From assembly GCF_900129315.1 (NCBI RefSeq), contig NZ_FQUS01000009.1:1-64000 (forward strand): a stretch of DNA of 64,000 nucleotides. Direction: 5' to 3'. The DNA is from Fodinibius roseus (lineage in GTDB: Bacteria; Bacteroidota; Rhodothermia; Balneolales; Balneolaceae). Below the pieces are notes generated by a model. The model saw nothing but the letters and a program-made list of their open reading frames with translations, was not told the origin of the DNA and ran no database searches. The position numbers and the translations under genes are program-made. Below, one piece after another: positions 1 through 64,000 of the stretch (its first letter is position 1; every line of letters begins with the position of its first letter).

Positions 1-113
1 AAGGTCGCGTCGCTGATGCCATGCTCGCGACAGATGTCTCGGACCTTCAGTCCCTGCTCCTGTTTGTTGAGGATAGAGATGATTTGGGATTCGCTGAATC
101 GTGATTTTTTCAT
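1..113 (-). CDS. IS3-family transposase OrfA, N-terminal part
   Basis: The first 37 codons read MKKSRFSESQIISILNKQEQ and continue GLKVRDICREHGISDAT. This is the characteristic N-terminal helix-turn-helix of IS3-family OrfA proteins (HTH_8 / InsE type), which bind the element's ends and, after a programmed frameshift with OrfB, form the DDE transposase. The gene runs off the left edge, so neither the frameshift region nor OrfB can be seen. The start is the ATG at 113-111, about 46 bases inside the presumed end of the element. The family call is firm; whether the element is intact is unknown. Confidence 0.8.
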   Translation of the reverse strand, partial: MKKSRFSESQIISILNKQEQGLKVRDICREHGISDAT

Positions 114-159
114 AATAGAAAGTAGTGAATTTTCTCTACTTTCAAACGGTCAACTTTCA
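1..159 (-). mobile_element. End of an IS3-family insertion sequence (partial)
   Basis: The only coding part visible is the start of an IS3-type OrfA. Upstream of it, reading on the minus strand from position 159, the sequence starts TGAAAGTTGACCG and repeats TGAAAGT inside the next 20 bases, which suits an IS3-family terminal inverted repeat beginning with TG. The outer boundary at 159 is inferred; the other end and OrfB lie outside the window. Confidence 0.5.
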
Positions 160-738
160 GGGAAGCTTACAACTCCTGTCAAAATATTTCCTTATTACTA
201 TCGATTGGTCTGGTCCTACCCCAGCTTTCATTTCTCCCCAACTTTTATCTTCTCGAAATTCCGAAGAAAATCTTATTGTGTAGTTGTCCTTATCATTAAT
301 AACTGAAATTAGATACAAATTTGGACCAACCTCCCAACGCTCTATCTCTAAGCATTTACTATTTCCTCCAATTTTATTTCTCGAAATAGTATTAAAGTTA
401 TTTACATAATCAATCGCATCATTTTTAGTATGCTTAAATCCATCCTCCTTCAAAGCAAAAATAAAATTTTCAATTAATTCTGCCTTGCTTAATACTTCCT
501 CAAGAGAAGGTTCCATAATTGTATCTTTTTCATCATCAAGACTGTCTTCAATATTATCTACCAAACTTCCAACTTGATGATAAATATCTTCCAACTCACT
601 TCGATCTGTAACCTTACCGATTTCCGATGCCTGGTATTCTACTTCTGACCTATAATCATTTACTAAACTCTGAGCATTCAAATATTTAAAATGGGTAGCA
701 CTGGAAATTAAAATAATGATAATAAAAAATACTCTCAT
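157..738 (-). CDS. Small secreted protein of unknown function, probably cut short by the IS
   Basis: A 193-residue protein with a clear signal peptide: a hydrophobic stretch FFIIIILISS followed by a likely cleavage near LNAQS around residue 23. The mature part is acidic and helix-rich (residues about 25-110), followed by a segment with alternating hydrophobic residues (WEVGPNLYLISVINDKDNY). I recognise no family. The stop codon TGA at 159-157 coincides with the first bases of the presumed IS end, and the last residues (CKLP) may already be scrambled, so the native C-terminus is probably missing. The gene is AT-rich compared with the genes to its right, which suggests recent acquisition. Confidence 0.6.
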   Translation of the reverse strand: MRVFFIIIILISSATHFKYLNAQSLVNDYRSEVEYQASEIGKVTDRSELEDIYHQVGSLVDNIEDSLDDEKDTIMEPSLEEVLSKAELIENFIFALKEDGFKHTKNDAIDYVNNFNTISRNKIGGNSKCLEIERWEVGPNLYLISVINDKDNYTIRFSSEFREDKSWGEMKAGVGPDQSIVIRKYFDRSCKLP

Positions 739-975
739 GACGAATTATATCTCTTAAGTATTTAATGATATAGTAGATAAATTCTCTGATATAAATCTCA
801 ATAATTATTTTTATCGAACTCAATCACTACAAAATAACTCATTAAATAAGGTGAGAGATAACAACCATTTGTTATTCAACGGGTAAAAAAAACGGACTAT
901 AAACTACTCGTTTATAACAATGTTTGTAACATAAAAAATAAACCCTTGCAAGCCAATGACTTATAGGGATTGGAG

Positions 976-1050
976 TGGGTAATGCAGGATTCGAACCTGC
1001 GACCCCCAGCTTGTCGAGCTGGTGCTCTAAACCAACTGAGCTAATTACCC
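976..1050 (-). tRNA. tRNA-Val (anticodon GAC)
   Basis: A full 75-nt cloverleaf is readable on the minus strand. The acceptor arms GGGTAAT/ATTACCC pair perfectly, the D stem is GCTC/GAGC, the anticodon stem is CCAGC/GCTGG, the T arm is GCAGG-TTCGAAT-CCTGC, and the discriminator is A. The seven-base anticodon loop is TCGACAA, giving anticodon GAC (bases 1015-1013). CCA is not encoded directly after the discriminator. Position 33 is C instead of the nearly universal U. Confidence 0.93.
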
Positions 1051-1208
1051 GAGAGCGTCTAATATAGTGATCTTTGCCGTGATATAGCAAGCCTGTCGAA
1101 AAACTATTTTGGGAGACTGGCGCCGGTGCTCTTTTCATTCTTTTTGCTTTCAGCTGTAGAGCAGGTTTTGTATTTTTACATTTATATAAAATATTCGATA
1201 AAATAAAT

Positions 1209-1664
1209 ATGGCTCAGCGAAGAGAAGCACGAAAGGCAGTACTGCAGGCATTGTATGCCAATGAAATAGGTAAAGGGCAGTGGACCCACATCATTCAGTC
1301 CGTTTTAAAACCAAAGCTTAGTGACACAGACACGTTCAAGTTTGCGGAACGATTGTTTTTAAAAGTCGTTAATAATCAGGAGACTGTGGATGAGGTTATT
1401 CAAACTCATATCAACAACTGGAGTATTGATCGATTGAATACCATTGATCTGCAGATCCTTCGTCTGGCTATTGCCGAATTTTTATACTTTGAGCAGATTC
1501 CGACGAAGGTGACTATCAATGAAGCGATCGAAATCGCTAAGAAGTTTTCTACCCAAAAATCCGGCAATTTCGTGAACGGCATTCTTGACTCCGCATTAGA
1601 TCAGCTCAAGAAGGATGAGCGTATCCGGAAAAAGGGCAGAGGTCTTATCGAAACCTCTCTCTGA
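1209..1664 (+). CDS. nusB: Transcription antitermination factor NusB
   Basis: A 151-residue all-helical RNA-binding protein that, with NusE (S10), binds boxA RNA of rRNA leaders and helps assemble the antitermination complex on RNA polymerase. The N-terminus RREARKAVLQALYANE and the C-terminal INEAIEIAKKFSTQKSGNFVNGILD are family signatures, and length is normal. It starts at an ATG in an AT-rich leader with no strong Shine-Dalgarno site. It is followed after 20 bases by a phosphatase gene on the same strand, so the two may be cotranscribed. Confidence 0.96.
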   Translation: MAQRREARKAVLQALYANEIGKGQWTHIIQSVLKPKLSDTDTFKFAERLFLKVVNNQETVDEVIQTHINNWSIDRLNTIDLQILRLAIAEFLYFEQIPTKVTINEAIEIAKKFSTQKSGNFVNGILDSALDQLKKDERIRKKGRGLIETSL

Positions 1665-1684
1665 ATCAAAAGAGATTTGAAAGT

Positions 1685-2350
1685 GTGAGCAAAGAAAAAT
1701 ATATAGCAATTGGAGATATCCATGGGTGTGCTGCAACCATGAAGGCGCTTATAGAGGAGTTGAGTCCTTTTTATGATCGCACATTCGTTTTTGTGGGAGA
1801 CTATATCGACCGGGGACCGGATTCCCGGGGAGTGGTTGATTTTTTGCTTGAATTCCGGGAAAAAGTAAATTGTATCTTCCTGCGGGGCAATCACGAGCAG
1901 ATGATGCTGGATGCCCTGGGAGGCGGTGACAGACAGCTGTGGCTGATGAACGGGGGACGCACTACGATCCATTCGTACGACCACGATGGCCAGCAGGTTG
2001 AGTTTCCGAAGGAGCATATGCAATTCTATAGAGATACAATACTCTATTATGATACAGAAGATTATTTTTTTGTTCATGCGGGAATTTCCCCGGCAAAGAC
2101 TATAAAAGAGTCGCTGAAAGACAAAAATGAGATGCAGGATTTTTTGTGGATTCGGTCTCACCTGAAAGCGATTGAAAAACCGTGGGAAAAGACCGTGGTA
2201 TTCGGACATACCCCCCGACCTCAACCAATCAGGAAAACTAAAATGATCGGTATCGATACCGGTTGTGTATACAATCGCAACGGCTACCGGAAACTTACCG
2301 CGGTAAAATTACCGGAAGAGGAGTTTATTGTACAACCCCGAGTGGATTAA
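1685..2350 (+). CDS. PP1/PP2A-like serine/threonine protein phosphatase (metallophosphoesterase)
   Basis: A 221-residue soluble protein of the bacterial PrpA/PrpB-like phosphoprotein phosphatase family. The metal-binding motifs appear in order: GDIHG near residue 9, GDYIDRG near 38, and GNHE near 68, followed by downstream histidines in FVHAG and FGHTP. These bind two metal ions that hydrolyse phosphoserine or phosphothreonine; diadenosine tetraphosphate hydrolysis is an alternative activity within the family. The start is GTG, 20 bases after nusB. No partner kinase is nearby, so the substrate is unknown. Confidence 0.88.
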   Translation: MSKEKYIAIGDIHGCAATMKALIEELSPFYDRTFVFVGDYIDRGPDSRGVVDFLLEFREKVNCIFLRGNHEQMMLDALGGGDRQLWLMNGGRTTIHSYDHDGQQVEFPKEHMQFYRDTILYYDTEDYFFVHAGISPAKTIKESLKDKNEMQDFLWIRSHLKAIEKPWEKTVVFGHTPRPQPIRKTKMIGIDTGCVYNRNGYRKLTAVKLPEEEFIVQPRVD

Positions 2351-2388
2351 TATTCATTTTAATTAATATCTATAACTAACTTATATAC

Positions 2389-3483
2389 ATGAGTTTACGA
2401 TGTGGAATTGTCGGATTACCCAATGTTGGTAAATCTACGCTTTTTAATGCCTTAAGTGATGCCGGTGCTGATGCCGCAAATTTTCCTTTTTGTACTATTG
2501 ATCCCAATGTGGGAGTGGTACCGGTGCCCGACGAGCGCCTTGACACGTTGTTTGAGATAGTGGGTTCCAAAGAAAAATTGCCTACCAGCGTGGAATTTGT
2601 GGATATTGCGGGTCTGGTAAAAGGAGCATCCGAGGGAAAAGGCAAAGGAAACGCTTTTCTTTCCCATATCAGGGAAGTGGATCTCATTGTGCATGTCGTG
2701 CGCTGCTTTGATGATGAAAATGTTGTTCATGTGGAAGGCGACGTAAATCCGACAAGAGATGTTCACATCATTGAAGACGAGCTCATCTTAAAAGATCTCG
2801 AGTCGGTAGAAAAGCGAGTCGAAAGCCTTAAGAAAGAGGCCAAGAGCGGGGAAAAAAAAGTTATCCAAAAACTTGAGATAGTTCAGGAGCTGAAAGAACA
2901 TTTGGAAAACGGGCACGCAGCGCGAACGTTTGAGGCCGATGAAGAAAAACAAAAGGCGTATCGCGAGCTTTCCCTGCTTTCTGATAAACCGGTCTTATAT
3001 GCCTGTAATGTGTCTGAAGAGGATCTGGACGGAGGTAATAAATGGGTTGAGGAGGTTCGCGGTATTGCGGATCGATTTGACGATGAAGTGGTCACTTTCT
3101 GTGCCAAGATAGAAGAAGAAATAGCCCAGCTTGACGAAAGCGAGAAGCAGATGTTTCTGGAAGAGTTGGGAGTCGAAAGTGCCGGACTGGAACGGTTGAT
3201 TCGCGCAGCATACAAAGAACTCGGACTTATCACCTATTTTACTGTGGGTCCCAAAGAAACGCGTGCGTGGACCGTCAGAGAAGGAGCTACGGCGCCGGAA
3301 GCAGCGGGTGTTATTCACAGCGATTTCGAGCGCGGATTTATTCGTGCTGAAACGGTCAGCTATGAAACATATAAAGAGCTGGGTTCAGAAAAAGCGGTAA
3401 AAAATGCCGGTGAGATGCGCCAGGAAGGCAAAGACTATATCGTTCAGGATGGGGATGTTATGCTTTTTCGCTTTAATGTGTAG
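2389..3483 (+). CDS. ychF: Redox-regulated ATPase YchF (Obg-family P-loop protein)
   Basis: A 364-residue TRAFAC-class nucleotide-binding protein that associates with ribosomes and prefers ATP over GTP. The P-loop GLPNVGKST is at about residues 8-16. It is followed by the Obg-type switch NFPFCTIDPNVGVV and the Walker B region DIAGLVKGASEGKGKGNAFL. A coiled-coil insertion sits near residues 130-175, and the C-terminal TGS domain ends in GDVMLFRFNV. Length matches the usual 363-365. It lies 38 bases after the phosphatase and ends convergently with the SPOR lipoprotein. Confidence 0.97.
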   Translation: MSLRCGIVGLPNVGKSTLFNALSDAGADAANFPFCTIDPNVGVVPVPDERLDTLFEIVGSKEKLPTSVEFVDIAGLVKGASEGKGKGNAFLSHIREVDLIVHVVRCFDDENVVHVEGDVNPTRDVHIIEDELILKDLESVEKRVESLKKEAKSGEKKVIQKLEIVQELKEHLENGHAARTFEADEEKQKAYRELSLLSDKPVLYACNVSEEDLDGGNKWVEEVRGIADRFDDEVVTFCAKIEEEIAQLDESEKQMFLEELGVESAGLERLIRAAYKELGLITYFTVGPKETRAWTVREGATAPEAAGVIHSDFERGFIRAETVSYETYKELGSEKAVKNAGEMRQEGKDYIVQDGDVMLFRFNV

Positions 3484-3653
3484 CCTGCGACTTTCAACAT
3501 TCTTTAACACGCTAACACATAACTTTTCAAAGTTTTCGTATTCTCTAGTGCATGGGACTATCTCTAATAAAATGGAGTCCACCCGCCATAGGCCCCGAAG
3601 CTGTTTACAGCGGAAGTTTTCCCCAACTTTCAACTGTTAATTATGGGCCTCTT

Positions 3654-4241
3654 TTATGATCCGGTAGTATCTTTTTCGGTTGAGAAAGTAACATCATCGG
3701 GCGGAACGTTAGCGGGTACGATACGATCAGGAACGACCCATGCCCCGGGATATTTTTGTTTGATAAGTCTCGTAAAGTCAGCGGCACGGCTTTTGCTCTG
3801 GAAGTCCCCGACGTGCACCCTGTAGTATGGCTGTTTAAAAAAAACGTATGCCTCGGGACGGTATCCGAAGGCTTCCGACTCAACCCATTCCAGAAACTGG
3901 TTTGACATCGTGTCGGCTTCCTGTACATCGCGGGTAGAGATTAACTGAATCCGGTACCCCTGGTAAGGATTTCCGCTGACAGCTGAATTTGAAGAAGCTT
4001 CCTGTTTAAAGAGATTAGGCACCTCTATTTGGTCCGATTCCTCCAGGTCTGCCAGCGTACTCCGGGTTTCATCGAGCAGCTGCTGCAGTGCTCTCGCTTC
4101 TTCCGTTGCCAGCACTTCATCCGGAGATTCGGGTTCAGCCGGTCCTCTTTCTGTCACGTCACGAACCGTAGAGCAGCTACTGAAGATAAATGCAATGGAC
4201 AGTAGTGAAATGATTGTAATATATAGGGATAAATTCTTCAT
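3654..4241 (-). CDS. Lipoprotein with a SPOR domain
   Basis: A 195-residue envelope lipoprotein. The leader has a hydrophobic core and a lipobox ending IFSSC, with Cys23 as the likely lipidated residue. A Pro/Glu-rich linker (about 30-95) leads to a SPOR domain (about 98-180: YRIQLISTRDVQEADTM, then YYRVHVGDFQSKSRAADF). SPOR domains bind glycan strands stripped of stem peptides, usually at division sites. It begins 3 bases after the stop of the short aldehyde dehydrogenase, so it is probably translated from the deoC operon mRNA, although no functional link to deoxyribose is obvious. Confidence 0.85.
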   Translation of the reverse strand: MKNLSLYITIISLLSIAFIFSSCSTVRDVTERGPAEPESPDEVLATEEARALQQLLDETRSTLADLEESDQIEVPNLFKQEASSNSAVSGNPYQGYRIQLISTRDVQEADTMSNQFLEWVESEAFGYRPEAYVFFKQPYYRVHVGDFQSKSRAADFTRLIKQKYPGAWVVPDRIVPANVPPDDVTFSTEKDTTGS

Positions 4242-4244
4242 AGG

Positions 4245-5114
4245 TTAAAATCCAACGGGATGCCAGGTGGTTTTTATTTCCTGAAAGTCAGTAATAAAAT
4301 AGGGAGATTTTGATTCTTTATCCTCCCAATTATCGACTGATTTCCGGATAATGTGCTTGAGATTTAAAGCGCCATGTTCATCCATTTGTTTCCGCTGTTC
4401 CCGATCGATATCGGGATCAGTTACAAAAAAGGCGTTTACATCCATGTGCGAGGTCATGTGCTTAAGCAGCTCTTTGCGAAAACCGGTCAAAATATTGACT
4501 ACCCCGGCCGGCACGTCAGAGGAATGAAGCACTTCTGCGAAGCTGATGGCGCTGAGTGGATATTTTTCCGAGGAGAGTACCACACAGCTGTTTCCGCCGA
4601 CAATTACGGGTGCAATGACCGAAATAAGTCCCAGTAGCGGCTGCTCCCCGGGCGCCCATATCGTGACCACCCCCGTGGGCTCGGGCAGGGAAAAATTAAA
4701 GTGAGAGCTGGCTACCGGGTTGATGCTCCCGAATACCTGCTGGTACTTGTCAGACCAGCCCGCATAATAGATAAGGCGGTCAATGGAAGCTTCGACTTCG
4801 GACCGGGCATCACTGGTTTTGTATCCAATGGTTTCCAGCTCTTCGATAAACTGGGCTTTTCGGGTTTCGAGCATCTCCGCAATACGGTAGAGAATTTGTC
4901 CCCGGTTGTACGCCGATCGGTTGCTCCATCCATCAAAAGCATCACGGGCTGCTAACACGGCATCACGGACGTCCTTGCGCGAACACTGGCAGGCATTGGC
5001 AAGAATATCCCCGTTGCCGTCGTATACTTTGTAATAACGGCCGGATTCCGTACGCGGGAATGTTCCGTCGATATAGGTTTTGTACGTTTTTGAGACTTCA
5101 ACACGATCTGACAT
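4245..5114 (-). CDS. Half-length, catalytically incomplete aldehyde dehydrogenase homologue (ALDH16 second-domain type)
   Basis: This 289-residue protein aligns with the N-terminal NAD-binding part of aldehyde dehydrogenases (YIDGTFPRTESGRYYKVYDG near the start, then EPTGVVTIWAPGEQPLLGLI). It stops before the region that would carry the catalytic Cys and its general-base Glu, so it should have no dehydrogenase activity. In ALDH16 enzymes a complete domain is fused to a truncated non-catalytic one; here the two parts are adjacent genes, 86 bases apart. The C-terminal EIKTTWHPVGF looks like a designed end, not a frameshift scar. A structural or regulatory subunit role is inferred. Confidence 0.8.
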   Translation of the reverse strand: MSDRVEVSKTYKTYIDGTFPRTESGRYYKVYDGNGDILANACQCSRKDVRDAVLAARDAFDGWSNRSAYNRGQILYRIAEMLETRKAQFIEELETIGYKTSDARSEVEASIDRLIYYAGWSDKYQQVFGSINPVASSHFNFSLPEPTGVVTIWAPGEQPLLGLISVIAPVIVGGNSCVVLSSEKYPLSAISFAEVLHSSDVPAGVVNILTGFRKELLKHMTSHMDVNAFFVTDPDIDREQRKQMDEHGALNLKHIIRKSVDNWEDKESKSPYFITDFQEIKTTWHPVGF

Positions 5115-5200
5115 GAGTATGCTGCTTTTGGGTACCGGGGTTTGATTTCAGTATAATGTTTTAGGTGGTAGAATCGTCAATAGTATCAGTGTAATTAGTT

Positions 5201-6733
5201 TTATCGGGGGTTGAGTTTTACGTAGGGATAGAGTCCATGCAATCCGCCTTCGCGGCCCTTGCCGCTTTCCTTGTATCCGCCGAAGGGGGAAGTGGGGTCG
5301 AACTGGTTATACGTATTTGCCCATACCACGCCGTTGCGGATCCTGCTGCCGACTTTAAATATCTTTGAACCTTTGTCGGTCCACACGCCGCCGGCCAGTC
5401 CATAGGGGGTATTGTTTGCTTTTGCAATGCCCTCGTCGGCCGTTCGGAACGTCTGGATGGTCAGAACGGGACCGAATATTTCCTCCCGTACAATGCGGTT
5501 TGATTGTCCGACATTCGTGAAGAGGGTAGGCCGACAGTAATAGCCTTTTTCGGGGAGATCGCATGAGCTCTGGTACAGTTCCGCTCCTTCCTGAACGCCC
5601 AGTTCCAGGTATTCGTTGATTTTATTGTATTGCTGTTCGGAGTTGATGGCTCCGATATCCGTATTCTTGTCCAGCGGGTCGCCCACTATGAGCGTTTCCA
5701 TGCGGTCCCGAAGCTTCCGGACGAGGTGGTCGGCAATCCCCTCCTGGACCAGCAATCGCGAACCCGCACAGCACACGTGTCCCTGATTAAAGAAAATCGC
5801 ATTGATAATACCCTCTACCGCCTGGTCGAGTGGGGCATCCTCGAAGATGATATTTGGTCCCTTGCCCCCCAGTTCGAGGGTATACTTCTTATCCGTTCCC
5901 GCCAGCGACTCCATGATTATTTTACCGACTTTGGTCGATCCGGTAAAGGCGATTTTATCAATATCATCATGATTGACTATCAGCGAGCCGGTTTGTCCCG
6001 CTCCGGTAACGATATTGACGACGCCCTCCGGCAGGCCCGCATCCCGGCAGAGCTCTGCAAATTTAAGCGCCGTCAGGGAGGTGGTTTCGGCCGGCTTTAG
6101 CACAACCGTATTTCCAGTTGCCAGAGCGGGGGCCACTTTCCAGGCCAGCATCAGCAGGGGAAAATTCCAGGGGATAATTTGTCCCGCCACCCCCAGTGGT
6201 TCCGCCTTTCTGCCCGGGAAAGCGTATTCCAGCTTATCGGCCCAGCCGGCATAATAGAAAAAGTGGGCGGCCGCAAGCGGGATGTCCACATCCCGGGATT
6301 CCCGGATGGGCTTTCCCCCGTCCATCGATTCAATGACGGCGAACTCGCGGGACCGCTCCTGGATCATGCGGGCCAGCCGGAATATATATTTGCCCCGCTC
6401 CGCTGCCTCCAGGGGAGACCATCGTTTTTCATAGGCTTTTCGGGCGGCCTGTACGGCTTCATCCACATCCTGCTGGGTGGCTTCGGCTATGGATGCCAAT
6501 GGCTCTTCGGTCGCAGGATTAATGGAAGTCATGTACCGTCCCTTCTCGGGTTCCCGGAACGCTCCGTCAATAAAAAGTTCATATTGATCCTTTATTTCTA
6601 CCGCAGCAGTACTTTGGGGTGCTTCGTCATATTTCCAGGGGCCATCAAAGTTCAGTTTGGAAGTGGGAGCGGATGGTTTGAAGGATTCTTCTTTTTGTTC
6701 TGCTTCATCGACCGTTTGTTGTTCGTCAGCCAT
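5201..6733 (-). CDS. NAD(P)-dependent aldehyde dehydrogenase (ALDH16-like catalytic subunit)
   Basis: A complete 510-residue aldehyde dehydrogenase. The usual catalytic residues are present: Asn190 in IIPWNFPLL, Glu287 in TLELGGKGPN, and Cys321 in NQGHVCCAGSR. The C-terminal FGGYKESGKGREGG segment is also normal. The first 45 residues are an extra charged, low-complexity extension. It sits between deoC and a truncated homologue, so the likely physiological reaction is oxidation of acetaldehyde released from deoxyribose 5-phosphate. That substrate is inferred from context; the ALDH superfamily is broad. Confidence 0.92.
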   Translation of the reverse strand: MADEQQTVDEAEQKEESFKPSAPTSKLNFDGPWKYDEAPQSTAAVEIKDQYELFIDGAFREPEKGRYMTSINPATEEPLASIAEATQQDVDEAVQAARKAYEKRWSPLEAAERGKYIFRLARMIQERSREFAVIESMDGGKPIRESRDVDIPLAAAHFFYYAGWADKLEYAFPGRKAEPLGVAGQIIPWNFPLLMLAWKVAPALATGNTVVLKPAETTSLTALKFAELCRDAGLPEGVVNIVTGAGQTGSLIVNHDDIDKIAFTGSTKVGKIIMESLAGTDKKYTLELGGKGPNIIFEDAPLDQAVEGIINAIFFNQGHVCCAGSRLLVQEGIADHLVRKLRDRMETLIVGDPLDKNTDIGAINSEQQYNKINEYLELGVQEGAELYQSSCDLPEKGYYCRPTLFTNVGQSNRIVREEIFGPVLTIQTFRTADEGIAKANNTPYGLAGGVWTDKGSKIFKVGSRIRNGVVWANTYNQFDPTSPFGGYKESGKGREGGLHGLYPYVKLNPR

Positions 6734-6861
6734 TGCTACATGAGGTTGGTGTTAGTGAGAATTCAGGATAATTATTTGGCTTGAAGCCTTTTTGGGCGGG
6801 GACAACGGACAAGCATACGAAAAATTTCCTGTCGCATGCTCCATTAATCAATCCATGTCCC

Positions 6862-7779
6862 TCAGTCATTACTAAAATAATAGCTGCTCTGATAAACGCC
6901 GGTTTTCTGTTTGACGATTTGCAAAAGCAGGTCATTCGCAAGAGAGCTGGCCCCAAAGCGGAAGTAATCGGGCGTCAGCCAGTCGGCGCCCAGCGTTTCA
7001 TTCACCAGTACAAGATACTGGATAGCCTGTTTGGCTTTGCGGATGCCCCCCGCCGGTTTCATGCCCACCATGCGGTCGGTTTTGTAATAAAAATCACGGA
7101 TCGCCTCCAGCATGACCAGGGTTACGGGCTGGGTGGCTGCCGGTTTCACTTTTCCGGTAGAGGTTTTGATGAAATCCGCGCCCGCCCGTATGGCGAGGTC
7201 ACTTGCCCTTCGGACATTCTCGTAGGTTTGCAGCTCGCCGGTTTCCAGTATCACTTTCAGGTGCGCATCACCGGCCGCTTCTCTGACGGCGGCAATTTCA
7301 TCAAAAACATAGTGGTAATTTCCTTTGAGGAACTCCCCGCGGGAGATGACCATATCCACTTCGTCTGCACCGTCCCCGACGACCTGTTTGGTTTCTTCGA
7401 TTTTGGCATCGAGGGTGGCAGTGCCGCTGGGAAAGGCGGTTGCCACGCCGGCCACATGGATCTCTGTGCCCCGAAGCGCTTTTTCCGCGACACTCACCAT
7501 GTTCGGGTAAACACACACGGCTGCAACCGTGGGCAGATCAGGCATATCCGCATGGGGCTCTTTGGCTTTGTGACACAACTGGATGACTTTTCCCGGCGTA
7601 TCGCTGCCTTCGAGCGTCGTCAGATCAATCATACTCAGGGCCATTTCAAGGGCCGCAACTTTAGATTCTTTTTTGATGCTGCGGCTGTTGAGGCGCGCCA
7701 CTCGCTGGTTGACGGCCACTTCATCTATGGGAACAATGTCCGGGTACGGGATATCCCGTGAGTGAGAGGAACTATTCAT
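6862..7779 (-). CDS. deoC: Deoxyribose-phosphate aldolase DeoC
   Basis: A class I aldolase of 305 residues that splits 2-deoxyribose 5-phosphate into acetaldehyde and glyceraldehyde 3-phosphate. The Schiff-base lysine lies in ADFIKTSTGKV, preceded by KVILETGEL and followed by MVGMKPAGGIR. It belongs to the longer, eukaryote-like DeoC class rather than the 220-250-residue form. It is the first gene of a minus-strand cluster with two aldehyde dehydrogenase genes, 128 bases upstream of the active one. The pairing gives a route from DNA-derived deoxyribose to acetate-level carbon. No DeoR-type regulator is seen. Confidence 0.95.
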   Translation of the reverse strand: MNSSSHSRDIPYPDIVPIDEVAVNQRVARLNSRSIKKESKVAALEMALSMIDLTTLEGSDTPGKVIQLCHKAKEPHADMPDLPTVAAVCVYPNMVSVAEKALRGTEIHVAGVATAFPSGTATLDAKIEETKQVVGDGADEVDMVISRGEFLKGNYHYVFDEIAAVREAAGDAHLKVILETGELQTYENVRRASDLAIRAGADFIKTSTGKVKPAATQPVTLVMLEAIRDFYYKTDRMVGMKPAGGIRKAKQAIQYLVLVNETLGADWLTPDYFRFGASSLANDLLLQIVKQKTGVYQSSYYFSND

Positions 7780-7848
7780 ATGCCGGAAAGACTTCGCAGG
7801 TTATTGTTCGGATTCGTGTATCAATTATGGGGGGACCTTGGACAAAAT

Positions 7849-7989
7849 GCCAGGAAGGCCTGTCTGCTCACATCCTGGCGGAAGGGAGGGCTTGTATTCC
7901 CGCCCCAACGGTACTTCCGCCACCGGTTTTATTGACCGTCTGCCCGCATCCCGGTGATCCGGGCTGCGGAGGGATCCCCTGAGAGTAAA
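7849..7989. other. GC-rich, hairpin-rich intergenic segment (possible structured RNA)
   Basis: In the 350-base spacer between deoC and the DUF1761 gene, three strong stems are visible. GCCAGGA at 7849-7855 pairs with TCCTGGC at 7873-7879. GGCGGAAG at 7877-7884 pairs with CTTCCGCC at 7914-7921. CCGCA-t-CCCGG at 7944-7954 pairs with CCGGG-c-TGCGG at 7959-7969. The first two stems share three bases and cannot both be full length. No known riboswitch or ncRNA core motif was recognised and the strand is undecided. The rest of the spacer (7990-8129) is AT-rich and featureless. Confidence 0.3.
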
Positions 7990-8129
7990 AAGGTAAGGAA
8001 TCCTGAGAAGTTCCCCTAACTCGTTCCTTCTTTGGTTACCACCAGGAATCTGTTGATTTAATTTATTTTTTAGCCTTAATTTAATAAGGGATCTATCAAT
8101 TCATTTAACAAAAGTAGAGGGATTGTATT

Positions 8130-8549
8130 ATGGATATGGCGAATATTAATTTTCTGGCCGTTATTGTAGCAACGCTTTCGGCTTTCATGGTGGGAGCACT
8201 GTGGTATGGACCGCTGTTCGGGCAGGCATGGCTTTCGGCTGTAGGAATGACGGAGGATGATGTCGAAAAAGGAAATAAAGCCAAACTATTTGGCCTGGCT
8301 TTTCTCTTTGAACTCATCATGGCCTTTAACCTGGCGATGTTTTTAACCGGATCGCCGGAAGCCGCAGAACAGATGACGGCCGGAACGGGGGCTTTTTATG
8401 GATTCTTAACCGGATTTGGCTGGATATTTTTTGCGTTGGCGGTTAACAGCCTGTATGAAGGAAAGTCGTGGACCTATATTTTTATCAACGGAGGGTATTG
8501 GACCGTAACTTTTACCGTGATGGGACTGATCTTGGGTGCCTGGATCTGA
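8130..8549 (+). CDS. DUF1761 integral membrane protein
   Basis: A 139-residue protein with about four transmembrane helices. The first helix contains FMVGALWYGPLFGQAWL, the hallmark of DUF1761, followed by a short polar loop with GMTEDDVEKGNK. The other helices are near residues 55-75, 85-108 and 118-138. Function is unknown for the family. It stands alone between the divergent deoC spacer and nfo, 161 bases upstream of the latter. Confidence 0.8.
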   Translation: MDMANINFLAVIVATLSAFMVGALWYGPLFGQAWLSAVGMTEDDVEKGNKAKLFGLAFLFELIMAFNLAMFLTGSPEAAEQMTAGTGAFYGFLTGFGWIFFALAVNSLYEGKSWTYIFINGGYWTVTFTVMGLILGAWI

Positions 8550-8710
8550 ATACGTTTAGTTAATCCCGCGCTTCGGGCTTTGAATTTATGCTGAGGATCG
8601 GTATCGTTGCCAATATGTTCAGGGATAATCATTTCTGCCTGATCTTTTCGTATTTTAGTGCTTTAATGACTACCTTTTGGGCTATTTCAAATTAAGATTA
8701 TCTGATGCAT

Positions 8711-9556
8711 ATGAAGTATATCGGAGCGCATGTAAGTGCAGCCGGCGGCGTGGAAAATGCCCCGGAGCGAGCACATGAAATCGGAGCGACGGCTTTCGCC
8801 CTATTTACGAAGAATCAGCTTCGATGGGAGGGCCCCCCGCTCACCCGGGAAAACATCGAGGGATTTAAGAAAAATTGCGAAAAATATGGTTATTCCATGG
8901 ATCAGGTGATGCCCCACGACAGCTACCTGATTAATCTGGGTCATCCGGACCGGAACAAACTCCAAAAGTCACGCAACGCCTTTCTCGATGAGATGCAGCG
9001 GTGCGAGCAGTTGGGGATCCGCTTGCTCAACTTTCACCCGGGCAGCCATCTCAATAAGATCAGCGTGGAGGGGTGCCTTAAGCGCAATGCCGAATCGATA
9101 AATTGGACCCTGGATCGGACGGAAGGCGTGACCGCTGTTATTGAAACAACGGCGGGACAGGGGACCAATACGGGCTTTTGTTTTGAGCATTTGGCAGCTA
9201 TTATCGAGGAGGTGGAGGACCAGAGCCGGGTAGGCGTTTGTATCGATACCTGTCACGCCTACGCTGCGGGCTACGATTTGTCAACGGAAGAGGGTTTCCG
9301 GCGCACCTTTGAAAAATTCGAAGAGACCGTAGGACTTGAATACCTGAAAGGGATCCATCTCAACGACTCAAAAAAGGAGCTGGGCAGCCGGGTTGACCGG
9401 CATGATAATATAGGGGAGGGAAAGATTGGGCTGGGAGGGTTTAAAATGATTATGCAGGATCAGCGTCTGAGTGATATCCCGATGATCCTGGAGACCCCGA
9501 ATACCGAGCGCTGGCCGGAAGAAATTGAGATGCTTCGGACATTTGCCCGTCCATAA
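8711..9556 (+). CDS. nfo: Deoxyribonuclease IV (AP endonuclease, Nfo family)
   Basis: A 281-residue TIM-barrel enzyme that cleaves DNA 5' to abasic sites and trims damaged 3' ends in base excision repair. Zinc-ligand motifs are all present: GAHVSAAGG at the start, FHPGSH near residue 107, [45 protein letters not shown] split over two motifs, and ILETPN at the end. I chose the ATG that gives MKYIGAH, as in homologues; an ATG two codons earlier (8705) is also possible. Confidence 0.96.
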
Positions 9557-9579
9557 CGCTCACGGTTCGACTTTCTTCA

Positions 9580-10425
9580 TTAGTCGGAGTTCTCTTCGGT
9601 AAGGTAAATGCCATCCTCACGGATATCGATGATATCTTCACGATACAGCAACCCAATAGCTTTTTTGAACGTTTTCTTACTCATCTTTAACCGCTCTCTG
9701 ATCTCACCGGGATCGCTCTTGTCATGCAGGTCCAGACAGCCGCCCGATTTTTTGAGGCGATGCAGTATGAGGTCGGCCCGTGACTGCACTTTATCATATC
9801 CGATGGGACGAAGGGTAACATCAATTTTATGGTCTGCTCGGATCTGCTTGATATAGCCGGTCGTTTTATCCCCGTGGGAGACCTCGTCAAAAAACTCGTT
9901 GTGGTATATGAGTCCCCGGTGCTTCCCGTTGATTGCTACATTATATCCCAGATCTGTTTTGTCCAGGATCCAAAGATCAACTTTTTCCATCTCTTCCACG
10001 CTGAGCGTTGTGTTATCCAAAAAGCGGTCGATCTTCATGCTGGCGACCAGCCGGTCGGTTTCTTCATCCAGGTACAGGTAGACCAGGCAGGAGTTCCCCT
10101 CCCGCAGCTTAATCGTCTGTTCACTGTGGGGCAGAAAGAGATCTTTATCGAGTCCCCAGTCCAAAAAAGCCCCATGCCGGGTTATATCCTTTACGGTTAG
10201 GAGTGCTATCCGGTTCAGGGTTATCTTCGGATCCTGCATGGTGGCTGTGATTCGTTCTTCCCCATCCTTGTAAATAAAGACCCGGGCGTTTTCTCCCTTC
10301 TGAAGCTCCCGGGAAGCCAGGTTTCCGGGGAGCAGTACTTCAGCTCCCTTATCTTCCTTGAGGATATAGCCGTGATCAGTTTCACGGGCCACGCTTAGTG
10401 TCTGATACGTTCCTAATGTTAGCAT
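9580..10425 (-). CDS. CvfB/YitL-like S1-domain RNA-binding protein
   Basis: A 281-residue protein with successive S1-like beta-barrel domains (about residues 1-65, 66-140 and 145-210) and a C-terminal winged-helix (about 215-275, DPGEIRERLKMSKKTFKKAIGLLYR). This is the CvfB/YitL layout; the Staphylococcus member binds RNA and affects virulence gene expression. HGAFLDWGLDKDLFLPHSEQ is the most family-like stretch. It ends convergently with nfo, 23 bases apart. The target RNAs are unknown. Confidence 0.88.
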   Translation of the reverse strand: MLTLGTYQTLSVARETDHGYILKEDKGAEVLLPGNLASRELQKGENARVFIYKDGEERITATMQDPKITLNRIALLTVKDITRHGAFLDWGLDKDLFLPHSEQTIKLREGNSCLVYLYLDEETDRLVASMKIDRFLDNTTLSVEEMEKVDLWILDKTDLGYNVAINGKHRGLIYHNEFFDEVSHGDKTTGYIKQIRADHKIDVTLRPIGYDKVQSRADLILHRLKKSGGCLDLHDKSDPGEIRERLKMSKKTFKKAIGLLYREDIIDIREDGIYLTEENSD

Positions 10426-10613
10426 ATAAATAAATAGATTGTAAAACAGTTTGTATTAAATACCGATGTGTTTGGAAAATATATCCAAAATATAAAGCCT
10501 GTTCGCACTTTAACAGGTGAGAAAGACTGAAAATGTGTACCTTTGGCAGACCCGATGTAATGAAGAACAGGAGCCGGACGGGATACACAATTCAGGGTAA
10601 ACGATAAAACATG

Positions 10614-10952
10614 CTATCTGTCATCGGCTTTAAAGAGGATGGTCACCAATAAAACACTGTCCGTCTTGGCATAGAGCGCATGCGGTTGATTATGGCTCAG
10701 ATAAAGCCAGTCGTTTTCCGTTAATTCTCTTGCTTCCCCTTCCACCTGGAAGATAACATGTCCCTTTAGACACTGTACGGATACTTCACCTTCCACGCTG
10801 TGCTCCATAATGTCTTTCCCTCGTGGCAAGACCATACGGATAACCTCCATATCATCCGTCTTGACCAGTGCAAAAGTAGAATCTCCCGGCATACCATCTC
10901 TCAGTGTACTCAAATTAATTACTTCGCCCGATTGTACATGACCCTGGTTCAT
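10614..10952 (-). CDS. Small cupin-domain protein
   Basis: A 112-residue single-domain cupin. Cupin motif 1 is represented by the stretch around MEHSVEGEVSVQCLKG and motif 2 by NDWLYLSHNQPHALYA. The first motif has one histidine and two glutamates, enough for metal binding, although the usual HxH is reduced. The ATG is preceded by TACCGGAGGAAAAAATT, a good Shine-Dalgarno site. The function cannot be predicted; small cupins often detoxify reactive compounds or act as sensors. Confidence 0.75.
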   Translation of the reverse strand: MNQGHVQSGEVINLSTLRDGMPGDSTFALVKTDDMEVIRMVLPRGKDIMEHSVEGEVSVQCLKGHVIFQVEGEARELTENDWLYLSHNQPHALYAKTDSVLLVTILFKADDR

Positions 10953-11191
10953 AATTTTTTCCTCCGGTAGTTATGCAATGCGATTTGTTATGGATGACTG
11001 GGTAAGTTAACATTGCCAGAGCAATTTTCAAGATGTTGACCGGCTGATTTTTGTAACGGTATTTCCAACCGTCAACTCTGCCTGCCCCGCAGGATGGAAG
11101 GGCATGCAAGACGTACAATTCCCGCCCGAAAGAAATATTGTAATGAGCTACATCAAATTAACGGTGGGAATCGTCGGTGAATCAAAGCATT

Positions 11192-11250
11192 CCTAAATAA
11201 AAATCCCCTCCCAACCGGTTCAGATGTGCGGAGGGTCGGGAGGGGGGAGG
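11192..11250 (-). terminator. Rho-independent terminator of the small membrane-protein genes
   Basis: On the minus strand a stem GGGAGGGG/CCCCTCCC (arms at 11238-11245 and 11206-11213) is followed by a T-rich tract ATTTTTATTTAGG. It lies downstream of the DUF1328 gene that ends at 11419. Confidence 0.6.
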
Positions 11251-11418
11251 TCTTAAGCACGTTCAAGGGTCCTGGAACTTCAAAGCTACTATAAAAAAGA
11301 GGGCGCCCTGAATTTAGTAGATTTGTCTCGTAAACCTATAACTAAATCCAGAGACATCCTCTCGGCTAAATTTAGCATGGTCAACAGAGCATCAGGCTCT
11401 GTGTTGCATACTTCAGAC

Positions 11419-11583
11419 TCAAGGCCTTCTGAAACCCCCGAAGAATAGCGAAATGACGAATAGCACTAAAAAAATATAGAATAATATTTGTGCAATATCG
11501 GCTGCGCCCTCTGCGACGCCTCCAAACCCGAAAATGGCTGCTATTATTGCGATAATTAAAAATGTTACGGCCCATCTAAGCAT
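11419..11583 (-). CDS. DUF1328 (YtjA-family) small membrane protein
   Basis: A 54-residue protein beginning [20 protein letters not shown], continuing [18 protein letters not shown] and ending in FGGFRRP. This matches the DUF1328/YtjA family of two-helix inner-membrane proteins: start MLRWA, central GFGGVA-A-IA-IL, and a basic end. Homologues are stress-associated but have no known activity. It is followed (in gene order, upstream on the minus strand) by another two-helix protein, 24 bases away, so the pair is likely cotranscribed. Confidence 0.88.
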
Positions 11584-11607
11584 AAGTTATCCTCGTTTAT
11601 TCGTTTA

Positions 11608-11805
11608 TTATTTAGTAATACGAGCTATCAGGAGGCCTATGATCAGGACAACAAGTGATATGATCATGGGCACCGGATCCCCTTTTGATACGGCGATATC
11701 GAGTCCAAAAACTCCAAAAGATTCGGAATTGTTGATATAGGTGATACCCGTATAAATGAGGGCGATTAATCCCCCCACAGAGATTATATATCCTAATAGT
11801 TTCAT
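11608..11805 (-). CDS. Two-helix small membrane protein (DUF3185-like)
   Basis: A 65-residue protein with helices near residues 3-19 (LLGYIISVGGLIALIYTG) and 43-62 (PMIISLVVLIIGLLIA), and a short loop with VFGLDIAVSKGD. Length and layout recall DUF3185-like proteins, but the match is weak. I chose the ATG at 11805, because the open frame further upstream lacks membrane character. It lies 24 bases before the DUF1328 gene and probably shares its terminator. Confidence 0.65.
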   Translation of the reverse strand: MKLLGYIISVGGLIALIYTGITYINNSESFGVFGLDIAVSKGDPVPMIISLVVLIIGLLIARITK

Positions 11806-11945
11806 ATATGATGGTGGTTTTTGATAAAAATATTCTAATGCATTTGGATTATTCTGAGAGCGGAAGGAGCACGTCCCTGGCTCACCCTTTAACCACTCCA
11901 CAGTCAATAGTATCTTTGTGAGGTATGTGAATTAATATTGGTCGG

Positions 11946-12509
11946 TCACATATCCATGCCGGAGGAGGTAATTTGTCCGCGGATTTCCCCGGGCTTGTTT
12001 TCGGTGGAATGTACATTAATATAGAGGCTGTCTGCCATTAGCGCCGACCGGTGATCATCTTCCAGCAGGTAGGATGCATCCCAGGAGCCAGAGGTTTTAT
12101 CATTTCCCACCTCAGGTTCAAGCGTTATAATTGGGTCGCCGTTCTCACCTTCCGCTCCTTTATGGATGTGTGAAGCCGTGTATTCGGAGCCCAGATCAGA
12201 AAATTCGCCTTCGACATGAATACTGTCGCCTTTTAACGTAACCGTGGCACTGCCACTGGCGTCGGTTGTAACTTCCGGCACTTCGTTCGAGCCCTCGAGA
12301 GAAACCTCGAATGACTGTTCCTGACCCCTGTTAGTATCATAGTCCTCATTATAAGCCCGATCCGGCTGAGATTGGGGTGTTTCGTTCATCTCAGTATTTT
12401 CCATATCTGGATCGCTGTCTCTATCGCCACAACCCGTTATTAGACCGATACTCAGGGTGAAGATGAGAATTCCCATTACATAAGCTTTAATTGACTGGTG
12501 ATGTTTCAT
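11946..12509 (-). CDS. CHRD-domain lipoprotein
   Basis: A 187-residue lipoprotein. The leader ends in a lipobox SIGLITGC, followed by an acidic, Asn/Asp-rich linker, then a CHRD domain (about 75-185: FEVSLEGSNEVPEVTTDASG, HIHKGAEGENGDPI, YINVHSTENKPGEIRGQI). CHRD domains occur in eukaryotic chordin and in many bacterial exported proteins, where their role is unknown. The ATG at 12509 is preceded by AGAGGTG at good spacing, so I prefer it to the in-frame start eight codons upstream. A broken paralogue lies at 27074-27487. Confidence 0.87.
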   Translation of the reverse strand: MKHHQSIKAYVMGILIFTLSIGLITGCGDRDSDPDMENTEMNETPQSQPDRAYNEDYDTNRGQEQSFEVSLEGSNEVPEVTTDASGSATVTLKGDSIHVEGEFSDLGSEYTASHIHKGAEGENGDPIITLEPEVGNDKTSGSWDASYLLEDDHRSALMADSLYINVHSTENKPGEIRGQITSSGMDM

Positions 12510-12679
12510 ATTAACACCTCTGTGAATTAACATTAACCTTTGTACTGTTATCGTTTCCTGTCGGCTTTTCTTTTACCGGATGTGATGCTGTTATCCGGAC
12601 CCGGGACAGAGTTATACGGTATAGGATATGCTACCGGATTCAGCGCCATAATGGCCAATCGAACTCCTGAATCTGAATG

Positions 12680-13045
12680 TTAAAGTTTAGGATTAACCGT
12701 CCTGCGCTCATAACCGTAATAATCATACACTGAGTTTAAAAACTCATCGGTGGGCTGCATCGGCCAGTTATCTTTGTCAAAACCGGGCGCCTCTTTCAGG
12801 GTTTCTTTATCGATATCTATTTTAATAAGCTCTTCTTCTTTTTCACTGAAAATGAGAGCTTCCATAGGGATAGCGAAATAGTCGTCGCCCATGCCCATGA
12901 ATCCCCCGAACGAAAGAACGGTGTAGAGAACCTGACCGTTTTCCAGGTCAATCATAAGATCTTTGATATTGCCGATATCTTCGCCCTGGAGATTTTGTAC
13001 ATTAGTGCCGGTAATGGAAGTTGCCGATAGATTGCGCGGTTTCAT
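12680..13045 (-). CDS. PRC-barrel domain protein
   Basis: A 121-residue cytoplasmic protein. Residues about 5-75 form a PRC barrel (ITGTNVQNLQGEDIGNIKDL, then VLYTVLSFGGFMGMGDDYFA), a fold found in photosynthetic reaction-centre H subunits, RimM and many stress proteins. The C-terminal quarter is acidic and ends in a Tyr-rich segment. Such genes often sit among osmotic or general stress genes, as here. The partner or ligand is unknown. Confidence 0.87.
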   Translation of the reverse strand: MKPRNLSATSITGTNVQNLQGEDIGNIKDLMIDLENGQVLYTVLSFGGFMGMGDDYFAIPMEALIFSEKEEELIKIDIDKETLKEAPGFDKDNWPMQPTDEFLNSVYDYYGYERRTVNPKL

Positions 13046-13578
13046 ATATATTTAGATTACGTTTGAGTTTATGTTTTTTCGATGAATATCTTTTCATCGA
13101 TCAAGTACCTCTTCTGCTATAACCAATCTGCTGAATAGGCAGAGGAACACAAATAGTGATTCGTGTGATCTTTCTGTAGTAGCTTTTACTACCTTCGGGA
13201 TAAGTCTTACAATCGGTATTAGCAGGTTGTCGTACAGAAATGTCCGCTTGGACCTCTCTTGCAGAAGAACTTGCAAAACCAGCCTTCTGCCCGGTCCTGC
13301 TGTTGCCGGTCCAATGAAGTTTTCCAGGGTGGGCAGAAGGCTTCGATTATAACCTTCCTCCGGCTTGAACTCGAAAACTCCTTGTTTTCAAGCCCTCATT
13401 TAGTGTATACCGGGTATTAAATTTTAAAACCGAGAGAAAGACGGTTTTCTGGACGGTAGATTAGATATAGCTGAAAAGTCGTTATAGTTGCCACAAAAAG
13501 ACCACAAAGCGTACTACAATATCTCTCTGTGAGAGCATATACATTACTTTTTAATTCTAATAATAGCATTAAATCGTT
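13046..13578. other. Intergenic stretch with a long perfect inverted repeat
   Basis: No convincing gene was found in these 533 bases. The only structure is a perfect 12-base inverted repeat, AGCCTTCTGCCC at 13281-13292 and GGGCAGAAGGCT at 13331-13342, separated by 38 bases. There is no adjoining T-tract, so it is not a standard terminator. Confidence 0.5.
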
Positions 13579-13827
13579 ATGCCGAAAGACAGCTCAAATC
13601 GAATAAAAGATGAAGAAAAATATGAAGAGCTCAGGGATCAAGGCATGAGCAAGGAGAAAGCGGCCCGTATCGCCAATGCCGACGATGCCTCCGAAAAGGG
13701 CGGTAAACATCAAAAGTACGAGAAGTGGACCAAAGATGAATTATACGACAAAGCCGAAGAAGTAGGAATCGAAGGCCGCTCTAAGATGGACAAGGAGGAG
13801 CTGATCAAGGCGCTTAGGAATCATTGA
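13579..13827 (+). CDS. Small charged protein with a Rho-N/SAP-like C-terminal module
   Basis: An 82-residue, highly charged protein. The N-terminal half (KDEEKYEELRDQGMSKEKAA, then RIANADD) matches small DUF7218-like proteins often annotated as Rho termination factor N-terminal proteins. The last 36 residues (KWTKDELYDKAEEVGIEGRS, then KMDKEELIKALRNH) form a helix-extended-helix of Rho-N/SAP type, which usually binds nucleic acids. The same module ends the YtxH protein at 29792. Function is unknown; the setting suggests stress induction. Confidence 0.75.
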   Translation: MPKDSSNRIKDEEKYEELRDQGMSKEKAARIANADDASEKGGKHQKYEKWTKDELYDKAEEVGIEGRSKMDKEELIKALRNH

Positions 13828-13925
13828 GTAGAGGGCTTGTATTAACAATATTGCGTTTAATTCCCATAGATAAATATTCTAACCCTTAATTATTTTTCCC
13901 TAACTTTAATCTAAAAAATAACACT

Positions 13926-14129
13926 ATGTCTATAGCAAAAGTAATAGAGATCTTAGCTGAAGGAGAAACCATAGAAGAAGCCTTTGAAAATGCCGTGGCC
14001 GAAGCCTCGCAAACTGTTGATTCAATACAGTCCGTATGGATGAAGGACATACAGGCCAAGGTAGAAGACGAAGAGATCCAGTTTTATCGTGTTACGGCAA
14101 AGGTCACCTTTGCAATAAATAAATCATAA
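13926..14129 (+). CDS. Dodecin-family flavin-binding protein
   Basis: A 67-residue protein with the dodecin beta-alpha-beta-beta pattern: AKVIEILAEGETIEEAFENA, then a helix, then VWMKDIQAKVEDEEIQFYRV and a final strand VTAKVTFAI. Dodecins assemble as dodecamers that store or buffer flavins (or coenzyme A). The central Trp in SVWMKD is the residue that stacks on the flavin in archaeal members. It stands alone between spacers in the stress-gene region. Confidence 0.88.
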   Translation: MSIAKVIEILAEGETIEEAFENAVAEASQTVDSIQSVWMKDIQAKVEDEEIQFYRVTAKVTFAINKS

Positions 14130-14838
14130 TTTCTTTATCAGCTTATAAAGGTTTGTCATTTGAGTCGGCATAAATATTACTCCTGTTTGCCGGATGTTCG
14201 AGCACATTCCTGCGGATATGCTATGCTGTCTGCTGGACATATAGACGAATTTCCCGATCTGGAATACGGATTAAATATTTCCTGTGATTACGAGAACATA
14301 TATCCTGAAAGCATTGAAAGTAGGGCTTCACCTGTGCTCTTTTTTATATATGACCTCGTACACGTTTAACGATGTAGCTAAATTTGGAACATGGTTATCA
14401 TATAATGATTTACGCTGTGAATAATGCGGTTCTCATACATTTAACCTGTATGGTAAAGGCCGCATTCTTCCTGCCAAAGTAATTTATTTACATACTGTAG
14501 GCATACCTGTGACAGGAGGTAAGCCTGTGGGAGGCTGAAAAAAATATAAACACAAGCAAAGCGTGTACCGGATCTGAAATGTAGATAAGGACGAATGTAT
14601 CATAAAAAATGTTATTGTTTCTATAAACAGATTTTTGTAGAGTCATAGAAGGTTAATATCCGGCCGCCCGCAAAACAGGTAGCTTTTTTAAGAAAAGAAT
14701 TGATAAGCACCCCGAGGGTGAGAAGAGCAGGGTTTGTATTTGAATACAGTGCATGTAATGTATAACAATCATGGCAAAAGCTATTATGAGTACCGTTTGT
14801 ATTTAACTTTGGGTCATTAGCATCAGGTGATGCTTATT
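14130..14838. other. Long intergenic stretch upstream of the hybrid kinase
   Basis: No supported gene was found in these 700 bases; short open frames here lack codon structure and homology. A hairpin is visible at 14499-14526 (AGGC-a-TACC ... GGTA-a-GCCT) but without a T-tract. The promoter of the kinase gene must lie here but I cannot place it. Confidence 0.4.
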
Positions 14839-17745
14839 ATGAGTGATAACTCGCATATATGGTTAGAAAACGGGGGGGAGATGGGGATACGCCTCCGTAA
14901 AAAGAAATGGGATAAGACTCCTCTGGGCCGCACAGAACAATGGCCCTCGTCGTTGCGGGAAGTAGTCACCGTAATAATGGGAACACAATTGCCAGCTATG
15001 ATTTTCTGGGGAAAAAATCTAAGTCTGGTCTATAATGACGGTTGCATCCCGTTGTTGGGAGGAAGATCTGATCTGCTTGGGCGGCCGTTTCTTAAAAATG
15101 GTCCCGATATTAGCGAGAGAGTTGAACCGTATGTAAAAAAAGCTCTTTCGGGAGAATCCTGCCGTATGCATGATGTAGCATTATCATCCGTATCAGATAA
15201 GCAACCGGATCAGGTCTGGATTGATCTCTATTTCAGTCCCCTGCGAGACGACAGCACCGAGATTAAAGGGGTCTTATGTTTCTGTGTTAACAAGACTGAG
15301 GAGGTAAGGCGCCAACAGGCCCTGAGTAAATCGAAAGAACGTTACCAGTCACTTTTCAACTCGCTGGATGAAGGTTTTTGCGTAATCAAAATACTGTTTG
15401 ATGAACACAAAAGGCCGGTTGACTATATTTTTTTGGAAACCAATCCAGCTTTTGAGAAACAGTCCGGTATCGAGAACGCAACCGGGAAAAGAAGGCGCGA
15501 AATATATCCGGAGCTTGATAAAGACTGGTATGAAATTCTCGGTAATGTTGCCTTAAAGCAGGAGTCGATTCGTTTTCAAAGGACTGCCAAAGCCTCCGAT
15601 CATTTCTATGATGTATATGCCTTTCCCCTGGATGGGGCAGAAAGTGAAAAAGTAGCTATTCTATTCCGGAATATTTCAAAGCGCAGAGACACTGAACAGG
15701 CGCTGCATGAGTCCGAGAAGCACCTGCGGTTAGCTACGAAGGCTGCCGACATGCATTTATGTGAGGTTGACTTAAGTAAAGGGACGCTCAAGTGGACCAA
15801 TAACATAGAGCATAATGTTGGTTTTCCTATGCCTGAGTCGCTGGCTGAAGCCCGGGATTTATTACATCCCGGGGATGAGGATGAAGTAATGGAGGTATTT
15901 GAGCAGGTAATAGCACACCAAAGCGATTTTGAAATTGAATATAGAGTTATTGATCCGACAACGGATAAAGAAATATGGGTATACTCTGCCGGTGCGACTG
16001 TAGCTGATGCAAGCGGCGAATACACCCGTATCGTTGGGGTGACAAAGAACATTACAGAGCGAAAAATTGCCGAGCTGCGGGAGCGATTTCTTACCAGGTT
16101 GGGTAATAAATTGCAGAAAGTCGGCGACCCGGACAAGATTATGGAAACAACGGTCGAACTGCTTGGCAAGCACCTTAACGTCGATCGTTGTACGTATGCA
16201 GAAGTAGAGGCAGATGAAAATCATCTCCTCATCATGGGGAATTACACCCGCAACGGGATGCCGGAAATGGGAAGTGAAGGAGTGATGTCTGCCTTTGGAG
16301 AGAAAGCTCTTTATTTGATGCGCAGTAACAGGTCTTTTATTGTTAATAACATAAGAAAGGATGACAGGATTACTTCAGAGGATGAAGTTGCTTACCGGCA
16401 GAATCAGATTGAATCGTTGATTGCTGTCCCTTTGCATAAAGACGGAAAATTTGTAGCCAAAGTGGCTGCCCACCAGCGAAATCCAAGAGAATGGATGCCT
16501 GGGGAGGTTGAAGTGGTAAAAGCGGTTACCCAGGATTGTTGGGAAGCTGTAGAACGGGCCCGGCTTACTCGTAAACTCCAAAGAATGAATAAAACACTCG
16601 AAGAACGGGTAGAAAAACGGACAAAAGCATTAAAAGTCTATCAAAATCAACTGCGTTCACTGGCATCGGAGTTGAATAAAGCTGAAGAACGTGAGCGGCA
16701 GCGTTTAGCTTCGGAGTTGCATAATAATCTGGGACAAATGCTTGCTATAGGTAAAATGCGACTTGATACGCTGAGTACCATACATTTGCCCGAAGAAACG
16801 ATCGATGAGATAACAGGATTGACAGAGCTCCTGAACGATGCCCTTAATTATACGCGTGAATTGATGTCGGACCTAAAACCTCCACCGGCTCTCGATAAAG
16901 AGAATTTTAACGAAGTTTTGATCTGGGTAGCCAATAAGATGGAGAAACACGGGCTGGAGGTGAACCTTGAAATAGGAGATGATCCGAGACCACTCAGCGA
17001 AGAAGTCCGAACTACCCTTCGCCGCTGTGTACGAGAATTATTTTTTAATGTTATTAAGCATGCCGGTGTAAATGAAGCCCGTGTAATTACATCCTACCAT
17101 GAGAAGGAGATTCAGGTTACTGTGGAAGATGAAGGCCGGGGATTTCGCATGGAGGAGGAGAATCCAACCCCTACGGAAGAAGGAGGCTTTGGCCTTTTTA
17201 ATATCCGGGAACGAATGAATTGGCTGGGAGGGAGGCTTAAGATTATCTCCACACCGGGAGAGGGCACGACCGCTACGCTCTATGCTCCTTTAAAAGAAGA
17301 ATTTAAATTTGCAGCTACAGGTGATAAGGCTAAAGAGGTAAGTACCGGTCCGGCCAAAGCAGGTGCTCAAAAGGAATTATGGAAAAAAATAAAAGTGCTT
17401 CTGGTTGATGATCACGAAATGATGCGGAAAGGACTTAGAAAACTGATTGAAGAGCAGAAGGATCTCACCATAGTAGCAGAAGCATCAGGAGGCGGGGAGG
17501 CCGTAGCATTAGCAACACAACATGCTCCGGATGTGATCGTCATGGATGTAAACCTCCCCGATATGGATGGTATCGAAGCCACCCAGAAAATTGCTGTTGC
17601 AAGTCCGGATATAGCTGTCATTGGATTATCACTTTATGACAATGAAGAGGTGGCGAGGGATATGAAAAATGCCGGAGCCTCTTCGTACCTGACCAAAACA
17701 GAGGCTTTTGAGTCTTTATGTGCAACCATACGGAAAGTTGTCTAA
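14839..17745 (+). CDS. Cytoplasmic hybrid histidine kinase: PAS-PAS-PAS-GAF-HisKA_3-HATPase-REC
   Basis: A 968-residue soluble kinase without membrane segments. In order: an N-terminal PAS-like region (about 1-155, starting WDKTPLGRTEQWPSSL as in many phytochrome-like kinases), PAS domains near 160-275 and 285-405, and a GAF domain near 415-575. A coiled coil precedes a NarX/DesK-type HisKA_3 dimerisation helix with phospho-acceptor His628 in SELHNNLGQML. Next come an HATPase (GGFGLFNIRERM near 790) and a C-terminal NarL-like receiver with Asp903 in VIVMDVNLPDMDG. No output domain follows, so phosphate must pass on or the receiver modulates the kinase. The ATG at 14839 is chosen; GTG at 14827 is possible. 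Confidence 0.9.
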   Translation: MSDNSHIWLENGGEMGIRLRKKKWDKTPLGRTEQWPSSLREVVTVIMGTQLPAMIFWGKNLSLVYNDGCIPLLGGRSDLLGRPFLKNGPDISERVEPYVKKALSGESCRMHDVALSSVSDKQPDQVWIDLYFSPLRDDSTEIKGVLCFCVNKTEEVRRQQALSKSKERYQSLFNSLDEGFCVIKILFDEHKRPVDYIFLETNPAFEKQSGIENATGKRRREIYPELDKDWYEILGNVALKQESIRFQRTAKASDHFYDVYAFPLDGAESEKVAILFRNISKRRDTEQALHESEKHLRLATKAADMHLCEVDLSKGTLKWTNNIEHNVGFPMPESLAEARDLLHPGDEDEVMEVFEQVIAHQSDFEIEYRVIDPTTDKEIWVYSAGATVADASGEYTRIVGVTKNITERKIAELRERFLTRLGNKLQKVGDPDKIMETTVELLGKHLNVDRCTYAEVEADENHLLIMGNYTRNGMPEMGSEGVMSAFGEKALYLMRSNRSFIVNNIRKDDRITSEDEVAYRQNQIESLIAVPLHKDGKFVAKVAAHQRNPREWMPGEVEVVKAVTQDCWEAVERARLTRKLQRMNKTLEERVEKRTKALKVYQNQLRSLASELNKAEERERQRLASELHNNLGQMLAIGKMRLDTLSTIHLPEETIDEITGLTELLNDALNYTRELMSDLKPPPALDKENFNEVLIWVANKMEKHGLEVNLEIGDDPRPLSEEVRTTLRRCVRELFFNVIKHAGVNEARVITSYHEKEIQVTVEDEGRGFRMEEENPTPTEEGGFGLFNIRERMNWLGGRLKIISTPGEGTTATLYAPLKEEFKFAATGDKAKEVSTGPAKAGAQKELWKKIKVLLVDDHEMMRKGLRKLIEEQKDLTIVAEASGGGEAVALATQHAPDVIVMDVNLPDMDGIEATQKIAVASPDIAVIGLSLYDNEEVARDMKNAGASSYLTKTEAFESLCATIRKVV

Positions 17746-17963
17746 GGTAGGGAGAAATAAGAAGGGAAGCGGATAGATATATACTCCTTCAAACATTCAG
17801 GCCCATATTCAGGAAAAAGTTTAAGTCGGTAATTATGGTTGCTTGTCATTATAAAGCATTAAAGCTGATCAAATAGTCCTATGTTAAAACTAAAATGAAG
17901 TTAGGTGAAGTAGTCACGATGAAATCTGACAGTTTAGTTAGGGTATGAGTATCGAATCGTAAC

Positions 17964-18866
17964 TTATTTCAACATCGTTTTTAACTTATCCATACTCTTG
18001 CCAAGGCCTTTTGCCTTTTGTTGAAAATAATCCCAGCTGTCGTCTTTTTGGGATAGTCGCCGGAAAGTATTTTTAATATGATAGGACTGAGAGGTTAAAT
18101 TGTCCCTGTCGAGTTCTCCCCAGTCCAGCGGTGTGGCCACAGGAGCTCCCTCCAGAGTTCTTAGCGAAAAAGGAGAGATGGAAGTCTGTCCGTACGCATT
18201 ACGTAAATAATCAACAAATAACCGTCCCTCTCGCTTTTTCTTACGCGTTGCCACGGTAAAAGTGTCAGGTTGTTCCCGAGCCATATATTCGGCCACATCT
18301 CTGGCGAATGAGCGAATTTCATCAAATCCTTTTTTCACCCGAAGAGGACAGAGCACATGCAGTCCCTCTGAGCCTGTTGTCATCACAAAAGCGTTTAACC
18401 CGAGCTGCTTTTCCAGAAGAGATCGCAGGAATTTTGCTCCTTCGAGAACCAAATCAAAATTACCTTGAGGCGGATCGAGATCAAATACCAGCTTATTCGG
18501 CCTATTGAGGTCTGTTGTGGTGCTTAACCAGGGATGAAAGCTGATGGTCCCCTGGTTAACCAAATAGATCAGCGTGGCTTTATTGTTGCAAATGACTTGT
18601 TGAATTTCCCCTCCTTCTTTTTTCGTGACTTCTATAGACTCAATCCAGTCGGGAAAATAGTCCGGCGCTTCTTTTTGGTAAAATCCGTCTTCGTTAATAC
18701 CATCGGGAAAGCGACTGAGGGTAAGAGGGCGGTCTCTCAGAAAGGGCAGAAGGTAATCTGCAATTTTATCGTAGTAATCGATTAAATCGCCTTTGGTTAT
18801 ATTATTTTCAGGAAAGAATACTTTGCCTCGCTTTTTAATATCGATGCTATATGGACCGTATTGCAT
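17964..18866 (-). CDS. LigD polymerase (primase-like) domain protein
   Basis: A 300-residue stand-alone version of the LigD Pol domain (archaeo-eukaryotic primase superfamily), which adds nucleotides at broken DNA ends during non-homologous end joining. Recognisable parts are FPENNITKGDLIDYYDKIAD near the start, GFYQKEAPDYFPDWI, the metal-binding DLDP motif in KLVFDLDPPQGNF, and TTGSEGLHVLCPLR. It seems complete. It starts 6 bases after the stop of the ligase remnant and belongs to the PE-Lig-Pol order on the minus strand. No Ku gene is present in the window. Confidence 0.92.
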   Translation of the reverse strand: MQYGPYSIDIKKRGKVFFPENNITKGDLIDYYDKIADYLLPFLRDRPLTLSRFPDGINEDGFYQKEAPDYFPDWIESIEVTKKEGGEIQQVICNNKATLIYLVNQGTISFHPWLSTTTDLNRPNKLVFDLDPPQGNFDLVLEGAKFLRSLLEKQLGLNAFVMTTGSEGLHVLCPLRVKKGFDEIRSFARDVAEYMAREQPDTFTVATRKKKREGRLFVDYLRNAYGQTSISPFSLRTLEGAPVATPLDWGELDRDNLTSQSYHIKNTFRRLSQKDDSWDYFQQKAKGLGKSMDKLKTMLK

Positions 18867-18871
18867 AACTG

Positions 18872-19182
18872 TCAGTTTTTTTCTTTTTGTACATCCGTTG
18901 GTTCTTTATCCGGGCGCAGCCCCAAAAAGCGGGGATGACGCAACCTATTATCATTAGTCCATTCGGTAAATCCCACCTCGGCTACCAGCTTTGGCGTCAC
19001 CCAATGGACATCCGTATCTTTTATATCATCCTGTTTATAAGGATTTGTTTTTCGTTCCAGCCTTCATCATCAAAATAATCTTCGGTAAGTGTCGCCAGCA
19101 TAGGTTTTTTCCATTCGGGGAAAGAAGCAGCACGTATTTTTTCCTGTTGATTATCAGGCAATTTTTCTAAGAGTTTATTCAT
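18872..19182 (-). pseudogene. Remnant of the LigD ATP-dependent DNA ligase domain with a large internal deletion
   Basis: Reading from ATG 19182, the frame gives the normal ligase N-terminus (MNKLLEKLPDNQ, then FPEWKKPMLATLTEDYFDDE, then GW) and then a frame change at about 19050-19062. From there another frame gives the normal ligase C-terminus: LERKTNPYKQDDI, then HWVTPKLVAEVGFTEWTNDN, then RLRHPRFLGLRPDK and a stop at 18872. Everything between is gone, including the lysine that is adenylated (KxDG) and the other nucleotidyltransferase motifs; from family size about 200 residues are missing. The ATG overlaps the end of the PE gene by 8 bases. An assembly artefact is possible but the join looks like a clean deletion. 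Confidence 0.85.
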
Positions 19183-19777
19183 CTTCTTTATTGTCATTGC
19201 GAATTTGCTGCATGGTGCGTCCCGTTTTAACAGACTTATTTTCCGTGCTGGTAGGGTTGCGCCGCGCATCCGCCTTCTCATCATCCATCTTGATTAGCAG
19301 CCAGTTGCCGTCCATATTGTTACTGCTGGGTTTGAAGAGGGCATATCCCCCCTTGATTTTTTCTCCCTCCAGCTCAACTCCAATGTTTCCGGTTTTATAA
19401 CTCTCATTCATGGGTACCGTGTGATCGTCCTCCATATGAATGTTTCGGTAGGTGCCTCTGTCCCATACCATTACCGTGCCGGCACCATACTGACCTTCGG
19501 GAATCACTCCTTCAAAATCAGCATAATCCATGGGATGATCTTCGGTGGGAATAGCCAGCCGTTTCTGGGAAGGATCGGTGGAGGGACCCTTGGGAAGGAC
19601 CCAGGACTTTAAAACCCCTTCAATCTCAAGGCGAAAATCGTAGTGCAAATTGCTGGCATCATGCTTGTGAATCACAAATATCGGTCCGTTACCCGAAGAT
19701 TTGTCTCTCCCCGGGGAAGAAGGCTCCGGCGTTTCATCCATATTTCTTTTTTCTTCATACGATTGGTCCTTGCTCAT
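19175..19777 (-). CDS. LigD 3'-phosphoesterase (PE) domain protein
   Basis: A 200-residue protein corresponding to the PE module of DNA ligase D, which removes 3'-phosphates and 3'-ribonucleotides at DNA ends using a metal ion. The diagnostic HKHDASNLHYDFRLEIEG lies near residues 38-55, followed by SWVLPKGPSTDP, EDHPMDYADFEGVIPEGQYG and GTVMVWDRGTY. The end, VKTGRTMQQIRNDNKEDE, is where fused LigD proteins continue into the ligase. Here the reading frame stops and the ligase start overlaps it in a different frame. The protein looks functional by itself. Confidence 0.92.
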   Translation of the reverse strand: MSKDQSYEEKRNMDETPEPSSPGRDKSSGNGPIFVIHKHDASNLHYDFRLEIEGVLKSWVLPKGPSTDPSQKRLAIPTEDHPMDYADFEGVIPEGQYGAGTVMVWDRGTYRNIHMEDDHTVPMNESYKTGNIGVELEGEKIKGGYALFKPSSNNMDGNWLLIKMDDEKADARRNPTSTENKSVKTGRTMQQIRNDNKEDE

Positions 19778-20071
19778 GGCGATAACCTTGAATTAAGGTA
19801 AAGTTTGAGTTTGCTACCGATTGACATCTTCCATTATAATTGCTAAAAGATGGCTGAAAGCATATAGCTGTTCACATGGTTTAGCTGTGGTGAAATTTGT
19901 TACATCAGCTTTTTAGAGGTTATTTTTTTCATATCAAGGGTGATATAATGAGTAATCACTATATTACTCGGATTAGCGAGGGGAAATCAGTCTCTACCAG
20001 TCATTTCATTTAAAGAAAGGGCATGCCAAGTAAATTGTCCCCGTAATATATTCAGTATAATAAGTTCTGTA
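19778..20071. other. Intergenic stretch between the LigD locus and the CsbD cluster
   Basis: AT-rich, with no gene or RNA recognised. It should hold the promoter for the minus-strand LigD locus. Confidence 0.4.
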
Positions 20072-20123
20072 TGAAAAAAGTAAAGCCCCGGCATCAGCTG
20101 GAACCGATGGAGATACCGGGGCT
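20072..20123 (-). terminator. Rho-independent terminator downstream of the CsbD-like genes
   Basis: On the minus strand, AGCCCCGGTATC pairs with GATGCCGGGGCT (arms 20112-20123 and 20084-20095, one mismatch) and is followed by TTACTTTTTTC. It lies about 100 bases after the stop of the CsbD-like gene ending at 20222. Confidence 0.75.
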
Positions 20124-20221
20124 CCCTCTCTCTTATATCATATGTCGTATCAGATATACGGGAAGGTTTGAGAAAGTGTATGTTCGTTAACGGCGTCATG
20201 GATTCCTGTAAACCCCTATGG

Positions 20222-20410
20222 CTACAGTCTTTTGATGAGCCGTTTTACCTCTTGTTTGGATTTTCCCAGCTTCCGCTGTATTCGGCCGATCAACTTTTCT
20301 TCCTCTCCTTGTTCATAGATGAGATCATCATCAGAGAGAGAGGAATACTGTTTTTTAAGTATTTCCTTTTTCTTGGTCCATGGTTTTGGATTCTTTGTTG
20401 ATCTATTCAT
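20222..20410 (-). CDS. CsbD-like small stress protein (paralogue 1)
   Basis: A 62-residue, strongly charged protein: PWTKKKEILKKQYSSLSDDD, then LIYEQGEEEKLIGRIQRKLG and KSKQEVKRLIKRL. The pattern W-x(2)-K-x(3)-L-x(5)-LTDDDL-x(3)-G-x(3)-L-x-G-R-I-Q is that of the CsbD family, general-stress proteins under sigma-B in Bacillus. The role is unknown. The ATG at 20410 is preferred to a GTG three codons upstream. It is last of three tandem paralogues, followed by a terminator. Confidence 0.8.
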   Translation of the reverse strand: MNRSTKNPKPWTKKKEILKKQYSSLSDDDLIYEQGEEEKLIGRIQRKLGKSKQEVKRLIKRL

Positions 20411-20495
20411 GAGTGTCACATTTTATACGTTATTATTTTCCCTGTGGTGATGTCCTGACCCTAAGAGCTCCTGGAGCTGTTTATTATATGTTGCA

Positions 20496-20681
20496 TCAAA
20501 TTTTTCGAAGCATATTCCGTGTCTCTTCCCGGGAAGTACCCAGTCGCCGGTGAATACGATCAATCAACTCGTCTTCTTCGCCTATCACATAGGTAAGATC
20601 GTCGTCCGTTAATTCTTCATACCTGGTTTGGAGTTTCTTTTTCTTTTCTTTCCAGTTTTGGTACAAGTTTAACTTATTCAT
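20496..20681 (-). CDS. CsbD-like small stress protein (paralogue 2)
   Basis: A 61-residue paralogue: NWKEKKKKLQTRYEELTDDD, then LTYVIGEEDELIDRIHRRLG and TSREETRNMLRKI. It shares the TDDDL core, the acidic middle and the RLG-S-EE ending with its neighbours and differs mainly at the N-terminus. It lies between paralogues 1 and 3 on the same strand, each separated by roughly 100 bases, so each may have its own promoter. Confidence 0.8.
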   Translation of the reverse strand: MNKLNLYQNWKEKKKKLQTRYEELTDDDLTYVIGEEDELIDRIHRRLGTSREETRNMLRKI

Positions 20682-20797
20682 ACTATTTTATTTAGTTTAT
20701 CAATCTTTTATAATCCAGTAACCAAAAAATGCGCGTATTTTTTTAAAAGCTGAGCAGTCCTGAGGTTGGGATTTCTGGATGTGTGTGTGCTTTTAAA

Positions 20798-21004
20798 TCA
20801 TACGTAGCGAATTATTTTTTGGGCAATTTCCCTTGGCACGTTCAGTCGCTGCTGAATCCGTCCAACGAGTTCCTCTTCCTCGCCCTCCGCATAGCTTAGG
20901 TCATCATCCGTCAAGACCGAAAACTTTTGTTTTAAGCGGTCTCTTTTTTGATGCCAGTTTCCATTGATATTCAGATTGTCTGTGGTCGTTTTGTTGGGTT
21001 TCAT
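20798..21004 (-). CDS. CsbD-like small stress protein (paralogue 3)
   Basis: A 68-residue paralogue with an N-terminal extension (MKPNKTTTDNLNINGNW) before the common core QKRDRLKQKFSVLTDDDLSY and the end AEGEEEELVGRIQQRLNV, PREIAQKIIRYV. It is the first of the three tandem CsbD-like genes and starts 32 bases after the 54-residue charged protein at 21037-21201, which may be cotranscribed. Confidence 0.8.
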   Translation of the reverse strand: MKPNKTTTDNLNINGNWHQKRDRLKQKFSVLTDDDLSYAEGEEEELVGRIQQRLNVPREIAQKIIRYV

Positions 21005-21036
21005 GGTGTATAGTTTTGGGCTGTTTTCGGTTTATT

Positions 21037-21201
21037 TTATTTCTTTGAATAATCCGGATTGCTGGCTTTTTCCACCAACACCCGCTGTATTTTTCCTCTT
21101 ATGCTTTCGATCAATTCCTCTGAGGTCATATCGGGGGCAACCTGGTTATCGCTATTGTTTTTTGCTTTTTTGTCCTTGTCTTTTGCCTGATTATCGTCCA
21201 T
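21037..21201 (-). CDS. Small charged protein of unknown function
   Basis: A 54-residue open frame beginning MDDNQAKDKDKKAKNNSDNQ, then VAPDMTSEELIESIRGKIQR and VLVEKASNPDYSKK. It has a Lys/Asp-rich disordered start and a predicted amphipathic helix after residue 25. It sits in line with the three CsbD-like genes on the same strand and has the same charged composition, which is why I believe it is real. I recognise no family. Confidence 0.5.
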   Translation of the reverse strand: MDDNQAKDKDKKAKNNSDNQVAPDMTSEELIESIRGKIQRVLVEKASNPDYSKK

Positions 21202-21420
21202 AGGATCTTCCTGATTTTATTTTAGCTATTTGAGTGTGCCTGCGGATTTACGCTTCTTCGGCAATGGTGTTGAGTATTGGTCTGCATTTTTTTCTTCATT
21301 CAGAGACTGTGTGAGCCGGTCATCGTGCTTGAGCATTTGTGAGAGTGAAGAGACGTACCATAAGCTGAAGAACAAACAAGCTTTCAAGATCTTTGAGCTG
21401 TTCCATAGCAGCTGTAAGAG

Positions 21421-21747
21421 TTAATTCAAATATTTACGGCATTGCTCTTCGCATTTGCGGCACGCCCGGGCGCACTGCCGGCAATGGTCATGATCATGCT
21501 TCTCGCACTCCTCAGCACAATCGGCGCAAATTTGCTCGCAGAGTTCAATAATGGGTTGCATGTAATCGGAATCCCTGACGACCAGGCAGAGCGTCGTTGC
21601 ACAGATATCAGCGCAGTCCCGGTCTATTCTTATACAATCGACCATTTCAGAGAGATTATCTTCATCCAGACAGGCGTCTGCACAGTTTTCACACGCGGTT
21701 ATACATTTCTGAAGAGATTCAATAAGTAAATTATTTCTATCATCCAT
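21421..21747 (-). CDS. Cys-rich four-helix-bundle copper-binding protein (DUF326/Csp type)
   Basis: A 108-residue protein with 17 cysteines placed mostly in CxxC or CxxxC steps along predicted helices (CITACENCADAC, CRQCARACRKCEEQC). This is the DUF326 / copper-storage-protein pattern, in which Cys thiolates line the core of a four-helix bundle and bind many Cu(I) ions. There is no signal peptide, so it should be the cytosolic form. The HDHDH stretch may add metal ligands. No copper ATPase is adjacent; the next gene is the giant CheB-CheR kinase, transcribed away. Confidence 0.87.
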   Translation of the reverse strand: MDDRNNLLIESLQKCITACENCADACLDEDNLSEMVDCIRIDRDCADICATTLCLVVRDSDYMQPIIELCEQICADCAEECEKHDHDHCRQCARACRKCEEQCRKYLN

Positions 21748-22299
21748 AACAGTTATTTCCGATTAAATAGAGTCTGTATTCTTAACTAATGCTACTTTCT
21801 TTCGCCTGTTAAATAGTACTGAAGCTCGATATTGACCTAAATAGAATATCCTGTGATATTCCTGTAATGAGTTTTGCTACAGTGGGTTTTAGAGAATTGC
21901 CCGGATATTCTGCAATTGCATTAGATTATAAATGCCGATATTTCAGTGCTTGCCGGAGACTGAGCCGGAGGTTGTACTATGCAACCGTTTTAAAAATAGA
22001 CACTATGTATGCAAGAACAGTGGCCAGTGGAGAAGGCGGGGTGTCTCTCTGTAGAGACGAGGCAATCTCAATAATTTTCTTTTCTCACCGCCAGCAAGGG
22101 AGTCTGTTTAAAGACATCGGCGGACCTCTCTCTATTTTTTAATGATTTAATGAAACATCCTGTTATGCGGGTACTAAAACTTATAGATAGCATATACGCA
22201 GTCCGTCTGCCGAAGGTCATTTATAATGTTGCTCTTTTATTTATGAAATAATATGGGGATATTTCTACTCTGTTTTAAATGGATGAGAGAGGTTTTATT
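21748..22299. other. Intergenic stretch upstream of the CheB-CheR kinase
   Basis: About 550 bases without a convincing gene. A small hairpin GTCTCT/AGAGAC is seen near 22042-22057. The divergent promoters of the copper protein and the kinase must lie here. Confidence 0.4.
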
Positions 22300-25200
22300 A
22301 TGGAATCTAAACGTAATGAGAGTACTGATGAGCTCTTAACCGTAGGATTAGGTGCTTCTGCCGGAGGATTGGAGGCGCTAAAGCAATTCTTTCAAAGTCT
22401 CCCGGGGGAGACCGGGATAGCTTTTATTGTCGTCATGCATCTTTCTCCGGATCGCGAAAGTAATATTGCGGATTTGTTGCAGGCACACACCTCGCTGCAT
22501 GTCTCAGAAGTAAACAGGCATGAGAAAATAAAGCCGGATCATGTGTATGTTATTTCTCCAGATAAAATACTAACAGTTGAGGAAGGTTACCTCGAATTGT
22601 CTGAGCCGGACCGGGAAAGAAAGGGGCATGCGACCGTAGACCTGCTGTTTCGTTCGCTGGCCGGATCAAAAGGAAAAAAATCGGCCGGTATTATCCTGTC
22701 CGGGAGCGGATCGGACGGGGCCGTGGGCATCAAGAAAATAAGGGAGCAGGGGGGATTAACGATAGCCCAGAAACCCGGCGAAGCCTCTTTCAGCGCAATG
22801 CCGCAGAGCGCAATCGACACGGGCGTGGTTGATTTAGTACTGCCCGTAAAGGAAATTCCAGAAAAGCTGCTGGCTTACAAGGAAAGCTTATCCAGAACTG
22901 ATTTCCTGCGAAAAGAGGAGCGGAAAGATGGGCTCCAGGTGATTTATAAAAAGCTCAGATCTGCAATCGGTCACGACTTCAGTTATTATAAACAAGCTAC
23001 TCTCCTGCGCCGTATCGAACGGCGTATGCATCTCACCAACTGTTTTACGTTTGAGGAATATGTTGATTACCTGGATGAACAACCAAAGGAGATAGAAAAT
23101 CTATTCGGGGATCTGTTAATCAGCGTGACAAGATTTTTCCGGGACGCTGAGGTCTTCGAAAATCTTAAGGAAAATGTGATTCCAGGCCTGTTTGAGGAAA
23201 AAGGCCCGGAAGACCAGGTCCGTGTGTGGGTCCCCGGATGCGCAACGGGTGAGGAAGCCTACTCGATAGCTATTTTGTTGCAGGAATATGTGCGGCAGAG
23301 CGAGCATGCCCCGGAAATTCGGATTTTTGCCTCAGATATTAACAGGGACGCCTTGATGTATGGCCGCGGGGGCGTATATCCGGAATCCATCGAGGTCGAT
23401 GTACCGGACTCACTGCTCGATCGCTATTTTGTAAAAACAGAACACAAATATCAGCTGCGACCAGTGATTACTGACATGGTTCTGTTCGCACACCAGGATT
23501 TGCTTACCGATCCACCATTTTCAAACCTCGACCTGTTGGCCTGCCGCAACTTGTTAATTTATCTCAAGCGAGAAATTCAGACGGAGGTATTCAACCTGTT
23601 TAATTATGTATTGCGTCCCGGCGGTGTTCTTTTTTTAGGGCAGTCTGACTCCGATCTCAAAGCTGCGGGACTGTTTGACGTGGTAGATAAAAAGCATAGG
23701 ATATACCGGAAACCCGTGTCCCCGGACTCGCAGGCAAATGTACCGAAGTTGCCTTTAAAGTACCAAAAGAACCGTCACAGAGTGCAGCGATCCCGAAGTA
23801 AATTTCCGCAGAAAAAAAAGAGCATCAAAGAATTTCATCAGAATTTGCTGATGCGGTTGTATGCTCCCCAGAGTGTGATTGTCAATGATGTATATGAGGT
23901 AATTCATGCCACCGAGGGGATCCAGAAGTACCTTGAGTATGGAGGCGGGGAACCGAGTGCAAATATCCTGGATATGATTATCCCCGAATTGCGGGAAGTG
24001 GTAAGAGCTCTTTTATACGAATTAGAACACGGCAATAACGCTACCAAGCGAAAAACAACCGCTTTTGGGCCGGAAGAGGAACGCAGGAGCATTGAGATAA
24101 TAGTACACCGTTTCGACAGCTCTGAATTTCCGGATCGTTTTATACATGTTGTCTTTAAAGAATTAAAACCTGCCGAAGATCTTAACACTGACAGCGATGT
24201 TGTTGACTCCCCGGAAATAGCAGAAGAGGAAGTTGAAGTCATAGAGCGATTGGAAAAGGAGTTGCGAGACAATAGAGAGCGGCTTCACCGGACAGTGGAA
24301 GAATATGAAACCGCCAACGAAGAACTGAGGTCATCGAACGAAGAGTTACAGTCAATGAACGAAGAGCTTCACTCTGCCACTGAGGAACTGGAGACGAGCC
24401 AGAATGAACTTAAATCTGTGAACCGTGAGCTGGAAAGCAAGGTCGAAAAACTAAGACAGGCCAATAATGATCTGAAAAACCTGATGAAAGTTGCAGAAGT
24501 GGTAATCCTTTTTGTGGACGATGAGTTTCGGGTTCAACGGTTTACGGAAAGCGCATTCGATGTTTTCAATCTAATACCCAGCGATACAGGCCGTCCAATC
24601 AAACACGTAACTCACCAGCTCAATTATAATAAGCTTGGGGAAGATCTGGAATACGTGTACAACACCAGGGAAGAGATAGAAAAACTGGTGACCAGCGTCA
24701 ATAACCACACCTATATGATGCGTCTGTGTCCCTATCGTTCTGTCGAAAATAAAGTTGAAGGCGTGGCGCTTTCCTTTATGGATGTCACCAAGCTCAAAGA
24801 GGCTGAGGAAAAATTACAGCAACAGAAGCTCCAGGAATCACTTGCGCGGATGGGGACGTATGCGCTGGGGGTAGACGATCTGGAGTCTATTATAGATCGG
24901 GCTCTCCAACAGATCTGTTTGGCGTTAGATGCAGATTATGCGTTGCTGCTTACCTGGCACCCGGATGAGAACACCCTGAAGCTGACTCAGGCTACCGGCT
25001 ATGAACCGGGTGAGGAGGGCATTACAGAAATGGAAGCCGATCCGAAATGGGATGCGGGGTATGCCTTTCAAAAGGAGAGCCCGACAGTGATTTCCGACTA
25101 CCAAAATGAACAGCGCGTTAGATTAATCCCCCTGCTCGCCCATCTGGATATTCAGAGCGGTTTGGCTGTCAGGGTGACCGAATCCGATGAAGTTTGCGGA

Positions 25201-26040
25201 GTATTGGGCATTTACTTCAAAAACAAGCGCACCTTCTCGAGGGATGAGCTTAATTTTGTACAGATTGCCTCGAATATCATTGGCATGTCCAGCGAACGAT
25301 CAAAGAATAAACAATCGCTGGAAGAAGCAAATAAACGTCTCAAAGAGGAAGTACAGCGTTGTAATGAGTATCAAAAAGAAATACTGCAAACCAATATCGC
25401 GGAGCGCTGGAACCTGGGAGGCTATCTGCATGACAACCTGGCTCAGACTCTGGCATCAATTAAAATTACCGCCAGCAGAATCGGAGCCGAAATAGCGGAT
25501 AGTGATCTCAACTTGTCCGCAGAGATAGATTCCATATTGGAAAATATCGACGAAGGTATCGGCAGCATCAGGAATCTGACCCATGAAATCATCCCCATTG
25601 ATATAGAGGAAGGCGGAGTAAAGCGGGCCCTCAGGCTGCTGGTTCGGCAGCTCAGGAAAACGCATGGCGTGAGCTGCAGTCTGGAAACCGGGGATATTAT
25701 CGAGAGTATAAATGATAAAAAAGTGGCAACAAATCTTTATCATATTATCCAGGAAGCGGTAAAAAATGCAGCTATCCATGGTGAGGCAGACAACGTGGAG
25801 ATAAAGGTTTTAAGGGAGAAGGACCAGTTGAAACTGCAAATTACGGATGACGGCATCGGCTTATCAAAAGCAAAAAGCGATGGTGACGGTGGGAGCGGCA
25901 CTAATATCATGCGGCACCGGATTGAAATAATAGGGGGTTCGTTTAACAGGGAAGAGATTGCCGAGGCGGATCACTCAGGTACCCGTGTACTCTGTAAACT
26001 GCCTTTAGAGTGTTTGAATGAGACCGATAATGAGCGCTGA
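22300..26040 (+). CDS. Giant CheB-CheR-PAS-GAF histidine kinase fusion
   Basis: A 1246-residue soluble protein. Residues about 10-190 are a CheB methylesterase domain with the triad Ser20 (GASAGG), His47 (VMHLSPD) and Asp139 (SGSGSDGAVG). Residues about 205-475 are a CheR methyltransferase with the SAM motif VWVPGCATGEEAYSIA. Further on come a long coiled coil (about 650-735, ENEELRSSNEELQ-like repeats), a PAS domain (about 738-850) and a GAF domain (about 865-1005). Last is a HisKA_3-type kinase with His1044 in YLHDNLAQTL and an HATPase. No REC domain and no chemoreceptor genes are nearby. ATG 22300 has an AGAGAGG site; ATG 22279 is the alternative. Confidence 0.92.
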   Translation: MESKRNESTDELLTVGLGASAGGLEALKQFFQSLPGETGIAFIVVMHLSPDRESNIADLLQAHTSLHVSEVNRHEKIKPDHVYVISPDKILTVEEGYLELSEPDRERKGHATVDLLFRSLAGSKGKKSAGIILSGSGSDGAVGIKKIREQGGLTIAQKPGEASFSAMPQSAIDTGVVDLVLPVKEIPEKLLAYKESLSRTDFLRKEERKDGLQVIYKKLRSAIGHDFSYYKQATLLRRIERRMHLTNCFTFEEYVDYLDEQPKEIENLFGDLLISVTRFFRDAEVFENLKENVIPGLFEEKGPEDQVRVWVPGCATGEEAYSIAILLQEYVRQSEHAPEIRIFASDINRDALMYGRGGVYPESIEVDVPDSLLDRYFVKTEHKYQLRPVITDMVLFAHQDLLTDPPFSNLDLLACRNLLIYLKREIQTEVFNLFNYVLRPGGVLFLGQSDSDLKAAGLFDVVDKKHRIYRKPVSPDSQANVPKLPLKYQKNRHRVQRSRSKFPQKKKSIKEFHQNLLMRLYAPQSVIVNDVYEVIHATEGIQKYLEYGGGEPSANILDMIIPELREVVRALLYELEHGNNATKRKTTAFGPEEERRSIEIIVHRFDSSEFPDRFIHVVFKELKPAEDLNTDSDVVDSPEIAEEEVEVIERLEKELRDNRERLHRTVEEYETANEELRSSNEELQSMNEELHSATEELETSQNELKSVNRELESKVEKLRQANNDLKNLMKVAEVVILFVDDEFRVQRFTESAFDVFNLIPSDTGRPIKHVTHQLNYNKLGEDLEYVYNTREEIEKLVTSVNNHTYMMRLCPYRSVENKVEGVALSFMDVTKLKEAEEKLQQQKLQESLARMGTYALGVDDLESIIDRALQQICLALDADYALLLTWHPDENTLKLTQATGYEPGEEGITEMEADPKWDAGYAFQKESPTVISDYQNEQRVRLIPLLAHLDIQSGLAVRVTESDEVCGVLGIYFKNKRTFSRDELNFVQIASNIIGMSSERSKNKQSLEEANKRLKEEVQRCNEYQKEILQTNIAERWNLGGYLHDNLAQTLASIKITASRIGAEIADSDLNLSAEIDSILENIDEGIGSIRNLTHEIIPIDIEEGGVKRALRLLVRQLRKTHGVSCSLETGDIIESINDKKVATNLYHIIQEAVKNAAIHGEADNVEIKVLREKDQLKLQITDDGIGLSKAKSDGDGGSGTNIMRHRIEIIGGSFNREEIAEADHSGTRVLCKLPLECLNETDNER

Positions 26041-26054
26041 TAGGAATATATACG

Positions 26055-26275
26055 TTATCTGCGTTGCTGGAGCTTTTCAAGCAATTCTTTTCTGTCCAAT
26101 TTTTCGTAATTGTCTTTTTCTTCCTGCCTTTTTGCTGTAAATCCTGAAGCGGCCATTCCTCCAGCTTAAGCTTTGTGGGGGCGCTATTTTCTTCCTTCTC
26201 TTTTTCTCTGAACCCGTCATTTATGAATTCTTCCTACGCTTCCTCGTCTTTCGCTGTTCTTCGGTTATCTTGCAT
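26055..26275 (-). pseudogene. Possible degraded small gene
   Basis: From ATG 26275 a charged frame MQDNRRTAKDEEA meets a TAG after 13 codons, continues as EEFINDGFREKEKEENSAP, then must change frame to reach MAASGFTAKRQEEKDNYEKL and DRKELLEKLQQRR with a TAA at 26055. The pieces read like one small charged stress protein carrying one nonsense and one frameshift mutation. The last piece alone, a 33-codon frame preceded by GGAGGA, could also be a real micro-protein. The rest of 26276-26466 shows nothing. Confidence 0.3.
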
Positions 26276-26466
26276 AACACTTACATATGAATGCTTAAAG
26301 TCTTTTGAGCTGTTTAATTACTATATGTACTTTGCCGTCAGATTTCATACCGGCCTGTTTCTGCCTTCATACCGTTGACGAGCCAAACACGCTAACAATA
26401 GCATCGTTTGTACATCAGGCCGTTTGCTGGCCTATGAGGAACAGCAGGTTTTGCTATTAAGTGGGA

Positions 26467-27081
26467 ATGGCAAGAAAACATGAGCTATTTATGAATAAAA
26501 AACCCTCAACTATCATTGAACTGTTAGATCAAATTGAGAAAGCGGCGAAGAACGACAAAGAGCAAGTTTCACTGAATGAAATTCTGGATACCGTGGGGCA
26601 CCGTTCATTCGGTCCCTTATTGCTGTTAGCCGGCCTGGTTACGCTCGCCCCCATTATAGGGGATATACCGGGAGTCCCTGCCATTATGGGTGTATTTGTA
26701 TTGCTGGCAGCGGGACAGTTACTGTTGCGGGAGCAACATATTTGGCTACCGCGGTGGCTGCTTGAGCAATCTATACATAAAGATAAAATATTCAGGGGTA
26801 TTCAATGGATGCGCAAACCCGCCCGGTTTCTGGATCGCTGGTTACGCACCCGCCTCACATTATTTATACAGGGGACCGCAGTCTACATAATTGCGGTGGT
26901 ATGTATCTGTATTGCTGCTGTTATGCCCGCCATGGAAGTCATACCCTTCAGTGCCAATGTTGCCGGCGCGGCTCTCACCGCTTTTGGATTGTCACTGATA
27001 ACGAAAGACGGACTTATGGCACTGATCGCCTTTATATTTTCGGCAGGTACTTTTGGTTTGGCCCTATATCATTTCATTTGA
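26467..27081 (+). CDS. ExoD-family inner-membrane protein
   Basis: A 204-residue protein with a charged cytoplasmic start (about 1-45, IIELLDQIEKAAKNDKEQVS) and then HRSFGPLLLLAGLVTLAPII followed by GDIPGVP, the hallmark of ExoD (PF06055). About four transmembrane helices follow. ExoD was first linked to exopolysaccharide synthesis and alkali tolerance in Rhizobium; its mechanism is unknown. The ATG at 26467 is chosen over a GTG two codons upstream. Its 3' end overlaps the remnant of a CHRD gene on the other strand by a few bases. Confidence 0.85.
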   Translation: MARKHELFMNKKPSTIIELLDQIEKAAKNDKEQVSLNEILDTVGHRSFGPLLLLAGLVTLAPIIGDIPGVPAIMGVFVLLAAGQLLLREQHIWLPRWLLEQSIHKDKIFRGIQWMRKPARFLDRWLRTRLTLFIQGTAVYIIAVVCICIAAVMPAMEVIPFSANVAGAALTAFGLSLITKDGLMALIAFIFSAGTFGLALYHFI

Positions 27082-27487
27082 TTTTAAAGAATGTGACCGG
27101 ATCCAGCTGTTGTACTCTCTCGCTTTGCAATGCCTGGTGGATATAGGAATCCGTATACTCGGAGCTTAACCCCTAAAACTGTCCCTCTATATGGATACTG
27201 TCGCCCTCTAAGGTTAAGGTAACGGAACCGTTACCCTCCGTATCCTCTTTCGCCTGGTTGGATGCTTGAAGAGCAGCCTCAAAGATCGGGCTTTCTCGAT
27301 AGGTGGTGTCTTTACGTTCTTCAATCAATTCCCGTTGCTGCTCCTGTTGCTGTTGCAGTCTTTCGCGTTCTGCTTTGTTAGCGCCATTATTTTGACATAC
27401 CGCTGCCAGGTAAATACTGATAAAAAGTATGATACCAGGTATTCTGAAGCGCTTTATATAATTTTTCTTTTTCATGTTCCTTTTCAT
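27074..27487 (-). pseudogene. Truncated CHRD-domain gene with an in-frame stop
   Basis: The frame from 27487 gives a hydrophobic leader (FRIPGIILFISIYLAAVC), a Gln-rich linker (ERLQQQQEQQRELIEERKD) and the start of a CHRD domain, GSVTLTLEGDSIHIEGQF, then TAG at 27175-27173. After the stop the same frame continues GLSSEYTDSYIHQAL, which matches the next part of the CHRD protein at 11946 (DLGSEYTASHIHKGA), so the TAG is a nonsense mutation. The frame then fades and ends at 27074, where the exoD gene begins on the other strand; the second half of the domain is gone. Confidence 0.75.
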
Positions 27488-28004
27488 GCTGAGTTAAACT
27501 TTAAAATTACTTATGATATACTCTCAATAATTTAAATAAGTCATTGTTGTAAAAAGAGTTACAGTTTTTTTGAAAAAATACTTAAAACAAGTTTGGTTCC
27601 GAAGGAGTCACATTAGCTACATCTATTATATTTATAGTTTCCATAAATAATGAATCTATTGGAATAGTGGCTTTTTGGATCTTCTTGTGGCTGGTTTTGC
27701 TATATTTGAGAAAAAGGAGGGTATAATAAATATGGGTATAAAGATGTGATTGAAAACGCATCCGGGGGATGAGCGACTTTTTTGCCGGGCCCGGGGATTG
27801 TTGAGTATGGGTATATAGATTATAGATGGTAACGGGTGTTGATCATTCTCGCCTTTACTATTAAAAGCAAAATTTTACTACAGCAAATGAGCCAAAATTG
27901 CTACAAATGAGTAAGTCTTCAGGATTTATTTTCATGATTTCATGCTTCTACTTGTTGAGAATATATGAGTATATAGAGGTTAACAGAGTCAAGAGGAACG
28001 GCCA
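27488..28004. other. AT-rich intergenic stretch
   Basis: About 520 bases with no gene, RNA or repeat that I can recognise. Confidence 0.4.
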
Positions 28005-28586
28005 ATGGCAATAGGAAAAGACAAAGAAAAGAAATCCCGGTTGGATACCTGGTCGATGGGTATTGAAGAGGTAAAAGTAGATTTAAAACGAGCCTTGTTC
28101 GGCGGTGGAATTTCGGTTGTCATTATTCTGGCGGGAAGCTGGCTGGTGGGAGAGGCGAGTGGATCAGAGGCATATCAGCTATTCAAATCCACTCTTCCCG
28201 CCACCCGTTCTTTTTTCGGCACGTTATTGCTTGGGCTTGGAAACATCCTTGCATTGATGCTTACATTGCTTAGTCTCAGTAAAAGCCTGGAGATAAACAT
28301 CAAATGGACACATTACCAACGGGTCAAGCAAATTGCCCTGACGGCTACCGTTACTCTTGTAACCACTACCGTACTGTACCTTTTATTGAATATTCCCCTT
28401 TTCGAATCCGATTCCGCTTCCATTCGGTGGTTCACCTACATTTATTATATAACGCTGATCACTTCTTCGATTGTCGGGGGTGCTTTTATAACGATCATAC
28501 TGCTCCTGTATAATACCGTCAGAGACATGATTGGGATCCTGCACCCGGATCGTTCCCATCAATTGCACCACACGGAAGAAGAATGA
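28005..28586 (+). CDS. Four-helix membrane protein of unknown function
   Basis: A 193-residue protein with a charged N-terminus (about 1-30, with KDKEKKSRLDTW) and four hydrophobic segments near residues 33-50, 68-92, 110-128 and 143-170. The C-terminus is His-rich and acidic (HPDRSHQLHHTEEE). I recognise no family. The same-strand DUF421 gene begins 174 bases later; the region between contains only a 35-codon open frame in phase with this gene's stop, which I do not consider a gene. The two neighbours may form one transcription unit. Confidence 0.7.
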   Translation: MAIGKDKEKKSRLDTWSMGIEEVKVDLKRALFGGGISVVIILAGSWLVGEASGSEAYQLFKSTLPATRSFFGTLLLGLGNILALMLTLLSLSKSLEINIKWTHYQRVKQIALTATVTLVTTTVLYLLLNIPLFESDSASIRWFTYIYYITLITSSIVGGAFITIILLLYNTVRDMIGILHPDRSHQLHHTEEE

Positions 28587-28760
28587 AATATCATTACCTT
28601 TCCAAACACCGCCGGCTATTTGATGCACTTTTACGAAACGCAGTCGCACCTGCTTGAATGTACTCCAAACTTGATAGCAGACGAGGAATCTGCGCTACAA
28701 TTTGCAGAGGACGAAAAATCATCTGATTAACAGACAATTCTAATTATTTACTTTGATATT

Positions 28761-29300
28761 ATGGATTACAGCTGGATTAATACTACCTGGACCGCGGTGC
28801 TGATGGCTTCACTCTCCGCCATTGGAATCTATGTTTCGCTTATACTTTTTACCCGGATAGGGGGACTCCGTTCATTTTCGAAGATGTCGAGTTTTGACTT
28901 TGCTATTACGGTAGCTATTGGTTCCGTGATCGCCAGCACTATTTTATCCGACAGCCCACCGCTGTTTCTGGCGATTGCTGCCCTTGCTTCCTTGTATATT
29001 TTACAAATAGTGGTTGCCGGTTTACGGGGACGTTCTTCACTGGTGGATAAAATCGTGAATAATGAACCGCTGCTTCTCATGAGAGGAGCAAAAATCCTGG
29101 AAGAAAACTTAAAGGAAGCGAAAGTTACCCATGCCGACCTGCGTGCCAAGTTACGGGAGGCAAATGCCACACAACTCAGCCAGATCAAAGCCGTTGTGAT
29201 GGAATCTACCGGTGATATAGCGGTGCTTCACCATGAAGACCCCGACCATGAGGTGGATGATATATTATTACGGGAAGTACGGGGATGGGACGAAAATTGA
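28761..29300 (+). CDS. DUF421 (YetF-like) membrane protein
   Basis: A 179-residue protein with three N-terminal transmembrane helices (about 10-30, 45-65, 70-88). A soluble part follows, with GRSSLVDKIVNNEPLLLMRG and THADLRAKLREANATQLSQI, the conserved DUF421/YetF signature including the basic-loop start KMSSFDFAITVAIGS. In Bacillus, YetF-type proteins stabilise inserted membrane components and sporulation proteins; elsewhere they are stress-linked. Length is near the shorter class of the family. Confidence 0.9.
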   Translation: MDYSWINTTWTAVLMASLSAIGIYVSLILFTRIGGLRSFSKMSSFDFAITVAIGSVIASTILSDSPPLFLAIAALASLYILQIVVAGLRGRSSLVDKIVNNEPLLLMRGAKILEENLKEAKVTHADLRAKLREANATQLSQIKAVVMESTGDIAVLHHEDPDHEVDDILLREVRGWDEN

Positions 29301-29488
29301 TTACCTTGTCGATTAGTGTGTTTCCGCTGGAGAAATATACTCAACATGACTAAAAAGCGGAGAATATCTTGAGACCTGTTTACAGGAAACTTTTGCTGCT
29401 TACGGGACTATAAATAAAACCCCTCGTCTGGATATCTGCACAGGGAGAGGGGGGCGTCCGGATAGCAAATTCAAATTAAGGTTCCATT

Positions 29489-29683
29489 ATGAGTACTCTT
29501 ATAACATCAGATAATTGGGATGAAATAAAGAACAAACTTATTGAAAATCATTCTATATTAACGGATAAGAACCTTACCTATGAAGAAGGTAAAGAAGAAA
29601 AACTGCTTGCCACACTCCAGCGAAAACTGGGAAAATCAAAAAAGGAAGTATCAGCGATGATCCGTGGCTACACTAAACATTAA
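29489..29683 (+). CDS. CsbD-like small stress protein (paralogue 4)
   Basis: A 64-residue paralogue on the plus strand: NWDEIKNKLIENHSILTDKN, then LTYEEGKEEKLLATLQRKLG and KSKKEVSAMIRGYTKH. Its KLGKSKxEV ending is closer to paralogue 1 than to the other two, although the core LTDDDL is changed to LTDKNL. It lies 9 kb away from the tandem copies and next to the YtxH-like gene. Confidence 0.78.
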   Translation: MSTLITSDNWDEIKNKLIENHSILTDKNLTYEEGKEEKLLATLQRKLGKSKKEVSAMIRGYTKH

Positions 29684-29791
29684 AATAAAGGATAATAAAT
29701 ACACGATCGCTGAAATTATTTTACTGATATCTATTGTTTAGGTTAAGTAGGTATTTAACTTGTTATTATCATCAATCAAATCCTTAATATT

Positions 29792-30187
29792 ATGGGAACA
29801 GACAATAAAGAAAAAGTGATTTTAGCTACGCTAACGGGAGTCGCGAGTGGTGTCATATTAGGACTGCTTTTTGCACCTGAGAAAGGGGAGGAGACGAGGA
29901 AGAAGATCGCTGAAAAGCGTGAGGAATATCTTAAGGATATAAAAAATGAGATAGAAGAACTGCGCCAAAGTCTTAATAAGGGACTTGAAGCCGGAAAAGA
30001 AGAAGTAAGTGAAATCGGACAGGAGGTTAAAAAGAAAAGAGATGATATACTCGGAAAGGCAAAGAAGTTTACTTCTTATGACGAGTGGACGAAAGATGAA
30101 CTCTATGAAAAAGCAAAAAGACTTGAAATTGACGGGTATTCAACAATGAATAAAAGCGAGCTGATAGAAGCGCTGCGAAATCATTGA
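29792..30187 (+). CDS. YtxH-like protein with a Rho-N/SAP-like C-terminal module
   Basis: A 131-residue protein with an N-terminal YtxH/gas-vesicle-like segment: one glycine-rich hydrophobic helix (TLTGVASGVILGLLFAPEKG) followed by the usual GEETRKKIAEKREEYLK coiled coil. The middle (about 40-95) is a long charged helix. The last 36 residues (EWTKDELYEKAKRLEIDGYS, then TMNKSELIEALRNH) match the end of the 13579 protein at 23 of 36 positions. Membrane anchoring through the first helix with a cytoplasmic tail is likely. YtxH proteins are stress-induced, with no known activity. Confidence 0.82.
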   Translation: MGTDNKEKVILATLTGVASGVILGLLFAPEKGEETRKKIAEKREEYLKDIKNEIEELRQSLNKGLEAGKEEVSEIGQEVKKKRDDILGKAKKFTSYDEWTKDELYEKAKRLEIDGYSTMNKSELIEALRNH

Positions 30188-30219
30188 TTTCCTGTCAGCC
30201 CACAGGGGTATGCGACTAT

Positions 30220-30262
30220 TAATCCCTCAGGATTTCTGTAATCCCGGGGGATTTCTATTTTA
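30220..30262 (+). terminator. Possible terminator after the YtxH-like gene
   Basis: AATCCC (30221-30226) can pair with GGGATT (30248-30253), followed by TTCTATTTT. The loop is long and an inner alternative pairing exists, so this is weak. Confidence 0.35.
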
Positions 30263-30274
30263 AAGCTTGTTTAT

Positions 30275-30718
30275 TTGATACGGGGTGTGTATTATAATAC
30301 ACACGAAACATTCACTAACAGCCAGCTTTTGCTTACAAAATCTTTTTGGGATAGAATAGGGGTGGGCCTTTCCGGCCTGTGTGCCATCCACTGTTTGCTG
30401 GTACCCATTTTTGTATCCCTGTTACCGCTTTACCCGGTAGCCGAGTACATTCATGAGTGGACGCACCCCGTTTTACTTATGCTGATCATTCCCGCTGTAT
30501 ATTTTTCAATCAGACCTGGATATGAATATAACTTTATAACTGCCTTGCTTTTATCCGGATTATCTATACTTTTTCTTACATGGGGATTGCATGATTGGTT
30601 GAGTCAAAAAGAAGAAACCTGGGTTACGTTTTTGGGAAGTATGTTGCTTATAGGTGGACACTGGTTGAATTATAAAAGTCACTCCGCAAGAGCCTGCTCG
30701 GTAGCTGAAGAGTACTGA
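30275..30718 (+). CDS. MerC-family membrane protein (metal uptake)
   Basis: A protein of up to 147 residues with four predicted membrane helices. The signature is SFWDRIGVGLSGLCAIHCLL, with the paired cysteines CAIHC in the first helix that bind Hg(II) in MerC. A histidine-rich loop (YIHEWTHP) follows. Chromosomal MerC-like proteins without mer genes are common in Bacteroidota, and their natural metal is unknown. The frame opens at a TTG; no ATG is available before the conserved part, so the exact start is uncertain. It is first in a probable three-gene metal cluster. Confidence 0.82.
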   Translation: MIRGVYYNTHETFTNSQLLLTKSFWDRIGVGLSGLCAIHCLLVPIFVSLLPLYPVAEYIHEWTHPVLLMLIIPAVYFSIRPGYEYNFITALLLSGLSILFLTWGLHDWLSQKEETWVTFLGSMLLIGGHWLNYKSHSARACSVAEEY

Positions 30719-30768
30719 TTAAATTATTTTCGGAGGACTTTAAAAGATCCTTATCCAGTAAAAAAGTT

Positions 30769-31590
30769 ATGTCTGACAAGTCGATTGTTTACACCAGCCT
30801 TTTTCTGTTTTGCCTACTTACTTTTTTGGCCATTCTTCAATCCAACTGGAAAATTATAGGCATATCCTGGATCGCATTCGGCGCAATGGCGCTGGCCATA
30901 CCGATGGGGATCCAGGCTGCCGGGCAGCGCAAACTGAATTACCTTATTGCCGGCTATGGACTGGCAAGCGGGGCCATGATAACCAGTGCCGCTATATTCT
31001 TGGTTCCCACTGCTATCAATCATCACCCTGTTTATGGCGGGTTGGGAATTGCAGCGGGTATTATAGCCGGCTTCGCTATTCACACCCTCAATCATGGACT
31101 CACGCACACCAGGACTTCGATTGATCCGGTAGTACTGGAGTTGACGTCGCATGCCCTGTCAGCGGGACTGATTATCGGGATGGTTTATGCTGCTATGCCG
31201 GAACTCGGAGTGCTGCTTGGTATTGCTATTGTCTCTCATAAGGGTCCTGCCGGCTACGCCGCATCCCGGAGACTTACCATACAGGGGAAATCGGCCCTGC
31301 CGGTATTGTTACCTGCAGCAGCAATCGGACTTACGGCACTGCCGGTGAGCCTGTTAAATCTTCCGGGGCATCATATTATAAATGCACTTATTTTTGGATT
31401 TGCCACCGGGGTTTTTTTCCATGTGGCTATTGATTTTCTACCCGAATGCGAGGTAGGAGGGAAGATTCACCAGGAGACAGACCTGGAACATGATGAGCAC
31501 CATAAACTGGACCAATACCGTCGCCGGGCGGTTCTCTATACTTTTTTGGGGGGACTGATTGTTTTTTTGGCATGGTATGCAGCCTATTAA
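30769..31590 (+). CDS. ZIP-family metal transporter
   Basis: A 273-residue membrane protein with about eight helices. The ZIP signature histidines appear in LTSHALSAGLIIGMVYA and AIVSHKGPAGYAASR, corresponding to helices IV and V that form the binuclear metal site. A His/Asp-rich cytoplasmic tail follows (HQETDLEHDEHHK), ending with a last helix. ZIP proteins move Zn(II), Fe(II) or Mn(II) into the cytoplasm. It lies 50 bases after the MerC-like gene and just before a Zn-ribbon transcription factor, supporting a role in metal homeostasis. Confidence 0.87.
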   Translation: MSDKSIVYTSLFLFCLLTFLAILQSNWKIIGISWIAFGAMALAIPMGIQAAGQRKLNYLIAGYGLASGAMITSAAIFLVPTAINHHPVYGGLGIAAGIIAGFAIHTLNHGLTHTRTSIDPVVLELTSHALSAGLIIGMVYAAMPELGVLLGIAIVSHKGPAGYAASRRLTIQGKSALPVLLPAAAIGLTALPVSLLNLPGHHIINALIFGFATGVFFHVAIDFLPECEVGGKIHQETDLEHDEHHKLDQYRRRAVLYTFLGGLIVFLAWYAAY

Positions 31591-31647
31591 ATAACAAAAT
31601 TCTGGTTGGCGATTAATCCGGATTTCACATTACTCAAACGTACTGCA

Positions 31648-31983
31648 ATGAAACGCCTGAATTTTACATTGGACAACGAAACGGTGGAACTGCTTGGGGA
31701 ACTCTCCGAGAAATATTACAGAGGCAATAAATCGCAGACTGTGCGTGCGGCCCTTGAAAGTCTGGCCGTTCATGCCGGACACGAAGGCTGGGTGATTACC
31801 GGCTATACCCCCAAGGAGCTGGACGATAATATTAGTTGTCATACTTGTGGTGAAGCGCATGAAAAGGGGGAAGTACTCTACCGGCCGGTTTTTGAAAGGG
31901 GAAGCAGCCCTGCTGCACTATCCAGTATTCCCGCCGAAAGCTGGCTCGACTGCCCGAGGTGTGCAGAAGAGAAATTCAGTTAA
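31648..31983 (+). CDS. Ribbon-helix-helix protein with a C-terminal zinc-ribbon-like domain
   Basis: A 111-residue putative regulator. Residues 1-45 (KRLNFTLDNETVELLGELSE, KYYRGNKSQTVRAALESL) form a CopG/NikR-like ribbon-helix-helix DNA-binding unit. The C-terminal part has two CxxC pairs, CHTC near residue 70 and CPRC near 104, able to bind zinc. I chose the ATG at 31648; a TTG 14 codons earlier stays in frame but adds no conserved sequence. Next to ZIP and MerC genes, it is a good candidate for their metal-responsive repressor, but this is inferred. Confidence 0.78.
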   Translation: MKRLNFTLDNETVELLGELSEKYYRGNKSQTVRAALESLAVHAGHEGWVITGYTPKELDDNISCHTCGEAHEKGEVLYRPVFERGSSPAALSSIPAESWLDCPRCAEEKFS

Positions 31984-31999
31984 AGGCATTTAGCTATTA

Positions 32000-32138
32000 G
32001 AAGCCTATGAAAAACCGGGAATTTTGCTCAAGATCAAAGTCAGAGAAAGGTTGGAATCCAATATATGCCCATACGTGAGAATTTCAACCGACCGATAATG
32101 CCGGCATTGGCCGAAAGAACGGTTTTGCGAAAGCTTTT
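32000..32138 (+). repeat. Dispersed ~140-bp repeat, copy A
   Basis: A 139-base copy beginning GAAGCCTATGAAAAACCGGG and ending GGCCGAAAGAACGGTTTTGC plus GAAAGCTTTT. The ends are imperfect inverted repeats of each other. Shared internal blocks include GGAATTTTG, GTGAGAATTTCAA and ATTGGCC. It lies between convergent genes. The bases from 32139 to 32245 hold nothing else. Confidence 0.75.
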
Positions 32139-32245
32139 ATTAATACAGGTCGTATCAGGGCTGTTACCCGGATCCATACCTTTGGGGATGCGTACAGGCT
32201 TTATCCGTACTTCCCTGTAATAGCTGATCGTCACCCTCTTTCCAC

Positions 32246-33319
32246 TCACCCGAAGATTCGCTTGAACAAACTGAAATCAGGCGTGAATTTTTCCGTTCCT
32301 TTGGTCCCCAGCAAAAAACCGACGGGTTTTAAGCTCTCGATATTCTCACAAACAATTTTCAGCATAGCCAGGTAGGGGATCACCATAAACATACCCGGCA
32401 GTCCCCAGATCATTCCGCCTGCGATGAGTGAAAGAATAGTTACCAGCGGATTAATTTGTACATAAGACCCGGTAATATTGGGCGTGAGAATATTATTCTC
32501 AATAAATTGAATCACAAAAAACTGTCCGATCACTCCCAGTGCAAGACCGGGTGTTTGAGTCGTTAAAACGAAAAGAAAGGCGACCAAATAGCCGAGTACC
32601 GTACCCAGATAGGGAATCAGGTTAAAAAGTGCAGCTATAAAGCCCAGCAAAAGGGCGTATTCTACTCCTATCAGGTAAAATCCAAGGCTGTTCAACCCCA
32701 CCAGGATAAAACATACAATAAACAGCCCCTTCAGGTATTTAGGTACGATTTTAGCAGCCTGATCAATAATATTCTGTGCAACTTTTTCTTGTTGCTCCGG
32801 GATCAGCATGGAGACAAATGTTCGAAATTTATCACGGTAAAACAGAAGCAGGAAAGTATAAACCGGCAGAAGTCCGATCGTTAAGATGGTATTGGCCGTC
32901 CCCGTAAAGAATTCAGATAGATATGCTCCCGATCCACGGATACTTTCAATGATAGAGTCCAGCTGCTCGGCTGTAACCCCGAAGGTGCGTCCCAGTGCCC
33001 AGCGGAACCGGGTAATATTCGTATCCATCTGTTCTTTTATTCGGGGCAGATCTTCTGAAAAGGTAATCACCAGCAGGGTGATGCCATAAATAATACCCGT
33101 CAACAAAGCAAACGAGCCGATAATCAGCAGAAGATTTGTGGCAATCCTGGGGATATTCCATTGCTCCATTTTTTGAGCGGTGGGAAACAGGAGATAGGCA
33201 AATAAAATGGAAAGAAGAAGCGGAACCAAAAGCTGGCGGGCGACCAGTAATGCGGCTATGACAGCAAATAACAACAGGAGCCGTATGAGATAGCGAAGTG
33301 CAATGGGGTATTTTTCCAT
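32246..33319 (-). CDS. AI-2E/PerM-family membrane transporter
   Basis: A 357-residue protein with about eight transmembrane helices. The start LLVPLLLSILFAYLLFPTAQ, the long amphipathic region (about 85-140) and the re-entrant end GFIAALFNLIPYLGTVLG, NPLVTILSLIAGGMIWGLPG are diagnostic of the family (PF01594). Members export autoinducer-2-like compounds or exchange Na+ and protons; substrate is not predictable. It may be cotranscribed with the oxidoreductase upstream on the same strand, 66 bases away. Confidence 0.92.
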   Translation of the reverse strand: MEKYPIALRYLIRLLLLFAVIAALLVARQLLVPLLLSILFAYLLFPTAQKMEQWNIPRIATNLLLIIGSFALLTGIIYGITLLVITFSEDLPRIKEQMDTNITRFRWALGRTFGVTAEQLDSIIESIRGSGAYLSEFFTGTANTILTIGLLPVYTFLLLFYRDKFRTFVSMLIPEQQEKVAQNIIDQAAKIVPKYLKGLFIVCFILVGLNSLGFYLIGVEYALLLGFIAALFNLIPYLGTVLGYLVAFLFVLTTQTPGLALGVIGQFFVIQFIENNILTPNITGSYVQINPLVTILSLIAGGMIWGLPGMFMVIPYLAMLKIVCENIESLKPVGFLLGTKGTEKFTPDFSLFKRIFG

Positions 33320-33385
33320 GAGTATGATTCTTTAAAATATCGTACGGCCGACATGATTGAACGCCCGGTCGGTAAGAGCATAAAT

Positions 33386-34552
33386 TTACAGGATATGTTC
33401 GAATTCTTCTAACAAAAGCTCCTGCAGCCGCGGCTTATTTTTCGAAGTGATGCGGCTTGCCAGATCCAAGGCACATCCCCAGGAAAGCGTTGCACCCGCA
33501 CCACCGTGACCATAGTTATGATAGACCGTTTTGCCGTACATTGTTTCGTGATCGAGACGCAAACCTTCCTCTTTATTTCGTACGTATCGGTAACCGATGA
33601 AAGGATACAGCTCGTCAGAGGGACGGAGCGACTGGTGATAGGTTGTTTCCAGAATATCTTTGTTTATATCAATAATAGCTGAGGGTATGGCGAGGCCGCC
33701 AATCTGATAACTTTCAGCATTTTTTTTTGAGAATTCTGTGGTTGGGCTGCTCAGGTAACCGGTTTCGCGGCTTCCACCTAACATCCAGCCGTCTTCGCGG
33801 GGGTAGCAATAGACATCACAGGCTTCCCCCGAAGGATCGGAATAGACAGAAGCTTTCGGCGTATAGTTGTAGGAAATGATATTACCGCCGGCCCCTATGA
33901 TCAGCGGAGCTCCCGGCTTGTGCAGTAAATGTCCCCGCATGACAAGCTGCTCATCCAGCGGATCGTCGAACAGCTCCAGGCTGCCCGTCCCGCTGCAGTT
34001 GACCAGAATATCCGCCGGCAGGGTGGGGAGGTCTTCGGTTCTCACTGTACGCCGGTTAATGTGGCCGCCCGATTGTTTATAGCATGCGGTCAAAGCGGGA
34101 AAGTACCGGGGCCAGTCGGCAAAAATACAGTTGAAGGCCCAGCCGTACAGGTTTTGCGAGCAGGACCGGCGTGGAATTTCCTGCGGGGAGAGTTCCATTA
34201 CGGGATGGAAGTCAAGCATCCAGTTGCGGTATTCGGGCTCATCCTGTTCAAACTCAAAAATTTCAAAATGCCGGTGGATCGATAGACCGGAAAAGAACCG
34301 TTTACGGAGTTCGTAGAAAAATGATTGTGAGGTACGAAAGAGCTCTTTCAGCTGGTCGGAATAAAAGGAATGGGGAATGACCGAAGCGGCCGGGAACAGG
34401 CTGGCAAATTCGGGATGAGCATTTTTATCTGAAATTTGTCCGGCTTCTTTATCCGTATAGATCACTGTTTCATAACCCAGAAGCTGCAGCGTAAGCGCGG
34501 TCGTCAATCCCGATACCCCGCTGCCGATGACAATAATTTTATCGAAATTCAT
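33386..34552 (-). CDS. D-amino-acid-oxidase-like FAD-dependent oxidoreductase
   Basis: A 388-residue cytoplasmic flavoprotein. The N-terminal Rossmann motif is IIVIGSGVSGLTTALTLQLL, and the C-terminal FAD-binding end contains NYGHGGAGATLSWGCALDLA, typical of D-amino-acid and D-aspartate oxidases. YCYPREDGWMLGGSRETGY also matches that group. It probably oxidises a D-amino acid to the 2-oxo acid with H2O2 production, although the substrate is unknown. The next gene upstream encodes a racemase/dehydratase-type PLP enzyme, consistent with D-amino acid metabolism. Confidence 0.85.
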   Translation of the reverse strand: MNFDKIIVIGSGVSGLTTALTLQLLGYETVIYTDKEAGQISDKNAHPEFASLFPAASVIPHSFYSDQLKELFRTSQSFFYELRKRFFSGLSIHRHFEIFEFEQDEPEYRNWMLDFHPVMELSPQEIPRRSCSQNLYGWAFNCIFADWPRYFPALTACYKQSGGHINRRTVRTEDLPTLPADILVNCSGTGSLELFDDPLDEQLVMRGHLLHKPGAPLIIGAGGNIISYNYTPKASVYSDPSGEACDVYCYPREDGWMLGGSRETGYLSSPTTEFSKKNAESYQIGGLAIPSAIIDINKDILETTYHQSLRPSDELYPFIGYRYVRNKEEGLRLDHETMYGKTVYHNYGHGGAGATLSWGCALDLASRITSKNKPRLQELLLEEFEHIL

Positions 34553-34575
34553 AGGGGAGTAAATTTATATATGCA

Positions 34576-34717
34576 GAAACCTTTGCAAAATTGTTGTCTT
34601 TCCCATGGCTTTATGTTCGCAATTTCAACCTCCCATAGATGGTATATCTATATACTGCGGTTTTAATATCGCTTAGGGTTTAGTAATGAACCAATCCCTC
34701 TGATTTTCAAATTCCTC
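34576..34717 (-). repeat. Dispersed ~140-bp repeat, copy F (diverged)
   Basis: Starts GAAACCTTTGCAAAATTGTT and ends near TGATTTTCAAATTCC. The end blocks match the other copies in inverted orientation; the middle is diverged (GCAATTTCAACC and GGTATATCTATATAC remain). The copy fills most of the spacer between the oxidase and racemase genes. Confidence 0.5.
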
Positions 34718-34742
34718 GCCTAACGAGCTAGTGGTTTGCATT

Positions 34743-35741
34743 TCAGTCTGTACCATTCGCATTGTCATTCCATGGTAAATGATCGAGGTCCATATTTCCG
34801 CCGCTAATGATGACGCCCACCCTTTTTTGTTCGATATCGATCCGGTTAAAAACAGCGGCCACCGGTACGGCCGAAGAGGGTTCGATGATCATTTTCATCC
34901 GCTCCCATACAAAACGCATTGCATCGAGAATCTCCTGTTCATTAACGGTGATGATATCATCCACATGTTGTTGAATACAGCGAAAGGTCAGTTCACTAAG
35001 CGATGTTCGCAGTCCGTCCGCCACGGTTTCGGTGCTCTGCACAGGGTGCAGCATACCGGTGTTAAAGGACAGGCAGGCATCGTTGGCTACTTCAGGTTCA
35101 ACGCCTATTATGGTGGTCTCCGGGGACAATGCCGATGCAGCAATAGCGCTGCCGCTAATGAGTCCACCGCCCCCAATGGGAACCAGCATCATATCCAGCT
35201 CCGGCTGTTCCTGCAGCAATTCCAGCGCTGCAGTTCCCTGACCCATAATAATATGGGGGTTGTCATAGGGATGGATAAAGTCGGCTCCCGTCTGTTGAAC
35301 CACCTCTTCAAGGGTCGTTTCCCGTGCTTCCTGGGTAGCTTCGCAAAAAGTAATATCAGCCCCGTACTCCCGGACCGCATTTACTTTCACCCGGGGAGCA
35401 TTCTCCGGCATCACAATATGAGCAGGGATATTCCTGACCCGGGCTGCCAGGGCCACCGCTTGCGCGTGATTGCCGGACGAATGGGTTGCAACGCCTTGGG
35501 GATTACCCGCAGGTAATAATTCTGCGACGGCATGGGTGGCCCCCCGGTATTTGAAAGCCCCGGTTTTCTGGAAATTTTCGCACTTAAAAAAAACGGCTCC
35601 ACCGGCGCGGTCATTTACTTTTTCACTGCTTAACACCGGCGTTCGATGAGTATAGGAACCAATGTTTTGGTAAGCATGCCGGATGTCTGAAAATGATGGA
35701 ATAGCCATGGGTGGGACCGATTGGTTGCGTTCTTTTTTCAT
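34743..35741 (-). CDS. PLP-dependent serine racemase / threonine dehydratase
   Basis: A 332-residue fold-type II PLP enzyme. The cofactor lysine is in TGAFKYRGATHAV (about residue 66). The SSGNHAQAVALAAR loop binds the substrate carboxylate, and the glycine-rich phosphate loop is VPIGGGGLISG. There is no C-terminal ACT domain, which fits the catabolic or racemase type rather than biosynthetic IlvA. It converts L-threonine or serine to oxo acids with ammonia, and related enzymes racemise serine. Its neighbour, a D-amino-acid-oxidase-like protein, favours the racemase reading, but sequence alone cannot decide. Confidence 0.85.
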   Translation of the reverse strand: MKKERNQSVPPMAIPSFSDIRHAYQNIGSYTHRTPVLSSEKVNDRAGGAVFFKCENFQKTGAFKYRGATHAVAELLPAGNPQGVATHSSGNHAQAVALAARVRNIPAHIVMPENAPRVKVNAVREYGADITFCEATQEARETTLEEVVQQTGADFIHPYDNPHIIMGQGTAALELLQEQPELDMMLVPIGGGGLISGSAIAASALSPETTIIGVEPEVANDACLSFNTGMLHPVQSTETVADGLRTSLSELTFRCIQQHVDDIITVNEQEILDAMRFVWERMKMIIEPSSAVPVAAVFNRIDIEQKRVGVIISGGNMDLDHLPWNDNANGTD

Positions 35742-36315
35742 TAACTATATCGTTTGTAATCATGAGTCGTTTTTTCTCAATTCGAAAATAACAAAATTTG
35801 ATAATGAATGGCATGTTTTTGGGCAGAAGGGGATATAAAATTCAATACCGTCTTTTGGTACAACAGTATCGTGATTTTGCACAAGCCGGGATCACATTTA
35901 CAAAAAAATATCACCGACATAGGTATGGTGACGGTTCACCGGTGCCGGGATGATCGGCTATATCTTTAACGGGTGTTCAAAGGAGGATGGTTTTCTTATA
36001 AAAAGGGGAATATACTATTGCAATCTCATTCGTAGAGGCATATGCTATTTTTTCCGATTTGGTGTGTAAATAAGGAGAAATTTACTGCAAAAATTTATTA
36101 TAATTTAAAAAAAATTGAATAAGTGTATAAAATACCAGATAATACAGGTAGCAATAGTTCAACGGATATGGGAATAAGTTGCACAGTATCAGCAAATATG
36201 GGTAGGTAAATGGGAAGAATCAGAGGATATCGTTCATTTCTTAAAACCTGTTTACGCACAGGGAGCAATTAGTCAGTGCAAAAAATTACCCTCCAGAGAA
36301 CAAATAACATACAGC
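35742..36315. other. Intergenic regulatory region upstream of susC
   Basis: About 570 bases between divergent genes, AT-rich near 36050-36150. No gene or RNA is recognised. A long untranslated leader for the SusC mRNA is possible. Confidence 0.4.
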
Positions 36316-36327
36316 GTTAACGTTAAC
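36316..36327. promoter_or_regulatory. Perfect 12-bp palindrome GTTAACGTTAAC before susC
   Basis: The palindrome ends 13 bases before the susC ATG. LacI-type regulators bind palindromes centred on CG, so this could be an operator, or a binding site overlapping the ribosome-binding region. No regulator gene is adjacent. Confidence 0.4.
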
Positions 36328-36340
36328 TTAAGAAAGGATT

Positions 36341-39300
36341 ATGATGGATATTAAAGCGATACGGAAAACAGTCGCATGGCCGGACAGCACTTCGGTTTTT
36401 AAAAGGTTTGTTTTCAGGTACAGGTCTTTATTTTGTAACGGCATGCTGGTGATGGCATTTCTACTGCTGGGACTGTTAACTTCAGTTCAGGCCCAGAAGG
36501 CAACGGTTTCCGGAACCGTTGTCGACGGGGAGGGGGAACCACTGCCAGGCGTTAATATCAGTATTCAGGGGACCACCCAGGGGACGACTACCGGTTCTGA
36601 CGGCCAGTATGAATTAGACGTTCCCTCCCTCGAAGAGACGCTGATATTTTCTTTTATCGGTTTTCAGCGGCAGGACGTGAAAATCAACGGGAGAGAGACG
36701 ATTGATGTGCAACTGGTTCCGGAAACCTACTCGGGCGGGGAACTCGTGGTTGTGGGATACGGGACCCGGGAACGGGAAACCCTGACAGGATCCGTGAGTG
36801 CCGTCGGGGGAGAGGAACTTCAAAAAACCCCGGTGACGAATGTCTCTAATTCCATAGGGGGACGCCTGCCGGGAGTTGTAACGGTCACCAGCAGTGGTGA
36901 GCCGGGATACGACGGTTCTACGATCCGTATCCGGGGACAGCAGACCCTGGGTAATAACAATCCCCTGATTGTCATCGACGGGGTTCCCAGTGACGCCGGT
37001 GCCCTCGACCGGCTGAATCCCCGCGATATTGAGGATATGAGTGTGCTTAAGGATGCTTCGGCAGCCATTTACGGATCACAGGCCGCCAACGGGGTCATCC
37101 TGGTTCAAACAAAGCGGGGAAGTGCGGGCGACGGTCCCCAGCTGACTATCGACTTCAACCAGGGATTCAACCAGCCTACCCGTATTCCGGATATGGCCGA
37201 TGCCCCCACCTACCTTCAGATGCTCAATGAAATTAACATGTATGACGGTGAGGATCCCCGGTATACCCAAGAGCATATACAAAACCACCGAACCATCGGG
37301 GAACAGGACCCCTGGCTGTATCATGACACCGACTGGTTTGATGAGGCCCTGAAAGCGGTCTCCTATCAAACCCGTGCTGACATTGCCATGGCCGGTGGCA
37401 GCGAAAGCATGCAGTACCGGCTTTCCCTGGGTGCGCTAACCGAAGACGGCTACTATCAAAACAGTGCTACGCGGTATAACCAGTATAACTTCAGAAGCAA
37501 TATCGATGGCCAGGTCAATGAGCATATAAACCTGCAGTTTGACGTGAGCGGACGCTTTGAAGATCGTAATTTTCCGACCCAGCCGGCGGGCGCTACGTTC
37601 CGCATGCTGATGCGGGGGAAACCCCACCTTCCGGCGTACTGGCCCAACGGACAGCCGGGTCCCGATATTGAGAACGGTCAAAACCCGGTGGTAACGGGGA
37701 CCGATGCTACGGGATATGACCAGGACGACCGGTATTATCTCAATACCAACCTGGTAGCTGATATTGATATTCCCGGGGTAGAGGGATTGGGGGTTCGGGG
37801 GACCTTTTCCTATAACAAGGAAATGGCGGAGCGCAAAGTATGGCTCACTCCGTGGACCTTGTACAGCTTTGACGCTACGGCCTACGAATCCCAGGGCGGG
37901 GACCCTGCGCAGTATTTGACGGGGGCTTCAAGACCCAGCGGGCAGGAACCGCAGCTGGATCAGATGAGCGGGGACAGCTCCAGCGTGCTGGTCAACGCGG
38001 TGTTGGAATACCAGCGAGATTTTGAAAATCACTCCTTCGGCATAATCGGGGGAATAGAGCATCGCAGGAGCACCAACGCCTGGTTTGACGCATTCCGCCG
38101 CAATTATATCTCTCCTGCTATTGATCAGCTGTTTGCCGGGGGAGAAGAACTGCGTTCCAATGACGGAAGCGGGTATAACGAAGCATGGTTGAGCTATTTC
38201 AGCCGTATTAATTACGACTATCAAAGCAAGTATTTGATCGAGCTGGTGGGCCGGTACGACGGCTCGTATAAATTTCCCAAGGGCGATCGCTTCGGTTTTT
38301 TTCCGGCGGTGTCTGTAGGGTGGAGGTTAACAGAGGAGGAATTTTTTAGAAATAACGTAGGATTCTTTGATAATCTCAAAATCCGGGCGTCGTGGGGACA
38401 AACCGGTAATGATCGCGTTGATCCTTACCAGTATCTTGCCAGCTATGGGTTCGGTGACGGGTACATTTTTGGCGGGGGAACGGAAGTCCCGAGTTTGTAC
38501 CAAACGCGTACGCCCAATCCGGCCATTACGTGGGAGGTTGCCAATCAGTTTGATATCGGCCTTGAAGCGGCCATACTGGATAACCGGTTTTCGTTCGAGA
38601 TCGATTATTTTGATTACCTGAGAACCGATATTCTGACCCAGCGAAATGCTTCCGTACCCCAGACCTCGGGACTTACGCTCCCGGAAGAAAATATCGGCGA
38701 AGTCTCAAGCTACGGCGTGGACGGTTCGATCGCATGGAGAGATCAGGTAAACGAAGATTTCATTTATGATATAGCCCTGAATGCCGGGTGGTCGACCAAT
38801 GAAATCAAATACTGGGATGAACCCCCGGGGGCACCGGAATGGCAGCGGTCTACCGGGGCAAAGATGGAAACTGATTTGTATTATGTGTCCGACGGCATTT
38901 TTCAGGACCAGGCAGAGGTAGAAAACAGCCCGACGTTTAATGACGATGTACGACCCGGGGACATCATTTTCAAAGACGTCGACGGGGATGGAGAAATTAC
39001 GGCTGACGACCGTGTCCGCGTAGAAAGGAATGATATCCCGGAATGGACGGGGGGCGTTACCTTCTCGGGCAGTTATAAACAATTTGACTTCACGGCCTTC
39101 TTCCAGGGAGCCGCAGGCGCTTCACAGTATATCCAAACCGAGTCCGGCGAATTTGGAAACTATTTTGCCGAATTTGCGGAGAAGCGGTGGCGGCCAGATC
39201 CTGAGAATCCGATGCAAATGCATCCGGACCAGGATTATGCAGAAGGGCCCCGAGCTTTTAATCGTGTGGAAGAGTATTGGATAGCTAATCAGAACACTTA

Positions 39301-39532
39301 TTTCTTCAGAAAAACGGATTACCTGCGCCTTAAGACGTTGGAGGTCGGCTATAATATGCCGGCGGATTTGACCAGCAGCATAGGAATCCGGAATATGCGT
39401 ATCTACCTGAACGGATTTAATCTGTTTACATGGGATTCCTTTAATCTGATGGATCCGGAGTCCGATAATGACAGTGGCGCCTACTATCCGCAAAAAAGGG
39501 TGTTTAACGCCGGAATTTCCCTGACATTTTAA
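36341..39532 (+). CDS. SusC/RagA-family TonB-dependent outer-membrane transporter
   Basis: A 1063-residue outer-membrane protein. A long leader ends near LTSVQAQ (about residue 52). It is followed by a carboxypeptidase-regulatory-like domain (about 55-135, GTVVDGEGEPLPGVNISIQG), the VVVGYGT motif, and a TonB plug (about 150-265, RIRGQQTLGNNNPLIVIDGV, then SAAIYGSQAANGVILVQT). A 22-strand beta-barrel runs to the terminal aromatic FNAGISLTF. It imports a ligand held by the SusD lipoprotein encoded 23 bases later, powered by TonB-ExbBD. Size and layout are standard for the family. The ligand is unknown; the genes downstream suggest a sugar or glycoside. Confidence 0.96.
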   Translation: MMDIKAIRKTVAWPDSTSVFKRFVFRYRSLFCNGMLVMAFLLLGLLTSVQAQKATVSGTVVDGEGEPLPGVNISIQGTTQGTTTGSDGQYELDVPSLEETLIFSFIGFQRQDVKINGRETIDVQLVPETYSGGELVVVGYGTRERETLTGSVSAVGGEELQKTPVTNVSNSIGGRLPGVVTVTSSGEPGYDGSTIRIRGQQTLGNNNPLIVIDGVPSDAGALDRLNPRDIEDMSVLKDASAAIYGSQAANGVILVQTKRGSAGDGPQLTIDFNQGFNQPTRIPDMADAPTYLQMLNEINMYDGEDPRYTQEHIQNHRTIGEQDPWLYHDTDWFDEALKAVSYQTRADIAMAGGSESMQYRLSLGALTEDGYYQNSATRYNQYNFRSNIDGQVNEHINLQFDVSGRFEDRNFPTQPAGATFRMLMRGKPHLPAYWPNGQPGPDIENGQNPVVTGTDATGYDQDDRYYLNTNLVADIDIPGVEGLGVRGTFSYNKEMAERKVWLTPWTLYSFDATAYESQGGDPAQYLTGASRPSGQEPQLDQMSGDSSSVLVNAVLEYQRDFENHSFGIIGGIEHRRSTNAWFDAFRRNYISPAIDQLFAGGEELRSNDGSGYNEAWLSYFSRINYDYQSKYLIELVGRYDGSYKFPKGDRFGFFPAVSVGWRLTEEEFFRNNVGFFDNLKIRASWGQTGNDRVDPYQYLASYGFGDGYIFGGGTEVPSLYQTRTPNPAITWEVANQFDIGLEAAILDNRFSFEIDYFDYLRTDILTQRNASVPQTSGLTLPEENIGEVSSYGVDGSIAWRDQVNEDFIYDIALNAGWSTNEIKYWDEPPGAPEWQRSTGAKMETDLYYVSDGIFQDQAEVENSPTFNDDVRPGDIIFKDVDGDGEITADDRVRVERNDIPEWTGGVTFSGSYKQFDFTAFFQGAAGASQYIQTESGEFGNYFAEFAEKRWRPDPENPMQMHPDQDYAEGPRAFNRVEEYWIANQNTYFFRKTDYLRLKTLEVGYNMPADLTSSIGIRNMRIYLNGFNLFTWDSFNLMDPESDNDSGAYYPQKRVFNAGISLTF

Positions 39533-39555
39533 GCACTAAATATTTTCTGATTATT

Positions 39556-41358
39556 ATGAAAAACTTAAGTTATATATCAACCTTATTTTGCCTGATCCTG
39601 GTGACTGCAACGGCCTGCGACATGCAGAGCGTATTGGATGAGGAGCCGGTAGATCAGATCTCCGAGGAAGCGATCTGGGACGACCCGGCCCTCATCGAGG
39701 CCTATATCAACGATATTTATCTCGGTATGGGCCATGGCCTGTATGAAGTCATGCTTTCATCGGCTGCTGATGAAACACACTTTACTCATGGCTACGGGGT
39801 CCCGCAAATCGTAGAATCAAATGTGTCCCCGAGCGACCGGGGGAGTTTCGGAAGCCGTGATGATTATAACCACTGGGACTGGGAGGATCTCTATTTTCGC
39901 ATTCAGCAGGTGAATACCTTGCTGGCAGAAATAGAAGATTCCGCTATCGAGGACCAGGCTGTCATCGATTCCTACATCGGGCAGGCTCATTTCCTGCGCG
40001 CCTACTTTTACCATAACCTGTTGCGTATCTACGGCGGGGTTCCGATTCTTACCGAACCTGCATCTTTAAATGATGAGGATTTGACTCCTCCGCGCAACAG
40101 TTTTGCCGAAACGGTCGACTTTATTGTTGCAGAAGCTGATTCGGCTGCCGCATTGCTTCCGCCTGAACAGACGGGAGAAGATTTAGGCCGCGCCAGTGCA
40201 GCGGCAGCATTGGCTCTTAAATCACGAATCCTGCTATATGCCGCCAGTGACCTGGCCCATGAAAATCCCGGCGGCGTGGAGGTGACCGGCTATACCGGTG
40301 GAGCAGACCAGCAGCAGATGTGGCGGGAAGCCAAAGAGGCCGCCCGGGCGGTCATGGATCTGGGGATCTATAGCCTCTATCTACCTGAGCCCGAAAACCA
40401 GGAAGCAGCTGCACAAAATTATTACCAGCTGTTTCTTACGGAAGCTCCGGAAAACCCTGAAACCATCATGGAACGGTATTTCCTGGAAACACGGGACGAC
40501 GGGCACAATCCCGGCCTGGATAACGGTCCCAACGGCTACTACAACTGGGCGGGAAATACACCGGTGCAAAACCTGGTAGATGATTACCAGATGGAGGACG
40601 GTTCTGAATTTGACTGGAATAATCCTGATCATGCTTCAGATCCATATGAAGACCGGGATCCCCGTTTTGAAGCATCCATCCTTTATGATGGTGCCGAATG
40701 GATGGAACGACCCGATGACGCTTCCGCCGCCTTTGATGCGGACGGGGTTATTCAAACCGTTATGGAGCTTGATTTGGGCGATGCCACGGTAGCAGGGGTT
40801 GATACCCGGGGCGGGCCTATAGAAGACTGGAACGGTACATACACCGGTTACTACCTCAAAAAGTTTATCCGGGATGATATGCACCACGGACAAAATAACA
40901 AACAGGAGGGGTCGTGGATTTTCTTCCGGTATACCGAGATCTTATTAAATTATGCGGAGGCTTCTATTGAATTAGGCGAATACGGGGATGCCCGCAGGGA
41001 ACTCAATAAAATCAGAACCCGTGCCGGCATGCCGACTTATACTTCAATCGCCGGGGAGGAGCTGATGGAGGAATACCGGAATGAACGGCGGATTGAGATG
41101 GCTTTTGAAGAGCAACGCTATTTTGATGTCCGACGGTGGATGATCGCTCCGGAAGTGATGGATGAAGATGCCCGGCGCATCTATATTACGGCTGACGCAG
41201 AAGAGCAGTCCGATCGCAGTACGTATTCGAATTACGAGTACGAAGTACGAACGGTGGGACCCGGGAGCCGATCCTGGGATGATAAGATGTATTTCCAGCC
41301 CATACCCTTTGAGGAGATGAACCGGAACGATGAGCTGGAGCAAAACCCGGGGTATTAA
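39556..41358 (+). CDS. RagB/SusD-family outer-membrane ligand-binding lipoprotein
   Basis: A 600-residue surface lipoprotein with lipobox LVTATAC (Cys21). The SusD N-terminus has the usual LDEEPVDQISEEAIWDD, helical TPR-like repeats follow (ADSAAALLPPEQTGEDLGRA), and the RagB C-terminal part carries YTEILLNYAEASIELGEYGD, then RRELNKIRTRAGMPTY and ERRIEMAFEEQRYFDVRRW. Its partner SusC precedes it by 23 bases. It captures the nutrient at the cell surface and closes the SusC barrel. It is followed by a dispersed repeat copy and a 525-base spacer. Confidence 0.96.
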   Translation: MKNLSYISTLFCLILVTATACDMQSVLDEEPVDQISEEAIWDDPALIEAYINDIYLGMGHGLYEVMLSSAADETHFTHGYGVPQIVESNVSPSDRGSFGSRDDYNHWDWEDLYFRIQQVNTLLAEIEDSAIEDQAVIDSYIGQAHFLRAYFYHNLLRIYGGVPILTEPASLNDEDLTPPRNSFAETVDFIVAEADSAAALLPPEQTGEDLGRASAAAALALKSRILLYAASDLAHENPGGVEVTGYTGGADQQQMWREAKEAARAVMDLGIYSLYLPEPENQEAAAQNYYQLFLTEAPENPETIMERYFLETRDDGHNPGLDNGPNGYYNWAGNTPVQNLVDDYQMEDGSEFDWNNPDHASDPYEDRDPRFEASILYDGAEWMERPDDASAAFDADGVIQTVMELDLGDATVAGVDTRGGPIEDWNGTYTGYYLKKFIRDDMHHGQNNKQEGSWIFFRYTEILLNYAEASIELGEYGDARRELNKIRTRAGMPTYTSIAGEELMEEYRNERRIEMAFEEQRYFDVRRWMIAPEVMDEDARRIYITADAEEQSDRSTYSNYEYEVRTVGPGSRSWDDKMYFQPIPFEEMNRNDELEQNPGY

Positions 41359-41380
41359 CTATGGAGTTAACTATGTATTT

Positions 41381-41522
41381 GAGGTATCGAAAACAAGGGG
41401 GGGGTTTTGTTCAATACCAACCCCCGAGCGATGTCAAAACCACTGTGTATAGATTACACATGAGGATGTCAAAATCGCGAAAATGTAAAGATTGGGCAAA
41501 ACAACGATTTTGCAAAGGCCTC
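41381..41522 (+). repeat. Dispersed ~140-bp repeat, copy E (diverged)
   Basis: Begins GAGGTATCGAAAACAAGG and ends ATTGGGCAAAACAACGATTTTGCAAAG in two blocks shorter than the full end. It keeps the TTTTGTTCAA and TTGG-CAAAA-ACG-TTTTGCAAAGG blocks of the family, but the middle is strongly diverged. Confidence 0.5.
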
Positions 41523-42047
41523 TGTCAAAACATGAGGCTCCATTAATAACTTCACTATCCGTTTATGGAAGATAATTCGCTCTTCTTGTTATTTCATCCG
41601 GTACGGTGAAATTTCATTAGTGGCTCTAAAGAGTAAACCTTTTGTTTAGTCTATGTGGATGAAGGGACGCTGTTTCCGATATCTTCGCTACGCACATCCG
41701 GAAACAGGGCAGGGATAGACAGAGGTAAAATAATCTTTGTGAAATCAGATGCATATTAGCTTCATCGGGAACTCAACCTTATCCCTTTTGCCCCCGTTTT
41801 GGATAAAAGATGTTTTTAAATAGATTATTTCTTTTATTCATTAGCGGGGACATAAGCAGGTAGTGTGAATCCGTTCTGTGGTTGATTGACGTGAAGGTCT
41901 CTTGACTTAGCCATGCTTTAAGGTCATGGGACACGGGAAGGCAATTTTAAAACCAACCGCAGATGGCATCAGGATTAATTGTAGGGTAGATGGCAACTTC
42001 ATTATTATAGGATGTAACCTTCATAATCAGGAAAAAAGCAGGTAACG
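41523..42047. other. Intergenic stretch between susD and the isomerase-like gene
   Basis: No gene was found. A perfect 9-base stem CTGTTTCCG (41670-41678) / CGGAAACAG (41699-41707) is present without a T-tract; it could be an attenuator or processing site in the mRNA between the transporter and enzyme genes. Confidence 0.4.
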
Positions 42048-42977
42048 ATGGACCGAAAAAAATTCTTACAGCGAAGCGCGATGGCGGGGGCTTCGGCGCT
42101 GGCGGCCGGGCCGGCGGCACTGGGGCGAAGCAGGAGCCGGGCGGTGCAGCCGGACTCCCGGCAGGATACCTTTAATTTGAACTACGCGCCTCATTTCGGC
42201 ATGTTTCGCCACCACGGGGGCGAGGACCTGATTGACCAGATAAAATTTATGTCGGATGCCGGATTCACCGCCTTCGAGGACAACGGGCTGATGGGACGAT
42301 CGCCGGCCACTCAGGAGCGAATAGGGGAGGAACTGGCCCGCCAGGGCATGCAGATGGGCGTTTTTGTTATAGACAAGGGAGGCAACGCGGCGAATTCCTT
42401 TACGGCGGGCAAGCCCGAGCATACCGAGATTTTCGTGGAGGCCTGCCGGCAAGCGGTTGAAGTGGCCAAGCGCGTGGACGCCACGTGGATGACGGTGGTT
42501 CCGGGCAATTTTACCCGGGAGCTGCCGATCGGTATCCAGACCAGTCATGTGATTGACACGCTCCGCCGCGGGGCCGAAGTGCTGGAGCCCCACGGGTTGG
42601 TGATGGTGCTGGAGCCGCTGAGCGATACCCCGGACCTTTTCCTTCGTACTTCGGATCAAACCCACATGATATGCCGGGCTGTCGACAGTCCCTCCTGCAA
42701 GATCCTCTACGATATTTACCACATGCAGAAGAACGAGGGCCGGCTGATCACCAACATCGACCGGTGCTGGGACGAGATTGCCTATTTCCAGCAGGGGGAT
42801 GTCCCGGGCCGAAACGAACCGGGCACCGGCGAAATCAACTACCGGAACGTTTTTGCCCACATTTACCAAAAAGGTTTTGACGGCATCCTTGGGATGGAAC
42901 ACGGCAACGCGAAGGAGGGCAAGGAAGGCGAGGCGGCCGTTATCGAGGCCTACCGGTCGGCCGACAATTTTCGTTGA
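42048..42977 (+). CDS. Hydroxypyruvate-isomerase-like TIM-barrel protein with a Tat-like leader
   Basis: A 309-residue xylose-isomerase-like TIM barrel. It starts MDRKKFLQRSAMAGASALAA, which resembles the C-terminal half of a Tat leader (single KK/R rather than full twin Arg). The barrel part includes APHFGMFRHHGGEDLIDQIK, a likely metal ligand Glu in MVLEPLSD, then KILYDIYHMQ, and GILGMEHGNA. Relatives include hydroxypyruvate isomerase and the lyases acting on 3-keto-glycosides. In this locus, between SusCD and a Gfo/Idh/MocA gene, a role in epimerising or eliminating an oxidised sugar is inferred. The reaction cannot be named from sequence. Confidence 0.82.
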   Translation: MDRKKFLQRSAMAGASALAAGPAALGRSRSRAVQPDSRQDTFNLNYAPHFGMFRHHGGEDLIDQIKFMSDAGFTAFEDNGLMGRSPATQERIGEELARQGMQMGVFVIDKGGNAANSFTAGKPEHTEIFVEACRQAVEVAKRVDATWMTVVPGNFTRELPIGIQTSHVIDTLRRGAEVLEPHGLVMVLEPLSDTPDLFLRTSDQTHMICRAVDSPSCKILYDIYHMQKNEGRLITNIDRCWDEIAYFQQGDVPGRNEPGTGEINYRNVFAHIYQKGFDGILGMEHGNAKEGKEGEAAVIEAYRSADNFR

Positions 42978-43070
42978 CGGGACCGCGCAGCTGCTGCACT
43001 ATATAAAGCGCCGGGAAGGTCCGGGCGTTTGACGATATAATGATTAATTAATATAACGGGAAGAAACATA

Positions 43071-44426
43071 ATGAGTACAATAACCGACAAGCAGACAGAT
43101 AACAACCAACAACAGAAGATATCACGCAAAGATTTTGTGAAGGCTTCTTCGCTGGCGGCCGGGGGACTGATGGTGGGGAGCTTGCCTTTTAGCGGGCGAG
43201 CGCAACAAGCAGGGGCGGCGACCCTGAAAGTAGCGCTGGTGGGCTGCGGGGGACGCGGTACGGGTGCTGCGCGGCAGGCGCTGAGCACCGGGGAGGGCGT
43301 GCAGCTGGTGGCCATGGCCGACGCCTTCCGCGACCGGCTCGATGACAGCTTCGAGACACTGACCAACGTTTTTGCCGAAGAAGCCCCCGAGAAGATCAAC
43401 GTGCCGGAGGAACACAAATTTACCGGTTTCGATGGCTACAGGGAGGCAATCGGCCTGGCCGATGTGGTGATCCTGGCAACCCCTCCGGGCTTCCGTCCCT
43501 ACCACTTTGAGGCGGCGATCGATGCGGGCAAGCATGTCTTTATGGAAAAGCCGCTGGCAACCGATGCCCCGGGCGTACGCAAGGTCCTGGAAGTGGGCGA
43601 AAGGGCCGACCAGAAGGGCCTCAATGTGGTGGTGGGACTGCAGCGGCACTACCAGAACAGCTACCGCGAGGCGATACAAAGAATTGACGACGGGGCGGTC
43701 GGGGATATCCTGTCGGGACAGGTGTACTGGAACAGCGCGGGCGTATGGGTGCGGCCGCGGGAGCCCCACCAGAACGAGATGGAATACCAGATGCGGAACT
43801 GGTACTATTTTGTGTGGCTGTGCGGTGATCATATTATGGAGCAGCATATTCACAATATAGACGTGGCCAACTGGTTTATCGGGGAATATCCGTCCAGCGC
43901 CCAGGGCATGGGGGGACGAGAGGTCCGCACGGGCCGTGAGCACGGGCAGATTTTCGATCATCACTTTGTGGAGTTCACCTACCCGAGCGGGGCGGTTGTG
44001 GCCAGCCAGTGCCGCCACCAGCCGGATACGATGAACCGGGTGGCCGAATTCTTCCAGGCTACCGGGGGCACGATCGATACGTCCGGGGACCGGGCCGTGT
44101 TGAAAAGCCGGGACGGGCAGACCCTTTATGAGCATAATGCGGACGAAGACCCTAACCCGTACCAACAGGAACACAATGAGTTGTTTGCAGCGATCCGCAA
44201 CGGGGAGCAGATCAATGATACCGAAAATGGAGCCAAAAGTACGCTGACGGCGCTGATGGGCCGGATGGCGACTTATTCGGGAAAAGTGATCGGCTGGGAG
44301 GAAGCGCTGAATTCGGAGCTGAGCGTAATGCCCGAGGAATTCAGCTGGGAGGCCGCCCCGCCGGTGGTGCCCGATGAGAGCGGATTCTACCCGGTACCCG
44401 TGCCCGGACAGACGGAAGTGCTGTAG
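43071..44426 (+). CDS. Gfo/Idh/MocA-family oxidoreductase with a Tat-like leader
   Basis: A 451-residue NAD(P)-linked oxidoreductase. An N-terminal segment SRKDFVKASSLAAGGLMVGS looks like a Tat-type leader. The Rossmann motif is VALVGCGGRGTGAARQA, followed by the signature MEKPLATDAPGVRKVLEVGE with its catalytic Lys. The C-terminal domain carries DHIMEQHIHNIDVANWFIGE. Such enzymes oxidise a sugar hydroxyl with tightly bound NAD(P), often at C3 of glycosides. It lies 93 bases after the TIM-barrel gene and is closed by a terminator, so the two form a unit. Export with bound cofactor is plausible. Confidence 0.92.
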   Translation: MSTITDKQTDNNQQQKISRKDFVKASSLAAGGLMVGSLPFSGRAQQAGAATLKVALVGCGGRGTGAARQALSTGEGVQLVAMADAFRDRLDDSFETLTNVFAEEAPEKINVPEEHKFTGFDGYREAIGLADVVILATPPGFRPYHFEAAIDAGKHVFMEKPLATDAPGVRKVLEVGERADQKGLNVVVGLQRHYQNSYREAIQRIDDGAVGDILSGQVYWNSAGVWVRPREPHQNEMEYQMRNWYYFVWLCGDHIMEQHIHNIDVANWFIGEYPSSAQGMGGREVRTGREHGQIFDHHFVEFTYPSGAVVASQCRHQPDTMNRVAEFFQATGGTIDTSGDRAVLKSRDGQTLYEHNADEDPNPYQQEHNELFAAIRNGEQINDTENGAKSTLTALMGRMATYSGKVIGWEEALNSELSVMPEEFSWEAAPPVVPDESGFYPVPVPGQTEVL

Positions 44427-44444
44427 GTAAGCGCGGAAGAACCG

Positions 44445-44483
44445 AAAAGGCGATGTCCCCAATCAGGGATATTGCCTTTTTTA
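44445..44483 (+). terminator. Rho-independent terminator after the Gfo/Idh/MocA gene
   Basis: AAAAGGCGATGTCCC pairs with GGGATATTGCCTTTT around the loop CAATCA and is followed by TTTTATT. It lies 19 bases after the stop codon. Confidence 0.88.
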
Positions 44484-44542
44484 TTCGTACAAGGGCCTGT
44501 CCACCCGGCTGATGACAGGTGATAAAGCAGGACAGAAAGTAT

Positions 44543-47500
44543 ATGATTGCAGCCAAAACACTGGTAAATAATACCGGAATTTTCTGGATAATCGCGCTTC
44601 TCTTTACGGGCTGTACAACCTCTGAAGATTTGGAGTGGCACCGGGAAGAGGGCTACCGGTGGGCGGAATTGACTCCGGGTTTTTTTGGGAGCACTGGTTT
44701 CCAGAAACTGGATTCCACCGATACCGGTATCCGGTTTCGGAATTCCGTGAGCCGGGAACGCATTGAAGAAAACCGTAACTTTTTAAATGGTTCAGGCGTT
44801 TCCACCGCTGATGTGGACGGAGATGGCTGGGTGGACATTTACCTGGCCCGGCTCGAAGGTCCCAATAAGCTGTACCGGAACCGGGGAAACTTTGAATTTG
44901 AGGACATAACTGAGAAAGCTAATCTTGCGCATGAGGGGTATCACTCTACCGGGGTCGTCTTCGCAGATGTCAATGGTGATTCCCATCCCGATCTTTTGGT
45001 TACTTCCCTGGCTAAAAGGAACGAACTCTATCTTAATGATGGAGAGGGACATTTTACGCTAAAGGAAGACAGCGGACTGGGCCCGTCAGAAGGCAGCAAT
45101 ACCATGGCGCTGGCCGATATAGATAACGACGGTGATTTGGACCTGTATATTACGAATTACAAACTGAGGACCGTCCGTGATATCTACCCGGCAGAGGAGT
45201 TGTCCACCGAAAATACGGTACGCAGGGAGGGCGACTCACTGGTGGTGATCCCGCCGTTTGACAAGTATTATGGCATTATTGAAACTGAAGGACAATCGTA
45301 CCGCAATGAATACGGGGCCAAAGATGAACTGTATATAAACCAGGGAGGGAGTTCGTTTCGGAAGGCGGTTAATGACAAAGATTATTTTTTAGCGGCCGAT
45401 GGAAGCCAGGAGGGACTTTCGAGGGACTGGGGACTGACGGCGAAGTTTCAGGATGTGAATGGGGACGGTTATTCCGATTTATATGTTGCCAATGACTTTT
45501 GGACGCCCGACCGCATGTGGATGAACCAGGGAAACGGGACGTTTCGGAGCGTAGATCGTAATGCGATCCGCAACATGAGCTTTTCTGCCATGGGCGTTGA
45601 CTTCTCTGATATCAACAGGGATGGAGCGGTTGATATTTTTGTCTCTGAAATGTTGAGCAGTAGCCACCAGCGGCGCTTGCGCCAGCTATCCGAGCATTTG
45701 GATCCAATAGAGGGACGTCCCCAGTACAACCGTAATTCGCTTTATCTGAATCGCGGAGATCTTACGTTTGCTGAAATTTCGAGTTACAGCAACGTCACGG
45801 CTACCGAGTGGTCGTGGGCAACCAATTTTTTGGATATCGACCTGGATGGTTATGAAGATCTGATTATCACGACGGGCTATGCCTATGATTACCAGGATAT
45901 TGATACCCAGATACAGCTCAACAGTCGGAGCGGTTCCCCCGGGAGCATGCAGCGTAGAAACGATATTATAACCTACCCGCGGCTGGCTTTGCCCAACCAG
46001 ATGCTTCGGAATAACCGGGATCTTACCTTTTCCGATAAAAGTGTGGACTGGGGATTTTCTGAAGATGATATTTCGCTGGGCCTGGCCCTTGCTGATCTGG
46101 ATAACGACGGGGACGCCGATTTTGTGATCAACCGGTTTAACCAGGCGGCGCTTGTCTACCGGAATGAGACGAATGCGCCTCGTATAGCGGTGCAGCTAAG
46201 CGGAGAGGCGCCCAACACCGGCGGGATCGGGGCGAAGGTCACCCTGACAGGTGCATCCGTGGATCAGCAAAAAGAAATGAGCGCGGGCGGCAGCTATGTT
46301 TCCGGTCCCCAGCCGATGCTTTTTTTTGCAGCTGAGTCCGGGGACAAGCTCCATGGGCTGACCGTTCAATGGCCTGACGGCTCGACCACTCACATTGACA
46401 GCGTGAAGGCCAACAGGGTGTATGATATCGAACAATCCTTGTCCCGGGCAAATGTTAAAAGTCCCTCGAAAGAAAAAGAAACGGAGTCGGCTACTTCATT
46501 ATTCCAGGAGGTATCGGATGAAATAGGATACATTCACCATGAGGATCCCTATACCGATGTCAATGTGCAGCCGCTTTTGCCGGTTCTGCTGAGCAGGCAG
46601 GGCCCGGGCATCGCCTGGATTGATTACGAAGGGGATGGAGACGATGATCTGTTTATAGCTTCTGGCAAAGGGGGACGGACGGGCATCTTTGAAAATACAG
46701 GTGAGGGAGAGTTTGAACCGCTTGTACCGGATGGTCCGCGTTCCACCGCCCCGGGTGATCAAACGACGATTTTAGGCTGGCATACCCGGAAAGGACTACA
46801 TCTCATAACAGGCAGCGCCAATTTTGAGCAGGGTGATCCCCGTGTCCCTTCTGCGCTGTCCTATATCGTAAATGGGGGTAATGCCCCGGATATGGTGCAG
46901 AAAATCCCGGGTATTTTGTCCACTACAGGACCGCTGGCTGCTTCCGATTATGATGGGGACGGGGATGTGGATCTTTTTGTAGGAGGACGTTTTAAACCGG
47001 GGGAATATCCGAGGGATGCTTCTTCGAGACTCTTTCGAAATGAAAAGGGACGGTTTGTGCCGGATCGGGTAAATTCAAAAAAGCTTGATGAAACAGGATT
47101 GGTGTCGGGGGCCGTGTTTACGGATTACGACGGGGACGGGGATCAGGACCTGCTGCTTAGCCGCGCCTGGGACTCCATACTGTTGCTGGAAAATCAGAAT
47201 GGACTGTTTGTCGATATAAGCTCGGAAGCCGGACTACAGAAGTTCAAAGGCTGGTGGAACGGGGTGGCGACCGGGGACTTTAATAATGACGGGCGTCCCG
47301 ATATCGTTGCCGGGAATATCGGTAGCAACAGCGTTTATCAACCTGACGAAGAATACCCGTTGAAACTGTACTACAGCGACTTTGACATGGATGGCACCCT
47401 GGATATCATTGACAGCTACTACAATACCACGCTGCAGGCGTACGTGCCTCGGCGAAAACTGTATGATTTCGATTCCATGCCGTCGGTATTGGGAAGGATT

Positions 47501-48232
47501 AATTCTCATAAGCAATTTGCCCGCTCATCCGTAGGCGAGATAACAGGCCAGGATGTGGCTACCATCCCCTCCAGGGAAATAAACACCGTCGAGCAGATGC
47601 TATTTATAAATACAAAGGAAGGCTTTGAGGCGGCTCCGTTGCCTGTCACGGCTCAATTTTCTGCGGCTTTCCATACCGGAATTGCTGACTTTAACAGTGA
47701 CGGGAACGAGGACCTGTTTCTGAGTCAAAATAACTTTGCCTTCCCGGATAACATTCCCCGGCTGGATGCGGGACGGGGCCTGTTGCTGCTGGGAGACGGC
47801 GACGGGTCATTTGAGGTGGTAAGGGGACGGGAAAGCGGTATCATGATCTATGGCCAGCAGCGAGGCGCTGCCGTAAGCGATTTTAATGGCGACGGGCGTC
47901 CCGATTTAGCGGTAACCCAAAATGAGGGCCCGGTTAAGCTCTACAGGAACCGCGGGTCGAAACCGGGCATTCGAATCCGGCTCGCCGGTCCCCCTGAAAA
48001 CAGGGACGCCATCGGCTCCGGGATGAGAGTACGATATGAGGATGGCAGCAGGGGACCCCTGAGAGAAGTACAGGCGGGGACGGGCTACTGGTCGCAGCAC
48101 AGCACGACCCCCGTTATGGGTGCGGCGGGAAAAGCGGTGGCATTGGAGATATACTGGTTTGACGGAGAGACGGATACGGTGGATATATCTTCCGGCGCCG
48201 GGAGCGAAAAAGAATATATTATTCGTTATTAA
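44543..48232 (+). CDS. FG-GAP/VCBS-repeat and ASPIC/UnbV lipoprotein (CRTAC1-like)
   Basis: A 1229-residue exported lipoprotein (lipobox ALLFTGC, Cys about 24). Many FG-GAP beta-propeller blades with Ca-binding motifs are visible, such as STADVDGDGWVDIYLAR, ALADIDNDGDLDLYITN and SDYDGDGDVDLFVGG, in two propeller regions (about 60-535 and 665-1150). Between them is an ASPIC/UnbV segment near residues 550-640 (NTGGIGAKVTLTGASVDQQK), and a second ASPIC-like end follows the second propeller (about 1150-1229). Such proteins are abundant next to SusCD genes but have no known activity; surface binding or scaffolding is likely. ATG 44543 is chosen so the lipobox falls at normal distance; GTG 44519 is possible. 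Confidence 0.88.
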   Translation: MIAAKTLVNNTGIFWIIALLFTGCTTSEDLEWHREEGYRWAELTPGFFGSTGFQKLDSTDTGIRFRNSVSRERIEENRNFLNGSGVSTADVDGDGWVDIYLARLEGPNKLYRNRGNFEFEDITEKANLAHEGYHSTGVVFADVNGDSHPDLLVTSLAKRNELYLNDGEGHFTLKEDSGLGPSEGSNTMALADIDNDGDLDLYITNYKLRTVRDIYPAEELSTENTVRREGDSLVVIPPFDKYYGIIETEGQSYRNEYGAKDELYINQGGSSFRKAVNDKDYFLAADGSQEGLSRDWGLTAKFQDVNGDGYSDLYVANDFWTPDRMWMNQGNGTFRSVDRNAIRNMSFSAMGVDFSDINRDGAVDIFVSEMLSSSHQRRLRQLSEHLDPIEGRPQYNRNSLYLNRGDLTFAEISSYSNVTATEWSWATNFLDIDLDGYEDLIITTGYAYDYQDIDTQIQLNSRSGSPGSMQRRNDIITYPRLALPNQMLRNNRDLTFSDKSVDWGFSEDDISLGLALADLDNDGDADFVINRFNQAALVYRNETNAPRIAVQLSGEAPNTGGIGAKVTLTGASVDQQKEMSAGGSYVSGPQPMLFFAAESGDKLHGLTVQWPDGSTTHIDSVKANRVYDIEQSLSRANVKSPSKEKETESATSLFQEVSDEIGYIHHEDPYTDVNVQPLLPVLLSRQGPGIAWIDYEGDGDDDLFIASGKGGRTGIFENTGEGEFEPLVPDGPRSTAPGDQTTILGWHTRKGLHLITGSANFEQGDPRVPSALSYIVNGGNAPDMVQKIPGILSTTGPLAASDYDGDGDVDLFVGGRFKPGEYPRDASSRLFRNEKGRFVPDRVNSKKLDETGLVSGAVFTDYDGDGDQDLLLSRAWDSILLLENQNGLFVDISSEAGLQKFKGWWNGVATGDFNNDGRPDIVAGNIGSNSVYQPDEEYPLKLYYSDFDMDGTLDIIDSYYNTTLQAYVPRRKLYDFDSMPSVLGRINSHKQFARSSVGEITGQDVATIPSREINTVEQMLFINTKEGFEAAPLPVTAQFSAAFHTGIADFNSDGNEDLFLSQNNFAFPDNIPRLDAGRGLLLLGDGDGSFEVVRGRESGIMIYGQQRGAAVSDFNGDGRPDLAVTQNEGPVKLYRNRGSKPGIRIRLAGPPENRDAIGSGMRVRYEDGSRGPLREVQAGTGYWSQHSTTPVMGAAGKAVALEIYWFDGETDTVDISSGAGSEKEYIIRY

Positions 48233-48356
48233 AAAAGCACATATGGTTGTTATTAGCTTGTGTTTCTCCCAAATATTTATGGTAAATGGATGGGACCTGT
48301 TGATCTATCGATAAAAAAGATTTATATATCATATATAATATATTATTGCTGTGTTT

Positions 48357-50090
48357 ATGAATAACTCATTTCGTTCTCAATCTGTGGTGGATCACCCTGC
48401 CGTACCGGCTCAAAGAGTATGCCTGTACTTGCTCCTTGTGATGGTCGTTGTCGGCTTCGGCTGTTCATCCCCCCGTCCGATAACAGGCGGAAAGGAAGCC
48501 GATAAGCCGGAAGAGCCCGTGAAGCCCACGGCGCCGGAAGAACCGGAAGTCCCCCCGTACCACCCACCCGCAATGGCAGAGGAGATAAGTCCCTACCTGA
48601 CTTATTCAATCGAAACACCGTATGCGGATATCCCCGATACGCCCCGTGAATTCCGGGGCGCGTGGATTGCTACCGTCGATAATATTGACTGGCCTTCCGA
48701 ACCCGGTCTTCCCGTCAAACAGCAAAAAATGGAGCTCACAGCGATGATGGACCGCGCAAAATCGTTACGCATGAATGCGATTATCCTACAGGTGCGTCCC
48801 GCTGCCGACGCCTTCTATCATTCCCCTTTTGAACCCTGGTCGGTGTACCTCACCGGACAGCAGGGTAAAGCTCCGGAGCCCTTTTACGATCCGCTGCAAT
48901 TTGCGGTTAAAGAGGCCCACCGGCGCGGGTTGGAAATACATGCCTGGTTTAATCCTTTTCGGGCGTATCATCCTTCCGCTGACGGGGAAGGGGGACTGGC
49001 TCCGAATCATATTAAAAATCTGCATCCCGAGATGGTGGTCCGCTATGGGAGTTATTACTGGCTCGATCCCGGACAGGAGCGTGTTCAGCAGTATTCTATC
49101 AATATTATTACGGATGTCGTCCGGAGATATGATATTGACGGCGTGCACCTGGACGATTATTTTTATCCCTACCCGCTGCGTAAAAGCAATGGCGAGCACC
49201 TCACCTTTCCGGATGCGAGATCCTACGGCCAGCAGGGACAACGGAGGAGGATAGAGGACCGCAGTGAGTGGCGCCGGCAAAACGTCAATAATTTTATCCA
49301 GCGATTAAACACGGAAATCAAGCTCATTGATCCGCATGTCCGCTTCGGAATTTCTCCTTTTGGGATTTGGCGCCCGGGCTATCCCCGGCAGATTAAGGGT
49401 TTTGACGCCTTTAACAGGATTTATGCCGATGCCCGCAAGTGGCTGCAGGAGGGATGGGTTGATTACCTTGCTCCACAGCTATATTGGCCCATTGAAAAGC
49501 AGTCACAGAGTTTTCCGGTCTTGCTGGAATGGTGGCACCAGCAAAATGAGAAACAGCGCCATCTCTGGCCGGGTATTTATACAAGTAAACTGAACGCGCG
49601 GGCTGATGCATGGACAGTACAGGAAATTGAACGACAGATTGAAATTACAAACCATCACCGGGGAGCGACCGGCAGCATTCACTTTAGCATGAAGGCTCTT
49701 ATGGAGAACAGGGACGGGAGGGATGCACTCTCCGGGTTATATCCGGAGGAAGCGCTGATACCTGCTACGCCCTGGCTGGACGATCACCCGCCGCCACGTC
49801 CCACCGCCGAGGTACTGGAATTAAGCGATCGCTATGTCATACAGGTAGAACCGAAGAGAGATAGGGGAAAAGAAACGGCTGTAGATATGGATCCCAGGCA
49901 CTGGGTCGTAAAGCAGCGTTATGGCGACCAGTGGGAGACCAGTATCCACCCGGGATGGAAGGAACGGATTACGCTGCCTCCGTCAAATGGACACAGGCCC
50001 TTTACCGGTGCCGCGATCACTTTGGTCGATGAGCTCGGGAATGAAAGTGAACCTTATTTGGTCAGGGAAGTAAAAATTGTTACAGAGTGA
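48357..50090 (+). CDS. GHL10 (DUF187-type) glycoside-hydrolase-like lipoprotein
   Basis: A 577-residue lipoprotein (lipobox VVVGFGC) with a Pro/Glu-rich linker and a GHL10 TIM-barrel (PF02638, about residues 95-420). Key stretches are EFRGAWIATVDNIDWPSEPG, NAIILQVRPAADAFYHSPFE, GLEIHAWFNPFRAYHP, DIDGVHLDDYFYPYP and VRFGISPFGIWRPGYP. The acidic residues of the DDYFYP motif are candidates for catalysis. The Escherichia homologue (DigH/YddW) cleaves denuded peptidoglycan glycan strands, so the substrate may be murein rather than a nutrient. A C-terminal beta domain (about 475-577) resembles a carbohydrate-binding or Fn3-like fold. Confidence 0.9.
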   Translation: MNNSFRSQSVVDHPAVPAQRVCLYLLLVMVVVGFGCSSPRPITGGKEADKPEEPVKPTAPEEPEVPPYHPPAMAEEISPYLTYSIETPYADIPDTPREFRGAWIATVDNIDWPSEPGLPVKQQKMELTAMMDRAKSLRMNAIILQVRPAADAFYHSPFEPWSVYLTGQQGKAPEPFYDPLQFAVKEAHRRGLEIHAWFNPFRAYHPSADGEGGLAPNHIKNLHPEMVVRYGSYYWLDPGQERVQQYSINIITDVVRRYDIDGVHLDDYFYPYPLRKSNGEHLTFPDARSYGQQGQRRRIEDRSEWRRQNVNNFIQRLNTEIKLIDPHVRFGISPFGIWRPGYPRQIKGFDAFNRIYADARKWLQEGWVDYLAPQLYWPIEKQSQSFPVLLEWWHQQNEKQRHLWPGIYTSKLNARADAWTVQEIERQIEITNHHRGATGSIHFSMKALMENRDGRDALSGLYPEEALIPATPWLDDHPPPRPTAEVLELSDRYVIQVEPKRDRGKETAVDMDPRHWVVKQRYGDQWETSIHPGWKERITLPPSNGHRPFTGAAITLVDELGNESEPYLVREVKIVTE

Positions 50091-50129
50091 CCTGATCTGA
50101 ACAAAAAGGGTGCCCATCATTCACCTATA

Positions 50130-50268
50130 GAAACCTTTGAAAAACCAGGAATTTTGTTCAGGGTCAGGGCCCCAGGAAGGTTGCCCTCGCAGCATATAGG
50201 CCATAGGTGAGAATTTCAAGCGACCGACAATGCCGACATTGGCCAAAAGACGGTTTTGCAAAGGTTTC
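50130..50268 (+). repeat. Dispersed ~140-bp repeat, copy B
   Basis: A 139-base copy, the best-preserved of the family. It begins GAAACCTTTGAAAAACCAGG and ends ACGGTTTTGCAAAGGTTTC, so the ends are near-perfect inverted repeats. It lies between convergent genes, ending 6 bases before the stop codon of the small dehydrogenase subunit gene. Confidence 0.8.
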
Positions 50269-50274
50269 CTGTAA

Positions 50275-50859
50275 TCATGACCAGGCGCGGCCTACTTCGG
50301 AATAGGGCATGCAGGCGTTGTAGTGTCCGGGGACAATATTGGATTTGAGTTCTTCGGAGGCTCCGATTTCAGAGGTGTAATAGCCGACGACTGTGAACTC
50401 CTTCATCATAGGGAAGAACGGCTTAAGGTCCGAATCGGGCACGGGGTTGGGATTATCCTTTGCCTCCTGCTCCAGTTCTTCCATAAGAGTGATCTTATCC
50501 GCCTCCCCCAAATCAACAAAATTATTATCAAACCGGTTGTTACTCCGTTCGTCCACCTTGTCAAGCCCCTCAAGAAAATGCTCTTTTTCTTCTTCCGTGT
50601 TCCAGTTCGTGAGCATATGATCTATGTACTGATTCACCCTGGCAGCTTTGGCTCCGGGAGTATCGGTAGCCGGTATAATACGCTCCGCAAGCTGAGTCAC
50701 CAATTCATTCTGGGCATCGGATAATGTTTGAGGCGTGAAGCTGCCGGTGCCGCTCCCGTTTTCAGCCGTACAGCCTCCCACAATCCCGGCGACGGTTGAC
50801 AGGGAAAGAGCTCCTCCACTTAGAAAGGCGAGTTGTTTGATGGCTTCGCGTCTGTCCAT
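50275..50859 (-). CDS. Gluconate 2-dehydrogenase subunit 3-type small subunit
   Basis: A 194-residue exported protein. MDRREAIKQLAFLSGGALSL has a twin-arginine-like start and ends in GGC, so it may be lipidated as well. The core ELVTQLAERIIPATDTPGAK is the signature of gluconate_2-dh3 (PF13618). In characterised sugar dehydrogenases this small subunit carries the Tat signal for export of its GMC flavoprotein partner, which has none. The partner gene lies directly upstream on the same strand, 82 bases away. A glucoside or gluconate dehydrogenase complex is therefore likely. Confidence 0.9.
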   Translation of the reverse strand: MDRREAIKQLAFLSGGALSLSTVAGIVGGCTAENGSGTGSFTPQTLSDAQNELVTQLAERIIPATDTPGAKAARVNQYIDHMLTNWNTEEEKEHFLEGLDKVDERSNNRFDNNFVDLGEADKITLMEELEQEAKDNPNPVPDSDLKPFFPMMKEFTVVGYYTSEIGASEELKSNIVPGHYNACMPYSEVGRAWS

Positions 50860-50941
50860 AATGTATGTTAAGTCGTTAGTCCTGAGTCGCGAACTTCGAG
50901 GTTCTGCTCACCGGCCACAACGCAGGACGGTTAGATAATGA

Positions 50942-52660
50942 TTACAGGTTTCTTTTATTCAGTTCATTAACCGCATAGTCAACTGCGCGGGCTGTTAATG
51001 CCATGTAGGTGAGTGAGGGATTCTGACAGGCGGCTGATGTCATACAGGCGCCGTCCGTTACGAAGAGGTTCGGCACATCGTGCGTCTGGTTATGGGCGTT
51101 TAAAACCGAAGTTTTGGGATCGCGTCCCATTCGTGCCGTTCCCATTTCATGGATGCCTTCACCCACCAGGTATTCCCCAAAGTAGGGGCTGACATCCTTT
51201 CCGCCGGCCGCTTCCAGCATCTCAACGGCGGTTTCAGCCATATCTTCCCGCATATTCTCTTCATTTTCCCTGATCGAAGCATGAATTTCAAGCTGTGGGA
51301 TGCCCCAGTCATTTTCCTTATCGGCACTTAATTTAACGAAGTTGTCTTCGTAGGGCAGTATTTCTCCGAAAGCCGTCATGCCGAAACTCCAGGGACCCGG
51401 GTCTCTGAGTTTCTGCTTAAACTCTTCGCCAAATCCCTCCATGCCGGTACCGCGTCCCCAGCTGGGACGCGATGCACGACCCTGGAAACCGTAGCCGCGG
51501 ACAAAATCTTCCTGTTCGGTTTGCTCGTTGATATTTCGAAATCGGGGAATATAGATGCCATTGGGACGGTTACCGTGATAATAGCGATCCTCATATCCTT
51601 CGAACGTCCCGGAGGCCCCCACACGGAAATGATGGTCCATCAGGTAGTGTCCCAAAACCCCGCTTGAGTTGGCAATACCGTTCGGAAAAGCGTCGGATGT
51701 CGAGTTGAGCATAATCTGGGTACTCCCGAGGGCAGAGGCGTTCAGAAAGATCACCCTGGCATAAAACTCTTTGGATTCATTGGTAAGGCGGTCAATAACG
51801 CGCACGCCCTTGGCGCGATTGGTTTCCCTGTCATAGATAATGCTGTGGACAATGCTGTTGGGACGCAGCGTGAGATTCCCCGTGTTACGTGCCGCGGGCA
51901 GGGTACTGCTCTGGCTGGAAAAGTAGGCGCCAACACTGCACCCCCGTGAACAGGGCCCGCAATAGTGACAGGCCCCGCGTCCCTTGTGAGGCTCAGTCAG
52001 CACGGCGCACCGGCCAATCGTCAAATGCCGGTACTCGAAATTATTTTCAATTTTTTCCTTGACCTCTTCTTCAACGCAGTTGAGATCCATGGCCGGCAAA
52101 AAATTACTGTCCGGCAGGTGCTCCAGTCCCTCTTCCTGTCCGCTGATGCCAACAAACTCTTCCACATAATCGTACCAGGGTTCGATGTCTTCATAGCGGA
52201 TAGGCCAGTCCACGCCGATTCCCTCCCGGGCGTTGGCTTCGAAATCGAGATCGCTCCACCGGTAGGTTTGCCGTCCCCACGTCAGTGAACGTCCCCCTAC
52301 CTGGTAGCCCCGAACCCATAAAAAAGGATTCTCATCATCGGTCTGGTAGGGATGTTTTTTGTCGTTTACGAAAAAGTGGTAATTGTACTCATTAATCACA
52401 TCCGACCGGAGCTGCATGGGATACTCCTCCTCAAAAAGCTTCCGGTTGCCCTGTCCCCTGAATTCAGCCTCCCAGGGAGGCATGTGCTCAGTTATATAAT
52501 CTTCACCGTGCTTTACATCGCGGCCTCGTTCAAGCACTAAGGTTTTAAGTCCTTTTTCCGTCAGCTCTTTTGCAGCCCAGCCCCCTGAAATACCAGAGCC
52601 TACAACAATGGCATCATACTCTTCCGGGGGATTTGAGATATTGTAGTCCGTGTTTTCCAT
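50942..52660 (-). CDS. GMC-family FAD oxidoreductase, catalytic subunit of a sugar dehydrogenase
   Basis: A 572-residue flavoprotein. The FAD motif is DAIVVGSGISGGWAAKELTE, followed by QVGGRSLTWGRQTYRW. At the end the catalytic His and Asn are in GIHEMGTARMGRDP and CQNPSLTYMALTARAVDYAV. An unusual Cys-rich stretch, CHYCGPCSRGC near residue 240, resembles the motif that binds an iron-sulphur cluster in glucoside 3-dehydrogenases. No signal peptide is seen; export probably depends on the gluconate_2-dh3 subunit encoded next to it. It likely oxidises a sugar hydroxyl, possibly C3 of a glycoside, and passes electrons to a cytochrome not found here. Confidence 0.92.
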   Translation of the reverse strand: MENTDYNISNPPEEYDAIVVGSGISGGWAAKELTEKGLKTLVLERGRDVKHGEDYITEHMPPWEAEFRGQGNRKLFEEEYPMQLRSDVINEYNYHFFVNDKKHPYQTDDENPFLWVRGYQVGGRSLTWGRQTYRWSDLDFEANAREGIGVDWPIRYEDIEPWYDYVEEFVGISGQEEGLEHLPDSNFLPAMDLNCVEEEVKEKIENNFEYRHLTIGRCAVLTEPHKGRGACHYCGPCSRGCSVGAYFSSQSSTLPAARNTGNLTLRPNSIVHSIIYDRETNRAKGVRVIDRLTNESKEFYARVIFLNASALGSTQIMLNSTSDAFPNGIANSSGVLGHYLMDHHFRVGASGTFEGYEDRYYHGNRPNGIYIPRFRNINEQTEQEDFVRGYGFQGRASRPSWGRGTGMEGFGEEFKQKLRDPGPWSFGMTAFGEILPYEDNFVKLSADKENDWGIPQLEIHASIRENEENMREDMAETAVEMLEAAGGKDVSPYFGEYLVGEGIHEMGTARMGRDPKTSVLNAHNQTHDVPNLFVTDGACMTSAACQNPSLTYMALTARAVDYAVNELNKRNL

Positions 52661-52845
52661 GATCCTCTGTTCAATTATATATCTTGCTAAGCTAACATAG
52701 ATGAGTGAAAGGAGATATGCAAGAAACTTGCATATCTTTAATCTGTTTTTCCCGCCGGTTATTTTTTTGCAATTTAATTTTCAAAAGTGCTTATTAAAAA
52801 ACAGATATCACAAATTTTAAAGAAGTCATAAAACAGATAATTGCT

Positions 52846-54009
52846 ATGGATATAGACCGAAAGATTCGATACGGAATGGTCGGCGGCGGACCGGGCGCCT
52901 TCATTGGAGAAGTTCACCGTATGGCGGCGGCCCTGGACGGTAAAATGAAGTTAGTTGCCGGGGCTTTTTCATCGAAACCTGAGAAATCCCGGAAAATGGG
53001 CAAAAAGCTTCATTTGAAAAAAAACAGGGTGTACGACTCTTATGAGGTGATGGCAGAGAAAGAGGCCTCGCTGCCTGCAGATGAGCGCATTGATGCTGTA
53101 AGTATTACCACTCCCAATCATATGCATTACCCGGTAGCTAAAGCTTTTATCGAAGCCGGTATACATGTAATCTGCGATAAGCCGATGACAAATACGATCG
53201 AGGAGGCGGAGGAGTTATGCCGGTTGGTCGACAAGCATAACGTGGTTTTTGCCCTGACCCACAACTATACCGGCTACCCGATGGTTAAGGAAGCAAAGAA
53301 GATGGTGGCCGACGGAAAACTTGGGACGCTTCGCAAAGTGGTCGTTGAATACCCGCAGGGGTGGCTTTCTGATACCGGGGATGACGAAATCTGGAGACTG
53401 GATCCCGAGAAAGCGGGCATTTCATCGGCCGTGGGCGATATCGGTACTCACGCTGAGAACCTGGTAGCGTATATTACCGGCTTGCATCTGAAAGAACTCT
53501 ACGCGGATATCCACAGTTTCGGAGAGGGACGGGAGCTGGAAGACGATGCCAGCATGCTTGTTCATTACGAAGATGGATTGCGGGGCATTTTATATGTTTC
53601 CCAGATTTCCGTGGGCGACGAAAATGATCTGAATATCCGTTTGTACGGAGATAAAGCAGCATTGGAGTGGTACCAGGAGGATCCCAATTACCTGCACGTT
53701 AAATATCCGGATGGACCGGAAGAGATTTATAAACGGGGCAATCCCTATCTTTCGAAGGCAGCCGAGGCCGGTAACCGAATACCACCCGGACATCCGGAAG
53801 GATTTATCGAAGCGTTTGCCAATATCTATTCCAATGTCGCGGACGTCATCGGAGCCCGACTGGGCGGCAGGGAGCCCGAGGCTTTATCCCTGGACTTTCC
53901 CACGGTGCAGGATGGCGCACGCGGGGTCCACTTTATCCATAAAGCCATAGAGAGCGGCAAAAACAGGTCCTGGGTCGATATGTCTTACGAGCCGCCTGTC
54001 AGCTCGTAG
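52846..54009 (+). CDS. Gfo/Idh/MocA-family oxidoreductase, cytoplasmic type
   Basis: A 387-residue oxidoreductase without a leader. The Rossmann motif is YGMVGGGPGAFIGEVHRMAA, and the catalytic signature is GIHVICDKPMTNTIEEAEEL. GDIGTHAENLVAYITG carries the conserved His of the C-terminal domain. A sugar or inositol substrate is likely. It is divergent from the GMC gene across a 185-base spacer that must carry both promoters, and it is closed by a terminator, so it is transcribed alone. It may complete inside the cell the oxidation begun outside. Confidence 0.92.
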   Translation: MDIDRKIRYGMVGGGPGAFIGEVHRMAAALDGKMKLVAGAFSSKPEKSRKMGKKLHLKKNRVYDSYEVMAEKEASLPADERIDAVSITTPNHMHYPVAKAFIEAGIHVICDKPMTNTIEEAEELCRLVDKHNVVFALTHNYTGYPMVKEAKKMVADGKLGTLRKVVVEYPQGWLSDTGDDEIWRLDPEKAGISSAVGDIGTHAENLVAYITGLHLKELYADIHSFGEGRELEDDASMLVHYEDGLRGILYVSQISVGDENDLNIRLYGDKAALEWYQEDPNYLHVKYPDGPEEIYKRGNPYLSKAAEAGNRIPPGHPEGFIEAFANIYSNVADVIGARLGGREPEALSLDFPTVQDGARGVHFIHKAIESGKNRSWVDMSYEPPVSS

Positions 54010-54041
54010 CTGGAATTATTTCAGGGGCACAAATGAAAACG

Positions 54042-54080
54042 AAAGGCGGTTGATCCGGGAATCAGCCGTCTTTTTTTTTG
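54042..54080 (+). terminator. Rho-independent terminator after the second Gfo/Idh/MocA gene
   Basis: GGCGGTTGATCC pairs with the following GGAATCAGCCGTC in a short-loop stem and leads into nine T residues (54071-54079). Confidence 0.88.
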
Positions 54081-54187
54081 CCAGGAATCCCGGTCTATGA
54101 AGGCCGGACGGATTCATCTTTTTGGGGTTTTGGGTGAACATACGCCGGTTCTTCGGACGGAGAGAATGAGAATCAGACAGGAATAGA

Positions 54188-54874
54188 TTAGTTTGACACA
54201 GCCAGCATCCCCAGCAGTTTTTCAGCCTCGCCAGCGTGATTACTGTCTCCATATTGATCCACAACGATCCGGGCATACTTCTCAGCTGCTTCGGGGTTAC
54301 CGGCGTCATGGTAGACTTGGGCTGCCTCAAGGTAGTTATAAGGCGTTGTGGAATCATTTTCGTCCCACTCTGCCGCTTTAACATATAACTCGGCAGCTTT
54401 TTCATAATTACCGGCATCCGTCGTCACTACAGCGTGGAAGGAGATGGGACCAACGCCTAAAATACCATCAGGGATATCATACTCTTCCATATAAGAAATG
54501 GCTTGCTGTACGTTCCCGAGATTATACTCGCAAACGGCAGCGTAATACCGCGCAAGGTTGGCGGCATCCGTTCGCGGATAATTATTGATGATCTGCTGAA
54601 AACCGACCGTAAAATCAGCATCCGAGCCGCTCAGCGCTCGCTCGTAATCGGAATTCAGGTAAGCGGTGGTAGCGTCAGACATAAGCTGTTGCGCCTCTTC
54701 TGCCTGCGCCGAAGCATAGTAGTAATAGCCTATGCCACCGCCGACAATGACAATGACAGCCACAATGGCTCCGATGACGGTGGATTTTCTTTGGTCATAG
54801 AAGTTTTGGGCTTTGGAGAAGGTTTCCAGCAGCGGATCGGATTCTAAATCTTCTTGTACTTGTTTCCTGGACAT
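54188..54874 (-). CDS. Membrane-anchored TPR protein (YfgM-like)
   Basis: A 228-residue protein with a cytoplasmic N-terminus (about 1-32), one transmembrane helix (STVIGAIVAVIVIVGGGIGY, about 31-53) and TPR repeats in the rest (for example YAAVCEYNLGNVQQAISYME and NYLEAAQVYHDAGNPEAAEK). This is the layout of YfgM/TPR_21 proteins, which interact with the SecYEG translocon or with chaperones. It ends convergently with the Gfo gene's terminator region. Its partner is unknown here. Confidence 0.82.
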   Translation of the reverse strand: MSRKQVQEDLESDPLLETFSKAQNFYDQRKSTVIGAIVAVIVIVGGGIGYYYYASAQAEEAQQLMSDATTAYLNSDYERALSGSDADFTVGFQQIINNYPRTDAANLARYYAAVCEYNLGNVQQAISYMEEYDIPDGILGVGPISFHAVVTTDAGNYEKAAELYVKAAEWDENDSTTPYNYLEAAQVYHDAGNPEAAEKYARIVVDQYGDSNHAGEAEKLLGMLAVSN

Positions 54875-54897
54875 GATCTATTGTTGTTAATCTTATT

Positions 54898-55034
54898 GAA
54901 AGCTTTATAAAACCGTTATTTCAGCCAATTTCTGTGTTTATGTGTCACATACGCCTTAATATACGGGTGTTTTTGAATTCGCTCTGGCTTTGATACCGCT
55001 ATTGATCAACATTCCTGGTTATCCAAAGCCCTTT
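54898..55034 (-). repeat. Dispersed ~140-bp repeat, copy D
   Basis: A copy in the opposite orientation to copies A and B: begins GAAAGCTTTATAAAACCGTT and ends CATTCCTGGTTATCCAAAGC with CCTTTT. Shared blocks on the minus strand include ACCAGGAAT, TTGATCAATA and AAAGCC. Confidence 0.7.
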
Positions 55035-55079
55035 TATTTCAGTCGGTAAAAATATGATTGTTTTGGGTGATAGCAAAAT

Positions 55080-55760
55080 TTAAAGTGGATGCAGCTTGCC
55101 GTGAGAAAGTTTGTAAACCAGATCGGAACGCTCCGCAATATTTTTTTCGTGGGTGATTAATAAAATACTGAGTTCCCTTTCTTCTCTCAGGTTAAATAAA
55201 AAATCCAGCAGAATTTCGGTATTGCGTTCATCCAGGTTTCCGGTGGGTTCGTCCGCTAAAATGAGTTCGGGATCATTCAACAGGGCGCGGGCCATGGCCA
55301 CCCGCTGCTGTTCGCCGCCTGAAAGTTGAGCGGGACGGTGTTCCCCGCGTTCGAGAATCCCGAAATCGCGGAGCAGTCCCTCCGCCTTTTCTTTGGTTTC
55401 CTGCTGGGCATCCCCCCGGATCAGCCCGGGCATCATGATGTTTTCAAGGGCCGTGAATTCCGGGAGCAGGTGATGGAACTGGAAAACAAATCCCAGTTGT
55501 CTGTTGCGAAAGCCTGCGAGTTCCTCTCGTCGCATCCCATAAATAGAGCGGCCTTCCCAGGAGACGGTCCCGCCATCCGGCTCATCCAGTCCCCCCAATA
55601 TATGGAGGAGCGTGCTCTTGCCGCAGCCGCTGGCGCCGACCACCGTGACGATGGAACCCTTGTCAATGGCGACGGAAGCCCCGTCAAGCACGGTCAGGGG
55701 TTTGTGACCATGCTCATCATCAAACGTCTTCGTGATATTCTGTGCTTCTAAAATGGGCAT
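55080..55760 (-). CDS. LolD/MacB-type ABC transporter ATP-binding protein
   Basis: A 226-residue ATPase. Walker A is VGASGCGKSTLLH, the Q-loop is in FVFQFHHLLPEFTALENIMM, the signature is LSGGEQQRVAMARALLNDPE, Walker B is LILADEPTGNLDE and the H-loop is LLITHEKNIA. FQFHHLLPEFTALEN is characteristic of LolD, which powers release of lipoproteins from the inner membrane through LolC/E-type permeases. No permease gene is adjacent. It lies 9 bases after the phosphodiesterase gene and probably belongs to the same transcript. Confidence 0.92.
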   Translation of the reverse strand: MPILEAQNITKTFDDEHGHKPLTVLDGASVAIDKGSIVTVVGASGCGKSTLLHILGGLDEPDGGTVSWEGRSIYGMRREELAGFRNRQLGFVFQFHHLLPEFTALENIMMPGLIRGDAQQETKEKAEGLLRDFGILERGEHRPAQLSGGEQQRVAMARALLNDPELILADEPTGNLDERNTEILLDFLFNLREERELSILLITHEKNIAERSDLVYKLSHGKLHPL

Positions 55761-55769
55761 CGATATGGT

Positions 55770-56591
55770 TTATTGCTCCGTCTTGCTTGTATTAAAAGAA
55801 GGATAGACGATCGGCTCAATGTGATGGCAGTCCCCGGTCTGAGTATCAACTTTGGCCGTGATTGCACAGAGATGATTATTACCGTCGGCTAACTTGTACC
55901 GGTGAGGCGTCCCCAGCATAAACCGCTTCATAGAGGTATTCTTATCCATGCCCAAAACTGAATCAAAGGAGCCGGTCATACCCACATCACTGATATATCC
56001 CGTACCCCTGGGGAACAGACGCGCATCATTGGTCGGGATGTGCGTATGTGTGCCTACGAATACGGAAATTTCGCCATCCAGATGCCAGGCCAGCGCCAAC
56101 TTTTCGGCGGTGGCTTCGGCGTGAAAATCCACAAAAATAAGATCCGTCTGTTCTTTCATTCGTTCAATAACCCAGTCGGCCGTGGAGAAAGGATCATCGA
56201 TGGGATTCATAAACGTGCGGCCCTGCAGATTTAAAACGCCAATCTTCTGATTAATCTCCGGAATGTCATAAATCCCAAAGCCGTACCCGGGGTTGCCGGT
56301 GGGATAGTTCATGGGACGGAGGATATTTCCATCTTCCTTCATATAGTCGAAAACTTTCCATTTGGCAAAGGAGTGATTTCCGCCGGTAATAACGTGGACT
56401 CCCAAATCATAAAGCCGCCGGATAATGGAGCGGTTGATCCCCTTTCCTTTGTGAGAGTTTTCGCCATTGGCAATAACGAAATCCGCTTCGTGCTTTTTTA
56501 TCAGACTGGGTAAAATTGTTTCGAGGAGACTGAGACCGGGTTCTCCGACGATGTCGCCTACAAAAAGAATATTCACTAAGTTTTTGGACAT
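55770..56591 (-). CDS. YmdB-family metallophosphoesterase (2',3'-cyclic phosphodiesterase)
   Basis: A 273-residue enzyme of TIGR00282. Metal-site motifs are LFVGDIVGEPG, VIANGENSHKG, VITGGNHSFAK, FVDFHAEATAEK and VGTHTHIPTND. The Bacillus enzyme YmdB hydrolyses 2',3'-cyclic nucleotides and controls the choice between biofilm and motility. It is placed between zapA and lolD on the minus strand, the usual Bacteroidota arrangement. Confidence 0.94.
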   Translation of the reverse strand: MSKNLVNILFVGDIVGEPGLSLLETILPSLIKKHEADFVIANGENSHKGKGINRSIIRRLYDLGVHVITGGNHSFAKWKVFDYMKEDGNILRPMNYPTGNPGYGFGIYDIPEINQKIGVLNLQGRTFMNPIDDPFSTADWVIERMKEQTDLIFVDFHAEATAEKLALAWHLDGEISVFVGTHTHIPTNDARLFPRGTGYISDVGMTGSFDSVLGMDKNTSMKRFMLGTPHRYKLADGNNHLCAITAKVDTQTGDCHHIEPIVYPSFNTSKTEQ

Positions 56592-56669
56592 GCTGAGTTG
56601 TTAAGGCGAAAAAGCTTCTTAATTAAACTGTAAAGGTAAGGAATAAAACGCCTTTCTCAGAAAAAAATA

Positions 56670-56963
56670 TCAGGATGTTATTTCATCCACAAAGTCATCG
56701 AGTGATTCATTGACTTCTTTCATTACTTTTTCTTCTTGCTGGTTGAGCTCTCTGTTTTGTTTTCGCTCCTCAAATAGTTCCTCAGCGATAGCAAGAGCGG
56801 CAAGCGACATGACGGTCGTATCGGGTTGTTTGTTGAGTTCCTGCTTGTACTGGCGAAACTTGTCATCCACATAGCGCGCAATACGCTTAATGGTCTCCTC
56901 TTCCGAATCCTCAACTTTCAGCGGGTATTGTTTACCTAAGATCGTGACTTTAACTGATTTCAT
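56670..56963 (-). CDS. zapA: Cell division protein ZapA
   Basis: A 97-residue protein with an N-terminal beta-hairpin (SVKVTILGKQYPLKVEDSEE), a helical middle (IKRIARYVDDKFRQYKQELN) and a coiled-coil tail. ZapA bundles FtsZ filaments at mid-cell. Length and pattern are typical. The start codon overlaps the stop of the coiled-coil gene upstream (ATGA), indicating translational coupling with that gene. Confidence 0.9.
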   Translation of the reverse strand: MKSVKVTILGKQYPLKVEDSEEETIKRIARYVDDKFRQYKQELNKQPDTTVMSLAALAIAEELFEERKQNRELNQQEEKVMKEVNESLDDFVDEITS

Positions 56964-57217
56964 CTGTTATCCTCAAGGTGATTGTCAATTTTTGAAATCA
57001 ATCCCAATACCTGATGGCGTATGGCAAGCCGCTCCGATTCTGATACCTCGGAGAAGATATCGGTCTGACCTTCTTCAATTTCACGAAGCTTTGATTTGAG
57101 CTGGCTGTTTTCCTCTTCCAGTTCTTCAATTTGTCCCTTCAAAGATCTTACCTCTGTCCGGATGCGATCGAGTAACTGGAGAAACTCTTTTTTGTATGGA
57201 CTATTTTCTGATAACAC
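56960..57217 (-). CDS. Short coiled-coil protein translationally coupled to zapA
   Basis: An 85-residue protein of which residues about 10-50 form a coiled coil (FLQLLDRIRTEVRSLKGQIE, then ELEEENSQLKSKLREIEEG). It is short, acidic and helical, like ZapB, the partner of ZapA in Gammaproteobacteria, but it cannot be aligned confidently. It overlaps zapA by 4 bases and begins 9 bases after pheT, so all three share one mRNA. A role in the Z-ring is inferred from coupling alone. Confidence 0.75.
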   Translation of the reverse strand: MLSENSPYKKEFLQLLDRIRTEVRSLKGQIEELEEENSQLKSKLREIEEGQTDIFSEVSESERLAIRHQVLGLISKIDNHLEDNR

Positions 57218-57226
57218 TATCGAAAA

Positions 57227-59635
57227 TTATGATCGAAGTTTAGCGGAATATTGTTTTTCAAGGGCCTTTACAACTTTATTAATTATAGGCTCTACTTCGT
57301 TGATAGTCAATGTTTTGTTTTTATCCAGAAAAGAAAGTCGGAATGCAAGGCTTTTTTTCTTTTTTCCCAGTGATTCCCCTTCGAAAACATCAAATATCTG
57401 TAGGTCCCGCAGCGAAGGGCCAGCTGTTTCCCTGATCGATTTAAGCAGGTCCCCGGCCCGAACGGATTGATCCACGATGACGGCAAAGTCAAATTCAAAA
57501 GAGGGAAATTTGGAAACGGCTTCGTAGGGCTGTTTCCCGATTTTCCGGCGGATCCTGAAGATTTGCGTCAGCGAAAATTCTGCGATAACGGCCGGAAGAG
57601 TAATATCGAAATGACTAAGCATTTCATCGGAGACGCTATAAAGCTTACCGATAGTGTCATCCTGAACGTTATAATGGAGCACATTGTTCTCATCGACGGA
57701 TGTATCCACGTGTTTACCTATGTCAAGCTGCTCAAGAAAGCTGCGGACGGAAGCCTTCAGATCAAAGGCATCGTAGTGTTCAGGCTCTGTCTTCCAGTGT
57801 TCAACGGTCTTAAAGCCGGCTAATCCCAGAAGGATATTCGTCTCTTCCAGGATCCCCCGGTGGTAGGTGCCCTTCTCTGCCTGTTCAAAAACATTGCCGA
57901 CTTCAAAAAAACGAACTTGTCGGGCCTTTCTGTTGAAATTATAGGCCGTCGCTTTCAAAAAACCGTAGAGCAGGGACGGTCGGAGGGTGGTCATATCGCT
58001 GGAGATGGGGTTTAGCGTATGAATCATATCGTCGAGCTTCCCCAGCCACCCGGCCTCCTCTTCAGGCATCAGCGAATTGGAGTATATTTCCCGGAAGCGC
58101 AACCCTTTTGCCGTTTCCTTTGATTTGGAGAGCATTTTCTCCCATTCTGTAATGGGTTCGGGGGAAATAAATTTGCCATGCCCGGGGGACGGAATGTTAT
58201 TGTAATCGTACAGCCGTCCCACTTCTTCAATGAGATCGACTTCGCGCTCCAGGTCGGGACGGAAGGTCGGTATGCGGTAGCGGAGCACAGATTCATTTTT
58301 TTCCAGAAGCCCGAACTCCAGTCCATCCAGAAGGCCGGCAATCTCATCGGTCGAAAAGTCGGTCCCCAGCAGTCGATTGACGTAGGATTTGCGAAGGGAC
58401 AATGAGTGGGCTTCCGTTCTGACCGGGTGGACATCCGTACAGCCGTCAACTACGGTTCCGCCGGCGACCTCTGCAATAAGCCGGGCGGTACGCTCCGCGG
58501 CTATACGCTGCAATTGTGGGTCCACACCCCGCTCAAAACGGTAGGAGGCATCGGTCTGGAGTACTTGCTCCTTGGCCGTCTTGCGAATAGAGGCGGGATC
58601 AAAGTAAGCGCTCTCAATCAGGATGTTCCGGGTTTGGTCGCTGACTTCCGAATCGACGCCGCCCATAACGCCTGCAATGGCCACCGGCCCCTCGCCGTCA
58701 CAAATGAAGAGTGTGCCCGCCGGGCAGTTTCGTTGTACATGATCGAGTGTTTCGAATGTAATTTCTTCTTCAAAATCCTTCACAACAATTTTGTCTCCCT
58801 TAAGAGTGTCGGCATCGAAAGCGTGCAGCGGCTGACCCAGTTCAAACATGACATAGTTGGTGATATCCACGATATTGTTGACGGGACGAACGCCCAGGGC
58901 TTTAAGGCGATGTTGCAGCCAGGAGGGGGAGTCATCGATGGATATATTCCGGACCATCTTGCCGGCGTAGCGGTGACATTTTTCCGGCGCTTCAATTTCG
59001 ATGTCAATCTCTTTGAGCGGCTCTGTCTCCGCAAAAGTGGTCTCGAAGGGCCGGGATAGCTCAAGGGAAAGGGCCGCCGCCAGGTCACGTGCAACCCCGA
59101 GGTGACAGGTGGCGTCGGGACGATTGGGGGTGAGTTCGATATCGATAATGGTATCCCGGTAGAGGTCGAGGGCTTCATGCAGGGGAGTACCGGGCGCCAG
59201 CCGCTGATCCAGTACCATAATGCCGCTGTGATCGTCACCAAGGCCCAGTTCATCTTCGGCGCAGATCATGCCCCTGGATTCTTTACCCCTCAGCTTCACT
59301 TCCCGGATCGTAAAGGGTTCACCATCGTCGGTTTCAACCGGCAGTGAGGTGCCCACCGTCGCAACCGGCACTTTTTGTCCACCGGTCACATTATCCGCAC
59401 CACAGATGATCTGCACGGTTTCATTACCGGTATCGACCTTACAAATGCGGAGACGGTCGGCATTGGGATGGTCATTCACTTCCAGTACTTCACCCACGAG
59501 AACGCCTTCCAGTCTGTTGCCGTAAGCGGCGACTTCCTCCACTTCGAGACCGATCAGCGTAAGCTTTTCAGCTGTTTCCTGCGGTGATAGATCCAGGTCT
59601 ATAAATTCAGTGAGCCAGTTGTATGAAATTTTCAT
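57227..59635 (-). CDS. pheT: Phenylalanyl-tRNA synthetase beta subunit
   Basis: A complete 802-residue beta subunit. In order it has the N-terminal start MKISYNWLTEFIDLDLSPQE, a tRNA-binding EMAP-like domain (about 40-155, VGEVLEVNDHPNADRLRICK), B3/B4 editing domain (about 200-400), B5, a catalytic-like core (LIEEVGRLYDYNNIPS), and the C-terminal FDX-ACB anticodon-binding domain (about 705-800, SKFPSFEFDFAVIVDQSVRA). With PheS it forms the (alpha-beta)2 enzyme that charges tRNA-Phe. It lies 115 bases after pheS, with a palindromic repeat between. Confidence 0.97.
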   Translation of the reverse strand: MKISYNWLTEFIDLDLSPQETAEKLTLIGLEVEEVAAYGNRLEGVLVGEVLEVNDHPNADRLRICKVDTGNETVQIICGADNVTGGQKVPVATVGTSLPVETDDGEPFTIREVKLRGKESRGMICAEDELGLGDDHSGIMVLDQRLAPGTPLHEALDLYRDTIIDIELTPNRPDATCHLGVARDLAAALSLELSRPFETTFAETEPLKEIDIEIEAPEKCHRYAGKMVRNISIDDSPSWLQHRLKALGVRPVNNIVDITNYVMFELGQPLHAFDADTLKGDKIVVKDFEEEITFETLDHVQRNCPAGTLFICDGEGPVAIAGVMGGVDSEVSDQTRNILIESAYFDPASIRKTAKEQVLQTDASYRFERGVDPQLQRIAAERTARLIAEVAGGTVVDGCTDVHPVRTEAHSLSLRKSYVNRLLGTDFSTDEIAGLLDGLEFGLLEKNESVLRYRIPTFRPDLEREVDLIEEVGRLYDYNNIPSPGHGKFISPEPITEWEKMLSKSKETAKGLRFREIYSNSLMPEEEAGWLGKLDDMIHTLNPISSDMTTLRPSLLYGFLKATAYNFNRKARQVRFFEVGNVFEQAEKGTYHRGILEETNILLGLAGFKTVEHWKTEPEHYDAFDLKASVRSFLEQLDIGKHVDTSVDENNVLHYNVQDDTIGKLYSVSDEMLSHFDITLPAVIAEFSLTQIFRIRRKIGKQPYEAVSKFPSFEFDFAVIVDQSVRAGDLLKSIRETAGPSLRDLQIFDVFEGESLGKKKKSLAFRLSFLDKNKTLTINEVEPIINKVVKALEKQYSAKLRS

Positions 59636-59658
59636 GTAGCTACAGGTCAGTTTAAGCG

Positions 59659-59732
59659 GTCATTTGGGACGAGGGCGAGGTTTCTTCGTGCAAGTTTTCC
59701 TCGTTAAAAGGTCTCGCCCTGGTCGGAATGAC
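59659..59732. repeat. REP-like imperfect palindrome between pheS and pheT
   Basis: GTCATT at 59659 pairs with AATGAC at 59732. The inner arms AGGGCGAG (59672-59679) and CTCGCCCT (59713-59720) match perfectly, giving a 74-base structure. The outer arms GTCATTCCGACCAGG resemble the GTCATTCCGAC class of interspersed bacterial palindromes. It may stabilise or attenuate the pheST mRNA. Confidence 0.65.
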
Positions 59733-59750
59733 AGTTAAAATAGCATTGGG

Positions 59751-60758
59751 TTAATGAAATTGTTCTAAAAAACGGACGTCGTTGTCGTAAAAGATGCGAA
59801 TATCATCAATCTGATGGCGGAGCAGAGCAATACGCTCCACCCCCATCCCCCAGGCAAAACCGGTGTATTTTTCAGGATCGATATCAACCGCCTTCAACAC
59901 ATTGGGGTCGACCATGCCCGAGCCCAGGATTTCAAGCCAGCGGCCGCTCCCGTTGGTTTCCCACCAGATATCCATCTCAAGGCTCGGTTCGGTAAAAGGG
60001 AAGAACCCGGGACGCAAGCGGTATTTGACATCGCTTCCGAACATGAGCTGTGCAAAACTGATGAGTGTTTCTTTAAGTTCGGCAACACTCACATCCGTAT
60101 CAATGTACAAAGCCTCGACCTGGTGGAAGAGGAAATATGATTTGGGAGAAACCGCCTCATTTCGATAGACTCGTCCGGGCATGATCGTTCGAATAGGCGG
60201 TTCCTTATCCTGCATAAGGCGGATTTGAACCGGGGAGGTGTGCGTGCGAAGGACCAGGTCCTCGGTTTCCGGATCGTCGCTTTTCCGGATGAAAAAAGTA
60301 TCCTGTTCATCGCGTGCCGGGTGGTTGGGAGGGAAGTTGAGCGCGGTGAAGTTATGAAAATCATCTTCCACCTCCGGTCCGTCTGCGATAGAAAAGCCGA
60401 GCCGATAAAATATCTCTTTCATCTCCTCGAGCGTCTGTGTCAGCGGATGATAGGAGCCGGCAGCATAGGGAGGGGCAGGCAGTGAAAGGTCATCTTTGGC
60501 GCTTAGCGCAGCCGTCTCCTTACGCTGCAGGCGCTTTTTGTGTTCTTCGTATGTTTTTTCCGCAAGATTTTTAACTGCATTCATCGCCTTGCCCACTTTT
60601 GCTTTCTCTTCGTTGGGCACTTCGCGCATCCGGGAAAACATAGCCGGTACTTTGCCTTTGCGGGATAAAAATTCCAGACGGAAGGTCTCCAGCTCTTCTT
60701 CGTTGGTTATTGTAACATGGGCAATTTCTTCTTTCAGTGCTTCTATGTCATCCAGCAT
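59751..60758 (-). CDS. pheS: Phenylalanyl-tRNA synthetase alpha subunit
   Basis: A 335-residue class II synthetase subunit. It has an N-terminal coiled coil (about 1-85), then motif 1 with HPLTQTLEEMKEIFYRLGFS, FHNFTALNFPPNHPARDEQD, motif 2 RTHTSPVQIRLM, and motif 3 with GFAWGMGVERIALLRHQIDD. It joins phenylalanine to ATP and tRNA-Phe with PheT. It is downstream of rplT, but a terminator separates them, so it must have its own promoter in 60759-60897. Confidence 0.97.
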   Translation of the reverse strand: MLDDIEALKEEIAHVTITNEEELETFRLEFLSRKGKVPAMFSRMREVPNEEKAKVGKAMNAVKNLAEKTYEEHKKRLQRKETAALSAKDDLSLPAPPYAAGSYHPLTQTLEEMKEIFYRLGFSIADGPEVEDDFHNFTALNFPPNHPARDEQDTFFIRKSDDPETEDLVLRTHTSPVQIRLMQDKEPPIRTIMPGRVYRNEAVSPKSYFLFHQVEALYIDTDVSVAELKETLISFAQLMFGSDVKYRLRPGFFPFTEPSLEMDIWWETNGSGRWLEILGSGMVDPNVLKAVDIDPEKYTGFAWGMGVERIALLRHQIDDIRIFYDNDVRFLEQFH

Positions 60759-60897
60759 GAGAACTAAAAATGTATGATCGATCCTAAATTGTACGTTATA
60801 TAAAACAGGTCCCGTAATTACATCGGCAGAGTACTATCGCCGGTCAGGCGGCGTATAAAGCAGGTAATGGAATCTATTTAATTCAGTAAAACCGTTC

Positions 60898-60956
60898 AAT
60901 AAAAATAAAAAAGCCGATCCATCCTGTATACATAACTATAAAGGAGGACCGGCTTT
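60898..60956 (-). terminator. Rho-independent terminator downstream of rplT
   Basis: On the minus strand AAAGCCGGTCC pairs with GGATCGGCTTT (one G-T pair; arms at 60946-60956 and 60910-60920), followed by TTTTATTTTTATT. It ends the infC-rpmI-rplT transcript. Confidence 0.85.
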
Positions 60957-60973
60957 AAATGGTACGGATGCCG

Positions 60974-61321
60974 TTAGTTGACCGCTTCTTCAACAATAGC
61001 GCTGAAAGCATCCGGATCAGTGACGGCAAGATCCGCCAGGACCTTCCGGTTGATCTCAATATTTTTCTTGTTAAGGGCCCCCATCAATCGTGAATAGGTC
61101 GTATCGTTCTGACGGGCAGCCGCATTAATGCGTGTGATCCAGAGCTTTCGGAATTCACGTTTACGAACTTTGCGGTCGCGATACTGGTACAGCATCCCTT
61201 TTTCTACCGCATTTTTCGCAAATTTATAAACATTACTGCGCTTGCCCCAGTAACCTTTCGCCTGGTCTAAAATTTTCCGGCGACGGCGACGGGAAGCCAC
61301 CTTATTTCTTGAACGTGGCAT
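60974..61321 (-). CDS. rplT: 50S ribosomal protein L20
   Basis: A 115-residue protein with basic N-terminus [20 protein letters not shown] and the signature [20 protein letters not shown]. It binds 23S rRNA early in assembly. The order infC-rpmI-rplT on the minus strand is the usual one. It is separated from rpmI by a copy of the dispersed repeat. Confidence 0.97.
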
Positions 61322-61355
61322 TTGATCTAATGTTTAAGGATTAATGTAATTGTTA

Positions 61356-61499
61356 GAGAGCTTTGCAAAAACCGTTCTTTTGGCCAACAATTTGCATTTT
61401 TGCACATTCAACATCCCCTCACATATGCTATAATATATGGAAGGTGAATCTGCTCAGGCTTTGATATTGGTCAAAATTCCTTGTTTTTCGAAACCCTTT
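61356..61499 (-). repeat. Dispersed ~140-bp repeat, copy C
   Basis: A 144-base copy between rpmI and rplT, an unusual place inside a conserved ribosomal operon. It begins GAGAGCTTTGCAAAAACCGT and ends CAAAATTCCTTGTTTTTCGA with AACCCTTT. It shares TTGGCCAA and GTGAGG-type blocks with copies A and B on the opposite strand. Confidence 0.75.
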
Positions 61500-61518
61500 A
61501 TGAATGAATATTCGTTGC

Positions 61519-61716
61519 TTATTTATAAGGAAGCATCTGCTCGACATCCTTTTTCTGCGTCTTGTCGACGGTGGTCGTCTTGCCGAGCTTTCGTTTTCTC
61601 TTACTTCTTTTTTTAGTGAGGATATGACTTTTGCCGGCTTTTTTTCGCTTAATTTTGCCTGAAGCAGTCTTTTTGAAGCGTTTTTTAGCCCCACTGTTCG
61701 ATTTCATCTTTGGCAT
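61519..61716 (-). CDS. rpmI: 50S ribosomal protein L35
   Basis: A 65-residue very basic protein: [20 protein letters not shown], then [20 protein letters not shown], the standard L35 sequence. It is located between infC and rplT and normally cotranscribed with both. Confidence 0.96.
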
Positions 61717-61842
61717 AACAAAACACCTGTATAAAGATTTCTTAAAATTAAAAGGCTTGAAAGATAGTGATTATAGTATACAGAATAAACTATAATGCAA
61801 ACAAATTTATCCCTCACGGCGCGGTCTGCGGTTTCGGCTTAC

Positions 61843-62403
61843 CTAAGAACCGCCCTTGCCGGTAGGGGCCAGCATCATAATCATTCGGCGGCCCTCCATG
61901 TTCGGCTTGGTCTCGATTTCGCTCACGTCGTTTAACTCTTCGGCCAGGTCCAACAGGAGCTCTTTGCCCCGGTCGGTATAGAGCATGTCGCGGCCTCGAA
62001 ACTGAACCGTTGCTTTTACCTTGTCCCCATCTTCCAAAAAACCGCGGGCGTGCCGCGTCTTGAAATTGAGATCGTGGTCGTCCGTATTGGGACGAAAACG
62101 AAGCTCTTTAACCTGAACGGTATGTTGTTTCTTTTTGGCCTCTTTTTCTTTCTTTTTCTTTTTGTACATGTATTTCCCGAAGTCAAGCACTTTACATACC
62201 GGAGGCTCGGCATTGGGTGCTACTTCGACAAGGTCCATTCCATAGGATTCAGCTATTTCCAATGCACGGTCGATAGGGACAACTTCATGTTCCTTTTCAA
62301 CCTTTTCAGGGTGTATAACCCTTACTTTGGATGCTCTGATTTCCTCATTAGCACTGGGACGGTCGTCATTGCCCCGTGGTCGTCGTCGTTTGCGTCTTGC
62401 GAT
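61843..62403 (-). CDS. infC: Translation initiation factor IF-3, with an AUC start codon
   Basis: A 186-residue factor that blocks premature 30S-50S joining and checks initiator tRNA pairing. The N-domain reads EEIRASKVRVIHPEKVEKEH then DRALEIAESYGMDLVEVAPN, followed by the linker KVLDFGKYMYKKKKKEKEAK and C-domain VKELRFRPNTDDHDLNFKTR. No ATG, GTG or TTG is available before conserved residues; the frame opens with ATC at 62403-62401, 7 bases after GAGG in AGTAGAGGTTACTT. An AUU or AUC start is well known for infC and lets IF-3 repress itself. Confidence 0.92.
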   Translation of the reverse strand: MARRKRRRPRGNDDRPSANEEIRASKVRVIHPEKVEKEHEVVPIDRALEIAESYGMDLVEVAPNAEPPVCKVLDFGKYMYKKKKKEKEAKKKQHTVQVKELRFRPNTDDHDLNFKTRHARGFLEDGDKVKATVQFRGRDMLYTDRGKELLLDLAEELNDVSEIETKPNMEGRRMIMMLAPTGKGGS

Positions 62404-62434
62404 AAGTAACCTCTACTGTTTTATTAAAATTTAA

Positions 62435-64000
62435 TTAATGTGGCGGTAGCTCTTTGTTATTGATCTCAGCAGTGAGATTAGAAATAAATTCGGAAAAATC
62501 AAAAGTCCCGATGTCACCTTTTTTATGCCGGCGAACGGAAACGGTTCCGCTGGATTCTTCCTCACTGCCTACTATTAACATATATGGGATCTTGCTCGTT
62601 TCAGCATCGCGGATTTTTCCCCCGACCTGTTCACTTCGGGTATCCACCTCGACGCGAACATCCTTCTCTTTTAGTCGGGAGGCGCATTTAAAGGCATAGT
62701 CATTAAAGTCATCGGATATCGGTATGACCTGTACCTGCCTGGGGGCGAGCCATACCGGGAAATCCCCGGCAAAGTGTTCAATCAGGATGCTGGCAAAGCG
62801 TTCCATGGAGCCGAAAGGAGCCCGGTGGATGATGACGGGACGGTGCCGGTCGTTGTCGGAGCCCACATAAGTCAAGTCAAAGCGCTCAGGCATCACATAA
62901 TCGACTTGTATGGTCCCCAGCTGCCATTTTCGTCCAATAGCATCCCGGATGATAAAATCAATCTTGGGTCCGTAGAAACTCGCCTCCCCGCGCCCGATGG
63001 TATAGTCAAGCTGTTCCTGATCGGCCACTTCTTTTATTTCCTGCTCGGCCCGGTCCCAGAATTCCGTTTTGCCGCCATATTTCTCTTCGTTGTCGTCGCG
63101 GAAGGAGAGACGGATATCCACCGGCATGTCAAAGGTACCGAAGACCAGCTCCGTAAGATCAATACAGCGCTTTATTTCATCTTTCAGCTGGTCGTGCGTG
63201 CAGTAGATGTGAGCGTCATCCTGGGTAAAGCCCCGTACCCTGGACATGCCGCTGAGTTCTCCGGATTGTTCAAAGCGATACACGGTACCGAATTCAGCCA
63301 GCCGCAGGGGAAGGTCGCGATAGCTGTGCAGGGTGTTGGAATAGATCCGGTGGTGGTGGGGACAGTTCATCGGTTTAAGCAGGTATTCTTCATCCTCCAC
63401 CTGGATGGGATTGTACTGCGACTCCCGGTAATAGGGGTAATGTCCGGACGTACGGTAAAGCTCGAGGTTGCCAATATGAGGGGTGATGACTTCCCGGTAG
63501 CCTCTTTTCTTTTGCTCCTCGCGCAGGAAAGCTTCCAGTTCTCTCCGGATGATTGTCCCGTTGGGCAGCCATACGGGCAATCCCTGGCCGATCATTGAAT
63601 CGATCATGTAGAGTTCAAGCTCTTTCCCCAGTTTCTTGTGGTCGCGCTTTTTGGCTTCCTCTACCTGTTTGATGTACTGGCTGAGCAATTTCTGTTTGGG
63701 AAAGGTAATGCCGTAAATACGAGTCAGCTGCTTGCTCTCAACATCCCCGCGCCAGTAGGCGCCGGCCAGGCTCGTCAATTTAACGGCTTTGATGCGGCCG
63801 GTATGCGGTATATGAGGCCCCCGGCAGAGATCCGTGAAGCCGCCCTGCCGGTAGAAGGTGATGGTACCATCTTCGAGGTCTTCTATCAGGTCTATTTTAT
63901 ATTCATTATCTCGTTTTTTATAGAAGTCGAGCGCTTCCTTCTTGGATACCGGTTTTCGTTCAAATTCATTCTTGTTCCGGGCCAGTTCAATAATTTTATC
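62435..64000 (-). CDS. thrS: Threonyl-tRNA synthetase (C-terminal three quarters)
   Basis: The visible 521 residues start inside the second N-terminal domain: GGFTDLCRGPHIPHTGRIKA, then LTSLAGAYWRGD. They contain the class II core with motif 1 and the zinc-ligand Cys in LLKPMNCPHHHRIYSN, the second ligand in GFTQDDAHIYCTHDQ, the third in PVIIHRAPFGSMERF, and the anticodon-binding domain (about residues 420-510). The TGS domain and the start lie beyond the right edge. It is 31 bases upstream of infC on the same strand, as in many bacteria. Confidence 0.97.
   Translation of the reverse strand, partial: DKIIELARNKNEFERKPVSKKEALDFYKKRDNEYKIDLIEDLEDGTITFYRQGGFTDLCRGPHIPHTGRIKAVKLTSLAGAYWRGDVESKQLTRIYGITFPKQKLLSQYIKQVEEAKKRDHKKLGKELELYMIDSMIGQGLPVWLPNGTIIRRELEAFLREEQKKRGYREVITPHIGNLELYRTSGHYPYYRESQYNPIQVEDEEYLLKPMNCPHHHRIYSNTLHSYRDLPLRLAEFGTVYRFEQSGELSGMSRVRGFTQDDAHIYCTHDQLKDEIKRCIDLTELVFGTFDMPVDIRLSFRDDNEEKYGGKTEFWDRAEQEIKEVADQEQLDYTIGRGEASFYGPKIDFIIRDAIGRKWQLGTIQVDYVMPERFDLTYVGSDNDRHRPVIIHRAPFGSMERFASILIEHFAGDFPVWLAPRQVQVIPISDDFNDYAFKCASRLKEKDVRVEVDTRSEQVGGKIRDAETSKIPYMLIVGSEEESSGTVSVRRHKKGDIGTFDFSEFISNLTAEINNKELPPH

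Follow-up and report, generated by a model that had tools for sequence, protein, structure and literature searches.

A split phosphoesterase-ligase-polymerase operon in Fodinibius roseus with the core of its ligase gene deleted

The window is a stretch of 64,000 nucleotides from the bacterium Fodinibius roseus. It lies in a contig of 195,789 bases (C15) of a 5.08 Mb draft genome that is 99% complete in 64 contigs (G000). On one strand of the window a 3'-phosphoesterase (PE), a ligase (Lig) and a primase-polymerase (Pol) are encoded in that order as separate genes, the ligase being present as a remnant.

19175..19777, minus strand: PE, stand-alone 3'-phosphoesterase gene (LigD_N / LigD_PE), 200 aa, TIGR02777 207 bits
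19057..19182, minus strand: 5' ligase remnant, 42 codons up to the Trp just ahead of motif I, ending DDEGW
19057..19060, minus strand: deletion junction with about 229 codons missing; CTGG can be read from both sides
18872..19060, minus strand: 3' ligase remnant, last 62 codons (LERKTNPY...KEKN) plus stop
17964..18866, minus strand: Pol, stand-alone primase-polymerase gene (LigD_Prim-Pol), 300 aa, TIGR02778 266 bits, PF21686 303 bits

PE and Pol both exceed the curated cut-offs of their domain families. Their full open reading frames and these scores bear out the first-pass annotation, which had taken them for intact separate genes. All six catalytic-type residues of PE are there (H39, H45, D47, R49, H81 and Y85). 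Pol has Asp129, Asp131 and Asp219, which are invariant in a five-row alignment and are taken here to be metal-binding. Together, the two proteins retain 101 of the 105 columns conserved across 28 full operons. The pair does not look like part of a pseudogene operon: the frames are intact, and no catalytic residue is lost. Nor are the three enzymes joined in one polypeptide, as in canonical fused LigD. The spacer between PE and Pol is 308 bases long.

What remains of the ligase gene is its two ends. The 5' remnant has a likely ATG start that overlaps the end of PE by 8 nt. The 3' remnant is in a different frame and covers positions 242-294 of a 294-position ligase HMM built in this analysis (81 bits). 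The two remnants align to opposite ends of 31 intact ligases encoded by related operons. Against a small database made up of these 31 proteins, the best blastp E values are 4.6e-14 (5') and 7.6e-26 (3'). By these alignments, the match of the remnants to the ligase ends is not chance. Between the two junction points, the intact ligases have 220-234 residues (mode 229). The missing part begins two residues ahead of the E-R-K of motif I, and includes motif I together with most of the adenylation domain. With motif I and about 229 residues deleted, the operon contains no catalytic ATP-dependent ligase, and no working ligase gene of the LigC type or any other adjoins Pol. Judged from its sequence, the ligase of the operon is dead.

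It had been claimed at first reading that the ligase was reduced to its two ends in different frames. Alignment with the ligases of relatives, a check proposed at the same time, confirms this and gives the remnants as 42 codons and as 62 codons plus stop, on either side of a core deletion of about 229 codons. The sequence also supports the view that the operon lost its own ligation and kept its end-processing genes.

The mechanism first proposed fares less well. A microhomology of 11 bases, TGGAACGAAAA, was suggested as a possible mediator of the deletion. The coding-strand sequence at the junction is GAAGGCTGGAACGAAAAACAAAT. In 28 of the 31 intact ligases, two residues stand between the Trp and an E[RPE]K motif; the other three do not match this pattern. 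Given this spacing, GAACGAAAA, which stands right after TGG, can be attributed to the 3' parent (LERK) alone. For the same reason, a 5' parent that resembled its relatives would not have had TGGAACGAAAA in common with the 3' parent. The 11-base microhomology is rejected on these grounds. CTGG (19057-19060) is probably the longest stretch that the parents could have shared, provided that the parent Leu codon was CTG.

The deletion looks recent, because no decay is visible in the remnants. Over the stretches that remain, 27 columns reach 90% conservation or more in the intact ligases, and the remnants keep all of them (8 of 8 in the 5' remnant and 19 of 19 in the 3' remnant). Median identity to the 31 intact ligases is 40.5% for the 5' remnant and 55.7% for the 3' remnant. 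Over the same ends, the intact ligases have median identities of 40.7% and 52.5% among themselves.

A different account of the gap is an assembly or sequencing artefact, in which the real genome has an intact ligase. The genome is a draft of 64 contigs and is known from its assembly alone, which speaks for such an error. However, the gap lies inside the 195,789-base contig, and the junction offers at most four shared bases. Assemblers do not usually make false joins over so few bases. No other PF01068 match able to be the missing piece was found in the assembly either, and an artefact is very unlikely.

The first-pass annotation had also called for a search of the genome for Ku and for another ATP-dependent ligase. 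No match to Ku (PF02735) was found in the 99% complete draft. The search for a ligase found a single PF01068 homologue:

G000 C22, L040:7446-9248 (L001:769-2571): LigB-like PF01068 homologue of 600 aa, full-length open frame, motif I lysine replaced

The motif I lysine is the nucleophile of the ligase. In the homologue from the window genome, motif I reads AEEEFAGLR; the lysine is kept (AEEKFDGMR or a near variant) in 9 of the 11 rows printed from a 23-row PF01068 alignment. Within the genus, one genome (G006) reads AEENFSGLR, and Fodinibius sediminis keeps the lysine (AEEKFNGLR). A second ligase homologue therefore exists, but with its motif I lysine replaced it looks dead, though it is kept as an open frame. 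It was rejected as a working replacement ATP ligase. Likewise, the missing ligase piece is not elsewhere in the assembly, which has no second PF01068 match. The gene next to the homologue has a sub-threshold match to the beta-lactamase fold.

NAD-dependent LigA is present in the window genome. Between the two ligase families searched, it is the only ligase without a visible defect, since the operon ligase is deleted and the PF01068 homologue lacks the lysine. The genome of F. sediminis (G131) has two matches to NAD-dependent LigA (C6:37227-38003 and C5:236590-237333), one of which shares a contig with PE-Pol, about 28 kb apart. For the window, NHEJ is probably the wrong label, because there is no Ku match and the sole ATP-ligase homologue is without its motif I lysine. 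The first-pass annotation, which used this label, was misleading in that respect.

The genes near the PE-Pol pair of the window include the following.

13926: dodecin
14827-17745: PAS-GAF histidine kinase with response-regulator domain
20222-21004: tandem run of three CsbD-like ORFs of 61-68 aa; two match CsbD below the curated cut-off, the third has no match
21421: DUF326 protein

Neighbours were clustered over 84 loci, and one member of each cluster was tested. BON and erythromycin-esterase clusters were each found at 10 loci, and Hsp20 and YetF clusters at 5 each; some clusters are spurious antisense ORFs, and the counts have no control for background frequency. Read with that limit, the neighbours hint at a stress-response setting. 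No extra partner that could replace Ku or the ligase is common to more than a minority of the 84 loci.

Pol is rare around the window. Within the order, 7 of 128 genomes have a match, 6 of them above the cut-off; within the genus, 2 of 12 do. Ku is found in 2 of the 128, one of them marginal. In F. sediminis DSM 21194 (G001, locus L068), of the same genus, PE and Pol are adjacent and 63 bases apart, with no ligase between them. In Rhodohalobacter sulfatireducens, of the same family, they are 3 bases apart, again with no ligase between. Neither genome has a Ku match, and the idea of an oddity of one strain is misleading. In the 20 kb examined of one genome (G029), Pol is present and PE is not, and another (G104) has a fused LigD of 835 aa adjoining Ku. 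With PE as the query, 3 of 58 relatives have PE, each with Pol beside it.

A wider sample is provided by the best 80 of 275 relatives confirmed by a Pol-alignment scan of genome contigs. Their gene content was classed by HMMs built in this analysis, and several of the loci lie in incomplete MAGs. Because every locus was found through Pol, loss of Pol with the ligase kept is invisible here. The 80 loci comprise 32 PE-Lig-Pol, 14 PE-Pol, 25 Pol-only and 4 Lig-Pol loci and 5 near a contig edge. In 28 of the 32 PE-Lig-Pol loci, PE, a full-length ligase and Pol are separate frames in that order. Among the exceptions are L075 (PE on the other strand, ligase truncated at the contig end) and L091 (PE truncated at the contig end). 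Two Streptomyces loci, L112 (5080-5990) and L118 (4700-5500), have ligases with internal in-frame deletions, and L118 is without the motif I region. In a genome of the window's class (G452; L125:2734-3616) the ligase is frameshifted, which could be a sequencing error.

The PE-Pol loci are often compact. By nearest ATG, 6 of the 14 have PE and Pol overlapping or 3 bases apart, 7 have gaps of 17-212 bases, and one is fused. Conserved columns are kept at 98-103 of 105 in 12 of the 14, and at 92 and 84 in the other two. Two of the four Lig-Pol loci are truncated at contig ends; the other two have a full ligase.

L070:863-2386 (MAG nzgw202): PE and Pol in one 510-aa open frame, ligase absent
L094:1289-3069: ligase and Pol, PE absent from the upstream sequence
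L101:4991-6831: ligase and Pol, PE absent from the upstream sequence

Flavobacteriaceae-type loci that carry this type of Pol with no adjoining PE or ligase are L046, L047, L049, L053, L056, L057, L059, L060, L063, L065, L066 and L069. No Ku match was found in the 11 genomes of these loci that were searched. Thus the PE-Pol pair is not a strict unit, since 25 of 80 loci are Pol-only and L094 and L101 have the ligase and Pol without PE. Pol is also matched by 611 plasmid records, all at less than 60% identity.

An 84-row Pol tree, of which 79 rows were counted, requires at least 20 changes of the ligase label. The PE+Pol tree has 45 rows, after L015, L016, L075, L091 and the duplicates L013 and L014 were dropped, and requires at least 11. 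Both counts treat L112 and L118 as ligase-bearing. When the labels on the PE+Pol tree were shuffled 100 times, 10-15 changes resulted (mean 12.7), which means that the label is distributed over the tree in a nearly random way. A single clade of the 15 ligase-less rows is rejected on this tree (AU p 1.3e-81). For instance, ligase-less L055 lies inside a ligase-bearing Flavobacteriaceae clade (100/99), and L110 lies within Streptomyces (100/100), next to the ligase-bearing L113 (95/86). L085 beside L061 is another well-supported case on the PE+Pol tree (100/99). Such counts are blind to loss versus gain; in the window, the scar shows loss.

Within its family, the window may share its ligase loss with relatives or have lost the gene independently. 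The window and Rhodohalobacter are sisters on the PE+Pol tree (100/100) and form an unresolved trio with G029 on the Pol trees. F. sediminis groups with them on the PE+Pol tree (96/69); the Pol trees put it elsewhere. One clade of the three was not rejected (p 0.33, in a test that also omitted L134). The undecayed remnant argues that the loss in the window itself postdates the split from Rhodohalobacter.

Ku and ligases were searched for in 49 genomes, which cover all 14 PE-Pol loci, 19 of the 32 PE-Lig-Pol loci and 14 of the 25 Pol-only loci, plus the window genome and G029; the 4 Lig-Pol and 5 contig-edge loci were left out. Ku exceeds the cut-off in 11 of the 49: 4 of 15 PE-Pol genomes (window included), 6 of 19 PE-Lig-Pol genomes and 1 of 15 Pol-only genomes. 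One further Pol-only genome has a Ku match below the cut-off. In 37 of the 49 there is no Ku match, including 11 of 15 PE-Pol and 13 of 19 PE-Lig-Pol genomes. In at least six of the Ku-bearing genomes (G134, G136, G140, G142, G143 and G149), about 2 kb at most separate Ku from a ligase gene that is not the one of the split operon. No PF01068 match was found in 7 of the 11 Ku-less PE-Pol genomes, among them the complete chromosome of Roseithermus sacchariphilus; some of the other four are small or incomplete MAGs.

The two kinds of Pol separate on a 32-row Pol tree, made from 10 new loci together with 23 picked by hand from the 84 used before (L126, from the same genome as L064, was omitted). 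The window Pol lies outside the LigD-type branch (100/100, length 1.09). In an evenly drawn sample of 392 genomes of the window's phylum, with at least 90% completeness requested, 62 have Pol and 52 of these 62 have Ku. Grouped by frame length alone, Ku is present in 47 of 47 genomes with a Pol frame of at least 600 aa and in 5 of 15 with a shorter one. In those five, the Ku, PE, Lig and Pol genes are contiguous and the Pol is LigD-type. The seven genomes of the sample with window-type Pol (G000, G001, G029, G102, G326, G222 and G452) gave no Ku match. Among the other short-frame genomes, G313 has a LigD-type Pol with Ku absent, G209 has a very distant Pol, and G470 is broken.

It could be argued that PE and Pol still serve NHEJ, with a Ku that is too divergent or unassembled and with another ligase sealing the ends. 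The closest characterised enzymes, those of Methanocella paludicola, act with Ku in the AP-NHEJ pathway according to the available text (PMC4797286), and Ku is present in 4 of the 15 PE-Pol genomes. However, PF02735 has no match in the window genome, in F. sediminis, in R. sulfatireducens or in the complete Roseithermus chromosome, and the same search succeeds in 52 of 62 genomes of the phylum. Continued use in NHEJ is thus improbable.

The explanation favoured here is somewhat better than an even bet (about 0.57). It holds that a Methanocella-like split operon of PE, Lig and Pol probably had its ligase gene destroyed recently by an internal deletion of about 229 codons. The module would be a mostly Ku-independent one for end processing and gap filling, from whose Pol lineage the ligase would have been lost several independent times. 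In stressed, non-growing cells, PE would trim blocked or ribonucleotide 3' ends, and Pol would fill short gaps. The housekeeping NAD-dependent LigA would then seal the remaining nick, which is proposed to make a dedicated ligase dispensable. After the loss in the window lineage, selection would have kept the PE-Pol pair. Against this explanation, only 1 of the other 11 genomes in the genus has Pol, and Ku is present in those 4 of 15 PE-Pol genomes. In addition, LigC and LigD ligases prefer RNA-ended nicks (PMC5663958, available text), so LigA may seal Pol products poorly.

The main rival, above all for the window strain, is plain decay. A useless Ku-less repair operon would be lost piecemeal, with the ligase going first by chance and PE and Pol to follow. 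The deletion is recent, most genomes of the genus (10 of 12) and of the order (121 of 128) lack a Pol match, and the sole PF01068 homologue of the window genome has also lost its motif I lysine. Other parts go too, as the 25 Pol-only loci and the two Lig-Pol loci without PE show. Yet PE and Pol persist without a ligase in 14 other loci, 12 of which keep 98-103 of the 105 conserved columns, and in 7 of the 14 the pair is tightly coupled or fused. Decay is judged the less likely of the two, though well worth keeping in view.

The recurrence of PE-Pol without a ligase, mostly without Ku, suggests that the pair may be useful on its own. A broader form of the favoured explanation can be offered tentatively, at a little under even odds. 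PE-Pol would be a distinct Ku-independent, ligase-optional module for end processing and gap filling across bacterial phyla, which has shed its ligase many times and relies on LigA to finish; the window would be one shedding event with its scar still readable. If the pair is maintained in the absence of Ku and of a dedicated ligase, another pathway makes use of part of the "LigD" toolbox. A clean test ground is offered by natural genomes with PE and Pol only, such as the complete Roseithermus chromosome, in which neither Ku nor the ATP-ligase domain is matched.

Among known systems, the closest solved structures are the NHEJ polymerase and phosphoesterase of M. paludicola (PMC4797286). Pol matches 5DMU at 299.6 bits versus 160.6 for the next structure, and PE matches 5DMP at 187.1 versus 158.7. 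The catalytic residues of the M. paludicola PE (H40, H46, D48, R50, H82 and Y86) recur in the window PE with the same spacing. The likeness to the M. paludicola proteins is one of scores and residues. In the available text of the same paper, PE and Pol are separate genes in an operon with a ligase, as in the operon type of the window, and belong to a Ku-containing AP-NHEJ pathway. That pathway has a ligase and Ku, whereas in the window the operon ligase is broken and Ku is unmatched.

Canonical LigD, as in Pseudomonas aeruginosa and Mycobacterium tuberculosis, works with Ku and has the same three enzyme domains as the operon type of the window. It is one polypeptide, however, and the window Pol matches it more weakly (160.6 and 124.3 bits).

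The split NHEJ-like genes of Streptomyces are stand-alone and vary in ligase content, like the operon type of the window; a PE-Pol pair without a ligase is not described in the available text (PMC5124664). Streptomyces Pol genes are among the 80 loci (for example L093, L110, L112, L113 and L118). Three Streptomyces genomes were searched, and Ku was over the cut-off in two and below it in one. Among the literature matches listed (titles and abstract openings, with subscription journals mostly uncovered), none concerned PE-Pol pairs that lack both ligase and Ku. A survey of 5,973 genomes, in its available text, foresees the same genomic state as that of the window and files it as NHEJ-minus.

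The excision repair of mycobacteria by LigC and Prim-PolC is a functional analogy. There, a stand-alone Prim-Pol acts on short gaps independently of Ku (PMC5663958, available text). Unlike the window, this complex has dedicated LigC ligases, and a PE partner is not described in that text. Prim-PolC is not the closest relative of the window Pol (156 bits). By function, the window operon may be nearer to this gap-filling mycobacterial Prim-PolC (PMC5663958).
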